Below are positions 1-49,223 of a DNA stretch of 49,223 nucleotides, in pieces. Every line of letters begins with the position of its first letter. Positions within the stretch are counted from its first letter, which is position 1. The notes under the pieces were generated by a model. That model was not told the origin of the DNA. It saw nothing but the letters and a program-made list of their open reading frames with translations, and did not search any database. The stretch is taken from the NCBI GenBank assembly GCA_021298455.1, contig JAJTFR010000003.1, forward strand, positions 1-49,223, written 5' to 3'. A program made the position numbers and the translations under genes. This stretch comes from Sphingomonadales bacterium (lineage in GTDB: Bacteria > Pseudomonadota > Alphaproteobacteria > Sphingomonadales > Sphingomonadaceae).

Positions 1-82
1 AATCATCCGCGACACGGCGGCGCGCGGATCCAGCATCACCGGATCGCTGATGAAATTGTAGCACCAGCGCACCGATACTCAA

Positions 83-976
83 ATGCCCATGGCGGTCGAT
101 CCGCTGGTCGAGGAAAATATTGCATTTTTGCGCACCGTTGTGGGCTCCAACGTGGTGCTGTCAGCCGAACTGAAAGCAGGACAGACCCAATCGGTGATCA
201 GTCAGGTGCGGTTTATCAACTGCTTGACCAACCTTTTGATCAATTCACGCGATGCCATGCCCGATGGCGGCGAAATCGTGATCCGCACCGATATAAAGAC
301 GCTGGCGCTGGATAGACGGGATAATGAAACCGGCACCCTGGCCGAATATATCGTCGTCGAGGTTGCCGACAATGGCAGGGGCATGACCGAGGCGGTGCTG
401 TCGCGCGCCTTTGAACCGCTTTTTTCCACCAAATCCAATGGCTCCGGCTTTGGCCTTGCCTCTGTGCTTGAATTTGCACGCGAAATGGGCGGCGATGCGC
501 GGCTCGAATCCGCCCCCGGCAAGGGCGCGAAGGTTTCTCTATATCTGCCCACGGTGGATCAGAATGTCGAACCCGTCACCGCGGACGGCAATGGCACGGA
601 AAAATTGGCAAATAGCGATAGCCGGGGCCGCGTCCTGCTGGTCGAAGATGAGCCCTATGCCCTTGAAGCACTGGTCGAAATGCTGGAAGCCGAAGGCTAT
701 AGCGTCACCGCTTGCGAAACCGGCGAAGCGGCCCTGCGGGCAAATGAGAAAGCGGAATTCGACGTATTGGTGACCGACATCATCATGCCGGGCCAGCGCG
801 GCACCGAACTGGCACGCCTTGCCTGTGCGCAGCAACCCAATCTGAAAATCATCCTGATGAGCGGTTATGTGCCCGATGTTTCGGATATCAGTGCCGGCTG
901 GATGTTCATTCGCAAACCGATGGATTCTGGGCAATTGCTGTCGATGATCGAGGCTGCGGTTGGCAAGGGCGGCTGA
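83..976 (+). CDS. Hybrid sensor histidine kinase, C-terminal part (ATPase plus receiver), 5' part broken or outside the window
   Basis: The protein carries a HATPase_c domain: N-box around residues 50-63 (NLLINSRDAMPDGG), G1 DNGRGM at 96-101 and a G2 GSGFGLA stretch near 120. A receiver domain follows from about residue 182, with VLLVEDE, phospho-acceptor Asp232 (VTDIIMPG) and the conserved Lys in FIRKP near 277. The same frame is open to the left edge and encodes a DHp-like stretch (ARGSSITGSLMK) that aligns without a length change to FixL/PAS-type hybrid kinases, but an in-frame TAG lies at 59-61. What is seen is therefore either a kinase with a nonsense codon in its dimerisation domain or a separately translated ATPase-receiver protein starting at ATG 83. 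The input signal cannot be told. Family assignment is secure; intactness is not. Confidence 0.75.
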   Translation: MPMAVDPLVEENIAFLRTVVGSNVVLSAELKAGQTQSVISQVRFINCLTNLLINSRDAMPDGGEIVIRTDIKTLALDRRDNETGTLAEYIVVEVADNGRGMTEAVLSRAFEPLFSTKSNGSGFGLASVLEFAREMGGDARLESAPGKGAKVSLYLPTVDQNVEPVTADGNGTEKLANSDSRGRVLLVEDEPYALEALVEMLEAEGYSVTACETGEAALRANEKAEFDVLVTDIIMPGQRGTELARLACAQQPNLKIILMSGYVPDVSDISAGWMFIRKPMDSGQLLSMIEAAVGKGG

Positions 977-991
977 ACGCCCTAGAGCTGG

Positions 992-1483
992 TCACGCGCC
1001 GGCGATTAGCATCGTCGCGCCGGACAGGATTGCAGCAAAGATCAGACAAGTGCCCAGCGGAATGCGCTGGGTCTGCCAGGCGGTCTGCCGTGGCCGGAAC
1101 AATCGCTGCAGCACGGCATAGGCCAAGCCCGATAAAGCTGCGAACAGCAATATCGTTGGCAGCACCTGCCAGCCAAGCCAGGCACCGATCCCGCCCAGCA
1201 GAATTGGATCGCCGCCGCCAAGGCCTTCACGGCCGCGCAGATGTCGATAGGCAGCGGCGACGGCGGCAAGGCCAAGATAGCCGGCACCGGCGCCGATCAG
1301 CGCGTCACTTTTGGATATGCCAAAAGCAAGGTGACCGACGACCAGCCCGGCGAACAGAAAGATAATATTGGAAGCCAGCGGCAGGCGAAAATAGCGCGCG
1401 TCGCTCCAGGCCATGATCCCCATCAACACCAGTGCGCTGGCAATCAGCAGCATCTGGATTGTTACAGGGATCAGGCTTTCCAT
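992..1483 (-). CDS. gspO: Prepilin peptidase, A24 family, short form (T2SS GspO)
   Basis: Inner-membrane aspartyl protease that cleaves the leader of type II secretion pseudopilins. At 163 residues it is the short form: only the A24 peptidase domain is present, without the N-terminal cytoplasmic domain that carries the Cys motif and methyltransferase in PilD. The two catalytic aspartates are visible as Asp28 (WSDARYFRLP) and Asp92 in the GGGDPILL loop, with several hydrophobic helices around them. It is the last gene of the copper oxidase operon (multicopper oxidase A, oxidase B, SCO, unknown protein, gspO) and lies 5 bp after the preceding stop. No other prepilin peptidase gene is in the window, so it is the obvious processing enzyme for the five pseudopilins at 10.7-12.6 and 15.4-15.8 kb. 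This ties the oxidase operon to secretion. Confidence 0.85.
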   Translation of the reverse strand: MESLIPVTIQMLLIASALVLMGIMAWSDARYFRLPLASNIIFLFAGLVVGHLAFGISKSDALIGAGAGYLGLAAVAAAYRHLRGREGLGGGDPILLGGIGAWLGWQVLPTILLFAALSGLAYAVLQRLFRPRQTAWQTQRIPLGTCLIFAAILSGATMLIAGA

Positions 1484-1488
1484 CGCAG

Positions 1489-1998
1489 TTACCGGATAGC
1501 CGACTGCCCGAAACGCGCCACTCCCTTATTGTCGAACGATACCGTTAGCAGACGGCTCCCAACGCGCGTGCGCCAGGCCATGCCGGGCCTGTGCGGGGGC
1601 AGAACCTCCAGTTCGGCGTTGGGAAAATACCGTTTGCCTGCCGATAAAATCGCATCGATCGGGGCATAGCTGCGGCACACCAGCGCGCCTTTTGGCAACG
1701 CCGTCGTCGTGGCGACGCGCCGGACTAGCCGTGCTTCGAAATTTTCGGAATCGATTTCAAAGACCTTTAACTCCTTGCGCGTGGCAACGGCGACACGGGC
1801 AACGCCCGGCCGGGCAATGCGGTAAGAAACCAGCATGCTGCCGAACAGGCGTGTTTGTGCGACGGCAACTTGCGCGGCGGCAATATTGCGTTCTTCAGGC
1901 GCGACGATAAGCCGGCCTTCACGATCAAATGTCTGAGCCGATAGCGGCGACGCAATTAGCTGCGCCGCCACTATCGCCATAAAGGCTGTTGTCTTCAT
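1489..1998 (-). CDS. Exported protein of unknown function in the copper oxidase operon
   Basis: I do not recognise a family. The 169-residue product begins with a typical Sec signal peptide (Lys, a hydrophobic core, then SPLSAQ near residues 17-22), so the mature protein should be periplasmic or secreted. It has one Cys, no lipobox and no further membrane segment. The body is predicted mixed alpha/beta, with several RVAVA-type strands. Its start overlaps the end of the upstream SCO gene by 4 bp, and gspO follows 5 bp after its stop, so it is clearly co-translated with copper-related and secretion-related genes. A role as an accessory or assembly factor for the oxidase pair is inference from position only. 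Confidence 0.7.
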   Translation of the reverse strand: MKTTAFMAIVAAQLIASPLSAQTFDREGRLIVAPEERNIAAAQVAVAQTRLFGSMLVSYRIARPGVARVAVATRKELKVFEIDSENFEARLVRRVATTTALPKGALVCRSYAPIDAILSAGKRYFPNAELEVLPPHRPGMAWRTRVGSRLLTVSFDNKGVARFGQSAIR

Positions 1999-2684
1999 GA
2001 CTTTGCTTTTTTCAGCCTTCGTACGGTTTCAATCAGAATCTTCGGCGTAGAGGTGTGATAGCCATAGCCAGCCACCTTGGCGCGCGGATCAAGGATGTAG
2101 ATCAGCGAGCTATGGTTGATGCTGTGGCCGCGCTCACCATCACGCGGCGGCGTATGTTCACGGGCAACCCGAAAGGCAACTGTCGCAGCCGAGAGTTGGC
2201 CCCGCGTCCCGGTCAGGATTTGCATGTCCGAACCAAAGCTTTGCTGCAACGAACGCAGCGCCGCCTTGCGGTCAACCAGATGGACATGGCCATCATGGTC
2301 GGCGCTTTCATCTCCGCGACGACGGACATTGCCGACAGCAGGCGCTTCGATATCGACAAAGACAGCATTGGTATTGATGCCAACCTTGCTCAATTCCTTA
2401 GCAGCCGTCGCGATCACCGGGATCGCCATCGGGCAGCTGTCGGTGCAGCGGGCATAGCCGAAATAGAGCAATGTCCACTGCCCCTTAAAATCGGTATCAC
2501 CAACCGGCTTTCCAGCCAGGTTCGAGAAGTTGAACATCCCGCCCAGTTGGTCTGGATTGGGCGGCAGATGTCCATAATGTTTATCAACAGCGCGATCGTC
2601 AGCGGTTACCAGCTGTGCTGTTTCAAGTCCGCCGTCACCGGCAAGCGTGAAACCACGGGCGAGGAAGATTGTAGGGGTTGTCAT
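1995..2684 (-). CDS. SCO1/SenC family copper-binding protein (thioredoxin fold)
   Basis: The SCO signature is present: CTDSCP with the CxxxC copper ligands Cys80 and Cys84, preceded by the LLYFGYARC strand, and the third ligand His191 in INHSSLIY. SCO proteins deliver copper to, or reduce, copper sites in exported enzymes, classically CuA of cytochrome oxidase. Here the gene is translationally coupled (ATGA overlap) to multicopper oxidase-like protein B, so the oxidase is the likely client. Oddities are that no signal peptide or N-terminal anchor is visible, unlike the second SCO at 5184-5801, and that a His/Asp-rich insertion occurs around residues 125-135 (ESADHDGHVH). Without its own signal it may be cytoplasmic, or exported with a partner; an alternative upstream start would overlap gene B and add no signal. 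Confidence 0.85.
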   Translation of the reverse strand: MTTPTIFLARGFTLAGDGGLETAQLVTADDRAVDKHYGHLPPNPDQLGGMFNFSNLAGKPVGDTDFKGQWTLLYFGYARCTDSCPMAIPVIATAAKELSKVGINTNAVFVDIEAPAVGNVRRRGDESADHDGHVHLVDRKAALRSLQQSFGSDMQILTGTRGQLSAATVAFRVAREHTPPRDGERGHSINHSSLIYILDPRAKVAGYGYHTSTPKILIETVRRLKKAKS

Positions 2685-3712
2685 GTTACGATGATCCTTG
2701 TGTCAACGATGCCGCGGCCGCCATCCTGCACTTGGCCATTGACCCAATGGAGGAAACGGTGGCGAATGGGGAACGTGCCGCGCGCGGTCGGGCGGATGAT
2801 GATATCGCGGCGTTGCGCCGTCGACATGATGAAGGGCCGGTTTGCAGGCAGCGGCAACGGAGAACACCAGGGTTCAGTACCCAGGGCACAGCCGTCCATT
2901 GCGTGGCATACACCGGGCAGGCCAATAGTCGTTTCCAAAACCGAATAGCTGGCATTCAGCAGGCGGATCAGGATTGTCTGGCCCAGCTTTGCATTGATCA
3001 CAACGCGCGGATCGGTGGTGGTGCGGTTGTTGAACACACCATTGGCGAGGAAATATTTGGGCTCAAAACGATTGAGGCCCTCATCCTCACCGCACATTCC
3101 GGCATTATGATTAGCATTTTCGTGCCAGCGCGGGTCCATGTCATCGAGGCACAAGATGCGCTCGACATCATATTTGGGTCCGCCGCTGAACAATGTGCCG
3201 GGACCTTCTGGCGGATCGACAATCAGCATGCCGAACATGCCCATTTCGAAATGAAGCACGGTGTTGCGATGGCAATGGTAGAAGAATGTGCCAGCCCGCG
3301 AAGGCCGAAACTGATAAGTGTATCGCGATTTAACCTCAAACGAGACGTGGCCGACGCCATCATTCACCGTGGTCGGTTCGATGCCGTGATGGTGAAGCGT
3401 GTGCGCATTCTTTTTGGGATCGAGCGTGCTGTGCACGATCTGCCCCTGGCGGAAACGCATGGTCGGCGCAGGATGCATGGGTGCCCGCCCCGCCGCTGTA
3501 GGTGCCAAAGGATCAGAAAAGGTCCAGAGGCGTATTTTCTTGCCGTCTGGTGTCGGCAAATCATAGCTGACATCCATGTGGCGCTCGATGCTGACGTCGG
3601 GTTTAACCCGGTCAGGTGTCGGGAAATTTGATTCCTGATAAGGGTTGCAGCCAAAGATGTCGTAATTCATCTCGCCCTTGACGGCGGTTTTTGTCCAATC
3701 TGGCGTTTGCAT
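2681..3712 (-). CDS. Multicopper oxidase-like protein B (carries the type 1 copper site and half of the trinuclear site)
   Basis: A 343-residue cupredoxin-type protein. HTLHHHG at 104-110 fits HxxHxH (His104, His107, His109). FFYHCH at 143-148 followed by His154 and Met159 gives HCH-x5-H-x4-M. Together these supply a full type 1 site (His104, Cys147, His154, Met159) and four of the eight trinuclear-cluster histidines (107, 109, 146, 148). The C-terminal half looks like a further cupredoxin domain without canonical ligands. No signal peptide is visible. The start is firm: AGGAG lies 8 nt before ATG 3712. It follows oxidase A by 42 bp and overlaps the SCO gene by ATGA. The missing half of the trinuclear site is found in protein A, so a heteromeric enzyme is inferred. 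The substrate (phenols, Cu(I), Mn(II) or other) cannot be read from sequence. Confidence 0.85.
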   Translation of the reverse strand: MQTPDWTKTAVKGEMNYDIFGCNPYQESNFPTPDRVKPDVSIERHMDVSYDLPTPDGKKIRLWTFSDPLAPTAAGRAPMHPAPTMRFRQGQIVHSTLDPKKNAHTLHHHGIEPTTVNDGVGHVSFEVKSRYTYQFRPSRAGTFFYHCHRNTVLHFEMGMFGMLIVDPPEGPGTLFSGGPKYDVERILCLDDMDPRWHENANHNAGMCGEDEGLNRFEPKYFLANGVFNNRTTTDPRVVINAKLGQTILIRLLNASYSVLETTIGLPGVCHAMDGCALGTEPWCSPLPLPANRPFIMSTAQRRDIIIRPTARGTFPIRHRFLHWVNGQVQDGGRGIVDTRIIVT

Positions 3713-3754
3713 GGCAAAGCTCCTGAAATAATAAGATAAAGATCGTCGAACGGA

Positions 3755-4879
3755 TCAAAGCGGCCCGGTCATTTCCCAGTGGGTGACCATGCCTTGGGGA
3801 TAATTGCCCCCGCCGGCTGTCTGAGACATTTCGGTGTGGCAATGCATCACATAGCGCATCGGGAAGGGTTCTTCCTTTGGCGGCCAGACGACAGCATCCA
3901 TTGGCTTTTCAAACGGCAGCAGAACGTCGCGGCGCGTCATTGGCTCCATCGGCCAGGCGTCGAGTTCGTAACAGTTGGTGTTCAATATGATTGTACCATC
4001 TGCGCGCGTATCACACAATTTGAAGATATGGTTGCCATGGATGTGCGGGCTGTGTGTGCACAGGCCGGCGTTCATGTTGCGGATCAGTGTCGGCTGGCCT
4101 TCGCGGCCATGCGGCATGATGCGCCCGGAACCCTTCGACCAGTCAAGGGTGGAATCGATCTTGTGCGGTGCGGTATCATATCCGCTCAGCCCGTTGATCG
4201 TGAAGTAACGGGGCAGGAAGGTCGGCACGACGCTTGCGGGCGGGATGACCTCGCCTGCATCAAAACGTGCAGCGATCAGCGGATCAACCTGCGAGAACAG
4301 CCACAATTTGTCGCGCTCCACATCACGGGGCACCCATTTGTTACCCGGGAAGCGCTTGTGCACGCCAAGGGCATCAAACAAGGCCGCAACCTGCGGCGTG
4401 TGCGTTGAACGGCTGTAGGGCGTGGGCGAACCGCCGACAGTCGTCCCCAGTTTCGGATGAACAATGAACGCACCATAAAGGCCCAGGATGCGGTGCAACG
4501 GAGCGAGCATGGGGTCGATATACATATAGGTGCCGCCAACGGGCGCGGTGAACCGCACCGTTGCCTTGCCACCCGGGGGAATCGAAGCAACCGACGCTGT
4601 GGGAATGCCGGGGATGGCAAAACCGTGCGGACGGGTATCGAGGTTGGTGACATTGATCGTCACAATATCGCCCTCGGTGACCTCAAGGATCGGGCGACCT
4701 TCGGCGCTGCGATCAAAGAACATCATACTAAAGACGAACACGCCGTCGATCATCTCGGAATCAACAGCTTCGATCGTCAGATCAAAAACGCCGCCGGTTG
4801 TCTGCGCGGAAGCCATCGCAGGGAGGGCAGCAGCCCCCGCCGCAACGGTACTAACCTTCAAAAATTTGCGTCTATCCAT
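3755..4879 (-). CDS. Multicopper oxidase-like protein A, Tat-exported, trinuclear-half ligands only
   Basis: A 374-residue protein from ATG 4879, chosen because it places the twin-arginine motif RRKFLK at the N-terminus followed by a hydrophobic stretch ending ASAQ; a GTG at 4894 would add only five residues. Numbering here is from that GTG. The N-terminal cupredoxin domain has lost its copper motifs: RPHGF stands where HxHG is expected and YIDP where HxH is expected. The C-terminal domain keeps HSPHIH (281-286) and HCH (351-353), but the third type 1 ligand of HCHxxxH is Ser357. It therefore offers four trinuclear histidines (284, 286, 351, 353) and no complete type 1 site, the exact complement of protein B downstream. 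Tat export suits a protein folded with metal or with a partner. It is the first gene of the operon behind the CtrA-type box. Confidence 0.85.
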   Translation of the reverse strand: MDRRKFLKVSTVAAGAAALPAMASAQTTGGVFDLTIEAVDSEMIDGVFVFSMMFFDRSAEGRPILEVTEGDIVTINVTNLDTRPHGFAIPGIPTASVASIPPGGKATVRFTAPVGGTYMYIDPMLAPLHRILGLYGAFIVHPKLGTTVGGSPTPYSRSTHTPQVAALFDALGVHKRFPGNKWVPRDVERDKLWLFSQVDPLIAARFDAGEVIPPASVVPTFLPRYFTINGLSGYDTAPHKIDSTLDWSKGSGRIMPHGREGQPTLIRNMNAGLCTHSPHIHGNHIFKLCDTRADGTIILNTNCYELDAWPMEPMTRRDVLLPFEKPMDAVVWPPKEEPFPMRYVMHCHTEMSQTAGGGNYPQGMVTHWEMTGPL

Positions 4880-4959
4880 TTTTCTAACTCTCACTTGAAA
4901 GACATGTGCCGACTCAGCGTGTCGTCAATAGGAGCGAGATAGAGGCGAATGGATACAGG

Positions 4960-5101
4960 TTAAAAGATGATTAACCATTCAAAATACCCATTTTGGCAGA
5001 TTAATATTTCATATTTGAACTATATATTCCGCCAAAATAGTGAGTTCTTTGTATAAATTGGTCATTTTGTTAACCATATTTTATTATTCGTTAACCATAT
5101 T
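4960..5101. promoter_or_regulatory. AT-rich control region with a CtrA-type box and TTAACCAT repeats
   Basis: The 304-bp gap upstream of the oxidase operon (4880-5183) is far more AT-rich than its surroundings and holds no gene. TTAA-N7-TTAACC, the full CtrA recognition pattern of alphaproteobacteria, occurs at 4960-4976, about 80 bp before the oxidase A start. Two further TTAACCAT half-sites lie at 5070-5077 and 5091-5098, 21 bp apart and in the same orientation, inside a 12-bp direct repeat (GTTAACCATATT). An inverted pair ATTTTGGC (4990-4997) and GCCAAAAT (5031-5038) lies between them and may bind another factor. CtrA binding is inferred from motif identity only; no clear -35/-10 pair could be fixed. 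Confidence 0.5.
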
Positions 5102-5183
5102 ATTCTTTATTTTGTTCTTTATATGAAGAAATAGTACAAAACATCGATGAATATGATCGGTTTTACATATAATCAAAATGAAA

Positions 5184-5801
5184 CTATTTGACTAGTGACT
5201 CGAGCTTTTGCTGGAACTCGGCCTCGTCGGCATCAAAGCCAATTTCGCCTGCACGCTTGCCCTCGCGATCAACCAGAAACAGCGATGCGGTATGGTCGAT
5301 CGTATAATCCGTCTCGGAATAGCGGACGGTTTCATAGAACACGTCAAACTGCTTGGCCGCGCCGGCGATATCGGCAGCGCTGCCCGTCAAACCTGTGACG
5401 GGGATCGGAAACGAACCGAAATAGCTTTTCAGCGCTTCGGGCGTATCCCGTTCGGGATCGAGCGACACAAACAGGATCTGCAGGTCGTTAAACGGCGCGC
5501 CAATCCGTTCGCGCATGATCGACAGCTTTTGCATCGTCATCGGGCAGACATCGGGGCACTGGGTGAAACCGAAAAATACCGCAACCGGCTTGCCTTTCAG
5601 CGAGGCAAGATCGAACGGCTCGCCGTTTGCATCGGTCAGCTTGAGTTTGACGGGCGCGCCCAGCGTAGGATCAGCCGCAGATTTTTCCGCAATGGCCGCA
5701 TTTTTTTCATGCGCCGCATAATAAAGATAGGCGCCACCTGAAATTGCGGAGACGGCGAGGCCTGCAAGAATGAATTGGGTTGCGCGTTCAGTGATTCGCA
5801 T
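5184..5801 (-). CDS. SCO1/SenC family copper chaperone, membrane-anchored
   Basis: Start ATG 5801 is chosen because AGGGAG lies just upstream and because it puts a single N-terminal membrane helix (residues 9-28) at the front, the usual SCO layout; a longer frame to 5879 adds only an unlikely extension. The copper motif is QCPDVCP with Cys82 and Cys86, and the ligand His is in DYTIDHTASLFLVD near residue 167. This is a standard SCO protein for handing copper to an exported copper enzyme. It overlaps the PCu(A)C gene by 14 bp and ends the gspG-to-gspD transcription unit. A cytochrome oxidase client elsewhere in the genome is possible, but the oxidase pair downstream is the nearer candidate. 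Confidence 0.9.
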   Translation of the reverse strand: MRITERATQFILAGLAVSAISGGAYLYYAAHEKNAAIAEKSAADPTLGAPVKLKLTDANGEPFDLASLKGKPVAVFFGFTQCPDVCPMTMQKLSIMRERIGAPFNDLQILFVSLDPERDTPEALKSYFGSFPIPVTGLTGSAADIAGAAKQFDVFYETVRYSETDYTIDHTASLFLVDREGKRAGEIGFDADEAEFQQKLESLVK

Positions 5802-6276
5802 GGGTCGCTCCCTTTGATGCGGTTTTTGCGGATGCAGCGGTAACGGGCACCGCGACATCCAGAATGGCGCCGCCTGCAAAGCGCAAACGGACGGTGATCT
5901 TGTCGCCTGCCTTCAAAGGCTGCTTCAAACCCATGAGCATGAGATGGTGACCACGCGGCGCCAGTTTCAACTCGCCCCGGGCGGGCACGGCCAGCCGATC
6001 GACGCGGCGCATGCGCGCAATGCCGTCTTTCAGTTCGGTACTGTGTATCTGCACCTCGGCGGCGACGCTGGATGACGCACCGATCAATGTTTCGGACGTC
6101 TTGCCCAGATTGCGCAGCGAGATATAGGCCGCGGCCACTTTCTGACCTGGCCCAGCCGGGGTTGCCCATGCTGTGCCGGGCTGCACCGCTGTCGGGGCCT
6201 TGCCAACGGCGATCTGCGAGACAACGGCAAGGCCGCACAGCAGCATCGCCCCTGTCGGGGTGATATTCAAACTCAT
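5788..6276 (-). CDS. Periplasmic copper chaperone PCu(A)C
   Basis: The family motif HX10MX21HXM is present exactly: a His in VQIHSTEL, ten residues to the Met of IARMRR, then 21 residues to the HLM that ends PRGHHLM. The protein starts with a signal-like hydrophobic segment, so it is periplasmic. PCu(A)C binds Cu(I) and passes copper to SCO proteins or CuA sites. It begins 11 bp after the gspD stop and overlaps the SCO gene, so a copper relay is apparently co-transcribed with the T2SS. The C-terminus ends in a short Ala/Lys/His tail that could also bind metal. Confidence 0.92.
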   Translation of the reverse strand: MSLNITPTGAMLLCGLAVVSQIAVGKAPTAVQPGTAWATPAGPGQKVAAAYISLRNLGKTSETLIGASSSVAAEVQIHSTELKDGIARMRRVDRLAVPARGELKLAPRGHHLMLMGLKQPLKAGDKITVRLRFAGGAILDVAVPVTAASAKTASKGATHANH

Positions 6277-6287
6277 GATTTTACTCC

Positions 6288-8444
6288 TTATTTTGGATTT
6301 TCGAAGCGCGAATAGCTGTGCAGGGGCATCGTTTGACCCGGCATCCAGGGCACCAAGGTAAAGGCCTTTTGCCCGCGGCCATTCATCAGTCCGTTGATAG
6401 ATTTGCCAAATTCGGACGCGATATTCTGCATCGTCCGGTCTTCGCTGATCACCTTGGGTGTCACGAGGATCAGCAATTCGGTCTTGCGCTTGGTCGCGCT
6501 GTCGACGCGGAATGCCCGCCCCAAAAGCGGGATATCTTTCAACAAGGGCACGCCGCGCTGTCCCATCGAATTGCTGTCCTGGATCATCCCTCCAAGCACG
6601 GCCGTCATGCCTTCACGCAAGGAAAGCCGCGTCGTGACCGACCGGTTGCTGATCACCGGGCTACCGATGGCAGAGGTAACGTTGGGCTGCTGGCTCGACA
6701 CTTCCTGGAAAATTTCAATGTCGATTCGATCATTGCTCAACACCACCGGGCGGATGTTGAGGATCACGCCCGTCTGGCGATACTGCACCGTCTGCAGGAT
6801 ATCAGTGTCGCCATTTGACTGGATATCCGCCGCGCGTTGCGATGTGATGATCGGCACATCATTGCCGATCAGTATCTGCGCCTCGCCGCCCGACCTTGCG
6901 AGCAGCCGCGGCGTGGAAATGATGTTAAGATTCTGGTTGGTCGCAATCGCATTCAATGCAGCGGTCACCGAAGTCTGCGAAAAGCCCTTTGCAAAGGTAA
7001 GCCCCAGCCCGCCGGCCTCCCGCGCGAGCCCGCCGGTGGTATTGGCCTGAACCGATCCGTTCGACAATTGCCGATCGAGGAACCATTCCATTCCGAAACG
7101 CGTCTCGTCGGTCAATGCCACTTCGGCGATGGTGATTTCGACCAGCACCTGTTTGGGGGCGACATCCAGTTCCTTCAGCAAGCGCAGCAACGGCGCATAT
7201 TCGCGCCGGGTGCCGCGAAAAAGAATGCGGTTGCCGGGATTGTCGACAATGATCTTGCCGCCGCTGTCCTCGTTGGCCGGGTTCGCCTGTGGCAGACCGG
7301 ACCGTTCCATGCCCGACGCCCGTTGGCCGCTTTCGCTGCGGCGCGCCGAATCTTCGATCCGGCCCTGCGGTGCGGCAATAGTGCTGACATCATCGCCGCC
7401 ATTCGCGCGCCCGACCAGACTGCCCAGTTCGGCGGCCGTGGTGTTGCGCACCTGATAGACAAAAAAGCCGGCATGATCGCCGCCTGATCCTTCGAGCGAA
7501 TCGAGCTGTTCAACCCAGTAAAGGACGCGGTTGAACAGCCGCACATCGTCGGAAAACAGCAACAGGCAATCGGGGCGCGACAGGTGCACAAGGTTGGTGC
7601 CCCCAGAGCCTGCGGATCCGATCGAGAAGCCTTCGCTTGCCAGCACCTCGCGCAGTTTTTCTGCCAGCGCGTCCGAACTCCAGAGCATCGGGGCGATTCG
7701 GGCAACGCGCGCGCCGGCATATTGCGGCTGGTCAATCCCGGCGAGCAGCCCGCTGGCAGCGGCCACTGCAGCTTCGTCGCCCTGCAGCATGACACCATTG
7801 GCATCGGGCAGCGATTGCACCGCAACCCCGCTTTGCCCTTCAACAATATCTGCAACGATGCCAGCTGCAGGGTCTGCAGCGATATTGCCGAGCGCGACGA
7901 TCTGCGTAACGCCCGCCTTCAATTGCTGGACACCCGTTTTCGCCGGTGCCTCGCGCACCAGAACCGCGCCGCCTTGCTGGACAAGCACCAACCCATATTG
8001 GTTCAGGGCTTTTTCGGCGAGCCGCAAGAATTGCCGCGATGACATTTCCTGCGGTCCGCTCATGCTCACAAGATCGCGGCGCTGCGCCACACCTGGTCCC
8101 ATGATATAGGGTACGCCCAGTATCTGCCCAAGGACGGTTTCGGCAAACTGGCCCAACGGTTGCGGGGGCAGGCTTGCTGCGACTTTCTTGTCGGGTACCA
8201 GCGTCGCCAGATCTGTATCGCTCAACGGCGCATCGTCGCCCGTCGTCACAGGCGCATCGATCAACACCGTTGTACGCGGCGCGATATCCTGGATCGGCTG
8301 GGGTGGAGGCGATGCGATAGGCGACGACAATGCCTCATCCGAAAGCATCAGCGGCTCAACGGAAATGCGCGGCTGAACATCAGCGGAGGACGATGCAATG
8401 GCAATCGCCAGAATCGCGGTGCTGGACATGAGCATTTGCATCAT
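6288..8444 (-). CDS. gspD: T2SS outer-membrane secretin GspD
   Basis: The multimeric outer-membrane channel of type II secretion. The 718 residues begin with a short signal peptide. N-domains follow, with repeats of the VYQVRNTTAAELGSLV and ILFRGTRREY types, then the C-terminal secretin domain: VPIITSQ, VILNIRPVV, and the closing signature around VPLLKDIPLLGRAF followed by TELLILVTPKVI. A Ser/Arg-rich linker sits between the N-domains (EDSARRSESGQR). AGGA precedes the ATG. It follows the gspC-like gene by 5 bp. No pilotin (GspS) gene is seen near it. Confidence 0.93.
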   Translation of the reverse strand: MMQMLMSSTAILAIAIASSSADVQPRISVEPLMLSDEALSSPIASPPPQPIQDIAPRTTVLIDAPVTTGDDAPLSDTDLATLVPDKKVAASLPPQPLGQFAETVLGQILGVPYIMGPGVAQRRDLVSMSGPQEMSSRQFLRLAEKALNQYGLVLVQQGGAVLVREAPAKTGVQQLKAGVTQIVALGNIAADPAAGIVADIVEGQSGVAVQSLPDANGVMLQGDEAAVAAASGLLAGIDQPQYAGARVARIAPMLWSSDALAEKLREVLASEGFSIGSAGSGGTNLVHLSRPDCLLLFSDDVRLFNRVLYWVEQLDSLEGSGGDHAGFFVYQVRNTTAAELGSLVGRANGGDDVSTIAAPQGRIEDSARRSESGQRASGMERSGLPQANPANEDSGGKIIVDNPGNRILFRGTRREYAPLLRLLKELDVAPKQVLVEITIAEVALTDETRFGMEWFLDRQLSNGSVQANTTGGLAREAGGLGLTFAKGFSQTSVTAALNAIATNQNLNIISTPRLLARSGGEAQILIGNDVPIITSQRAADIQSNGDTDILQTVQYRQTGVILNIRPVVLSNDRIDIEIFQEVSSQQPNVTSAIGSPVISNRSVTTRLSLREGMTAVLGGMIQDSNSMGQRGVPLLKDIPLLGRAFRVDSATKRKTELLILVTPKVISEDRTMQNIASEFGKSINGLMNGRGQKAFTLVPWMPGQTMPLHSYSRFENPK

Positions 8445-8449
8445 ATTTC

Positions 8450-9154
8450 CTATTTATCAGAGGTGCCGGGACGCGGGATGCGCCGGCGCGGCTGGGAAGA
8501 ATTCGAAGGAGTGGCGGAATTGGCCGATCGGCTGCCAGTGGAACTGGCGGCATTCACCGGCGCTGGAACATAGGGTGTCGCGGGCGAGGCCGTGCGCAAA
8601 CCAAATCCCAAAGGAACGGCGACTTTTGCGGACTTGCGCGCAAGCGTTACCGACCGCGTATCGATGAGCGCTACGCGCCATCCGTCGCGATACAGATCAC
8701 CCACCTTCAGCGTCCGTCGAATGCCATTGGCGGTGTCGATCACAACCAGACTGGCAACCCCGTTGCTACGCTTCACCGCGGCGATGGTTCGTGACAGCTG
8801 GCCAGCAATTTCCTCGGCGCTTGGCCCGGGATCGACCTGGGGTGGCGGCGGGGCAGAGGGTAAGTTGTTTTCGGCCACTGCCGGCATAGCCGGCAGATCG
8901 GTAGTCAGCGCCAGGCCATCGACCTGCGCGGGATCGTTAAGCGGTACAACAGCCCAAAGCGTCGGTGGGAGTTTTGACAGCCGTTCGCGGGCCGTCTGCG
9001 CTGTCAGATTAGGATCACCAAGTTTGGGAGGCTTTGGAGCAGAGGCGTTTTGCACAATGTCCGACGCACCGGTCGGGTCGACAAGCATCCGGCCCGCGGC
9101 AAATGCGAGCCCGGCCATCAGCAAACTGCCGGCGATGAGCAGGGCGCGGTTCAT
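8450..9154 (-). CDS. gspC: T2SS inner-membrane connector, GspC-like
   Basis: The layout is an N-terminal transmembrane helix (residues 4-20), a Pro-rich periplasmic linker (LPSAPPPPQVDPGP), then a small beta domain around LVVIDTANGIRRTLKVGDLYRDGWRV that resembles the HR domain through which GspC contacts the secretin N0 domain. There is no PDZ domain; a Ser/Pro/Arg-rich tail replaces it. At 234 residues it is shorter than classical GspC. It sits directly before gspD and overlaps gspM by ATGA, which supports the role. A PilP- or GspP-type connector is the alternative name. Confidence 0.7.
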   Translation of the reverse strand: MNRALLIAGSLLMAGLAFAAGRMLVDPTGASDIVQNASAPKPPKLGDPNLTAQTARERLSKLPPTLWAVVPLNDPAQVDGLALTTDLPAMPAVAENNLPSAPPPPQVDPGPSAEEIAGQLSRTIAAVKRSNGVASLVVIDTANGIRRTLKVGDLYRDGWRVALIDTRSVTLARKSAKVAVPLGFGLRTASPATPYVPAPVNAASSTGSRSANSATPSNSSQPRRRIPRPGTSDK

Positions 9155-9741
9155 GTCCCTGCCCCCTGTTTCTTGTGCAGCGCGCGGAACGTCACGCGCA
9201 TCCGGCGCTTGTCGCCTTCCTGGCGCACTTCAAACCCGTCGATAAAATAGCCTCGGCCGGAATATTCGACCTGTTCAAGCAAGCGCAGCAGCCCTGCCCA
9301 ATCAAAGTCGAACTCAACGGTCGTCGTCAGCACGGAAAATCTTTGCCTGGCGCTTTTGTCGGCTGACACAGTGTCGGTCGTGTAATTGTCGAGGATGACC
9401 GGCGCGGTCAGTCCCGCGCTGCTGGCCAGAGCCAGTACTTCGCCACGCAGCCTTATCTTGCTGATCGCAGGCGTCGCATCGACGATCGCCGATTGCGCGA
9501 GCAGTTTTTTCTGCGCTGCGATTTCGACCCGCCACTGGTTGTTCGACAGCAGTTTGAATTGCGTTCGCGTTTCGGCCAATCGTTGTTGCGCGGCGGCATT
9601 GTCCGCAGCGGCATTTTGCCGGGTATCAAAGGCAATATAAAGCCAAGCGGCAATAGCGATGCCAAGCAGAAGCTGCAGCAGACGTTTTTCCCGATCATCG
9701 GGACGCCAATCCAGAAGGGCGGTCAGCCGTTTGGCAATCAT
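9151..9741 (-). CDS. gspM: T2SS platform protein GspM-like
   Basis: A 196-residue bitopic protein: a short cytoplasmic N-terminus (DWRPDDREKRLL), one membrane helix at about 23-38, a coiled-coil-prone Gln/Ala stretch, then a periplasmic ferredoxin-like domain ending in VTFRALHKK. This is the GspM layout, and the gene sits where gspM is expected, after gspL and before gspC, with 4-bp overlaps on both sides. GspM supports GspL and the pilus-assembly platform. Sequence identity to known GspM is low by eye, so the call rests on layout and order. Confidence 0.78.
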   Translation of the reverse strand: MIAKRLTALLDWRPDDREKRLLQLLLGIAIAAWLYIAFDTRQNAAADNAAAQQRLAETRTQFKLLSNNQWRVEIAAQKKLLAQSAIVDATPAISKIRLRGEVLALASSAGLTAPVILDNYTTDTVSADKSARQRFSVLTTTVEFDFDWAGLLRLLEQVEYSGRGYFIDGFEVRQEGDKRRMRVTFRALHKKQGAGT

Positions 9742-10814
9742 GGCCCCACCTCAGCCGAAAGGATCATTTCGCCATCGCTTTCGCCGTCCTGCGCGGCAAC
9801 ATGAACAAAGCCGGGAAGCGCCTCGATCTGCGCAGCGACGGTGCGCAGCCGATCGACATCGCCGCCGGTTTGAACTGCAAGGCGCAATTGTTCGCGATCA
9901 AGCTGCATCGACGATAGCGACAAATTTGCATTGGCAACCTGCGCAAGGATCGTTGCAAGATCGGTGGCCGCGGTGGTTTGCCCCAAGGCGCGCTGCGCAG
10001 CGTTTAACTCCTGCAGATCGGAACGGATTTGGGAGAATAGCTCATAACGGGCGACAAACCGCTCCAGCCGCGCGGCCTCAGCCTCGCTGCGCGCGGCAGT
10101 TTCAGCCAATGTCGCCGCCTCGCCCTGCCACCATCCACCAAGGACCGACGCAAGCAGCAGCCCGGCGAGCAGGCCTTTTTCTGCAGCACCCATCGGGCGT
10201 CGCAGCACCGTTCCGCCACGTACCCGGGCTGTTAATTGCGATCGTTCAATATGGAATGCCGGCGGCAATGGGATGGCAACGTCCCCGTCCGGATCTGCCA
10301 GCGCGACAACATCCTGCCATTCCGCCGCGCCAAAGGCTGAACGCCGCCAGGTAGAGGCGATGACCATTTGTCGGCGAACCAGCCGGGCCTCATATCCATT
10401 TTCGAGATAAATATGATGCCAACCATCGGACAGGCTGGCGCATAGGCTTTCGGGAAGATCGCGGCTGGGTGCATTTGGCGAACCGCCTTGCGGACCGTCA
10501 TTAAGGCTGGCCCATGCGGCAGCATCCCACCACCAGATTCCGACGCCGTCGCGGCCGCGGATGACGATCGAACCGGCATCGACAAAGGGGGCCTTATGTT
10601 CTGCGCGGAGCAGACAGGCGGCCTCAAACTGTTGTCGGCGCAGCCCGGTGGGGCGCTCGAAATATTCAAAGCGGCAGAGATTTCGGGGAATGATTGCAGG
10701 CGCAGCCCAGCGTCCGGTGGGCGAATCCGCCCCGGAACCTAAGGCTTTACCGTTCGGGAAGCGGCTGAGCAGCTTCCTCCACAAACGGAAAGCAGTGGGA
10801 CTGATGTCCAGCAT
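9738..10814 (-). CDS. gspL: T2SS platform protein GspL-like
   Basis: The N-terminal half is a degenerate ASKHA-like cytoplasmic domain. A membrane helix follows near residues 218-232 (LLAGLLLASVLGGWW), then a coiled coil (LAETAARSEAEAARL) and a periplasmic ferredoxin-like domain. GspL recruits the ATPase GspE to the membrane. The chosen ATG at 10814 overlaps the gspK end by 68 bp; no ATG, GTG or TTG is found in frame soon after the gspK stop, so an overlapping start looks real. The actin-like part is short and poorly conserved, so detection depends on gene order. Confidence 0.78.
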   Translation of the reverse strand: MLDISPTAFRLWRKLLSRFPNGKALGSGADSPTGRWAAPAIIPRNLCRFEYFERPTGLRRQQFEAACLLRAEHKAPFVDAGSIVIRGRDGVGIWWWDAAAWASLNDGPQGGSPNAPSRDLPESLCASLSDGWHHIYLENGYEARLVRRQMVIASTWRRSAFGAAEWQDVVALADPDGDVAIPLPPAFHIERSQLTARVRGGTVLRRPMGAAEKGLLAGLLLASVLGGWWQGEAATLAETAARSEAEAARLERFVARYELFSQIRSDLQELNAAQRALGQTTAATDLATILAQVANANLSLSSMQLDREQLRLAVQTGGDVDRLRTVAAQIEALPGFVHVAAQDGESDGEMILSAEVGP

Positions 10815-11721
10815 CGACTATCGGGCCTTTTGCAACAAAAGAACGAGCCAGATCGTTAGGACCCAGCTCCAGCGTCGATTGATAGAAGTAAAAAGGTAAA
10901 GTCCCGGTTAACCCACGACGATTTATAGATATGCTTATCCTGATATTTTGGGATATCGACTTCCGCTCTACGACCGGATACTGAATAATACTTCCATTTT
11001 GATTATATTTAATACTCGATTTGGTTGTATTATCATTTCTATTGCGGGCATTCAGGATTTGTCGAACACTATGTTCGCTGCCGGTTAGGGCAAAAAGCAC
11101 TGATGGCGGCGCAGTCGGCAAGTAAAGGCCCGGTTTTTCAAGGCGTCGCCACGCTGTCGCAGCCTCCAGCTTTCGGCGCTCATCGCCGCGCGCATGGTTA
11201 CTCCAGTGAAGGCCGGACGCGCGGTCGCGGGCAGCCAAGATGCCGGAGACGATATTCTGTGCTTTCGGACCGGTAATACCGCAGGCCGACATCAGACCCG
11301 ACAGCATGGCCCGGCTGGATTCATGCAAATTTATCAGCCCGCCTTCATCCTGCAAGCGCACGACAGCTTCGGTCGATTCATCAATCTGGATGGTATAGGG
11401 GCGCCCATCGAACAGGATGGTGCGGCGCATTGCCGGCAATTCGCCGCTAATCAGGCTGCCATCAAGTGCAAGGCGCGGCCCGCCAAATTCAAGACCGTTG
11501 CGGCCCACCGGCTCGGTCAGCAGCAAAAAGGCAACCTGGCTTTGCGCGGTTACCGCCACCCGTTCGACATCGAGTTGGGCACGGGCCTGACGAACTTCCC
11601 GCCCCAGCCGGTCACTGGCCGGAAGCGACATGACGAGCCCCAGTGCGAGCAGCGCGACGGCAAGCGCCGCCATCGGGGCTGCAAATCCGTCGTTGGAATT
11701 TCCGGTCACGGTGCAATCCAT
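10747..11721 (-). CDS. gspK: T2SS minor pseudopilin GspK
   Basis: The prepilin leader ends in NSNDG before FAAPMAALAVALLALGL. The +5 position is Met rather than Glu, as is usual for GspK, the tip subunit of the pseudopilus. The large periplasmic part contains the GspK hallmark around LQDEGGLINLHESS and a helical insertion domain (TGPKAQNIVSGILAARD). The last third (residues 230-280) is unusually rich in Asn, Ser and Ile, with lower GC than its surroundings. It overlaps gspJ by 16 bp. Cleavage by the GspO encoded at 992-1483 is expected. Confidence 0.83.
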   Translation of the reverse strand: MDCTVTGNSNDGFAAPMAALAVALLALGLVMSLPASDRLGREVRQARAQLDVERVAVTAQSQVAFLLLTEPVGRNGLEFGGPRLALDGSLISGELPAMRRTILFDGRPYTIQIDESTEAVVRLQDEGGLINLHESSRAMLSGLMSACGITGPKAQNIVSGILAARDRASGLHWSNHARGDERRKLEAATAWRRLEKPGLYLPTAPPSVLFALTGSEHSVRQILNARNRNDNTTKSSIKYNQNGSIIQYPVVERKSISQNIRISISINRRGLTGTLPFYFYQSTLELGPNDLARSFVAKGPIVDAGHQSHCFPFVEEAAQPLPER

Positions 11722-12140
11722 ACGCGCGATTGCCCGCCTTGCTGCAGGGTGAAGCGGACCATGTCACTGTCGGCGTCATTGCTAGTGCCGCGCCAGATTG
11801 AGCCGTCGTTGCTGTAGGAGAAGCTGGCGCGCCCCGCTTCCCAACGCAGGATAGTCTGCGCTTTGCCGGCGCGTTGCAGCACAAGTGCATCAGGAAGAAT
11901 GCGCAGCGCGCCGAGTTCACGCGCGCTCGCAAGCCCGGTCGCCCGGGCGGCCTCGGTTGCAAATATGCGGCGCGCCTGCAACTTTTCGACCGCCGCTTCG
12001 CCACGCGACATGAAGCGGCGGCTTTGCAAGCTATCGGCCGTTAACAAATCGACGATCAGCGCCAGCAGTGCCGCAGTCACAGCTAGGCCGATCAAAACCT
12101 CGATAAGCGTAAAGCCTTGCTCGCTATTGCGCACCGGCAT
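11706..12140 (-). CDS. gspJ: T2SS minor pseudopilin, GspJ (or GspH) type
   Basis: Start ATG 12140 gives a nine-residue leader MPVRNSEQG followed by FTLIEVLIGLAV, a type IV prepilin signal with Glu at +5. The 144-residue product is short for GspJ and near GspH size. Its place between gspG and gspK, with gspI on the divergent arm, leaves H or J; J is preferred because it sits beside K. It overlaps the gspG end by 17 bp. Minor pseudopilins form the tip complex that starts pseudopilus assembly. Confidence 0.72.
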   Translation of the reverse strand: MPVRNSEQGFTLIEVLIGLAVTAALLALIVDLLTADSLQSRRFMSRGEAAVEKLQARRIFATEAARATGLASARELGALRILPDALVLQRAGKAQTILRWEAGRASFSYSNDGSIWRGTSNDADSDMVRFTLQQGGQSRVWIAP

Positions 12141-12573
12141 CGGTTTCGCCCACAAATATGTCGCGCGCGGTACCGTTGCCACCCGCCGATCCGTCGCTGC
12201 CCAGCGTGCCGATAACAGGCCGACCATCGGGCGTTTGCGGTTCGCGATAGATGAACGAGCGCCCCCAGGGATCCTTCGGCACATCGGCCGCGAGATAAGG
12301 CCCCTGCCAGCTTTCCGCGACATCGGCGGCCGGACGCTGCAAAAGCGAAAGCCCCTCTGCATTGCTCGGATAGCGATCGATATCGAGCCGCATCGACATC
12401 AGCGCCGATTCCAGAGAGCGCAGTTGTGCGCGCGCAGTAACGACTTTGGATTTATCGAATTGTTCCATTAAACGCGGGGCAACTAGAGCCATAATGAGAC
12501 CAATTATAGCCAAAACGATTATTAATTCCACCAAAGTGAAACCGTTTTCTAGATTTGAGCGAGTATTTTTCAT
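12124..12573 (-). CDS. gspG: T2SS major pseudopilin GspG
   Basis: The leader MKNTRSNLENG is followed by FTLVELIIVLAIIGLIMALVAPRL, with Glu at +5. The globular part has the GspG fold markers: RYPSNAEGLSLL, the Trp-Gly-Pro-Tyr segment (ESWQGPYL), DPWGRSFIY and the Gly/Asp-rich calcium-loop region near LGSDGSAGGNG. ATG 12573 is preferred over 12597 because it gives a normal-length leader. It is the first gene of the minus-strand secretion operon and the main subunit of the pseudopilus. Confidence 0.92.
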   Translation of the reverse strand: MKNTRSNLENGFTLVELIIVLAIIGLIMALVAPRLMEQFDKSKVVTARAQLRSLESALMSMRLDIDRYPSNAEGLSLLQRPAADVAESWQGPYLAADVPKDPWGRSFIYREPQTPDGRPVIGTLGSDGSAGGNGTARDIFVGETDAGAQ

Positions 12574-12642
12574 ATTTGTTCTACCGAATGTTAGCATTCA
12601 TTGGGCTAAGCCATAAGCCTTAACACCTCAAGGTTTTGTCCT
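12574..12642. promoter_or_regulatory. Divergent promoter gap between gspG and gspE
   Basis: Both arms of the secretion locus start from this 69-bp gap, so it must hold the upstream signals of both operons. It is AT-richer than the genes around it. AAGG at 12630-12633 lies about 9 nt before the TTG start of gspE and serves as its ribosome site. I could not assign -35 and -10 boxes with confidence. Confidence 0.45.
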
Positions 12643-14175
12643 TTGAACAGTAATATTGTAGACTTTCTTAACGCACATGGCTTGATTTCGCAGGCTGACC
12701 TTGTCGAAGCTCGGGCTTTGCAGGCGCATGGCGGCGGTTCTGTCGCGGCGGCATTGATCCGACTGGGCGTTATCGGCGACGAACGACTGGCCGAGGCAGT
12801 GGCGGGGGCAATGGCCCTGCCCTTGCTGGCAGACGCGCCTGATATTGGTCAGATCCTTGCCGCGCAGCAGAGCCTGCGTTTTTCGCTGAACTGGCTCGCG
12901 GAGCAGGAAGTGCTGATCTGGCACGACGCGCTTGATCGCCCATGCATTGCCTTTGCCAGCGGCAGCAACGCGCTGATCGAAGAAGCGATGGAGCAGTGGG
13001 ATATTGCGCCCGGCCGCCGCTTTGCGGTCGCGCTGCGCCTGCTGCGCGCCGTTCTGGCCGATCTGGAGCAGGGCAGCGGCAGCCAGCCTGCATCAGGCAG
13101 CACCGGCAAGCTGGAAGAATTGGCCGAAGACGCACCGGCGATCGAATTCATCAATGCAATGCTGTCCGAAGCGATGGCCCGCCGGGCAAGCGACATTCAT
13201 ATCGAACCATTCAAGGGCGATATGCAGATCCGCTTGCGAATCGATGGAACGTTGCATCTCTGGCGTACCGTTCCTGCAATCCGCTTTGCAGCCACCGCCT
13301 CGCGCATCAAGCTGTTATGCGGAATGGATATCGCTGAACGGCGAACACCGCAGGACGGCCGTTACAGCTTGCGCATTGCCGGCCGCGACGTCGATATCCG
13401 CGCATCCTGCCTGCCGGGCGTTTGGGGCGAATCGATCGTATTGCGCTTTCTGGGCCGCACCGTTGACCTGCCTTCGCTCGCCGATCTGGGTGTAGCGCCG
13501 GCGATGGCGCAGCAATTGGGCGATCTGATCCGCCAGCCTGCAGGCCTGGTGTTGATCGCCGGACCCACCGGGTCGGGGAAAACGACAACCGTCTACAAAC
13601 TGCTAGAGCAGTTGAATGACGGTTCACGCAAGATCATCACCATCGAAGACCCTGTCGAAATCGATCTGCCGGGCGTGATCCAGGTCAATGTGCGACAGGA
13701 TATCGGGCTGGAATTTGCCACCGGCCTGCGATCGATGCTGCGCCAAGACCCTGACGTGATTTTCGTCGGCGAAATTCGCGATTCGGAAACGGCACAAATG
13801 GCAACCCGAGCGGCGATGACGGGGCATCTGGTGATTTCCACCGTACACACCCGTTCAGCGGCAGCGTCCATCACGCGCATGGTTGACCTTGGCGTTGAAG
13901 GCTATTTGCTGGCGGAGGCGATCAGCGGGATCATTGCGCAGCGCCTGTTGCGGCGGCGCAGCGCCGACAACACTTATAGCGGCCGGATCGGCGTCTATGA
14001 ATTGATGGGCGTCGATCCGCTGTTGCGCGACGCGATCCGGCGTAACGCCCCGCAGAATGAACTTGAACAACTTGCCTCGCAGACAGGCTATCGGCCGATG
14101 ATCGATGACGCCCGCGACAAGGCGGACGTCGGATTGACCGACGCGGGTGAAATCCAGCGGGTGCTGGGTGACTGA
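12643..14175 (+). CDS. gspE: T2SS ATPase GspE
   Basis: Hexameric cytoplasmic secretion ATPase that powers pseudopilus assembly. The start is TTG. Visible parts are an N-terminal N1E-like helical domain, Walker A GPTGSGKTTT at 307-316, the Asp box near IITIEDPVE, Walker B DPDVIFVGEIRD at 369-380 and the His box around STVHTRSA. The zinc-binding tetracysteine region that normally lies between QRL.RR and Y.GR.GI.EL is absent: RLLRRRSADNTYSGRIGVYELM shows only about eight residues there and no Cys. It begins the divergent operon and is separated from gspF by one base. Confidence 0.93.
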   Translation: MNSNIVDFLNAHGLISQADLVEARALQAHGGGSVAAALIRLGVIGDERLAEAVAGAMALPLLADAPDIGQILAAQQSLRFSLNWLAEQEVLIWHDALDRPCIAFASGSNALIEEAMEQWDIAPGRRFAVALRLLRAVLADLEQGSGSQPASGSTGKLEELAEDAPAIEFINAMLSEAMARRASDIHIEPFKGDMQIRLRIDGTLHLWRTVPAIRFAATASRIKLLCGMDIAERRTPQDGRYSLRIAGRDVDIRASCLPGVWGESIVLRFLGRTVDLPSLADLGVAPAMAQQLGDLIRQPAGLVLIAGPTGSGKTTTVYKLLEQLNDGSRKIITIEDPVEIDLPGVIQVNVRQDIGLEFATGLRSMLRQDPDVIFVGEIRDSETAQMATRAAMTGHLVISTVHTRSAAASITRMVDLGVEGYLLAEAISGIIAQRLLRRRSADNTYSGRIGVYELMGVDPLLRDAIRRNAPQNELEQLASQTGYRPMIDDARDKADVGLTDAGEIQRVLGD

Positions 14176-14176
14176 A

Positions 14177-15388
14177 ATGACCGATGACGACGCAAGCTAT
14201 GATTATGTCGCGATTGACGGCAACGGGCGGCGGCAACGCGGCACGGTGCAAGCCGACAACGCGACCCAGGCCTTTGCCAAGGTGACCCGCCAGCATCTGA
14301 CCGTCGTCAAGCTGGAACGATCGGGTGCGGGCGACACTGCCGGCCGTAAGGCAACGTCCCGCCGCGACCAGATTGCCTTGCTGCGGCAATTGGGAATGAT
14401 GCTGCAGGCGCGCGTCGATCTGATGCAGGCACTTATGGCGATGCAGGCCGGTGCAGCCACGCCAGCACTGCGTTCGGCAATCGACGTTGCGATGGCTGAA
14501 CTGCGTAGCGGAAAGCCCTTGGGTGCATGCCTCAGCACCGCGATTCCGGGTATGCCGTCCAATATCCTCGCGCTGGTCAATGCGGGGGAGGCCGGCGGCT
14601 GCCTGGCAGAAACCATCGGCCATGCCATCGACCAGTTGGAGGCCGAGGAACGGATCGCGGCGACCATCAAGAGCGCGCTGGTATATCCCGCCTTTTTGTC
14701 GATCGCCGGATTGATGGCTGGCATGATCATGCTACTGTTCGTCATCCCCCGCTTTGCAACGCTGATCGGCGAACGTCGCGACCAGCTTGATACCATGTCG
14801 CGGCTGATTTTCTGGCTGGGTGACGTTGCCCAGCAAAGTTTTGCGCTGGCGTTGATCGCGCCTCTGGCCGCGCTCCTTTTTCTTATGGTCACCGGCCTGC
14901 GTGGCGATAATGCCTGGTTGCGCCGCTTTGCAATCCGCCACATCCCTTTGCTCGCGCGGCTGGCGCTGCAACGCGAACGCGAACGGTGGTGCCGGATCAT
15001 GGCCTTTGCGCTGCTCGCGCGCATATCCATCGTCGATGCCATGCGGCTGGCTGCAGACGGCCTTAAAGACATGGCTTTGCAGGAACGCGCAATCAACGCG
15101 TCGCGCGAATTGCGAGTCGGCAGCCGGGTGGCAGACGCGATCGCTGAGATCAGGCTGTTGGATGAGGCGCAATTGAGCCTCGTGCGTGCCGGCGAGGAAT
15201 CGGGGCTTTTGGCCGACATGTTCCGGCGCATCGCGATCGACACGGAAGAGGGGCTGCGGGAAAGCCTGAAGCGCACCACCGGGGTGCTCGAACAATCCGT
15301 GGTGGTCGCGGTTTCTCTTTTCGTCGGGCTGATTGTCTATGGCCTGATCGCCTCTCTGACGAGCGTATACGAAACGATCCCGCTATGA
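14177..15388 (+). CDS. gspF: T2SS inner-membrane platform protein GspF
   Basis: Two GspF/PilC cytoplasmic helical domains with polytopic membrane segments. The first repeat has the family signature around LLRQLGMMLQARVDLMQAL, and the second around MAFALLARISIVDAMRLA followed by SLVRAGEESG. Membrane helices occur near residues 165-190, 215-235 and 375-400. ATG 14177 follows the gspE stop by one base. GspF is the rotor-like platform that couples GspE to pseudopilin insertion. Length (403 aa) is normal. Confidence 0.93.
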   Translation: MTDDDASYDYVAIDGNGRRQRGTVQADNATQAFAKVTRQHLTVVKLERSGAGDTAGRKATSRRDQIALLRQLGMMLQARVDLMQALMAMQAGAATPALRSAIDVAMAELRSGKPLGACLSTAIPGMPSNILALVNAGEAGGCLAETIGHAIDQLEAEERIAATIKSALVYPAFLSIAGLMAGMIMLLFVIPRFATLIGERRDQLDTMSRLIFWLGDVAQQSFALALIAPLAALLFLMVTGLRGDNAWLRRFAIRHIPLLARLALQRERERWCRIMAFALLARISIVDAMRLAADGLKDMALQERAINASRELRVGSRVADAIAEIRLLDEAQLSLVRAGEESGLLADMFRRIAIDTEEGLRESLKRTTGVLEQSVVVAVSLFVGLIVYGLIASLTSVYETIPL

Positions 15389-15810
15389 TCGCGCGTCGCC
15401 AAACCCATGGTTTCAGTACGCTGGAGCTTTTGGTTGCGCTGGCAATATTGTCGCTGGGGCTGATGGCGCTGATCGATTTTCGTCTGAGCCTGTTGCAGAC
15501 GCAATCGCGCCAACTCGCACAAGCAGAGGCGATCCAGCATGAAGCGAACGCGCTGGCATTGCTGCGCCAGATCAATCCGGCCGCTCAGCCGTCGGGCCGT
15601 ATCGCAATCGACCAATCGGTGCGGTTGCAATGGGACGCACGCATCGTTGGAAGTTACCGCCCGCAGCTTGCCTGGCTGGGCCGCGAGACAGGTTATCGCG
15701 TCGCGCGTTTCAAGGTGAACTATGCAATCGTCGAAGCTGATGCAGCGATCGTGCGCGGCGCGGTCGAGCTGATCGGCCGCATCGGCCCCGATGGACGGCC
15801 AACGCCCTGA
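15385..15810 (+). CDS. gspI: T2SS minor pseudopilin GspI
   Basis: The leader MIARRQTHG is followed by FSTLELLVALAILSLGLMAL, with Glu at +5. The GspI-like pattern of a long N-terminal helix with Gln/Ala-rich continuation (QSRQLAQAEAIQHEANAL) and a small beta domain fits the 141-residue length. The gene overlaps the gspF end by ATGA and closes the gspE-F-I operon. It should form the tip complex with the J and K proteins encoded on the divergent arm. Confidence 0.82.
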   Translation: MIARRQTHGFSTLELLVALAILSLGLMALIDFRLSLLQTQSRQLAQAEAIQHEANALALLRQINPAAQPSGRIAIDQSVRLQWDARIVGSYRPQLAWLGRETGYRVARFKVNYAIVEADAAIVRGAVELIGRIGPDGRPTP

Positions 15811-15840
15811 CCGCAGCGCTTTGAAAAAGGATGACCTACC

Positions 15841-15856
15841 GGTCCGCGCGCGGACC
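15841..15856. terminator. Perfect GC palindrome between convergent genes
   Basis: GGTCCGCGCGCGGACC is a perfect 16-bp palindrome between the end of gspI and the end of the convergent dehalogenase gene. Position suggests a bidirectional transcription stop, but there is no T-tract and, being a palindrome without spacer, it can fold only with loss of the central pairs. It could instead be a protein-binding site. Confidence 0.35.
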
Positions 15857-15876
15857 TGACATCGGCAGCGAGACAA

Positions 15877-16806
15877 TCAAAGCCCGAATTTTGCCAATGC
15901 GGCACGGGCGATGATGTCGCCCTTTTCTTGAACAAAATGGCCGGCGTCGTGCACCTTCAACGGAGCGGGGCAACCATTGAGCGAGCCGCGCAGCCGATCC
16001 ATCACTTCCGGCCCCAACACAGGATCAGCCATGCCTATGGCCATGAAGGTCGGCCCCTGCCATTCACTGGACCACCAGTCGCGTGCCCGGCGTGCCTCGA
16101 CAATACCGGGCATGTTGGGATCGGTCATGACCAGTTCGGGGAAGCGCCGGACCCCCGCCTTAAAGCGGACATCGGGAAATGGCGCGGCATAGGCGGCGGC
16201 TTCTTCCCCTGAAAGATCCGGCTGGCTGCGCTGGAACAAGGCGGCAATGTCCATATCAGGGCGGCTGCGGTTGAAATCACGCCAGCGGGAAAATCCCTCA
16301 CTAATTGGCTCGCCCACCGGGATCGTAGTGTTCATTACCAAAAGCCGGGTGAAACGCTCCGGCATATCGGGCGGAATGGTCAGGCCAAGGATTCCGCCCC
16401 AGTCCTGACAGACCAGCACCACATTCTGCAAGTCGAGCGCATCGATCAGCGCACAAAGCATCCCGCGGTGAAAGGCAAAACTATAGACCGCCTCGTCAAC
16501 CGGCTTGTCAGAGCGGCCAAAGCCTAGCAGGTCCGGCGCAATGACGCGGTGCCCCGCCCCGGCAAAGATCGGGATCATCTTGCGATAGAGATAAGACCAG
16601 GCCGGCTGGCCATGGAGGCACAGGAAGGTCACGGCGGCATCGCGCGGGCCTTCGTCGAGATAATGGACCCGCAGCCCTTCATAACCGGCCAGGTCGTCGC
16701 GATAATGCGGTGCAAAGGCATAGCCCGGCAATCCGGCAAAGCGATCGTCCGTGGTGCGCAGCGCCGATATGCCCGCCCCGGTGTTGAAGGGTTCAGAGTG
16801 GCTCAT
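15877..16806 (-). CDS. Haloalkane dehalogenase, subfamily I (DhlA/DhmA-like)
   Basis: Alpha/beta-hydrolase that cleaves carbon-halogen bonds by nucleophilic attack of Asp, releasing halide and an alcohol. The oxyanion segment is HGQPAWSYLYRKMIPIF and the nucleophile elbow is VCQDWGG, with the Asp and the adjacent halide-binding Trp. A segment MADPVLGPEVM carries the catalytic acid, and DAGHFVQEKGD carries the catalytic His. The N-terminal ISALRTTDDRFAGLPGYAFAP type matches subfamily I. ATG 16806 is chosen over 16818; neither has a good ribosome site. It lies 54 bp downstream of a small membrane protein gene, apparently in one operon with a divergent TetR gene. Substrate range (chlorinated or brominated alkanes) cannot be predicted here. 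Confidence 0.88.
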   Translation of the reverse strand: MSHSEPFNTGAGISALRTTDDRFAGLPGYAFAPHYRDDLAGYEGLRVHYLDEGPRDAAVTFLCLHGQPAWSYLYRKMIPIFAGAGHRVIAPDLLGFGRSDKPVDEAVYSFAFHRGMLCALIDALDLQNVVLVCQDWGGILGLTIPPDMPERFTRLLVMNTTIPVGEPISEGFSRWRDFNRSRPDMDIAALFQRSQPDLSGEEAAAYAAPFPDVRFKAGVRRFPELVMTDPNMPGIVEARRARDWWSSEWQGPTFMAIGMADPVLGPEVMDRLRGSLNGCPAPLKVHDAGHFVQEKGDIIARAALAKFGL

Positions 16807-16860
16807 GCCGCGCCGCATCGATGTGGGGGTTAGACGAAGCTGCGCGTTGGGTCGCCACGG

Positions 16861-17208
16861 TTACGCCTGCCGGGCCCGGGCTTCGCCGAGCAGCAATGCC
16901 TTGGCGTCACCGCCGCAGCGATAGGAATGGAAAAGCAAATAGATCGATAGGAAGAACATGCCGCCAAAAAAGGCGACGACGGCCAGCCCAAGCCCCCCAG
17001 CACTAAACTGGTGCCGCCAGGCCACCCAGATTGCCGACAGCCCCAGAAAGGTCATGAAATCGAGGTTGAACTGGCCCGGCCAGCCCATTTCCGCCATATC
17101 GCCGAAAAACACCGGCAGCAGGTTAAAGCCATGGTTTGCAATGGTAATCGACGTATAGCCGGCAATCGCAAAAAAGCAGATGATCAAGAACAGGCGGAAC
17201 ACAGACAT
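16861..17208 (-). CDS. Small integral membrane protein of unknown family
   Basis: ATG 17208 has GGGAG at a good distance and gives 115 residues; a frame to 17337 would run through the operator region. Three hydrophobic segments are visible: FRLFLIICFFAIAGYTSI, a middle one around FMTFLGLSAIWVAW, and GLGLAVVAFFGGMFFLSIYLL. Between the first two lies a conserved-looking loop, FFGDMAEMGWPGQFNLD. It is upstream of, and probably co-transcribed with, the haloalkane dehalogenase, and divergent from the TetR gene. A DUF2834-like family is possible, but I cannot confirm it. Transport of the substrate or product would be inference. Confidence 0.72.
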   Translation of the reverse strand: MSVFRLFLIICFFAIAGYTSITIANHGFNLLPVFFGDMAEMGWPGQFNLDFMTFLGLSAIWVAWRHQFSAGGLGLAVVAFFGGMFFLSIYLLFHSYRCGGDAKALLLGEARARQA

Positions 17209-17329
17209 TTTCAATTCTCCCACATAATGTTTTTGGCACATTCCAAGGTAGCGGCAGCCGCTATGGCAAAAGGGGCAAGGGCAGCGAACGGCAAGATTTC
17301 GTATAGGAACTCCATTGCCTCTTAATCCT

Positions 17330-17372
17330 TGTAGCAACTGCTACATGGTAACTGAATGTAATGAGTGCTACA
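17330..17372. promoter_or_regulatory. Two TetR operator-like palindromes
   Basis: TGTAGCA-AC-TGCTACA (17330-17345) is a perfect 7+7-bp inverted repeat with a 2-bp spacer. TGTAATG-AG-TGCTACA (17357-17372) has the same length and spacer, an identical right half and a degenerate left half. They lie 27 bp apart in the 172-bp gap between the divergent membrane protein and tetR genes; the second ends 8 bp before the tetR start. This is the expected arrangement for an autoregulated TetR repressor controlling the divergent dehalogenase operon. Confidence 0.65.
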
Positions 17373-17380
17373 AGGGCGAA

Positions 17381-17932
17381 ATGAGTATCAGAAACGCACA
17401 ACGGGAAGCGGTGATCGAGAGGTTGGCCGGGCATCTGCTTGAGCACGGGCTCGCTGCAATTAGCCTTCGCCAGTTGGCCGACGCAGCCGGAGTGAGTGAT
17501 CGGATGCTGCTCTATTACTTCGCAGATAAGGCCGAAGTGCTGAGCGTTACCTTGACCCGGATTGCGGAGATGATGGCCGACGCGCTTGTCGAGGCCCTGC
17601 CCGAAGGCGAAAGTTTCTCGCCAGCTGATTTATTGCAACGTGCAGCCGCATTGACAACGCAAGACGAAATGCGGCGCTTCATGCGCTTCTGGGTTGAAGT
17701 GGTTGCTGCCGCAGCGAGAGGGGAGCCTGCCTTCGCGGGCATTGCGGCGCAGATCATGCAGGGGTGGCAGACATGGGTGGAAAGTCGCTTGATCCTTCCG
17801 CCCGGTACGGATCGGCGCGCGGTTGCACTTGCGATCATCGCGACGATTGATGGCCTGGCCCTCATCGATATCTGTGCAGGCGGACCTGCTGCTACACAAG
17901 CCCGCACCGCGCTTCCCATCTTGTCAACATGA
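17381..17932 (+). CDS. TetR/AcrR family transcriptional regulator
   Basis: ATG 17381, preceded by AAGGG, gives 183 residues. The helix-turn-helix is SLRQLADAAGVSDRMLLYYFADKAEVL, with the typical YYF.DK recognition end. The C-terminal ligand domain is all-helical and contains several Trp/Met positions suited to a hydrophobic effector (FMRFWVEVVAAAARG). It is divergent from the membrane protein/dehalogenase operon and has two operator-like palindromes at its promoter, so it probably represses both itself and that operon until an effector binds. Confidence 0.88.
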   Translation: MSIRNAQREAVIERLAGHLLEHGLAAISLRQLADAAGVSDRMLLYYFADKAEVLSVTLTRIAEMMADALVEALPEGESFSPADLLQRAAALTTQDEMRRFMRFWVEVVAAAARGEPAFAGIAAQIMQGWQTWVESRLILPPGTDRRAVALAIIATIDGLALIDICAGGPAATQARTALPILST

Positions 17933-18082
17933 CCGTTTGGTCTCTGCAGAAAATGCCGGAGCAGTTGATCGATGGTGCGTTCTGCCAAAACTCTTTGCGT
18001 CTGGAATTATAACGCGCAATTCTCTGTGGCGTCGGATCACCAAAATGGAGCGGAAACGCGGCTGCAAACCATCTCTTGAGGG

Positions 18083-18412
18083 TTACCGGAAATAGGATTT
18101 TACATTGTCGGAGATATCGAAAAGCTTCTTTCGCTTATCAATTTCGCATTGCTTTGATGACAAGATATTCGCCTCAAGCAGCCTTTTTATATCAATATTG
18201 TGCGCAGAAATGGAACGCCCTGTCCGCCTCATAATCTCCAAAGATGGGAGGGGGCCGTGTGTCGCGAGCTCATAGATTATTCTGACCTCATTATGCAGGC
18301 ATTTAACGTTGGTCTCAGACTGAAATTTTATAATTTTGTCTAATGCATCTATCATTTTGTAGCCTGGGACATGTGGTGGTGGTCGGAAATAACTATTTAT
18401 AATCTCAACCAT
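18083..18412 (-). CDS. Small winged-helix (MarR-like) regulator candidate
   Basis: The 109-residue product has a helix-turn-helix pattern: NEVRIIYELATHGPLPSLEIMRRTG as helix-turn and ISAHNIDIKRLLEANIL as recognition helix and start of a wing, then a basic beta hairpin (CEIDKRKKLFDIS). I cannot name a subfamily. Base composition is much more AT-rich than the flanking genes and codon use is different, which points to horizontal acquisition. No co-transcribed neighbour exists on its strand. Confidence 0.55.
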   Translation of the reverse strand: MVEIINSYFRPPPHVPGYKMIDALDKIIKFQSETNVKCLHNEVRIIYELATHGPLPSLEIMRRTGRSISAHNIDIKRLLEANILSSKQCEIDKRKKLFDISDNVKSYFR

Positions 18413-18451
18413 CTATCAATATTTATGTAAGTTAGCATATAAAGCTATTGT

Positions 18452-18631
18452 TTACATTAGGTTAGAAATAAATAGCGATTTGGCTAGCCCGCCTAGCGCG
18501 ATCTCGGCCCCTGCCGCCCATCCATTCGTCGCGCGATCCTCAGGATTATCGAAAGCAGCAAGAGCTTTGGACGCTGGCGCTCGCCACCAGATGCGTTCTG
18601 CAACCATGGTCAATGCAATGGCGTGCGCCTC
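18452..18631 (-). pseudogene. 3' remnant of an unrecognised coding gene
   Basis: The 338-bp stretch between the small regulator and the next gene holds no intact gene. On the minus strand, 59 codons after an in-frame TAA (18632-18634) read as protein-like, GC-rich coding sequence (VAERIWWRAP, ALAAFDNPEDRATNGWAAGAE) ending at TAA 18452-18454; the final dozen codons turn AT-rich. An ATG at 18607 could give a 51-residue product, but no ribosome site is seen. Most likely the tail of a lost gene fused to AT-rich DNA. Family not recognised. Confidence 0.35.
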
Positions 18632-18750
18632 TTAACGTTCATATTGCTTGGCCAATTGGACGCACGTTGCAGTTAAATCGCCAGCCCCTTAAGTGTTAGG
18701 CTCCGGTGGGCGAAGCGCAATGCCGGCATGAATAGACAGGGACCCCGGCA

Positions 18751-19932
18751 GTGAACGAAGCGCAGACCATCGAAGCAGCGAAACCGGAGCGTGCCGGAGT
18801 AAGGCGCCTTAGCGACCTCCAGACCCCATGCGTTGTGCTAGACGTTGATCGCATGGACCGAAACATTGCGCGACTAAGGGCGAAACTGGACGGCCTGGGC
18901 GTCACTTTGCGGCCCCATCTTAAGACCGCCAAATCCGTGGAAATTGCAAGGCGGATGATGAACACGCCGCAAGGTCCAGCGACGGTTTCCACGCTCCGCG
19001 AGGCAGAACTGTTTGCTGAGGCAGGCATAACTGATGTCATTTATGCGGTGGGTGTCACTCCATCGAAGCTAGCCAAGGTGATCGAACTGCGGCGCGGCGG
19101 ATGTGACCTCGCTGTGCTGCTCGACACCGTCGAACAGGCGCAGGCCGTTGCTTCCGCCTCCCGTGAGGCTGGCATCATAATTCCCGCACTTATCGAAATT
19201 GATTGTGATGGCCACAGATCGGGGATCCTCCCGGGGGATGCAGATCGGTTGCGTGCGATCGCAGCGGCGCTGGTTGATGGTGGCGAGTTACGGGGCGTAC
19301 TTACCCATGCAGGGGGCAGCTATTCGGCGCGTGGCAACAAGCTGAAAGACTGTGCTGATACAGAACGCAAGGCCGTGATCGAGGCAGCCACCATTCTCCG
19401 CAAAGCCGGATATACTTGTCCCATAGTCAGCATGGGCTCGACACCGACCGCGCACAATGCAGTCATCCTAGACGGGGTAACTGAAGTACGCGCCGGCGTT
19501 TTCATATTCTTTGACCTCGTCATGGCTGGCATAGGTATCTGCAAGGTCGAAGACATCGCCATATCGGTTCTGGCGACAGTGATTGGCCACCAGCGCGAAA
19601 AGGGGTGGATCCTTATAGACGCCGGCTGGATGGCAATGTCGCAGGACAGAGGCACTTCCAAGCAGGAGGTCAATCAAGGATATGGTTTGGTTTGCGATGT
19701 CTCCGGCCAGCCATTCGACAACCTGATTCTCGCTGATGCAAATCAAGAGCATGGGATCATTACCGTGCGGCCAGGCTCCGATGCGGGGCTACCTGCTCTC
19801 CAAATCGGTGATCGGGTGCGGATCCTGCCGAACCATGCCTGTGCAACCGGTGCGCAACATCAAGCCTATCATGTCGTCCGTGGTGCATGCGATCTCGTTG
19901 AGGACGAATGGCAGCGGTTCGGGGGCTGGTAA
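18751..19932 (+). CDS. DSD1-type PLP enzyme (D-threonine aldolase / D-serine dehydratase-like)
   Basis: Fold-type III PLP enzyme with an alanine-racemase-like N-terminal barrel. The PLP lysine is Lys58 in RPHLKTAKS. The C-terminal metal pair is His362 and Cys364 in PNHACAT, as in D-threonine aldolase, eukaryotic-type D-serine dehydratase and D-threo-3-hydroxyaspartate dehydratase. The family cleaves or dehydrates beta-hydroxy D-amino acids; which reaction applies cannot be told by eye. GTG start with AGGGA about 10 nt upstream; length 393 is normal. It is followed 248 bp later, with no gene seen between, by a saccharopine-dehydrogenase-like gene in the same direction. Confidence 0.85.
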   Translation: MNEAQTIEAAKPERAGVRRLSDLQTPCVVLDVDRMDRNIARLRAKLDGLGVTLRPHLKTAKSVEIARRMMNTPQGPATVSTLREAELFAEAGITDVIYAVGVTPSKLAKVIELRRGGCDLAVLLDTVEQAQAVASASREAGIIIPALIEIDCDGHRSGILPGDADRLRAIAAALVDGGELRGVLTHAGGSYSARGNKLKDCADTERKAVIEAATILRKAGYTCPIVSMGSTPTAHNAVILDGVTEVRAGVFIFFDLVMAGIGICKVEDIAISVLATVIGHQREKGWILIDAGWMAMSQDRGTSKQEVNQGYGLVCDVSGQPFDNLILADANQEHGIITVRPGSDAGLPALQIGDRVRILPNHACATGAQHQAYHVVRGACDLVEDEWQRFGGW

Positions 19933-20180
19933 TGATGTTCAAGGCGCATTGATTGGCTCCCCTATGCCCATTGGCTCAGTCCTGTCGAAACGATGGCGGA
20001 CAGCGTTGCCCTTTAGGATCAAGCGACAAGCAATCGAATATCGACGCTTGCAACACCCAAAGTTCGCTGCCTAATGGCGGCCCAACAGATAACGCCAATG
20101 TTCGATTGGTTTGCGCAGCATCAGCGCCAAGTTTCGACGATGGACCTTTGTTCAAAATTCATTGACCCGGCAGGACACAA

Positions 20181-21398
20181 ATGACTGAAACCAAATTCGA
20201 CATCATTGTCTACGGGGCGACGAGTTTCGTTGGCCAGATCATGACCCGCTATATGCATGAGCAGTTCGCAGATGGATCGATCCGATGGGCAATCGCCGGG
20301 CGTTCGCTCAATAAGCTTCAACAGGTCAGCGCTACGATCGGCTTATCGGGTGTCGAGCTTATCGTTGCTGACGCTGCGGATGAATCAGCATTACGGCAAA
20401 TGTGCGCACGGACCAATGTTGTCATATCGACCGTCGGCCCATATGCGCTTTATGGTGATGTGTTGGTCAGGGTCTGCGCCACAACGGGCACAGACTATTG
20501 CGATCTGACGGGGGAACCCCAGTGGATCCGCAAAATGCAATTACGGCACGAGGCTGATGCGATAAAGAGCGGCGCACGGATCGTTCATTGTTGCGGTTTT
20601 GATTCCATCCCATCTGATCTGGGCGTCCATTTTCTGCAACGCAGCGCATTGGAGCAATTCGGCCAAACATGTGACCGGATCAATATGCGCGTCGTCAACA
20701 TGAAGGGTGGCGCGTCAGGTGGCACCATCGCGAGCATGATTAACATGGTCAAGGAAGCGGTAGGTGATGCCGATTTGCGGCGCGAACTCCAAGACCCTTA
20801 CAGCCTGTGTCCAGCCGGCCATGGCTTCTCGGTTCCGCAACCGGATGTGAAAATCACATATGACAATGTCTATGGCGGCTGGATTGCTCCTTTTGTCATG
20901 GCGGGTATCAACACAAGGGTCGTGCATCGGTCCAACGCCTTAAGCGGCAACAGCTATGGTGCCGAATTCACATATGAGGAAGCTGTGGTGACCGGTCAGG
21001 GCGCGAATGGTAAGTGGAAAGCGCGCGCCACCACATGGGGCGTGAATGCGCTTATGATTGGACTGGCTGTACCTCCAATTCGCTGGCTGCTTGAAACTGC
21101 TGTTCTTCCAAAACCAGGCGAAGGACCGAGCGAAGAGGCGCAGTTAAAGGGTGGGTTCGACCTCATTTTCCGCGGCTCAACGGCAAAGGGCGAAACCATA
21201 GGGTGTCGCGTCACGGGGGACCGAGATCCTGGCTATGGGTCAACCGCCAAGATGTTGGCTCAGGCTGCCACCTGCCTTGCCAAAGACGTACCAGACGATG
21301 TTGCGGGGGGCTTCTGGACGCCAGCAACACTTTTGGGCGACAAGCTCGTCGAACGGCTCAAGGCGCATGCCGGACTTACCTTAGAGAAACTGGCCTAG
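20181..21398 (+). CDS. Saccharopine dehydrogenase-like NAD(P)-binding reductase
   Basis: The N-terminal Rossmann motif is VYGATSFVGQIMTRY (GxxxxxG type), followed by IAGRSLNKL and STVGPYALYGDVLV, as in the saccharopine dehydrogenase/trans-acting enoyl reductase family. A conserved DLTGEPQWIRKM and HCCGFDSIPSDLGV follow. At 405 residues it is full length. Members reduce or isomerise diverse substrates, including enoyl groups in lipid synthesis, so the actual substrate is unknown. A downstream acyl-CoA ligase in the same orientation hints at fatty or aromatic acid metabolism, but the frameshifted FAD gene lies between them. Confidence 0.82.
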   Translation: MTETKFDIIVYGATSFVGQIMTRYMHEQFADGSIRWAIAGRSLNKLQQVSATIGLSGVELIVADAADESALRQMCARTNVVISTVGPYALYGDVLVRVCATTGTDYCDLTGEPQWIRKMQLRHEADAIKSGARIVHCCGFDSIPSDLGVHFLQRSALEQFGQTCDRINMRVVNMKGGASGGTIASMINMVKEAVGDADLRRELQDPYSLCPAGHGFSVPQPDVKITYDNVYGGWIAPFVMAGINTRVVHRSNALSGNSYGAEFTYEEAVVTGQGANGKWKARATTWGVNALMIGLAVPPIRWLLETAVLPKPGEGPSEEAQLKGGFDLIFRGSTAKGETIGCRVTGDRDPGYGSTAKMLAQAATCLAKDVPDDVAGGFWTPATLLGDKLVERLKAHAGLTLEKLA

Positions 21399-21629
21399 GG
21401 CTATTGCCAGACTAACATAGCTGGCGGCACAAGGGGGGGGCGTAAGTTGCTTCGCATCCGCGACACGCGCAGGCAATGGCTTTGCGATGGCACAATTGCC
21501 GCAAACTTGCCTCCAGTTGGCAGGCTGGCGCGAGCCGCACTGGATTGCGCCGCTTCGTTAGCAATAACGAACAAAGGAAGGGGCCAAGCACGTGTGGCGC
21601 AGCCTGCCGGAATTGGCTAGGGCGGCGTC

Positions 21630-23232
21630 ATGCTTCGCATCAATGAACTGAAACTGCCTCTCGATCACGCCGCCGAAGACCTTCCGATGGCGATTTGCGC
21701 ACGGCTGAAGATCGACGCCGCTGACCTCACCCGCTTCCAGATCTTCCGCAGGGGCAATGATGCCCGCAAAAAGCACGCAATCCTGCTGACCTATGTCGTC
21801 GATTGCATGGTGGCGAACGAGGCCGCAGTGCTGGCACGCTTTGCCGACGACCAGAATGTGAAGCCCACCCCAGACACTTCCTACAACGCAAGGCTGGGAC
21901 GGCGAACGGCCGGTGGTTATCGGCGCAGGGCCTTGTGGTTTGCTCGCCGCCCTGATCCTCGCGCAGATGGGCCTCAAACCGATCATCATTGAACGCGGCA
22001 AAGCAGTACGCGAGCGGACCAAGGATACCTGGGGACTATGGCGGCGCTCGGTGCTGGAGCCGGAATCGAACGTGCAGTTCGGCGAAGGCGGTGCCGGCAC
22101 ATTCTCGGACGGCAAACTCTATAGTCGAATTAAAGACCCCCGCCATCTGGGGCGCAAGGTGCTGGTCGAGTTCGTCAAGGCAGGCGCGCCGGACGACATT
22201 CTGACCGAAGCCCACCCGCACATCGGCACCTTCCGCCTCGTCACAATGGTGATGTCTATGCGCGAGACGATCGAGAGCCTGGGTGGCGAATACCGTTTCC
22301 AGACCCGCGTCGAGGATTTCGAGATCGAGACGACGCCAGACGGCGAACGGCAGATCGCCGGGCTGCATTTGTCGGACGGATCGCTCCTCCCCGCTCGCCA
22401 CGTGATCATGGCGGTGGGCCATTCGGCGCGCGATACGTTCCAGATACTCTATGACCGGGGCGTGCATATCGAGGCCAAACCCTTTGCCATCGGCGTGCGG
22501 ATAGAGCACCCGCAAAGCTGGGTCGACACGGCGCGTTATGGCCAGAGCGCGGGCAACAAGATCCTCGGTCCCGCGGCCTATTCGATCGCGCATAAGTGCA
22601 GCAACGGACGCACAGTCTATTCCTTCTGCATGTGCCCCGGCGGACGGGTGGTTGCCGCCACGAGCGAGGAAGGCCGCGTCGTCACCAACGGCATGAGCCA
22701 GTATTCGCGTGCAGAGTTCAATGCGAACTCGGGCCTCGTTGTCGACATTGATCCGAACCGCGACTATCCCGGCGGGCCGATGGCGGGGATGGCGTTCCAG
22801 CGCCACTGGGAAAGTCTCGCCTTCGAGGCTGGCGGGCGCAACTATATGGCTCCTGGACAGAAGCTCGGCGATTTCCTCGCCGACCGGCCCTCCACCGAGT
22901 TTGGCGACGTGATCCCCAGCTACAAGCCGGGTGTCCATCTGACCGAACTCAAAAAGTGCCTGCCGGACTATGTGATCGAATCGATCCGCGAGGCGCTGCC
23001 GGTGTTCGGGCGGATGGTGCCGGGCTACGATCATCCTGACGTGGTGATGACCGGCGTCGAGACGCGCACCTCCTCACCGGTGCGGATCACGCGCGGGAGG
23101 GACTGCCAGAGCCTCAACACGCGCGGGCTTTATCCGGCAGGTGAAGGCGCTGGCTATGCAGGCGGCATTCTTTCAGCTGCGGTCGACGGGATCAAGGTGG
23201 CCGAGGCGCTGGCCGCCGAAGTGCTGAAATGA
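21630..23232 (+). pseudogene. FAD-dependent dehydrogenase (COG2509 type), frameshifted
   Basis: Two frames together make one roughly 530-residue protein of the uncharacterised FAD-dependent dehydrogenase family. The N-terminal domain (MLRINELKLPLDH, IFRRGNDARKKHAI, KPTPDTSYN) reads from 21630. The Rossmann core (RPVVIGAGPCGLLAA), the flavin segment QFGEGGAGTFSDGKLYS and the C-terminal ending (YPAGEGAGYAGGILSAAVDG) read from about 21890 in the +1 frame. The frames switch between about 21880 and 21900 and no slippery heptamer is visible. All family motifs after the break look undamaged. It could be a recent frameshift, an assembly error, or a GTG-initiated (21913) shorter protein lacking the first domain. 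Annotated as one broken gene. Confidence 0.8.
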
Positions 23233-23284
23233 ACGCGGCGGATCCATCCCACGATGCGGGTAAAGAACTGGAGTGAGAGAATAG

Positions 23285-24829
23285 ATGACAGGTGGGTTAA
23301 GCCTTACGCAGGCCGTTCGTCGCGCGGTCGCAATCAAACGAACTGACACGGCTGTAATTGACGGTCCGGTTCGGTTCACCTGGGAGCAGTTTGCGGATCG
23401 CGTTTCACGTCTGGCGGCAGCATTCATTGCGCTCGGCCTTAAGCCGGGCGGGCGGGTGGTGTTATTGGCGCTTAACAGCCACCGATCGCTCGAATGCTTT
23501 TATGCTGCCATGCAGGCGGGTGGGGTGATCGTCCCCCTCAATCATCGGCTCGGCGTGGACGAGATCTTGGCCCAAACCAATGATTGCGCCCCTCAGATCG
23601 TGATCCTCGGCCCTGAATTTGCATCGATGCACGAAGCGCTTCTGGTGACCGCGGACGGGACAAAGCGGGAGATGGTTTACTGCGACCACGATGCGGCGCC
23701 GGAAGGGTTTCACGGTTATGAGCAACTGGTGGCCAGTAACCAGCCGATCGAGGATCCGGGCCGGCAGGGCGATGATCTCGCTTGTCTCCTCTATACCAGC
23801 GGAACGACCAGTGCAGCAAAGGGCGTGATGCTGAGTCATGCCAATTTCTGCGCCAATACCGCGAATGTCGTGGCCGAACTGGGGATGGATGAAGACACAG
23901 TCCACCTGCATCACGGCCCGCTCTTTCACGTTGCATCAGCTGCGCGCCTGTTCTCGACCACGCATGTTGCGGGCACCCATGTCTTTCTGCCCCGCTTCGT
24001 GGCCCGCGAGGTAATTGCCGAGATTGCTCGGACCAGCGTGACCCATGCGACCTTCGTGCCGACCATGTTCCGGATGATGCTTGATGAGCCAAGTCTCAGC
24101 CAGACCGACCTTAGGAGCCTGCGCTATGTGTCGTACGGCTCCGCAGCCATGCCCGAGCCATTGTTGAGGGAGTTCATGGCGGCCCTGCCATCGGTCCGCA
24201 TGCTCCAATCTTATGGGATGACCGAATTGTCGCCGGTAGTTACGATCCTTGGCTGGCGGGATCATTTGCCGGATGCTGCGGCCAGCGGTCGCCTTCGATC
24301 GGCGGGTCGTCCGGCAATGTTGGCCGAAGTGGCGATCATTGACCCGGATGACAGGCCTTTGCCTGCGGGGTCGCATGGCGAGATCGTAGCGCGCGGACCT
24401 ATGGTGATGCAGGGTTACTGGAACCGGCCCGACCTGACTACCGAAGCCTTGCGGGGCGGCTGGATGCATACCGGAGACGTCGGTTACTTCGATGATGACG
24501 GATATCTCTACGTCGTTGATCGGCTGAAAGACATGATCATCACCGGCGGGGAGAATGTTTGGTCGCAAGAGGTGGAAAATGCGCTCGCTTCGCATCCTGC
24601 CGTTTCACTGTGCGCAGTCATCGGCAAACCCGACACATTCTGGGGCGAAACGGTTCATGCAATTGTAAACTTAAGAGACAATATGGCCGTCACCGAAGCC
24701 GAATTGATCGCCCACTGTCGCAACCTTATCGCGCATTATAAATGCCCGCGCAGCGTCGATGTTCGAGACGAACCCCTGCCACTCAGCGGTGCCAATAAGG
24801 TTCTGAAATCGGAACTTCGCGCGAAGTGA
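23285..24829 (+). CDS. AMP-forming acyl-CoA synthetase (class I adenylate-forming)
   Basis: Activates a carboxylic acid with ATP and joins it to CoA. Core motifs are present: A3 YTSGTTSAAKGV, A5 SYGMTE, A7 HTGDVGYFDDDGYLYVVDRLKD, A8 GENVWSQEVE and A10 SGANKVLKSEL with the catalytic Lys. GGAG precedes ATG 23285. Length 514 fits medium or long-chain acyl-CoA or aryl-CoA ligases; substrate is not predictable by eye. It starts 52 bp after the frameshifted FAD gene. Confidence 0.9.
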   Translation: MTGGLSLTQAVRRAVAIKRTDTAVIDGPVRFTWEQFADRVSRLAAAFIALGLKPGGRVVLLALNSHRSLECFYAAMQAGGVIVPLNHRLGVDEILAQTNDCAPQIVILGPEFASMHEALLVTADGTKREMVYCDHDAAPEGFHGYEQLVASNQPIEDPGRQGDDLACLLYTSGTTSAAKGVMLSHANFCANTANVVAELGMDEDTVHLHHGPLFHVASAARLFSTTHVAGTHVFLPRFVAREVIAEIARTSVTHATFVPTMFRMMLDEPSLSQTDLRSLRYVSYGSAAMPEPLLREFMAALPSVRMLQSYGMTELSPVVTILGWRDHLPDAAASGRLRSAGRPAMLAEVAIIDPDDRPLPAGSHGEIVARGPMVMQGYWNRPDLTTEALRGGWMHTGDVGYFDDDGYLYVVDRLKDMIITGGENVWSQEVENALASHPAVSLCAVIGKPDTFWGETVHAIVNLRDNMAVTEAELIAHCRNLIAHYKCPRSVDVRDEPLPLSGANKVLKSELRAK

Positions 24830-24873
24830 GCGCTTTGCCATTCGCGCAGCACCTTGTTCGTTGCCTGACACGA

Positions 24874-24918
24874 CGCACCTGACATTGACGCACATTCGGT
24901 TCGCCAGACGCAGGTGCG
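24874..24918. repeat. Inverted repeat upstream of the ABC exporter
   Basis: CGCACCTG (24874-24881) and CAGGTGCG (24911-24918) form a perfect 8-bp inverted repeat with a 29-nt spacer in the 176-bp gap between the acyl-CoA ligase and the exporter operon. It could be a weak terminator or an operator. No T-tract follows. Confidence 0.3.
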
Positions 24919-25005
24919 GACACATGTAAAATCAACCCACGCAAACCTTAAGCGCCGCGCATGGCTGGAACATTCGAGGCCGGAGTTTGTTTGTGTGCGT
25001 GACAA

Positions 25006-26061
25006 ATGAAGATAGCTTCACGCCGGATCCTATTTGTGGCGATGGCCGCAATCGCCTTAGCAATTGCGGGGTATTGGCTATTTGCGCCGCGCGACAAGGC
25101 AGTTGCGACATTCGTGACCAAGACAGCTGTGGCAGACCGTATCCTGTCCGTGAACGGCAGAATCAGGCCGCGGCTTCAGGTTGATATACGCCCTTCGCTG
25201 GGCGGGCAGCTGATCGCATTGCCATTCGATGTCGGGGATCGGGTGTTGTCGGGGCAGATCCTTGCCAGAATCGACGATGCCCCCGAACAGGCTGCCATCG
25301 CAGAAGCGCAAGCATCAGTCGCAACGCAGCAGGCGACACTTGCACAGGCCCGACGGGAACTGACGCGGTTCGTGGAATTAGGCCAATTCGCAACCAGACG
25401 AGAGGTGGAGCAACGGCGTCTGTCAGTATTGGAAGGTGAGCGCGAACTCAATCGCCGCCAAGCCGCTGTTGCCCAAGCAAGCGAGCTTCGCGATCGCCGC
25501 GTGTTGCGGGCACCCTTTGCAGGGGTCATTCTGGAGCGGCCGGTTGACCCCGGTCAGGCGGTCGGGCTTGAAAGCGTGATTTACCGCCTCGCCGACCTGT
25601 CAAATCCAGAAGTCAGCATAGAGGTGGATGAGGTCTACGCTTCAGAAATCCGGCCGGGCATGGAAGCAACGGTTGCCATGGCTGGGCAGAAACGCCCGCT
25701 CATGGCCAAAGTCCTGCATGTCGAACCCCGTGTCGATCCGGCAACCGGCGCGCGCGCCGTGCGTCTGGGTCTGATCGGTGCAGCAACCGATGCGCCCTCT
25801 GGGATGACTGTAACCGTCAATCTGCTGATCGAACGCCGAGAAGGGGCGCTTAGCGTGCCGAGAAGCGCCCTTATCCCATCGGCGAGTTCGGCCAAAGTAC
25901 GCGTAGTCGGAACTGACAAGGTTGTGATTGAACGCGCAATCACCTTTATCGATTGGCCAGCGGAAGCTGTGATTGTGACCAGTGGCCTCGCGCCCGGCGA
26001 ACGCATTCTGACAGAGCCGGATTCGGCGCAGCCGGGCGAGAAAGTTAGGATAAACGGTTAG
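25006..26061 (+). CDS. Periplasmic adaptor (HlyD/MacA-type membrane fusion protein)
   Basis: An N-terminal signal-anchor (residues 7-26) is followed by a lipoyl half-motif (RPRLQVDIRPSLGGQLIALPFDVGD), a coiled-coil hairpin (residues 85-155, rich in Gln/Arg/Ala), the second lipoyl half (VLRAPFAGVILERPVDPGQAV) and beta-barrel and membrane-proximal domains. It links an inner-membrane ABC transporter to the envelope. One base separates its stop from the permease gene, so the three exporter genes form an operon. Confidence 0.88.
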   Translation: MKIASRRILFVAMAAIALAIAGYWLFAPRDKAVATFVTKTAVADRILSVNGRIRPRLQVDIRPSLGGQLIALPFDVGDRVLSGQILARIDDAPEQAAIAEAQASVATQQATLAQARRELTRFVELGQFATRREVEQRRLSVLEGERELNRRQAAVAQASELRDRRVLRAPFAGVILERPVDPGQAVGLESVIYRLADLSNPEVSIEVDEVYASEIRPGMEATVAMAGQKRPLMAKVLHVEPRVDPATGARAVRLGLIGAATDAPSGMTVTVNLLIERREGALSVPRSALIPSASSAKVRVVGTDKVVIERAITFIDWPAEAVIVTSGLAPGERILTEPDSAQPGEKVRING

Positions 26062-26062
26062 G

Positions 26063-27268
26063 ATGACCCCCTATGCCGTCAAACTAGCCATGCGGCACTT
26101 GCTGTCCCACCCGGGACAGACCGCGCTCCTGATGGCCGGGGTTGCGCTTGGCGTCAGTGTTTTCATCTTCATGAGTGCTCTAATCGGCGGGTTAGCGACT
26201 TTGCTAACCATGCGCACCGTTGGCAGCATCCCGCACATCGTGGTGGAAATGCCCAATCGCGACCCGGCAATTTTGTCGATCGAACCGGGTCCGCAAGTGG
26301 TGCTTCATAAAGATCTCAGCCGGCGCGACCAGATCACCATCTGGCAGCCAATGATCCCGATCATCGAACAGGCCTCCGGCGTAATCGCTGTATCGCCGCA
26401 AATCAGGGGCTCTGCCTTTGTCGAGCGTGGCCAGGCCGTGTCGCCGGTCGGGGTCATCGGAACGATGCCGGGCAAATTATCGGACATCGCCAATATCGAT
26501 GCGGCGATTGTCGATGGCTCCAGCAATCTGCCTGCGGACGGGATTCTGATCGGAAGTGTTTTGGCGCGTGATCTGGGGCTTCGGGTGGGGCAAGTCGTCC
26601 AGCTGACATCGGATCGCGGTCGGTCGCGCAGCTTTCGCATTGGCGGCATCTTCACCCTCGGCATCGCCAGCGCCGATCGCCAGGCAATCTATATGAATTT
26701 CACCACGGCCAGGGCCTTGTTCGATCTATCGACAGGGATTTCGCGCATCGAGATCAAGGTGCAGCCCGCAACCGCTGCGGAAGGCATCGCCGAACGCCTG
26801 CGCCGGTCAACCGGCCTCAAAGCTACGCCCTGGACCGAAGACAACCAGCAGCTTTTCGAAGGCCTTGATGCGCAGGCGCGTACCGGAACGATCATCAAGG
26901 CGTTCTCACTGGTTACGATCATCGTCGGCATTGCCAGCGCCATGTTGCTCTCGATCGTTCGGCGACAGGCGGAGATCGGGATCATGCGGGCGATGGGCGC
27001 CAGCCGCAGCCTGGTGGTAACGATCTACGTTCTTGAAGGAACCTTGATCGGCCTTGTCGGTGCGCTGGTCGGGGCTTTAGCCGCATGGCTCGCATTGTTG
27101 CCGCTCCCACCGGTAAGTGCTGTGAAAAGCGGCGCCCTGCCGATCGACCGCCAGCAGGGTGATTTCCTGCTGGCGATTGCGCTGACCACGCTTGCCGCAA
27201 CGCTTGCGTCGATCCTGCCCGCACGCCGTGCGTCACGGATCGATCCGGTTGAAGCGATCGGAGCATGA
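26063..27268 (+). CDS. ABC exporter permease, MacB/FtsX (LolC-like) type
   Basis: FtsX-family topology: an N-terminal membrane helix (about 20-45), a large periplasmic MacB-PCD domain (about 46-265), then three C-terminal helices, with the family motif RRQAEIGIMRAMGASR just before helix 3. Length 401 is typical. Such permeases work by mechanotransmission, moving lipoproteins, peptides or drugs from the periplasmic side without a transport path through the membrane. The ATPase follows with an ATGA overlap. Confidence 0.88.
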   Translation: MTPYAVKLAMRHLLSHPGQTALLMAGVALGVSVFIFMSALIGGLATLLTMRTVGSIPHIVVEMPNRDPAILSIEPGPQVVLHKDLSRRDQITIWQPMIPIIEQASGVIAVSPQIRGSAFVERGQAVSPVGVIGTMPGKLSDIANIDAAIVDGSSNLPADGILIGSVLARDLGLRVGQVVQLTSDRGRSRSFRIGGIFTLGIASADRQAIYMNFTTARALFDLSTGISRIEIKVQPATAAEGIAERLRRSTGLKATPWTEDNQQLFEGLDAQARTGTIIKAFSLVTIIVGIASAMLLSIVRRQAEIGIMRAMGASRSLVVTIYVLEGTLIGLVGALVGALAAWLALLPLPPVSAVKSGALPIDRQQGDFLLAIALTTLAATLASILPARRASRIDPVEAIGA

Positions 27269-27951
27269 CCAAGTCGCTGATCCTGTCTGTAATCGGACTG
27301 ATCAAAGATTTTGGCGAAGGCGAAACCCAGGTACATGTTCTGAAAGACATAGACCTCTCCATGGAAGCGGGCGAGATGGCGGCCCTGCTTGGCCCGTCAG
27401 GCTCAGGCAAGAGCACTTTGCTGACCATTTTGGGCACCTTGATGCGCGCAAGCGGTGGCACGCACGAAATGTTGGGGGTGGACTTGATGCATGCCAGCGA
27501 AGCCCAGCGCACCGAGTTCCGAAGCAAGAATCTGGGCTTTGTTTTCCAGTTCCACCACTTGCTGCCAGATCTTTCCGCGCTGGAAAATGTAATGATGCCA
27601 GCCGCCTGTGCTGCAGGACATGAAACCGGGGCGATGCGCCAACGGGCGAGTGAATTGCTTGACGCTGTCGGTCTGTCGGATCGCCGAAACTTCCGCCCTG
27701 CGGCAATGTCCGGTGGCCAACGCCAGCGCGTTGCCGTGGCGCGTGCGCTGATCAACAATCCGACGCTGGTTCTGGCCGATGAACCGACCGGCAATCTTGA
27801 TAGGGAATCGGCCGATCACGTGATGGACCTGATTCACACCATCAATCAAACGATGGGCAGCAGCTTTCTGATTTCGACCCATGATGAGTATATCGCATCG
27901 CGCTGCCAGCGCCGGATCGAGCTGCTTGATGGCCGGATCGTCCGTTCCTGA
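27265..27951 (+). CDS. ABC exporter ATP-binding protein, LolD/MacB type
   Basis: Walker A GPSGSGKSTL, Q-loop FVFQFHHLLPDL, signature MSGGQRQRVAVARAL, Walker B LVLADEPTGNLD and the H-loop STHDE are all present in 228 residues. The GNLD-type Walker B is characteristic of the MacB/LolD/FtsE group. It completes the adaptor-permease-ATPase operon. Cargo is unknown. Confidence 0.92.
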   Translation: MTKSLILSVIGLIKDFGEGETQVHVLKDIDLSMEAGEMAALLGPSGSGKSTLLTILGTLMRASGGTHEMLGVDLMHASEAQRTEFRSKNLGFVFQFHHLLPDLSALENVMMPAACAAGHETGAMRQRASELLDAVGLSDRRNFRPAAMSGGQRQRVAVARALINNPTLVLADEPTGNLDRESADHVMDLIHTINQTMGSSFLISTHDEYIASRCQRRIELLDGRIVRS

Positions 27952-27993
27952 GCGTTGATGCAAAGCGCGGACAAAGCCCCTTGTTTTGCCAAG

Positions 27994-28614
27994 TCACCGC
28001 GCCACCGGTATCATCACTTCGTTCCGACGCAGAAACCACAAAGTCCAGGGCGGGTTGTACTGGGCTAATACCGGCGCGCCGATTGCCTGCAAATCCTGTG
28101 CGACGATGAAGCTTTGCAGCGCGGCTGTGTTGGAAGCGACAGCCTCTTCGCGCGCAAAGCCGCTAAAGCGGGCCACGGCCATGCGCTGCGGCGCGAGCAT
28201 GCGAAGCAGGACTTTCGGATCATTGGGCTGCGGCAAGCTATCCAAGGTGGCGCCCTCAGGCATGATGAAGCGGATCACCCAATTGCCGTCACCACCCGAC
28301 TGAATGACTGGTGCGGTCATGGCGATCTTCTCGTTTGTTGCCGCCTGTTGGGTGACCGGAGCTGTCATCGCGATGCTTTGCTTGCGGGTGTTGGCACCGA
28401 AGATGTAGCCGGCAAGCAAGCGAAACCCCTTGATCGACGCTTCCTTGCGTTCACCGCTTACCAAGACTTCGGCGATGGCCTGTGCCGGATAGTCGCGTAT
28501 TTCAAAATCTCGCTCGGAAAATTCGACGGTGAAAGGCGGCTCTTTAGTGGCCATCGACATTACTCCCCACAGGGCCAGCCCAGCAATAAGGACCAGAATA
28601 AGCGCCCTCAACAT
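27994..28614 (-). CDS. SOUL family haem-binding protein, membrane-anchored
   Basis: ATG 28614 has GAGG 8 nt upstream and starts directly with an N-terminal hydrophobic anchor (MLRALILVLIAGLALWGV); an ATG at 28635 is possible. The SOUL fold is recognised from FEIRDYPAQAIAEV, the repeated IAMTAPV segments, RFIMPEGATLDSLPQPND and the closing YNPPWTLWFLRRNEV. Family members bind haem or porphyrins; the role in bacteria is unclear. It is convergent with the exporter operon, with 42 bp between the stops, so no shared regulation is implied. Confidence 0.9.
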   Translation of the reverse strand: MLRALILVLIAGLALWGVMSMATKEPPFTVEFSERDFEIRDYPAQAIAEVLVSGERKEASIKGFRLLAGYIFGANTRKQSIAMTAPVTQQAATNEKIAMTAPVIQSGGDGNWVIRFIMPEGATLDSLPQPNDPKVLLRMLAPQRMAVARFSGFAREEAVASNTAALQSFIVAQDLQAIGAPVLAQYNPPWTLWFLRRNEVMIPVAR

Positions 28615-28702
28615 AGCAACTGCCTCGATTGGCATGACCCTATGGCACGAGCCGGGCAGTATTCATGTCCATTGAACCGGAAGTAAGTGCAAATGTTCCG
28701 GT

Positions 28703-28896
28703 CGGTGCTGTCAGACCAATCGCAACCTCTCTCCGTTCGGCCCGGACAGGGCAGGGGAAATCGTGCATATATCATCACCACAAGACGGATCACCTCAGAG
28801 CATAAATTGAGGTAACGGCACGGGTTATCGAATTTGCTCAACCAACCAATTTATCGGCGGCTCATCCCACGAACAATTTTGCTCTGGCAAGACCCC
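28703..28896 (-). mobile_element. Internally deleted IS6-type element 1 (MITE-like)
   Basis: On the minus strand, a TTG at 28841 opens a reading frame whose first 28 or so codons (DNPCRYLN, SEVIRLVVMIYARFPL) match the N-terminus of IS6-family transposases, but homology stops near 28758. Both ends resemble IS6 terminal repeats: GGTGCTGTCA at 28704 reading inward, and on the other side the complement of CAATTTTGCTCTG (28874-28886), whose 13-mer CAGAGCAAAATTG is also at the left end of element 2. The remnant is about 190 bp, against about 800 bp for an intact element. It lies 89 bp upstream of the SOUL gene start. Confidence 0.6.
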
Positions 28897-29032
28897 TCAC
28901 GCCTACGATGACCCAAGGCTGTGCAATTGGCGAGCAGACACTCTGCCAATATGGCGGCATTTTTCCTTTGTTGGCGACTGGACCGGCCTTAGCCCCGATC
29001 GAAGTCGGCGACGGCGCGCGCAATCGGGGGGA

Positions 29033-29923
29033 ATGATGGATATCGATATAGCGGACATGCTCGCGACGTCGGAAATTGGGAAAATGACCTTCGCAGAGGC
29101 CGAGCAGATATTTGCCCTTGCTTCGAGCGAGGGCTGGAATCCCGGCCGAAGCGATCTTCAATGCGCTTGGGAATGTGATCCGGATGCCTTTATCGCGCTT
29201 CGATACCGCGGCACAATGATCGCAGGCGGCAGCATCTTCCGCCACACTCCGTCTTTCGGATTCATGGGCCTGTTCATCGTCGACCAAGCGTATCGCGGAT
29301 ATGGTCTCGGCCGGCGATTATGGCACACGCGCTTGCAACTCTTGCGTGCCCGGCTTGCGCCTGATGCGGTCATCGGAATGGACGGCGTGTTCCCGATGGA
29401 GAGTTTTTACGCGGCCGGCGGTTTTGAACCAGCCTATGAAACCGTGCGATATCAGGGCGTGGCGAGCGGGGCCATTGCAAGAACCGGCAATGCGCCGATG
29501 CCCGTTCACGCCACTGTTTCGAACGACATATTGCTGGCTTATGATCGCGACCGGGCACCCTATGATCGAAGCGCCCTGCTCGCATCCTGGTTGTCGCAAC
29601 CGGAGATCATGACGGCAGCGACATTTCAGGACGGCGTTTTGGTGGGATTTGGCCTGGCACGCCCAGCCGAAACCGGTTTCAAGATCGGCCCATTAGTCGC
29701 AGACGATGCCCGGATCGCGCAAGGGTTGCTGGCCAACCTGGTCGAACGGCTCGATGGCACGCAAGTGCAAATCGATGTGCCGAGCCCGAATCAGGATGGC
29801 GTCGCGCTGGCAAAATCATTTGGTCTCGAAGCCAACTTCGGCTGTCGCCGCATGTATTTCGGCGGAAGGCCAGAGGAGAATATGTCGTCTATCTTTGGCG
29901 CCATGTCGCTTGAATTTGGTTGA
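29033..29923 (+). CDS. Two-domain GNAT family N-acetyltransferase
   Basis: An N-terminal GNAT domain shows FMGLFIVDQAYRGYGLGRRLW, with the acetyl-CoA loop RGYGLGR, and MDGVFPMESFYAAGGFEPAY. A C-terminal half (from about residue 150) resembles the second domain of YitH-type acetyltransferases, ending FGLEANFGCRRMYFGG. Two adjacent ATGs (29033 and 29036) are possible starts behind a GGGGGGA stretch. Substrate unknown. It lies between the IS6 remnant and the ethanolamine ammonia-lyase operon, facing it. The 265 bp that follow hold no recognisable gene. Confidence 0.85.
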   Translation: MMDIDIADMLATSEIGKMTFAEAEQIFALASSEGWNPGRSDLQCAWECDPDAFIALRYRGTMIAGGSIFRHTPSFGFMGLFIVDQAYRGYGLGRRLWHTRLQLLRARLAPDAVIGMDGVFPMESFYAAGGFEPAYETVRYQGVASGAIARTGNAPMPVHATVSNDILLAYDRDRAPYDRSALLASWLSQPEIMTAATFQDGVLVGFGLARPAETGFKIGPLVADDARIAQGLLANLVERLDGTQVQIDVPSPNQDGVALAKSFGLEANFGCRRMYFGGRPEENMSSIFGAMSLEFG

Positions 29924-30188
29924 CCATGTTAGCCTTTGCGGGCCGTAACTTCGAACGCGCGCGGCCTTATGCCGCCGGTGTGGTCGCAAACTGCCATGCA
30001 AGGTGACCCGCCTCCGCTATCAAGACCACGGCCAGCACAAGGCCGATCTCCGCCAACCCCAACTCCATTAGCCATATTCCCACCAGTATCTTCTGCCAAC
30101 CTGCCCAACTTCCTCAGGCTGGGTCATCGTTGCAGCTTCAGAAATTTGCACCACGCCAGACAGGCGTCACTTTGGCAGTATCGGAGCC

Positions 30189-30680
30189 TCAGCGCTCGAC
30201 AAGGGGCCCATCATTGGCAGCCATATAGACGACAAGGAGTTTCACGGGCGTCGCGCCGGCATTCAAGCCCCGATGGCGCACGCCAATCGCTTCGACTAGC
30301 GCATCTCCGGCCTTGTAACTCCGTGTGCCCTGTACGCCATAATTGACGGTCAATTCGCCCTCTAGCAAATAGGCGAACATCGGGACCAGATGGCGGTGAA
30401 GCGGGCCTTCCTCACCCGGAGCAAGCATAATGATCTCCGAGATCAGCCTCGCATCGCCTTCTGGATAGGCAAAGGGCGCGCCTAGAATATCGGTTTTCGT
30501 ATCGAGAAGCCTGACCGCCGGATAGGCGGGTACTGGCGGTGCCGTTTGAGTAAGAGCCGCGTCATCCGTCGATACTGCCGCGGCCTTCACCATATCATGC
30601 GGCAAGGTCAGAGCGGCAACGAGGATGGCAGCACTCACTGCGCAGCACTGCCTGCTGCCATTTCGGGCCCAGTCGATCAT
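30189..30680 (-). CDS. Exported cupin-domain protein
   Basis: ATG 30680 overlaps the eutBC-like stop (ATGA), giving 163 residues. An N-terminal signal sequence (CAVSAAILVAALTLPHDMVKAAA) is followed by a single cupin barrel with a metal-site-like HRH (GPLHRHLVPMFAYLLEGELTVNYG) and a second motif with GDALVEAIGVRHRGLN. Small exported cupins of this kind bind metals or act as isomerases or dioxygenases. Translational coupling to a signal-bearing ammonia-lyase suggests it acts in the same envelope compartment, perhaps on the product or as a sensor; that is inference. Confidence 0.78.
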   Translation of the reverse strand: MIDWARNGSRQCCAVSAAILVAALTLPHDMVKAAAVSTDDAALTQTAPPVPAYPAVRLLDTKTDILGAPFAYPEGDARLISEIIMLAPGEEGPLHRHLVPMFAYLLEGELTVNYGVQGTRSYKAGDALVEAIGVRHRGLNAGATPVKLLVVYMAANDGPLVER

Positions 30681-32962
30681 CGCGCACCGGCTTTCTGCCA
30701 CATTTCAAGGAAGATACGGGTGCAATCGCGTGCGCCGGCCTCTGGGGCGAGTGCAGTTGCGGAAATTCCGGAAACAACCCGGGTAACATCATGGTCAACA
30801 CCACCCGATTGCGACCAAAGCTGACCATCAGCGACGGTCATATAAGCCGAAAAGCAATCATGGCCTGACCCCGGACGTTCGCCGATCACATGGATTATTG
30901 CCTTGCGTCCACTGCTCCCGGAAAACAGTATTTCGCCAGCTTTATAGCCGGCGCGCACCCTGCCTCGTTCAAATGCAATGATGTTTGGCGCAACCGAGAG
31001 CCCATTCTGTTTAAGGCCCCGCGCCAAAGCCTGCAGGAAAGTATTGCGAACGGGATCATCCATGATCGCTATCGCATTCAGCCCATCGCTCAGGACGATC
31101 TGGATATCGAACGATCCCGCTCCCCGGCCGCGCCATTCGGTCAACTGTGCAACGGTCGCTTCAGACGGCGTCTCGCCCAATTCGGGATGCAGAATATAAT
31201 CGCGCCGATCGCGTGCCTTGGTTTCGGCGATGATCACATCGGTCAACGAAGGCAGAAAGGCAGCATCGAAATCCGCCCAAATGCTCTTGCGGGACCGCTC
31301 ATAGATGGTGTGGATTTCCTGTGCGATTGCAGGCTCAAGGTCCTCAGGCAATTCGCCATGGCCTTGCGCCAAGAAAAGTCCGCGCCCTCGAACGGCGTCC
31401 ATTTTCTGTTCCGCCTCGGCCAATATATCCCGTTCGGGCCGGTTGTCGCCTTTGCGTCGCCGATATTCGACGTAGATCTGTTCAGGTTTCCCAAAGTTTT
31501 CGGCGGGCGCTCCGGCATCGTCGACCACCGCAAGCTTGCGGAAAAAATGATGCATCGGCTTACTGATCTTGAAATCGAACTTGCGCCTGAGCCGAACATG
31601 ATCCTGAAAGCCGGTCGTCAGATAACCGAGCATCGGATCAATTTTGGTTGGCAATGCCATCAAATAGGCAGGATTGGCTGGCGCCACACGCTCAAGGCAG
31701 TAATCTAGATCGTCGAGGCTAACATCCATGTGAAGCGTCGAGCAGACGTCAAGCCCGATGCACAGGCCGTGCAGCTTGCCCATGACGAGATCTTCTAGGC
31801 AACAGCGCACCAATTGATCCCGATTACGGAATACTTCTGGCCCGATAAAGCCTGCGACATCATTGACATGCAGCCAAGGACGCCGTCCATTTGCTGCGGC
31901 AATCCGCAGCGACAAAAAGCGCGCCAATCCATATTTGCGCGATTCGTGCAGTACCATGTCCATCGACTGGCCGTGTCCGTTGGTAAAATCTGCCCCCTGC
32001 CCGGTTTCAAAATACATGCCGAACTTGCCCTGACGCTGGTCGGCATGTTTAACCAAGCGGTCGAGTGACAAATCGAAGGTCTTGTTAGCCGCGTCGCTGC
32101 CAGCGATGCTCTGAAACCACAAGGCGGTTGAGCTTGGCCACTTTTTCTCAACCTCGGCCTGGACGTCGATATGCGCAAGAACGCAATGCGGCAAAACATC
32201 GGAAAGCCCGAAGGTGTCGACAATGTCTTTCAGCGCAACTTCGATCGCATGAACACTTTCCGGTTCACTGCTGACCGGGTTGGTCCCGATCACCACATCG
32301 CCAACACCATAAGCAAAGCCGTTGAAGACCTGCCAAGCAATGTCGTCAATATTGTCGGTCGGGGAATTGGGCTGGATCCGCGCACCGAGATACCCCCGTT
32401 CACCGATGTTTGAACCCGGCAAAGCATTGAAGATTTTGGACGCAATGGCGGTCAACTCTTCATCAGACAGTAACTTGACCACGCAACCGATGACGTCACT
32501 GGAAAGGCCCGGCATGATTGCCTTTATGTCAGCTTCTTCTTTTGCAAGCAGGTAGTCGCGTAATGCGCCGAGAGTCCAATCTCGCAACGTGGCGGCCACG
32601 GTCTCATCAATGCTCGAGATGATTGCACGATGCAGATCGTCGCTAAAAATCGGATTGGCATCGATCTGGTAAAGCCGCGTTTTTGCCAGAAGCATGCGCG
32701 CCACCTTCCGATGCTCATCGTCTTTCGCCGCAACGCCGATAATGGCATCGCCCTCCTTGAAGGCGTTGGCAGCGCCAATCCAATTGGCAAAACTATGTAT
32801 GGACCATCCATCCGGCGAAGATTTCAGATAATCGACCAACCCCAGGCTCGTCGCTTTTGCGATCCCAACATCGACAAGCGCCGGCGTTGCACATCCTGTC
32901 ACTGCGGCAGCCGATCCAAACTGCAAAACATTGCGTCTTGATAACTTGCTCTCGACATTCAC
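30677..32962 (-). CDS. Fused EutB-EutC ethanolamine ammonia-lyase with a Tat/lipoprotein-type signal
   Basis: Residues 70-470 match EutB and residues of about 530-755 match EutC. Active-site residues known from EutB are kept: Arg195, Gln197 and Asn199 (ARIQPN), Asn228 (GTNPV), Glu319 (YFETGQG) and Asp405 (GLDVC). The EutC cobalamin-side motif is VIGERPGSG (692-700). The enzyme deaminates ethanolamine with adenosylcobalamin. The odd part is the N-terminus: SRRNVLQF (8-15), a hydrophobic run, then VTGC with Cys24 as a lipobox cysteine. EutB is normally cytosolic. GTG 32962 has GGGAG 7 nt upstream. No reactivase (EutA), microcompartment or aldehyde dehydrogenase gene is nearby. Function outside the cytoplasm is inference; a different beta-amino-alcohol substrate is possible. 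Confidence 0.85.
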   Translation of the reverse strand: MNVESKLSRRNVLQFGSAAAVTGCATPALVDVGIAKATSLGLVDYLKSSPDGWSIHSFANWIGAANAFKEGDAIIGVAAKDDEHRKVARMLLAKTRLYQIDANPIFSDDLHRAIISSIDETVAATLRDWTLGALRDYLLAKEEADIKAIMPGLSSDVIGCVVKLLSDEELTAIASKIFNALPGSNIGERGYLGARIQPNSPTDNIDDIAWQVFNGFAYGVGDVVIGTNPVSSEPESVHAIEVALKDIVDTFGLSDVLPHCVLAHIDVQAEVEKKWPSSTALWFQSIAGSDAANKTFDLSLDRLVKHADQRQGKFGMYFETGQGADFTNGHGQSMDMVLHESRKYGLARFLSLRIAAANGRRPWLHVNDVAGFIGPEVFRNRDQLVRCCLEDLVMGKLHGLCIGLDVCSTLHMDVSLDDLDYCLERVAPANPAYLMALPTKIDPMLGYLTTGFQDHVRLRRKFDFKISKPMHHFFRKLAVVDDAGAPAENFGKPEQIYVEYRRRKGDNRPERDILAEAEQKMDAVRGRGLFLAQGHGELPEDLEPAIAQEIHTIYERSRKSIWADFDAAFLPSLTDVIIAETKARDRRDYILHPELGETPSEATVAQLTEWRGRGAGSFDIQIVLSDGLNAIAIMDDPVRNTFLQALARGLKQNGLSVAPNIIAFERGRVRAGYKAGEILFSGSSGRKAIIHVIGERPGSGHDCFSAYMTVADGQLWSQSGGVDHDVTRVVSGISATALAPEAGARDCTRIFLEMWQKAGAR

Positions 32963-33148
32963 CTGGTCGCTCCCAAGATGGTCATTTTACATTGTGAGAC
33001 AAATCTTTAGCATCGCGGACTGTCGCATGCTAGCGATCAATGCGCGTATGAAAATGGCGTTTAAAGGTCCCCAGACATGGCTATGCGACCAAGATCAACG
33101 ATGTGAGACGTTTCGGCTTTACCGATACACTGCCAGCTTTACGGTGAC

Positions 33149-33616
33149 ATGATGGACGAAATTGCGATCAGCCACATCCTCAATCTGTTCGAACGGCACG
33201 CCGGCGAGATTTGCCGTGGAGATTTATCCTTTGCCACAGTGATGCCTTTTGTAGGCGCGCAGGCTCAAAAGGCGCCCAATGGTTCGACAGTGATCACGGT
33301 GGCCATCGCCGAAGAAATGTCGGAGAAGCTGCCAGCCAGCCACCGCCATATCGATCTTTTCCTGTTGGAACCTGCGCGCGAACTGGGCGCGCATTTTCAC
33401 AAGCTGGCCACTGCGCATGTATATGGCGTCGATGGTTCCGGCACAGCCATGGTCGGAGACCAACGGCTACAATTGGCCAAGGCCGACAAAGCCGTTTTCC
33501 CTGCCGGCCTAATCCATAATGTTGTGACAGGCCCTGATCATTTCCTCTTCGCCTCGTTCCAGGATCACCCCATCATCCAGGAAGACGGATCACTTGATTA
33601 CTTCATTGCCGACTAA
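33149..33616 (+). CDS. Cupin-fold protein, cytoplasmic
   Basis: 155 residues without a signal peptide. A cupin-like pattern is present: HRHIDLFLLEP, GAHFHKLATAHVYGVDGSGTAMV and AVFPAGLIHNVVTG, with His pairs suited to metal binding. It is divergent from the eutBC-like operon across a 186-bp gap in which TGTGAGAC occurs twice (32993-33000 and 33102-33109), so it may share regulation. Function unknown. It ends 51 bp before IS6 element 2. Confidence 0.65.
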   Translation: MMDEIAISHILNLFERHAGEICRGDLSFATVMPFVGAQAQKAPNGSTVITVAIAEEMSEKLPASHRHIDLFLLEPARELGAHFHKLATAHVYGVDGSGTAMVGDQRLQLAKADKAVFPAGLIHNVVTGPDHFLFASFQDHPIIQEDGSLDYFIAD

Positions 33617-33667
33617 ACCCAAGGTCACCGGGATCGGCACTAGAATTTTAGTGCGATACGACCGAAC

Positions 33668-34090
33668 GGCATTGTCAGAGCAAAATTGCCTGTGAGCTGC
33701 GGCGGCGACAAATCCGGCGGATAAGCAAGTCCGATAACCCGTTCCACTGCTTTAACTCCTCACCCGAGATCGTTCGTCTGGTCGTCATGATCTATGCGCG
33801 TCTCTCGCTCAGCCTGCGGAACGTCGAGGACCCTATTTTCAGGCGCGGGATCGACATCTGCCACGAGACGGTCAGGTTTTGGTGAAGCCGGTTAGGCCCG
33901 ATGTTCGCCTCGGAAATTCAGCACCAGCCCAGATGCTCAATCACCCGCCCCCAGAACTGCACCCTTTGGGGTTCATTCCGTCAGTTTTAAACATGGGGAT
34001 CAGCCGGATTTTGGGCCTCTCCATATTCCGGAAACCTGCACGCCGCGCCAGCGCTCTCCGCCTTGCCGGTGCGTTTACTCTGACAGTGCC
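33668..34090 (+). mobile_element. Degenerate IS6-type element 2 with both ends
   Basis: The left end at 33668 begins GGCATTGTCAGAGC. Codons from 33721 (start decayed to ATA) read as an IS6 transposase N-terminus (NPFHCFNSSPEIVRLVVMIYAR, SLRNVED, GIDICHETVRFW), then TGA at 33882-33884 replaces the next Trp codon, and homology continues a little (GPMFASEI, to about 33921). The right end is the inverted repeat closing TGACAGTGCC at 34081-34090, whose complement matches the left end of the copy at 48985 over about 25 bp. Total 423 bp, so the core and C-terminal domains are deleted. It abuts the DUF2891 stop codon at 34092. It explains most of the 475-bp gap. Confidence 0.7.
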
Positions 34091-34091
34091 C

Positions 34092-35084
34092 TTAACCCTG
34101 CTCGAGCGCCAGCAGGGCGAAAGTGGCCAACCAATGTTCGCCCATATAATCATCGCCCAGGTGCGGCATGGCCGCATCGAGGTGCCGCTGCGCAGTCGCA
34201 AGCGCGGGTTCGCGGACAGGGTGCCCCTCTGGTAGCGCAGCTGAGATCCGGCGCCAGCACCAGGCACGACTGAGATTGAGGCCGTCGAGATGCGCTATCT
34301 TGCCGTCGCTGCGGTCAGAGACAGTCGCAGGCGTGAACAAGGTGGCGGGAAGCCCTTCAGCAGCGGCCGGCAGGAAGAGATCAAACCATCTGGCGAACCC
34401 GTCGCCCAGCACCTGGCACATCAATAAGGCTTCGGTCAGCGCGGAGGAGAGAAACTCGTCGCCGCCCGGCTCCCATGCTTGGCAATCACGGTCCTCCCCG
34501 AACCAGTCCTTGGCGCGGGTATCGATAAGGCTGGAAAGCGCGGCATCATGTTCCAGCGCCCAATCGCGCGCCAGGGTAAGAGCGAAAGCCGATGAATAAT
34601 GCGTGCCAACACGTATCGGATATGTCTGGAGCGGTAGGAACTGGCGGAACCGCTGCGCAAAGGCGGCGGCAAAGGCATCGGCATGGCGGGACCAAGGGCG
34701 ATCATGCCGCGCCATTTCTGCATGGAGCGCCAAGGCCCAAGCCCAGCCATAGGGCCGCTCAAACCCGCGCGATGAAGGGCGGGCGAGATAGGCAGTTTCG
34801 ACCGCGAAATTCTCTGCTGTGAGCATCTCCTCGGCTAGCGCATGTACCCGCGCCGCTTCGGGCAGATCCGGATAAAGCCGCGCGAGGCGCAGTACCTGCC
34901 ACCAGCCATGGACACAGGAGTGCCAATCGAAACTGCCAAAGAAGATCGGGTGCAGTTCGCGGGGGGTGCGGGCATCCTCCGGCGCTTCCATCACATGATC
35001 CAGTTTGTGCGGAAACTCGCGGGTCAGGTGCCCCAGGGTCAGCCCCATGAAACGCGCGGCGTATTCGGCAGTGAGGTGCGTCAT
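34092..35084 (-). CDS. DUF2891 family protein in a 5-oxoproline operon
   Basis: 330 residues, all-alpha barrel-like with conserved FFGSFDWHSCVHGWWQVLRL, GTHYSSAFALTLA and CQAWEPGGDEFLSSAL segments, the hallmarks of DUF2891. Histidines and acidic residues in these blocks suggest an enzyme, resembling alpha/alpha-barrel glycosidase or epimerase folds, but the activity is not established. Its ATG shares one base with the DUF979 stop (TGATG), so it is made together with the transporter proteins and 5-oxoprolinase. An auxiliary role in pyroglutamyl compound use is inferred. Confidence 0.85.
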   Translation of the reverse strand: MTHLTAEYAARFMGLTLGHLTREFPHKLDHVMEAPEDARTPRELHPIFFGSFDWHSCVHGWWQVLRLARLYPDLPEAARVHALAEEMLTAENFAVETAYLARPSSRGFERPYGWAWALALHAEMARHDRPWSRHADAFAAAFAQRFRQFLPLQTYPIRVGTHYSSAFALTLARDWALEHDAALSSLIDTRAKDWFGEDRDCQAWEPGGDEFLSSALTEALLMCQVLGDGFARWFDLFLPAAAEGLPATLFTPATVSDRSDGKIAHLDGLNLSRAWCWRRISAALPEGHPVREPALATAQRHLDAAMPHLGDDYMGEHWLATFALLALEQG

Positions 35085-36019
35085 CAGAAAGCAAACCACC
35101 AGATGAAGAGGGTGTTGACCACCAGCAATGGCAGCGCCGTTCCAATCTGGACTCGGACCACGGCATTTCGGTCTTTCAACTCAAGCAGGGCGGCAGGGAC
35201 GATGTTGAAGTTCGCTGCCATCGGCGTCATCAACGTGCCGCAAAAACCGGCAAGCATGCCGATAGCGCAGATCACGGCGGGATCGCCGCCATACTGCCTG
35301 ATCAGCAGTGGCACGGCGATCGCCGCGGCCATGACCGGGAAGGCGGCGAACGCATTGCCCATAACCATCGTGAACAGCGCCATGCCCAATGTGAAGGCGA
35401 TCACTGCGCCGATCAGGCTGCCATCCGGGATCACGCTGGACATCAACTGCCCGACTACGTCACCCACGCCAGCTAGTGCGAAGACCGCGCCAAGACTGGC
35501 CAGCATCTGCGGCAGGATCGCCGCCCAGCCCACCGAATCCATCAAGCGCCGCCCTTCGTGCAAAGGTGCAGCCGGATGGGGTCGCAGCCAGGCAAACCCG
35601 ATCAGTAGCGCTAGCATTGCGCCGAGCGCGAGGCTGACCAGCGTCACCTGCTTGGGATTGACCAGCCCCGGCAGATGCTCGAACCCGAACGTACCGGCCA
35701 ACGCCGTCGCCGGGATCACCAGCGCCAGAAGGAACAGGCGGTTGCCATAACGCGTGGCCCGCTCGGCCCGGATCTCGAGCATAGTACCGCCGCCCCCCCG
35801 GCCTAGCTGCCCGGTGCCGGCAATGGCGACCAGCGCCAAAACCAATAGGCCGTTGGCAAAGTCACTCAGTCGGTCGCCCGCCAGCATAGACAAAGCAAGG
35901 AGGCCCCAAAAAGCCCCGTTACCCCAGCGCTTCGGATTCGTCGCATCGCGCAGCGAAAGCATAGCGAAAGCAAGGAAGGTCAGCCCCGCTAAGGTGTAGA
36001 CGAAGGGTAGGCCGATCAT
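35084..36019 (-). CDS. DUF979 membrane protein (putative 5-oxoproline permease subunit)
   Basis: ATG 36019 overlaps the DUF969 stop by ATGA, giving 311 residues with about nine hydrophobic helices. Family-typical stretches include GNAFAAFPVMAAAIAVPLLI and GMLAGFCGTLMTPMAANFNIVPAALLEL. DUF969 and DUF979 proteins always travel together, often with pyroglutamyl peptidase genes, and are thought to form a two-part permease. Here they lie between 5-oxoprolinase and DUF2891, which supports uptake of 5-oxoproline. Confidence 0.87.
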   Translation of the reverse strand: MIGLPFVYTLAGLTFLAFAMLSLRDATNPKRWGNGAFWGLLALSMLAGDRLSDFANGLLVLALVAIAGTGQLGRGGGGTMLEIRAERATRYGNRLFLLALVIPATALAGTFGFEHLPGLVNPKQVTLVSLALGAMLALLIGFAWLRPHPAAPLHEGRRLMDSVGWAAILPQMLASLGAVFALAGVGDVVGQLMSSVIPDGSLIGAVIAFTLGMALFTMVMGNAFAAFPVMAAAIAVPLLIRQYGGDPAVICAIGMLAGFCGTLMTPMAANFNIVPAALLELKDRNAVVRVQIGTALPLLVVNTLFIWWFAF

Positions 36020-36693
36020 TGGTCGGCCTCCTTCCGGCCAAGTCGCCGGTCGAGCCGCCAGAGCCGAAAACCGTGGATCAAGAAGGCGGCTATCGCGGTT
36101 GGGATTGCCCAAATCGAGAGCTGGAACGGTGAGAGGATGATGCCCTGTTGTTCAAGGAAGCCGACCATCAACAGGATCGAGCCGATCGCGATGAAGATAT
36201 CCTCGCCAAAGAACAGGCCGACATTATCGGTCGCGGCCGACATCGCCTTCACTTGGTCGCGGTCGCCTTCGGTCAGCTCTGTCTGCCCTTCGGCTGCAGC
36301 CTCGGCCATCGGCGCGACCAGCGGCCGGACGGTCTGGGCATGGCCCGCCACCGAAGTCAGCCCCAGCGCCGAAGAGATCTGGCGGATCAGCAGGTAACCG
36401 GTCAACAACCGGCCGGTCGTCGCACCCTTTAGACTGGCGATCAGGCCGCGCGCGCGTTCCTGCAGTCCATACGCCTCGAGGAGCCCGATGACCGGCAATA
36501 CGATCCAGACCACAGTTACATAGCGGGTGTCGTTAAAAGCCTTGCCGAAGGCGGAAACGATCGCATGAAGATCGAGCCCGGCGGTAATGCCCGTGACGGC
36601 TGCAGCCGCCACCACGACCAGCAGCGGATTGAAGCGAAGCACGAAGCCCAGCACCATCACCGCAATGCCCGAAAGTACCCACATCTCGCTCAT
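36016..36693 (-). CDS. DUF969 membrane protein (putative 5-oxoproline permease subunit)
   Basis: 225 residues, about six hydrophobic helices. Marker segments are FNDTRYVTVVWIVLPVIGLLE, GHAQTVRPLVAPMAEAAAE and MSAATDNVGLFFGEDIFIAIGSILLM. It pairs with DUF979 next door. It overlaps the 5-oxoprolinase stop by ATGA, so synthesis is coupled to the enzyme. The C-terminus is a basic cytoplasmic tail. Confidence 0.87.
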   Translation of the reverse strand: MSEMWVLSGIAVMVLGFVLRFNPLLVVVAAAAVTGITAGLDLHAIVSAFGKAFNDTRYVTVVWIVLPVIGLLEAYGLQERARGLIASLKGATTGRLLTGYLLIRQISSALGLTSVAGHAQTVRPLVAPMAEAAAEGQTELTEGDRDQVKAMSAATDNVGLFFGEDIFIAIGSILLMVGFLEQQGIILSPFQLSIWAIPTAIAAFLIHGFRLWRLDRRLGRKEADQ

Positions 36694-39600
36694 CCATAGC
36701 CTCCCCCGCCCGGCGTTTCGACCACCATCACATCACCCGGTTTCATCTCCACAGAGGCGGTGGAATCAAGAACCTCAATCTTGCCTGACGTTCGCTCAAC
36801 CCACGTTGCGCCGTGCGCTCCGGGCGCCCCGCCGGCCAAACCGAATGGCGGTACGCGGCTGCGATTGGCCAACATCCCGGCCTCCATCGGCTCCAGAAAG
36901 CGCAGCCGCCGCAGCGCCCCGTCACCGCCGCGATGCCGCCCCGCGCCACCCGAACCATGTCTTATGGCGAATTTTTCAAGCATTACCGGGAAGCGCGTTT
37001 CGAGCACTTCGGGATCGGTCAGCCGGCTGTTGGTCATATGGGTCTGGACTACGCTGGTCCCGTCGAAATCGGGCCCCGCGCCAGAACCCCCGGCGATGGT
37101 TTCGTAATATTGGTAGCGATCATTGCCGAAGGTCAGGTTGTTCATCGTCCCCTGCGCCGCCGCCATCGCCCCGAAAGCTCCAAACAGCGCATCCGTTACA
37201 ACCTGGCTGGTCTCGACATTGCCGGCCACTACAGCTGCCGGATAGCGCGGGCGCAGCATGGATCCTTCGGGCACCAGGATCGTGACCGGGGCGAGGCAGC
37301 CTTCGTTCATGGGGATCGGATCGTCGATCATGGTGCGCAGCACGTACATCACCGCCGCGCGGACCACGCTGAAGGGCGCGTTGAAATTGCCGGGGAGCTG
37401 CTCGCTCGTTCCGGCAAAATCGATCGTTACCTGCCGCGCTGCACGGTCGACCCGGACCGCAACGCAGACCACCGCGCCATTATCCAGTTCGTACCGGAAC
37501 GTTCCGTCTTCCAGTCGCCCGATCAGGCGCCGCACGGCCTCCTCTGCATTGTCGTGGACATGGCCCATATAGGCGCTGACCACCTCGATGCTGTGCTCTG
37601 CGCATGCGCGCTCCAAGCCTGCCGCCCCGCGCGCGCAGGCGGCGATTTGCGCGGCAAGGTCGGCCAGGTTCGCATCAACGTTGCGCGCCGGGTAAGGGCC
37701 AGAGGAGAGGATCGCCGCCAGTTCATCACGACAGAAGCGGCCCTCGTCGACCAGCAGGGCGTTTTCGAGCAGCACGCCTTCTTCTCCGATATTGCGGCTG
37801 TTTGGCGGCATCGATCCCGGGGCGATCCCGCCAACGTCGGCATGGTGACCGCGCGCGGCAACGTAGAAGGCAGGCGCATCCCCTTCACCGACAAAAACCG
37901 GCATGACGACGGTGATGTCGGGCAGATGTGTGCCTCCGGCATAGGGCGCGTTGAGAACATAGGCATCGCCGCGGCGAATGCCCCGGCCGTCCTTGCCGCC
38001 GGCCCGCTCACGCAGCACGGCTTGCACACTTTCCCCCATCGAGCCCAGGTGGACCGGCATATGCGGGGCATTGGCAACCAGACGCCCAGCCGCATCGAAA
38101 ATCGCGCAGGAGAAATCGAGCCGCTCGCGGATATTGACCGACATGGCGGTGCGCGCGAGAGCCGAACCCATTTCCTCAGCAATCGCCATGAATAGGCCGT
38201 TGAAGATTTCGAGGCGGACGGGATCGGCATTGGTCCCGCTGGCGGTCAGGGCCGCGCGTGGCGCGGTGCGGCTTAGCCGCAGGGTCCCATCAGCGTCGAC
38301 CGCCAACGACCAGCCAGGCTCGACCACAGTGGTCGCCAGCGGATCAATCACGATCAGCGGCCCCTGCGCAGTGAACCCGGCGGGCAGCGCAGCACGGTCA
38401 TAAACCGGCACGGGGTGACCCGACCCGGCAAGGTAGCAGTCGACCGTTTCGATCGGCGGGCCGGCCTTTTCAGGCAACGGCCAGTCGAGCATGCCTGAAG
38501 CCTCACCGGTAGCAATCGCTTCGACCCGCACCCGGTCGATCACCAACGTACCATCGCCAACATATCCGAACTGCGCGCGGTGGGCTGCGGCGAAGGCCTC
38601 TGACAGTTGCTGCGGATCGCCGGGGGGCAGTTCGATGGCATTCTCGGAACCTTCGCGGCGCAGGAACAGGCTGGTGCGGACTTCTGCGACGGCGCTTCCC
38701 AGCTCGCCCTGGACCTGCTCCCCAAGTTCCCTAGCCAGCGTATCCGCCGCATCCAGCCCAGCCGACAGCGGCTGAGCCAGGGTTCGCTCGCGCACTGCTG
38801 TTTCGCTGGCAAGACCCATGCCATAGGCCGAGAGCACACCGGCGAGCGGGTGGACCAGCACCACGTCAATCGCCAGCTCGTCGGCTACCAGGCAGGCATG
38901 CTGCCCGCCAGCGCCGCCGAAGCAGGACAAGCTATAGCCCGTCACGTCATGTCCGCGCGCGACCGATATCTGCTTGATCGCGTGCGCCATGTTGGCGACG
39001 GCAATGGCGATAAAGCCCTCGGCCAACGCCTCGACCGTAAAGACCTGTCCAGTCTCAGCCTTGATCGCCGCTGCCATCTCAGCAAACTTTTCCGCTACAA
39101 CATTCGTGTCGATCGGTTGGTCGCCCGTGGCGCCGAACAAGTGCGGGAAATGCTCCGGCCGCAACTTGCCGAGCATGACATTGCAGTCGGTTACTGTCAG
39201 CGGCCCGCCATTCCGATAGCAGGCCGGTCCCGGCACGGCCCCGGCGCTTTGCGGGCCAACCACCAGCCGCCCGGCATCGAACCGACAGATCGAGCCGCCA
39301 CCCGCAGCCACGGTATGGATGCGCAGCATCGGCGTGCGAATGCGGACATTAGCGACGCGAACCTCACTGTCGCGTTCGAAGTGACCGGCATAATGGCTGA
39401 CGTCGGTCGAGGTGCCGCCCATGTCGAAACCAATCACCTTCGGCGCGCCGCTCGCTTCCGCAGTGCGAGCCATGCCGACGATCCCGCCGGCCGGGCCGGA
39501 GAGAATCGCGTCCTTGCCCCGGAACCGTGCCCCATCCGCAAGTCCCCCGCTCGACTGCATGAACAACGCGCGATTGCCCGGGCCCAGCGCGGTGGTGAAT

Positions 39601-40262
39601 TGGTCAACATAACGGCGCAAAACTGGCGAGAGGTACGCGTCGACCAGCGTCGTATCCCCGCGCCCGACCAGCTTGATCAATGGCGCAACTTCGTGACTTA
39701 CCGAGACTTGCGTGAACCCAGCCATCCGCGCCAGATCGGCCAGCCGCGCCTCATGTGCAGGATAGCGATAGCCATGCATCAGCACGATTGCGATCGAACG
39801 GAAGCCTTCTGCAACCGCGGCCTTAAAGGCGGCGCTGGTGGCGGTCTCATCCAGCGGCTGAACCACCGTCCCATCGGCCATAACCCGCTCGGCAATCTCG
39901 ATCACCTTGGCGTGCGGGGGTTCAGGCAGGACGATCTGGCGCACGAACAGTTCGGGCCGCTCCTGCGTACCGATCCGCAATGCATCGCCAAAGCCGCCTG
40001 TAATGGCAAGGACGGTCGGCTCGCCCTTGCGTTCCAGCAGGGCGTTGGTGGCAACCGTGGTGCCCATCCGCACGGCGGCAGGGGGCAATGCCCCCACATC
40101 GGTACCGCTCAGCTGCCGGATACCGGCAATTGCCGCATCTTCGGCTCGAGCCGGGTTGTCTGATAACAGCTTAGCGGTCAGCACTTGGCCGTCGGGCGCG
40201 CGGGCTACCACGTCGGTAAAGGTTCCGCCGCGATCGATCCAGAATTGCCATTCACCCGCCAC
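36690..40262 (-). CDS. 5-oxoprolinase (fused hydantoinase A/B), ATP-hydrolysing
   Basis: Converts 5-oxo-L-proline plus ATP to glutamate. The 1190 residues hold a HyuA-like ASKHA half, with [17 protein letters not shown] at the N-terminus and [16 protein letters not shown] near residue 280, then from about 665 a HyuB-like half starting [20 protein letters not shown] and containing [21 protein letters not shown] and [14 protein letters not shown]. The ending [15 protein letters not shown] is typical. GTG start. It leads a four-gene operon with the DUF969/DUF979 permease and DUF2891, all coupled by overlaps. The permease context favours oxoproline over hydantoins as substrate. Confidence 0.9.
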
Positions 40263-40524
40263 GCCGCCGTCATAGGCCGCGGCGTGGCGCTGGCAATCAC
40301 TTTCGCACAGGGGCGGGGTTCAGTGGGATCACGACCGCCATTCGGCGAACTTAAAGCTGCACCGGAAATTCGGCGCCAGCGTGTTTCGCGCGCGGGGTGC
40401 AGGCCGGCGTGGGCTCCAAGCATTGGAAACAATCCACTAACGTTCGGACAGCCGCTTCCCTCAATTGCGTCTGATTGCAGCAAGCATTGCTTTTGCTTGG
40501 CGCACGATGCTGCTAGGCACGCGC

Positions 40525-42414
40525 ATGCTCAACTTGAATAATATTACGGTTCGCCTTGGCGGTCGGACGATCATCGACGATGCAACGGCCAAGCTGCCTC
40601 CGCGCGGACGCATCGGGCTGATCGGGCGCAATGGCGCGGGCAAGTCCACACTTGTGCGCGTGATTGCCGGTATGCTGGAAGCCGATAGCGGCGAAGTATC
40701 GATGCCGCGGGGCAGCCGCTTAGGTTATATCGCGCAGGAAGCGCCAGGCGGCGACGCCACCCCGTTCGAAACGGTGCTGGCCGCCGATACCGAACGCTCG
40801 GCGCTGATACTGGAAAGCGAGACATCCGAAGATCCGCACCGTCTGGCCGAAATTCACGAACGGCTGATAACCATAGAAGCCCATTCCGCCCCAAGCCGCG
40901 CGGCCCGTATCCTGGTCGGCCTAGGTTTTGATGATGCGGCGCAGCACCGCCCGCTGGAGAGTTTCTCGGGTGGGTGGCGGATGCGGGTTGCCCTGGCTAT
41001 GCTGCTGTTCTCGCAGCCGGACCTGCTGCTTCTTGACGAACCGTCTAACCACCTCGACCTTGAAGCCGTGCTATGGCTGGAGGATTTCCTGCGCTCTTAC
41101 CCGGCCACGATCCTGCTGGTCAGCCATGAGCGCGATTTCCTCAACAATGTGGTCGATCACATCCTCCACCTCTCATCCGGCAAGCTCACGCTCTATCCAG
41201 GCGGCTATGACGCTTTCGAGCGCCAGCGTGCTGAACGCCAAGCGCATCTCGCTTCGGCCCGCGAAAAACAGGAAGCCGAGCGCGAACGGCTGCGTGACTT
41301 TGTCGCCCGCAATTCGGCACGGGCATCCACTGCGAAGCAAGCGCAATCGCGCGCAAAAGCTCTAGCCAAGTTGCAACCGATTGCGGAGATGATCGACGAT
41401 CCGTCCTTGCAGTTCGATTTCCCTGATCCTGACGAGCTGCGCCCGCCGCTTATCACGCTCGATCTTGCCGCAGTCGGCTATGGCGAGGCACCCGTGCTCC
41501 AGCGGCTTAACCTGCGGATCGATCCCGATGACCGGATTGCCCTTCTCGGCCGCAATGGCAATGGCAAGACCACCCTGGCTCGGCTGCTCGCCGCGCAGCT
41601 TGCCCCGATGGATGGTGCGATGACGGCCAGCGGACGCATGCGCGTCGGCTATTTCACCCAGTATCAGGTAGAGGAACTCGACCGGTCCGAAACCCCGCTT
41701 CAGCACATGACCGTGCTGATGAAGGGTGCCAGCCCCGCCTCAGTGCGGGCCCAGCTGGGACGCTTCGGATTTTCTGGCCCTAAGGCCACAACCGAGGTCG
41801 GCAAGCTTTCCGGCGGAGAGCGCGCCCGGCTTGCGCTGGCCTTGATCACCCGCGAGGCACCGCATTTGTTGATCCTCGACGAGCCGACCAACCACCTTGA
41901 CGTCGACACGCGCGAGGCCTTGATCCAGGCGCTTAACGGCTATTCCGGCGCAGTGGTGATTGTCAGCCATGACCGGCACATGCTGGAAACCACAGCCGAC
42001 CGGCTAGTGCTGGTCGATGGCGGCACCGCGCGGGAGTTTGATGGCTCGATTGACGATTATCTCGCCTTCGTGCTGGCCAAGGATCCGGCCCCAGCTCGCA
42101 AGGAGGGGCAGAGCGACACCGACAACCGCCCGGTCAACAAGAAGGAGCAGCGTAAGGCTGCTGCCGAAGCCCGCGAGAAGGGCCAGCAAATGCGCAAGCG
42201 CGCCAAAAGCGCAGAATCCGAATTGGAAAAGCTGACCATGCTACTCAAGGCGACCGATCAGGCCATGTTCGATCCCAAGTCTGCCGATCCGTCGCTCGCT
42301 AAACTGACCATGACCGAGTTGATGAAACGTCGGGCCGAACTAGAGAACCGCAAAGAGGCGGCCGAAACTGCCTGGCTTGAGGCAAGTGAAGCATATGAAG
42401 CGCTGGTTGACTGA
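40525..42414 (+). CDS. ABC-F family ATPase (Uup/YheS-like)
   Basis: Two ABC domains on one chain and no membrane segment. Walker A are GRNGAGKST and GRNGNGKTT; signatures are FSGGWRMRVALA and LSGGERARLALA; Walker B are LLLLDEPSNHLD and LLILDEPTNHLD. The linker between domains (ERQRAERQAHLASAREKQEAER) is charged and helical, as in ABC-F proteins that act at the ribosomal E site, and a C-terminal coiled coil (about residues 540-628) is present. ATG 40525 fits the family N-terminus MLNLNNITVRLGG. 262 bp separate it from the divergent 5-oxoprolinase. Probably a housekeeping translation factor rather than a resistance gene. Confidence 0.9.
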   Translation: MLNLNNITVRLGGRTIIDDATAKLPPRGRIGLIGRNGAGKSTLVRVIAGMLEADSGEVSMPRGSRLGYIAQEAPGGDATPFETVLAADTERSALILESETSEDPHRLAEIHERLITIEAHSAPSRAARILVGLGFDDAAQHRPLESFSGGWRMRVALAMLLFSQPDLLLLDEPSNHLDLEAVLWLEDFLRSYPATILLVSHERDFLNNVVDHILHLSSGKLTLYPGGYDAFERQRAERQAHLASAREKQEAERERLRDFVARNSARASTAKQAQSRAKALAKLQPIAEMIDDPSLQFDFPDPDELRPPLITLDLAAVGYGEAPVLQRLNLRIDPDDRIALLGRNGNGKTTLARLLAAQLAPMDGAMTASGRMRVGYFTQYQVEELDRSETPLQHMTVLMKGASPASVRAQLGRFGFSGPKATTEVGKLSGGERARLALALITREAPHLLILDEPTNHLDVDTREALIQALNGYSGAVVIVSHDRHMLETTADRLVLVDGGTAREFDGSIDDYLAFVLAKDPAPARKEGQSDTDNRPVNKKEQRKAAAEAREKGQQMRKRAKSAESELEKLTMLLKATDQAMFDPKSADPSLAKLTMTELMKRRAELENRKEAAETAWLEASEAYEALVD

Positions 42415-42483
42415 GGCGCTGCCGTTCGCTTGATCAATGCAGTTTTCCAGCCACTTGTGTGCGGCTTGGCCATGATTGGGGGG

Positions 42484-42514
42484 TGCAGCGATTTAGGCGG
42501 ATCCAGTCGCTGCA
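42484..42514. repeat. Stem-loop-forming inverted repeat
   Basis: TGCAGCGA (42484-42491) pairs with TCGCTGCA (42507-42514) across a 15-nt loop, in the 284-bp gap between the convergent ABC-F and hydrolase genes. It may end transcription from one side, though no T-run follows. The rest of the gap shows no gene. Confidence 0.35.
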
Positions 42515-42698
42515 TTGAGGTGCCGTGAGCGGGCGTCTCCTCGAAGCCTCCTTTATGTCTGCCCCGCCATCGCAAATGCCAGCACAAGAATTGACCGGTT
42601 GCTCTCGCTTTAAACAGCGCGTCAACTCATGCTGAGCTCCGCTTCCTTGGGCGATCCGGAACAAGGGCGCTGGGACGTCAGGATTGTAAATGCAGACT

Positions 42699-43628
42699 CT
42701 ATCTGTCCGTACTTCTAACCCTGCTAAGTCGTCCAATGACGAGTTGTGCAATCATATCTGGCTGCTCCGGCAACATTGCGTGGCCGGCATTTTCGAGAAT
42801 GGCGATTTCAACGCGCGCGGGTTGGAGTGCTTGCAACGCTTCGGCATTGGCGGGTGGCGCTAATACATCCTGCGCCGCCTGGATTATGTAGATCGGCGCT
42901 TGCCCGCCTGCACTCCATTTTTCGGAGGGCGAATTTTTCAAAGCAGCCTGTTGCTGCATCGCAACCGCGCCATACCAGCCGTCACGCCAAACCTCTGGAT
43001 CGTTGCCCGGTGCGAAGAAAGCAGTGCGGACTGCGGCTATGTGTGCTTCGGGAGAGAGGGAGGTATCGAAGACATCGTAGAGCGCCTTTGCGATGGCTGG
43101 AGCTATCGCAACTTGCCCCCCAGAAGCCAGCAGTATCAGGCTTGATACCGCTTCGGGATATTGGGAGGCTATCACCCGTGCCAGCCTGTTGCCATAGGCG
43201 TGACCTATCAATACGGCTGGCTCAATGGGGCCGATTCCCGGCGCGGATTGCAGGGACCGGATGACTTCAAATACGTCTTGGGAATAGTCTGCGAGCGACC
43301 GCGCGGCCGGGCCTTCACTCCTCCCAATTCCGCGCGGATTGATAGCGGCTGTCTGGAACCCAGCCGCCGCTATCCGGGAGGAGAGGTCATCGAAATCGCT
43401 GGCTCCTCTACCCAGCGACGGCAGCAACACAACCAGCGGTCCTTTTCCGCGCAGTAGCACTTCGACCACGATCGGATGCTCCGCTACATGGCTCTTATAT
43501 GAAATGAGCTTGCTCGTTGTGGCATGCGCCTGACGCAAGCCTTTTGCAGTGATCGGGAAGGGCACCATCAAGGTCATAGCCATTGTTCCCATGACGACCC
43601 TGCGGGAGAAACTTCGATCGAGATCCAT
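42699..43628 (-). CDS. Alpha/beta-hydrolase-fold protein with Tat-like signal and Ala at the nucleophile position
   Basis: ATG 43628, preceded by AGGATG, starts a product with SRRVVMG (twin arginines at 9-10) and a hydrophobic stretch, a Tat-like signal. The fold is clear: LVVLLPSLGRGASDFDDL (oxyanion strand), NPRGIGRSEG, the elbow LIGHAYGNRLAR, IIQAAQDVLAPP and ENAGHAMLPEQP with the catalytic-type His. The elbow reads GHAYG, codon GCC at Ala144, where GxSxG normally has Ser, so classical esterase chemistry is not expected. A non-hydrolytic or cofactor-free role, or a binding protein, are alternatives. The reading frame continues 282 bp upstream, but that part does not look like protein. Confidence 0.8.
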   Translation of the reverse strand: MDLDRSFSRRVVMGTMAMTLMVPFPITAKGLRQAHATTSKLISYKSHVAEHPIVVEVLLRGKGPLVVLLPSLGRGASDFDDLSSRIAAAGFQTAAINPRGIGRSEGPAARSLADYSQDVFEVIRSLQSAPGIGPIEPAVLIGHAYGNRLARVIASQYPEAVSSLILLASGGQVAIAPAIAKALYDVFDTSLSPEAHIAAVRTAFFAPGNDPEVWRDGWYGAVAMQQQAALKNSPSEKWSAGGQAPIYIIQAAQDVLAPPANAEALQALQPARVEIAILENAGHAMLPEQPDMIAQLVIGRLSRVRSTDR

Positions 43629-43942
43629 GTCATGCCATCCTGTCAACTGAGCGATCACATCACCCCTATACCGCGTTTTAGCGGGTCGACTATGGTAAAG
43701 CGGAACTGCCGCAAAACTCGAGCGCTCGCACAGGGCCCGCGAAAGCCTGGTCAGCGCCGAGCGCCACCAATAGTTCCACTGGCGCCGATCGCCGACGCTG
43801 GCTTTCGGTCGCGCGCAGAAGTGCTTTGAAGGTTTTCGTCCAACCCTATAAGGGCATCCGATCAGGTGCTTCAACCGCCTTGGGCTCAGCTTGCGCGCCC
43901 GACAGCCCATACAAAGGCGGATCGTCAGGATTTTGAATTGCA
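43629..43942. other. 314-bp gap without a recognisable gene
   Basis: This region separates the divergent hydrolase and rlmJ genes and should contain both promoters. The hydrolase frame stays open through it but gives a Trp/Arg-rich, low-complexity peptide with no family resemblance. I see no IS6 end, tRNA or clear repeat in it. Confidence 0.4.
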
Positions 43943-44773
43943 GTGAATTATCGCCATTCCTTCCATGCCGGCAATAGCGCCGATGTCGTGAAGCACAGCC
44001 TGCTGATCGCCCTCGTGCAGGCCTTGCAGCTCAAAGAGAGCGCGCTGACCCTGATCGACACCCATGCCGGCTGCGGGCTGTATGATCTTGAGGGGGAAGA
44101 GGCCGGACGCACTGGTGAGGCCGCGCAGGGCGTGCTGCGGGCCTTTGCTGACCCGAACCCCTTGCTGGACGAATATCGTGCCGCCGTGCAAGCGGTGAAC
44201 GCCGCGGCCGAGCCGCACCTCTACCCCGGCTCGCCGCTGTTTCTGGCACAGCTTTTGCGCGCGCAAGATTTGCTAATCTTGAACGAAAAGCATCCCGAAG
44301 ACGTCCGTGCCCTGCGCGGCGTGATGCGCGGCACAACCGCCGCTGTGCATGAGCGCGACGCCTACGAGTTCTGGCTGGCGATGCTGCCGCCGCGAACACC
44401 TCGCGGCGTGGTTGTAGTCGATCCGCCATACGAACAGACAGACGAACGAGCGCGCATTACCGCTACCCTCGCCGCGGCTCACCGCAAATGGTCGCATGGC
44501 GTGACGGTGATCTGGTATCCGCTGAAAGACCGCGCCACGCATTGGCGATGGAAGGAGCAATTACGCAAGCTCGGTATCCCGAAATTGCTGTGCGTCGAGC
44601 ATTGGCTGTACGATAGCGATCAGCCCGGCATCTATAACGGCGCGGGCCTTTTTATCGTCAACCCGCCCTACGCCTTCACGCAGGCGCTGCCACCTCTGTT
44701 GGAAGCCCTGCGCACCGCGCTGGCGCCCGACGGGCATAGGGGTGAGATCACAGCCGATTGGCTGAACGATTGA
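43943..44773 (+). CDS. rlmJ: 23S rRNA (adenine-2030-N6)-methyltransferase RlmJ
   Basis: The family N-terminus MNYRHSFHAGNSADVVKH is nearly canonical. The SAM segment is LIDTHAGCGLYDLEG, the catalytic motif is VVVVDPPYEQTD, and later IWYPLKDR and GAGLFIVNPPYAF match RlmJ. It methylates A2030 of 23S rRNA. GTG start; 276 residues is normal. It is a single gene, divergent from the hydrolase. Confidence 0.93.
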   Translation: MNYRHSFHAGNSADVVKHSLLIALVQALQLKESALTLIDTHAGCGLYDLEGEEAGRTGEAAQGVLRAFADPNPLLDEYRAAVQAVNAAAEPHLYPGSPLFLAQLLRAQDLLILNEKHPEDVRALRGVMRGTTAAVHERDAYEFWLAMLPPRTPRGVVVVDPPYEQTDERARITATLAAAHRKWSHGVTVIWYPLKDRATHWRWKEQLRKLGIPKLLCVEHWLYDSDQPGIYNGAGLFIVNPPYAFTQALPPLLEALRTALAPDGHRGEITADWLND

Positions 44774-44849
44774 AATAAACCCTCATCGTCACTTCTCCCA
44801 AAGGAGAAATGGCCGCGCAGCAGGCCTGCCCCTGCAAGACGGCCTGGGT

Positions 44850-45170
44850 CTAGTTGCCGTCAGCATCGACTTCGAAAACCATCGGCTTTCCCCGGGAAGA
44901 AGGCTCCCATCCGGCTTGTAACGCTGCCTGAATGCCCCTGATTACAACTGCGTCGCCAATCTGAAGGCGGCCTCGTTGCATACCTTTGATCAAGCGTTTC
45001 GGCGCAGGGAATTCCAGCAAAGCTCCGCGTTGAGTGTCCTTGCGCAGCAAAGCGACGGTCATGCCTTTCCAGCCTTCACGCTCGCTCCACTGCGGCTCGC
45101 TCCGCAGCTCCCACTCATATTGAAACCCGTCGACGTCGACGATACCGGAAAGCTTGTGGATCTTGGTCAT
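44850..45170 (-). CDS. Small conserved protein of unknown function
   Basis: ATG 45170 has AGGGA upstream and gives 106 residues; frames further up are less likely. It is hydrophilic with no signal peptide and looks like a small beta-rich domain: IHKLSGIVDVDGFQYEWELRSEPQW, MTVALLRKDTQRGALLEFPAPK, DAVVIRGIQAALQAGWEPSSRGKPMVFEVDADG. I cannot assign a family. It stands alone and is convergent with rlmJ; in the gap a TTCTCC/GGAGAA hairpin (44793-44808) could end transcription. Confidence 0.65.
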   Translation of the reverse strand: MTKIHKLSGIVDVDGFQYEWELRSEPQWSEREGWKGMTVALLRKDTQRGALLEFPAPKRLIKGMQRGRLQIGDAVVIRGIQAALQAGWEPSSRGKPMVFEVDADGN

Positions 45171-45267
45171 GCTGCCATCCCTAGCAGGTCTACGACTACA
45201 AACCACCGGCTGACTGCGGCTTGGCGAATTTGGCCTGAACGACTGTCAGCTTCAGGGCTTGCCAATC

Positions 45268-45775
45268 GGTGCGGTCAGGCAAACGCTAACGTGTCTCCGA
45301 ATCCGACACTTGGTTGGATAGAGAAGCAAGTATGAAACCCATTTCCTTCAAGCGTCATTGCTTTCCGCCAGACACGGTACGTCTGGCGGTTTGGCTCTAT
45401 TTCCGTTTCACCACTTGCCGTCGGGACGTGGAAGATCTGCTAGCCGAACTGGGCTGTCTGAAGCGCCACAACCAGGTCGACTAAGTTACAATAACCGGGT
45501 TGAGAATTGCCACCTGCCCATCCGACGACGAGAGCGGAAAATGCAGAAGTTCAAATCCCATGGCCAGGCCCAGCGCTGCGTTTCCACCCACTCAGCAATC
45601 TACAACGCCCTCAATATCCAGCGTCACCTCGTCTCCCGAAGTATAATGCGTCACTTCCGAACCTCCGCCATGGCGGAATGGAGCGCTGCATCCGGGACAG
45701 ATAACTGAAACCGTGTGGGTAGGTCTAAGTGCGCGCGGCGAAACTTAACCTGACAAGACTTGCGCGCCTACCTCC
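45268..45775 (+). mobile_element. Internally deleted IS6-type element 3
   Basis: The left end GGTGCGGTCAGGCAAACG begins at 45268. A frame from ATG 45332 gives a transposase N-terminus (MKPISFKRHCFPPDTVRLAVWLYFRF, DVEDLLAE) and meets TAA at 45482-45484. In another frame the sequence continues with the family C-terminus (NNRVENCHLPIRRRERKMQ, KSHGQAQRC, LNIQRHLVSR) to TGA near 45708. The DDE core between them is missing, so N- and C-terminal parts were joined by deletion and later frameshifted. A right end is likely near 45775, where the complement of CTTGTCAGG is seen. About 508 bp. Confidence 0.65.
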
Positions 45776-45802
45776 CCACCGAAGCCCACAGATAGGCGCG
45801 CA
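45761..45802. terminator. Strong stem-loop at the end of element 3 and the PepSY gene
   Basis: TGCGCGCCTA (45761-45770) pairs perfectly with TAGGCGCGCA (45793-45802) around a 22-nt loop. It lies just 5 bp beyond the 3' end of the minus-strand PepSY gene, so it can act as its terminator, although no T-tract follows. Confidence 0.45.
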
Positions 45803-45807
45803 TTCGA

Positions 45808-46188
45808 TCAATCATCCCAACGATCATCAACACGCTTTGACAATATTTTCTTGCCGTCGCGGTCCATGTAAAGTTTGATTTCGCGCCCTTGCGCATCATA
45901 GCCCTCGACTTCGATCAGGCCATCGTCAAATTCAATTTCCTTCACCCGAACCATACCGGCGCGGCGAATGACTTCTTCATCAACGTTGGGAGCCGATTTT
46001 GTCTTACGGCTCGCATAATATTGATCATCAGATCGGCGATCCTCGAGCCCGGCATCATCGCTGTAGGCCAAGACTTTCGGCGAGATGATGGCTTCTGGGA
46101 CGATCGAGGGCGCAGAAACAGCGTAGGTGGCGGTTCCGGCACCAACGGTCACGGCGGCGATCAATGCAAGTGCAGCAATAAGGTTCAT
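45808..46188 (-). CDS. Exported PepSY-domain protein
   Basis: ATG 46188 with GGAG 8 nt upstream gives 126 residues starting with a signal peptide (MNLIAALALIAAVTVGAGTATYAVSA). The mature part ends in a PepSY-like domain: VKEIEFDDGLIEVEGYDAQGREIKLYMDRDGKKIL. PepSY proteins are periplasmic and often sit beside two-component systems or proteases they modulate. It is divergent from a second PepSY gene and its regulator/kinase pair, sharing a 126-bp gap with RR-box-like repeats. Confidence 0.8.
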   Translation of the reverse strand: MNLIAALALIAAVTVGAGTATYAVSAPSIVPEAIISPKVLAYSDDAGLEDRRSDDQYYASRKTKSAPNVDEEVIRRAGMVRVKEIEFDDGLIEVEGYDAQGREIKLYMDRDGKKILSKRVDDRWDD

Positions 46189-46273
46189 AGTTCTCACTCC
46201 ATAAGTGGCAGTCATCTCTGTGATGACAATCGCAATATCGCACCGGGTAGCTGACAAGAACTGCACGGTTTGC

Positions 46274-46306
46274 GTCAGCTTGCTGTCAGCTTGGATAGGG
46301 CATAAT
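46274..46306 (+). promoter_or_regulatory. OmpR-type direct-repeat box and -10 of the PepSY/two-component operon
   Basis: GTCAGCTTG occurs at 46274-46282 and again at 46285-46293, an 11-bp direct repeat as bound by OmpR/PhoB-family dimers. It is followed 7 bp later by CATAAT (46301-46306), a -10-like hexamer, and the ATG at 46315, so the box takes the -35 position of an activator-dependent promoter. A reversed copy (AGCTGACA, about 46247-46254) faces the divergent PepSY gene. Confidence 0.6.
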
Positions 46307-46314
46307 GCGATGCT

Positions 46315-46743
46315 ATGAGTCGCCTTGCCGTATTTTTGTTGTTGCCGCTGTTACTGACGACGGCCTGCGGGGATGGTAAATCGGACGGCGCTGTAGAGCA
46401 AGCGACCGATAGTACGCGATATCGTGCCAAGGTCGAACCTACAGCTGAGCCAGTATCATTGCCGCCGCCAGCCGCGGCTGATGACAACAAACAGAATGTT
46501 CAAATAGTGGGGCACTCCGGTGAGACCACACCCCTTGCGTTCAAACGCACAGATATCCTGCCGTTATCAGCCATTCTGAACATAGCGCAGAGCACAGTTT
46601 CCGGGGAAGTTCTCGAGATCAATCTCGATGAAGATGACAGGATTATGAGATATAAGGTCGAGATGCTGACCAGCACAGGGCGCAAGATTGAGATAAAAAT
46701 TAATGCCTCCACAGGCACTATATTGGAAATTGAGAACGATTGA
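46315..46743 (+). CDS. PepSY-domain lipoprotein
   Basis: The signal peptide ends in LTTAC with Cys18 as the lipobox Cys, followed by Gly-Asp. An Asp at +3 rather than +2 does not give a clear inner-membrane retention signal. A Pro/Ala linker (residues 45-55) leads to a PepSY domain (ILPLSAILNIAQSTVSGEVLEINLDED, YKVEMLTSTGRKIEIKINASTGTIL). It starts 8 bp after the -10-like box. It is followed 3 bp later by the response regulator and so forms an operon with the two-component system. It is probably an envelope input or modulator for the kinase. Confidence 0.85.
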   Translation: MSRLAVFLLLPLLLTTACGDGKSDGAVEQATDSTRYRAKVEPTAEPVSLPPPAAADDNKQNVQIVGHSGETTPLAFKRTDILPLSAILNIAQSTVSGEVLEINLDEDDRIMRYKVEMLTSTGRKIEIKINASTGTILEIEND

Positions 46744-46746
46744 ACG

Positions 46747-47403
46747 ATGCGCTTGCTGCTAGTCGAGGATGATGACGCTATCGCGCAAGGTGTAAGCAAG
46801 GCGTTGAGCCACGCGGGCTTCACGATCGATCGCGCCGCCGATGGCGATGAAGGCTGGATTATGGGCGGGGACGAGGATTACGACGTCGCCGTCCTCGATT
46901 TAGGCCTGCCGCGCCTTGATGGAATGACCGTGCTCAAACGATGGCGCAGTGAGGGACGGAATTTCCCGATCATTATACTCTCTGCTCGAGGGAGTTGGCT
47001 GGATAAGGTCGAAGGGATAGAGGCCGGCGCCGACGATTATCTGGCCAAACCTTTCGAACCTGCCGAGTTGGTTGTTCGTGTACGGGCATTGATCCGCCGC
47101 AGTGCGGGTCATTCTGAAGCCGTTTTGCAATTTGGCCCGTTGATGCTCGACACGCGGCGGATGGCGGTGATGAAGGCAGGCACACCCATCACACTCTCGC
47201 CATTGGAATACCGCCTAATCCATACACTAGCGCATAGCGGCGGCCGGCCATTAAGCGCCGGCGCCCTGGCCGAGGCCTTGCACGGCGCAGATTCGATTGA
47301 GGACAATGCCATTGAAGCGATGATCGCTAGACTCCGCCGCAAATTGGGGGCGGATAGCATAGTAACCCGTCGCGGGTTCGGCTATCTTTTGGCGCACGCT
47401 TAG
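46747..47403 (+). CDS. OmpR/PhoP-family response regulator
   Basis: The receiver has the acidic pocket EDDD (7-10), phospho-acceptor Asp51 (VAVLDLGLPRLDG) and Lys101 (YLAKPFEP). The C-terminal winged helix is SPLEYRLIHTLAHSGGRPLSAGALAEAL, with the recognition helix DNAIEAMIARLRRKL and the wing TRRGFGYLL. It belongs to the PhoP/QseB/PmrA type. The kinase starts 2 bp after its stop. Autoregulation through the 11-bp repeats at 46274 is likely. Confidence 0.93.
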   Translation: MRLLLVEDDDAIAQGVSKALSHAGFTIDRAADGDEGWIMGGDEDYDVAVLDLGLPRLDGMTVLKRWRSEGRNFPIIILSARGSWLDKVEGIEAGADDYLAKPFEPAELVVRVRALIRRSAGHSEAVLQFGPLMLDTRRMAVMKAGTPITLSPLEYRLIHTLAHSGGRPLSAGALAEALHGADSIEDNAIEAMIARLRRKLGADSIVTRRGFGYLLAHA

Positions 47404-47405
47404 CC

Positions 47406-48752
47406 ATGCAAACAAGGGCGCTCACACAATCGCTTCATCTTCGGTTACTGGTGTTTGCAGGGGGCGCAATTGCTCTTGCCCTTGCGATGGCATGGGCGAT
47501 GCTGGGTATATTGTTTGAACGCCATGCAGAAAGACAACTGCGTTCGGAATTAGAACGCCACGGCCTGTCCCTTATCGCCGCAGCGACGATAGATCCGAAC
47601 GGAATACCCGCATTAACGCGGCAGCCATCCGATCCCCGATTTGCGAGGCCGGCCAGCGGTCTTTATTGGCTGTTAAAAGGGCCAAATGGCGAATTGCGTT
47701 CCCGTTCGTTGTGGGATGGTCAACTTAACAGCCCGGTCGTTAACCGCGGTGCCTGGCAGGCGATAAAAAGCGCAGGGCCGTTTGAAGCATCGGTGATGAG
47801 TGTCACCCGCAAAATCAAACCTTCCTCCAATGGGGAGATTGTAAATGTGACGGTCGCCGCCGACCGCGCTCCACTCACTAAGGCACGCCGGGAGTTTGAA
47901 CGGGAAACGGGAATTTTCCTGAGCCTCCTATGGCTGCTATTGGCAGCGGCAGCATGGTTTCAGGTGCGCATGGGGCTGCGCCCACTGACTGCGATTAGCA
48001 ACGAGTTGGATCATATGTCGCAAGCCGCCGATGCAAGGTTAGAGGTTTCAGCGCATCCGTTGGAAGTTCGCCCGTTAACCGAGGCAATCAATAAGGTAGC
48101 CAACCAACGTGCCGACGATATTCTGCGCGCACGGCAACGGGCACAAGACCTTGCCCATGCTCTCAAAACTCCGCTGACCGCGCTTCGTCTTCAAATGGGT
48201 GCGTTGCCAACCGACTTGGCCAACGACATGATCCGCAGTCTATCGTTGGTTTCCGGCGCGGTGGAAAGCGAACTGGCGCGTGCTGGCGTAACGAGCGTAG
48301 GCAGTCAGGTGGCGCTTGAAAGCGTTGTGGATCGTTTGATCGCTGTTGTCAGTCGTACACCGTCAGGAGCCAGAATCAAATTTCACGCGGATATTCCGGC
48401 CGATCTGTACGTACCGATGCCGGAGGCTGCCGCTTTAGAGGCAATTGGCGCGCTTATCGAGAACGCCAGCCGGTTTGCGCGATCGACCGTCATCATTGCC
48501 GCGGGAGCGTTGCCGACAATTTGGGTTACTGTCACCGACAACGGGCCGGGTATCCCTGCCGATTTAAGGCAAGCGGCACTCACACGTGGTAGTCGGCTTG
48601 ACGAACGAAGCGGAAGCCACGGACTTGGCCTCGCCATTGCGCAAGATTTGGTGATTGCCAAGGGCGGGGCGTTAGATTTGGAAGACGCGCCTTCCGGAGG
48701 TCTTACCGTTCGGATCCAATGGCCGGCGGTGTCAAAGGGATTGCAGCGTTAG
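47406..48752 (+). CDS. Sensor histidine kinase, PhoQ/QseC-like; last codons fall in an IS6 end
   Basis: Two membrane helices (residues 14-35 and 171-188) enclose a periplasmic sensor of about 135 residues. A HAMP-like linker follows, then the H-box DLAHALKTPLTAL with His251, an N-box around ALIENASRFA, G1 VTDNGPGIP and G2 GSHGLGLAIAQD. It phosphorylates the adjacent regulator. The final residues PAVSKGLQR and the stop codon lie within an IS6-type terminal repeat that starts near 48725, so the native C-terminus was replaced by the insertion; the catalytic domain is complete before this point. Confidence 0.92.
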   Translation: MQTRALTQSLHLRLLVFAGGAIALALAMAWAMLGILFERHAERQLRSELERHGLSLIAAATIDPNGIPALTRQPSDPRFARPASGLYWLLKGPNGELRSRSLWDGQLNSPVVNRGAWQAIKSAGPFEASVMSVTRKIKPSSNGEIVNVTVAADRAPLTKARREFERETGIFLSLLWLLLAAAAWFQVRMGLRPLTAISNELDHMSQAADARLEVSAHPLEVRPLTEAINKVANQRADDILRARQRAQDLAHALKTPLTALRLQMGALPTDLANDMIRSLSLVSGAVESELARAGVTSVGSQVALESVVDRLIAVVSRTPSGARIKFHADIPADLYVPMPEAAALEAIGALIENASRFARSTVIIAAGALPTIWVTVTDNGPGIPADLRQAALTRGSRLDERSGSHGLGLAIAQDLVIAKGGALDLEDAPSGGLTVRIQWPAVSKGLQR

Positions 48753-48984
48753 CGATGGAGGCAGCCGTTGCGTTGGGTGGGACTATGTCCAGACCTCGCA
48801 AAGTCGCTAATCCGTTCCGGTATTTCCGCTGGTCAGCTGAAGCGATCCACCTCGCGGTGCTGATATACGTCCGCTTCCCACTGTCGCTGCGCAACGTCGA
48901 GGACCTGCTGTTCGAGGGCGGGATCGACGTCTGCCACAAGACCGTACGGCACTGGCGATGGCACCTCGATGGAAGCCGTCAGTC
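48725..48984 (+). mobile_element. IS6-type element 4, 5' fragment
   Basis: The left end GGCGGTGTCAAAG (48725-48737) matches the copy at 48985 at 11 of 13 positions and lies 60 bp before ATG 48785, the same spacing as in copies 3 and 5. The frame reads an IS6 transposase N-terminus (NPFRYFRWSAEAIHLAVLIYVRFP, SLRNVEDLLFEGGIDVCHKTVRHW) to about codon 57. It is then cut by the left end of copy 5 at 48985. The fused reading frame runs on to TAG near 49036. Confidence 0.7.
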
Positions 48985-49223
48985 GGTGCTGTCAAAGCAA
49001 ATGCACCGGCTGGCGCTCTCGGCGACTGACCGGTAGCAGCCGCGCATGCCACGCCCTAGAAAACCAGCTAGCCCGTTCCGCTATTTCAACTCATCGCCCG
49101 AGGTCATCCGCCTAGTCGTGATGATGTACGTGCGGTTCCCCCTGTCGCTGCGGAACGTTGAGGATCTGCTGTTCGAGCGCGGCATCGACCTCTGCCATGA
49201 GACTGTCAGGTTTTGGTGGAACA
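48985..49223 (+). mobile_element. IS6-family element 5, left end (continues outside the window)
   Basis: The left end GGTGCTGTCAAAGCAAATGC starts at 48985. ATG 49046 opens a transposase frame that is intact to the window edge (MPRPRKPASPFRYFNSSPE, VIRLVVMMYVRFP, SLRNVEDLLFERGIDLCHETVRFWWN). This is the N-terminal DNA-binding region of an IS6-family DDE transposase, the best preserved of the five copies, and it may be the active source. It interrupts element 4. The DDE domain lies outside the window. Confidence 0.8.
49046..49223 (+). CDS. IS6 family transposase, N-terminal part
   Basis: 59 codons of the transposase of element 5, without stop or frameshift, ending at the window edge. The region covers the IS6 N-terminal helix-turn-helix; key residues are FRYFNSSPE, the RFPLSLRNVEDLL helix and CHETVRFWWN. 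Catalytic residues cannot be checked here. Confidence 0.8.
   Translation, partial: MPRPRKPASPFRYFNSSPEVIRLVVMMYVRFPLSLRNVEDLLFERGIDLCHETVRFWWN

What the first reader, a model, noticed from the sequence alone, without database searches (positions are those of the whole stretch)
2681..4879. A split multicopper oxidase: two proteins with exactly complementary copper ligands
Seen: protein B has a full type 1 set (His104, Cys147, His154, Met159) and four trinuclear histidines (107, 109, 146, 148), but no second half. Protein A has the other four (His284, His286, His351, His353) and has lost its type 1 site (Ser357 replaces the ligand His) and its N-terminal HxH motifs. Family knowledge: laccase-like enzymes need eight trinuclear histidines from two domains plus one type 1 site. 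Inference: A and B assemble, with the active site at the subunit interface. Both genes have their own start signals, and the motifs in each are intact where the other lacks them, so this is not a simple frameshift.
Basis: partly seen in the sequence, partly recalled or inferred. Interest (0 to 1): 0.85.

Follow-up and report, generated by a model that had tools for sequence, protein, structure and literature searches.

The report
Copper oxidase built from two genes
Two neighbouring genes encode sister copper proteins, each of which kept the half of an oxygen-reducing copper site that the other lost, so they most likely work only as a pair; this would be an unusual way to build a laccase-like enzyme.

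Summary
A (3755-4879, minus) and B (2681-3712, minus) are adjacent genes with complementary copper ligands. 'Split' needs correcting: both are two-domain proteins, homologous over both domains to two-domain multicopper oxidases (2dMCOs), and paralogous to each other. A's first domain and B's second domain have lost their trinuclear ligand sets. The pattern is fixed: 14 of 14 A relatives and 13 of 13 B relatives keep their own half-site. A and B sit side by side in the same 4 of 296 order genomes. One actinobacterial plasmid has A but no B. Another has A running in frame into B, with a frameshift in B. Both genes are under purifying selection. A has a Tat signal and B has no signal, so B probably leaves the cell bound to A. 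In 7 of 7 sphingomonad loci the pair lies in a type II secretion cluster with SCO copper-chaperone genes, reminiscent of the iodide-oxidase cluster. Best reading: a heteromeric 2dMCO whose trinuclear site is shared between two gene products, secreted as a complex. No structure or biochemistry confirms this; both AlphaFold models were too poor to use. New variant of a known kind.

The parts
3755..4879 (-). Protein A, 374 aa: Tat signal, degenerate first cupredoxin domain, second domain with trinuclear half-site H279/H281/H346/H348 and a partial type 1 site (H276, C347, S352)
2681..3712 (-). Protein B, 343 aa: no signal peptide, first cupredoxin domain with full type 1 site (H104, C147, H154, M159) and trinuclear half-site H107/H109/H146/H148, second domain without the ligands
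3720..3724 (-). AGGAG, likely ribosome-binding site of B, between A's TGA and B's ATG
   Evidence: present in 5 of 5 Erythrobacter-group loci
1995..2684 (-). SCO1/SenC-family protein, start overlaps B's stop (ATGA); probable copper insertion factor
   Evidence: PF02630, 5.1e-23; downstream of B in 7 of 7 sphingomonad loci (window)
1489..1998 (-). Uncharacterised 169-aa protein with a secretion-signal-like N-terminus (by eye), syntenic in 6 of 7 sphingomonad loci
   Evidence: (no Pfam match)
992..1483 (-). Type IV prepilin peptidase (A24) of the T2SS cluster
   Evidence: PF01478
5184..5801 (-). Second SCO1/SenC protein with a hydrophobic N-terminus
   Evidence: PF02630, 3.1e-42
5788..6276 (-). 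PCu(A)C copper chaperone
   Evidence: PF04314, 5.3e-35
6288..8444 (-). Type II secretion secretin (GspD)
   Evidence: PF00263, PF03958
8450..12597 (-). Further T2SS genes (GspC/M/L/K-like by position, pseudopilin with N-methylation motif, GspG)
   Evidence: PF08334 for GspG, PF07963; the others have no Pfam match that names them and are assigned by position and synteny only
12643..15388 (+). GspE ATPase and GspF, divergent half of the T2SS cluster
   Evidence: PF00437, PF00482

Best explanation
A and B are paralogous subunits of a heteromeric two-domain multicopper oxidase. An ancestral 2dMCO of the type A kind (type 1 copper in both domains, trinuclear site between domain 2 of one protomer and domain 1 of the next) was duplicated. 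The two copies then lost complementary halves. A kept the trinuclear half-site of its second domain; B kept the type 1 copper and trinuclear half-site of its first domain. A working centre (one type 1 plus three trinuclear coppers) therefore exists only where A's domain 2 meets B's domain 1. B's type 1 copper takes electrons from the substrate and passes them through its His-Cys-His strand to the shared trinuclear site, where O2 is reduced to water. The folded complex probably leaves the cytoplasm through Tat on A's signal with B as a hitchhiker, is loaded with copper by the SCO and PCu(A)C proteins, and is exported by the T2SS encoded around it. Shown: complementary fixed ligands, paralogy, 2dMCO homology of both over two domains, co-occurrence, purifying selection, an in-frame A-B fusion (with a frameshift in B) in Arthrobacter, signal peptide on A only, T2SS/SCO synteny. 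Inferred: physical assembly, stoichiometry, Tat piggy-backing, secretion, oxidase activity, the duplication history. Substrate unknown; iodide, metals or phenols are candidates by analogy only.
For: Ligands: 14 of 14 A keep H279/H281/H346/H348, and none has more than one His at the four trinuclear positions of the first domain; the type 1 Cys there is Asp in 14 of 14. 13 of 13 B keep all eight domain-1 ligands, and the domain-2 trinuclear positions are lost in 13 of 13. Homology: A versus a profile of two Halorussus proteins and one Deinococcus 2dMCO, Prob 99.9, E 1.4e-31 over both domains, with A's motifs on the oxidase's domain-2 motifs; B versus the same profile, Prob 99.9, E 1.7e-32; A versus B, Prob 99.0, E 5.4e-18 over domain 1, the linker and the start of domain 2. 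The Halorussus proteins carry both half-sites and His-Cys-His in both domains. Co-occurrence: A and B in the same 4 of 296 order genomes, 0 with only one; B in 2 of 385 class genomes, both with A beside it; 4 of 4 B loci from the genome-contig scan have A beside them; three pairs in Indioceanicola. Fusion: in Arthrobacter FW305-BF8 the A frame continues into the start of B. Selection: dN/dS 0.05-0.14 in A (14 of 15 comparisons gave a value) and 0.04-0.12 in B (15 of 15). Export: signal-like hydrophobic N-termini on 13 of 14 A, none on 12 of 12 complete B starts. Context: T2SS-type genes near 9 of 12 Gram-negative pairs and an SCO gene after B in 9 of 13 pairs; GspD of at least 88% identity in exactly the four A/B genomes of 296.
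Against: No structural support: AlphaFold2 of the read-through A+B chain gave pLDDT 38.8 and pTM 0.31, and B alone 46.0 and 0.47, from 9 and 10 rows; both were discarded. Paenarthrobacter plasmid pTC1 has an A relative (526 aa) and no B at E 1e-10 anywhere on its 328 kb; its chromosome was not searched. The Arthrobacter fusion carries a frameshift inside B, and its A shows no recognisable signal peptide, so it may be decaying. Pfam's Tat model matches the window's A but not A of L008, L015 or pTC1 at E 0.01. Stray histidines remain in the dead half of A: at one trinuclear position in 3 of 14 (two of them alignment-dependent), at the first type 1 position in 14 of 14, and at the second type 1 position in the window alone. 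A two-subunit alternation does not fit the threefold ring of known 2dMCOs, so the assembly must be a heterotrimer with one complete site, an even-numbered ring, or a simple dimer. B's lack of a signal could also mean it stays in the cytoplasm. 4 of 13 pairs have no SCO gene recognised after B, and 3 of 12 Gram-negative pairs have no T2SS gene within the stretch examined.
Confidence: 0.8

Rival explanations
1. A and B do not share a site: B is a type 1 blue copper electron carrier, and A is a copper-storage or copper-delivery protein that reuses the cupredoxin fold.
For: B's type 1 site is complete in itself. A and B sit among copper chaperones. An A-like protein occurs without B on one plasmid.
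Against: A plain electron carrier has no use for B's four trinuclear histidines, and A's four would be idle; both sets are fixed (13 of 13, 14 of 14). The counterpart sets are lost in the partner. Fusion and one-to-one adjacency.
Confidence: 0.1
2. A single A-B gene was recently broken by a stop codon (the in-frame TGA), so the window holds a split or dying gene.
For: In the window A and B are in the same frame with only one TGA and 14 open codons between them; 7 of 12 separate-gene pairs are in the same frame. A fused form exists in Arthrobacter.
Against: The two genes are separate in 12 of 13 pairs and in different frames in 5 of those 12; B has its own ATG in 12 of 12, with an AGGAG in the window and four other Erythrobacter-group loci. 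Both genes are under purifying selection. The two-gene form spans divergent Alphaproteobacteria.
Confidence: 0.04
3. A and B are two subunits of a larger iodide-oxidase-like (IOX) complex in which a third protein, not their mutual interface, supplies part of the active site.
For: IOX contains IoxA plus IoxC, three SCO1/SenC genes in the cluster and gsp genes flanking it (PMC9415286, passages): the same style of neighbourhood.
Against: IoxA (62 kDa) is described as carrying all four copper regions in one chain, unlike A or B. The ligand sets of A and B already add up to one complete site. No other multicopper-like gene was found among the 25 window proteins scanned.
Confidence: 0.06

Closest known systems
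Homotrimeric two-domain multicopper oxidases (types A, B, C; SLAC, CjMCO, 2ZWN, 3G5W)
   Same: Two cupredoxin domains per chain; trinuclear ligands from domain 1 of one protomer and domain 2 of its neighbour (PMC13151041, passages); B's domain 1 has the ligands of the type A/C pattern, and A and B align with 2dMCOs over two domains.
   Different: Known ones are described as homotrimers (PMC13151041, PMC3192119, passages); here each gene product has only one half-site.
Haloarchaeal type A 2dMCO (Halorussus, L018 and L021)
   Same: Both half-sites and type 1 motifs in both domains; C-terminal HCH...YPGGM resembles A's HCH...YPQGM; Tat signal.
   Different: One gene, one protein; no second A- or B-like match in the 16-17 kb fetched around it.
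Iodide oxidase (IOX) of Iodidimonas and Roseovarius: ioxABCDEF
   Same: Alphaproteobacterial extracellular multicopper oxidase with at least two proteins, SCO1/SenC genes and gsp genes around it (PMC9415286, passages; PMC12335899, passages).
   Different: IoxA has all four copper regions in one 62-kDa chain and IoxC is 71 kDa of unclear function.
Mnx manganese oxidase (MnxG with MnxE3F3)
   Same: A multicopper oxidase that needs other gene products (PMC5622069, passages).
   Different: MnxE and MnxF are small proteins without similarity to characterised proteins; MnxG is the multicopper oxidase of the complex and is similar to known ones.
Ceruloplasmin, six-domain oxidase (recalled)
   Same: A pseudo-trimer of two-domain units that keeps one trinuclear site out of three possible interfaces.
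   Different: All in one chain; recalled from general knowledge, not tested here.

Membership tests
Two-domain multicopper oxidase (2dMCO) | Two cupredoxin domains per chain, homologous to known 2dMCOs | tested here: met
   hhalign over both domains for A and into the second domain for B; Pfam Cu-oxidase_3 in the first domain of each. Pfam names no second domain in either window protein
Two-domain multicopper oxidase (2dMCO) | Eight trinuclear histidines and at least one type 1 site within one chain type | tested here: not met
   4 + 4 histidines divided between two gene products; complete type 1 site only in B
Two-domain multicopper oxidase (2dMCO) | Homotrimer with interfacial trinuclear site | not testable with these tools
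   AlphaFold2 models too poor; the tool gives no multi-chain model
Three-domain laccase | Three cupredoxin domains, type 1 in domain 3 | tested here: not met
   374 and 343 aa, aligned to two-domain oxidases; the intact type 1 site is in the first domain of B
Copper nitrite reductase | Specific NirK model above its cut-off | tested here: not met
   TIGR02376 scores 38.5 (A) and 40.2 (B) against a cut-off of 296.3
IOX (iodide oxidase) cluster | SCO1/SenC and gsp genes around a multi-protein multicopper oxidase | tested here: met
   against the description in PMC9415286; that A and B form one oxidase is itself inferred
IOX (iodide oxidase) cluster | IoxA: one chain with all four copper regions | tested here: not met
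   Neither A nor B has all regions; no other multicopper gene among the 25 window proteins scanned
IOX (iodide oxidase) cluster | IoxC homologue | not tested
   IoxC sequence not available; the primary paper is not held
Type II secretion cargo | Genetic linkage to a T2SS that co-occurs with the cargo | tested here: met
   GspD of at least 88% identity only in the four A/B genomes of 296; T2SS genes beside 7 of 7 sphingomonad loci; not found near 3 of 12 Gram-negative pairs
Type II secretion cargo | Demonstrated extracellular location dependent on the T2SS | not testable with these tools
   needs a knock-out and secretome

The most novel reading that the evidence does not exclude
A:B is a living intermediate between homotrimeric 2dMCOs and single-chain oxidases that keep one trinuclear site: an obligate heteromer made by duplication and complementary decay of half-sites, exported as one folded unit (Tat signal on one subunit only, then a T2SS that travels with this cargo), and joined in frame, though with a frameshift, on an actinobacterial plasmid.
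Probability: 0.5. Interest if true: 0.8.

Novelty: new variant of a known kind. Interest (0 to 1): 0.68.

Why it matters
If A and B share a trinuclear copper centre, this is a multicopper oxidase whose active site needs two different gene products. I saw no such case in the listings of the paper searches made. It shows how a symmetric homomer can turn into an asymmetric enzyme, the step long supposed (recalled) between two-domain oxidases and single-chain laccases or ceruloplasmin, and it can be tested by mixing two purified proteins. It also suggests a Tat-hitchhiker plus T2SS route for a copper enzyme, and a natural assay: the two halves would give oxidase activity only when joined.

Tried and rejected
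AlphaFold2 on the read-through A+B chain and on B with B and A relatives: mean pLDDT 38.8 and 46.0; not used, and no fold search was made on them. Viral contigs for more relatives: none in three scans. Phage records: no A. NirK, CopA and laccase models: weak, mainly first-domain similarity, far below cut-offs. Roseovarius S88 and Rhodobacteraceae SC52 multicopper genes that match B weakly: they sit with CopC/CopD and copper-resistance genes and are not A/B pairs. Frameshift or nonsense-split gene: rejected. In the MAFFT alignment the Halorussus residue under S352 is N because of a gap; counted from the Cys it is His.

The mirror correlation of A and B distances (r 0.98 over 78 pairs) is given little weight, because close relatives dominate it. 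The B profile was run in the class sample and the A profile in the phylum sample, not both in both. The genome-contig scan used peptide patterns of B and finds close relatives only. No actinobacterial genome, only plasmids, could be searched.
Full report
What is there. On the minus strand, A (4879-3755, 374 aa) is followed after 42 nt by B (3712-2681, 343 aa). B's stop overlaps the start of an SCO1/SenC protein (2684-1995). Upstream of A lie another SCO1/SenC protein and a PCu(A)C copper chaperone, then the secretin, GspG and further genes of a type II secretion system (T2SS), with GspE and GspF divergent; a prepilin peptidase lies downstream. Each of A and B has a Cu-oxidase_3 match in its first domain (3.2e-7 and 2.4e-12), and A has a Tat signal match. 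In the window's own genome (78% complete) A and B each occur once; the only other match to either at E 0.001 is one 610-aa frame, weakly similar.

Checking the ligands. B has His104-x-x-His107-x-His109 and His146-Cys147-His148-x5-His154-x4-Met159: a full type 1 site plus four trinuclear histidines. A has His276-x-x-His279-x-His281 and His346-Cys347-His348, with Ser352 in place of the second type 1 His. Among 14 A sequences (window, G180, G220, G194, L005, L007, L008, three from Indioceanicola, two from G639, Arthrobacter, Paenarthrobacter), H276, H279, H281, H346, C347, H348 and S352 are 14 of 14. Among 13 B sequences all eight ligands are 13 of 13. In the combined alignment the matching positions of the partner are dead. 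In A's first domain the type 1 Cys is Asp in 14 of 14; the first type 1 His stays in 14 of 14; the second is His in the window only; of the four trinuclear positions none is His in 11 of 14 and one is His in 3 of 14 (L007, and pTC1 and Arthrobacter, where it depends on the alignment). In B's second domain no trinuclear His remains in 13 of 13. The phrase 'no second half' is not right for B, and A keeps part of its type 1 site.

What they are. Profile comparison aligns A over both domains with a 2dMCO set of two Halorussus proteins and one from Deinococcus (Prob 99.9, E 1.4e-31), with A's motifs on the oxidase's domain-2 motifs. It does the same for B (E 1.7e-32), with B's domain 2 aligned but its ligands absent. 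A and B align with each other over domain 1, the linker and the start of domain 2 (Prob 99.0, E 5.4e-18). So they are paralogues, each two-domain, with complementary dead domains. The Halorussus proteins carry both half-sites and the His-Cys-His motif in both domains, the type A arrangement, which one survey found only in Archaea (PMC3192119, passages). Known 2dMCOs are trimers with trinuclear ligands from the first domain of one protomer and the second domain of the next (PMC13151041, passages). Solved-structure searches with the B profile put its domain 1 closest to 9CCK, 2ZWN and 3G5W; the A profile mainly matches domain 1 of nitrite reductases and 2dMCOs, and no solved second domain was clearly matched (best 60 of 134 shown).

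Do they go together? In 296 genomes of the order, B is in 4 and A in the same 4, side by side. In 385 class genomes B is in 2 (window and G639; G639 has two B), and each B has A beside it. In 398 phylum genomes the A profile finds only the window at E 1e-20. A scan of genome contigs gave four B loci, all with A adjacent. Indioceanicola has three pairs. In Arthrobacter FW305-BF8 the A frame runs on into the beginning of B before a frameshift, a fusion although not an intact one. The exception is Paenarthrobacter plasmid pTC1, with A and no B on the plasmid. Of 12 separate-gene pairs, A is upstream in all, gaps are 20-108 nt, and 7 pairs are in the same frame and 5 not. Within the species (window versus G180) the flanks are 93-100% identical per 250 nt, while 2001-5000 (SCO, B, A) is 80-91% in 11 of 12 blocks and 96% in one, so the module seems to recombine as a block.

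Functional or decaying? Among six Erythrobacter/Novosphingobium-group loci dN/dS is 0.05-0.14 for A and 0.04-0.12 for B (one of 15 A comparisons was saturated at synonymous sites and gave no value). Both are kept.

Export. Twelve complete B N-termini have no hydrophobic stretch (highest 15-residue Kyte-Doolittle mean 0.61; the Ind3 frame was read from its upstream stop, and the Arthrobacter B start is not separate), while 13 of 14 A have a signal-like stretch (1.24-1.96); Arthrobacter A, at 1.09, has none recognisable. Pfam's Tat model matches the window's A but not A of L008, L015 and pTC1 at E 0.01, although the first two show an RR motif. B has its own ATG with AGGAG in 5 of 5 Erythrobacter-group loci. 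The simplest route is Tat export of a folded A:B complex on A's signal. This is inference.

Neighbourhood. All 7 sphingomonad loci hold T2SS genes and an SCO gene after B (window; six others). One of two G639 pairs (L027: SCO, GspE, GspF, A24 homologues) and one of three Indioceanicola pairs (L044: SCO, one GspG homologue) do too, which makes 9 of 12 Gram-negative pairs with T2SS-type genes near. GspD at E 1e-60 or better is found in 8 of 296 order genomes; the four A/B genomes have at least 88% identity and the other four 32-42%. In 59 family genomes it is in 2, both A/B-positive. The T2SS seems to belong to this cargo. The iox cluster of Iodidimonas has the same style: an extracellular oxidase of at least two proteins, three SCO1/SenC genes, gsp genes beside it (PMC9415286, passages). 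IoxA there is described as carrying all four copper regions in one chain, so A/B differs. Sequences of IoxA and IoxC were not available.

Mechanism. Best reading: substrate electrons enter at B's type 1 copper, pass through His146-Cys147-His148 to a trinuclear site formed by B's H107/H109/H146/H148 and A's H279/H281/H346/H348, and reduce O2. Known 2dMCO rings have three protomers, which cannot alternate A and B. A heterotrimer with one complete site, an even ring or a dimer are all open. Cys347 and His276 of A remain invariant; whether they bind copper is unknown.

Limits. Both structure predictions failed, so the interface is untested. Literature: searches for heteromeric, heterodimeric or split laccase or multicopper oxidase listed laccase and phenoloxidase reviews, fungal laccase papers, 2dMCO papers and unrelated ones (12 of 336 listed; listings with the start of the abstract only). 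A 2017 paper calls MnxG the only characterised multicopper oxidase needing accessory proteins for overexpression (PMC5622069, passages). The library holds open-licence papers only, so novelty is not proven. Verdict: observation confirmed with corrections, interpretation supported by comparison, heteromeric 2dMCO likely (0.8), new variant of a known kind.

Noticed in passing
window 2001-5000 versus L028: Within one species, the block SCO-B-A is 80-91% identical in 11 of 12 blocks of 250 nt while flanks are 93-100%: apparent allelic replacement of the module.
   Followed up: partly
L019:7689-10036: Arthrobacter FW305-BF8: A continues in frame into the start of B, then a frameshift; A there shows no recognisable signal peptide.
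   Followed up: partly
L017:7335-8912 and L017:90-428: Paenarthrobacter pTC1 carries a 526-aa A relative without B on the plasmid, plus a fragment of a second A.
   Followed up: partly
window 1995-2684: The SCO protein after B has no clear signal peptide, so it may act in the cytoplasm or travel with the complex; the evidence is ambiguous.
   Followed up: no
window 2681-3712: B has further conserved residues outside the copper motifs: His197 and His202 (13 of 13), Cys22 (12 of 12 covered) and Cys207 (12 of 13); possible extra metal or disulphide site.
   Followed up: no
window 3755-4879: A keeps His276 and Cys347 with Ser352 in 14 of 14: an altered type 1-like site of unknown function.
   Followed up: no
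window 1489-1998: A 169-aa protein without a Pfam match is syntenic with the module in 6 of 7 sphingomonad loci.
   Followed up: no
hits H47-H54: Rhizobium, Afipia, Bradyrhizobium, Roseateles, Cupriavidus and Variovorax plasmid records hold weak A matches (23-27% identity); three of the eight are annotated with DUF4396.
   Followed up: no
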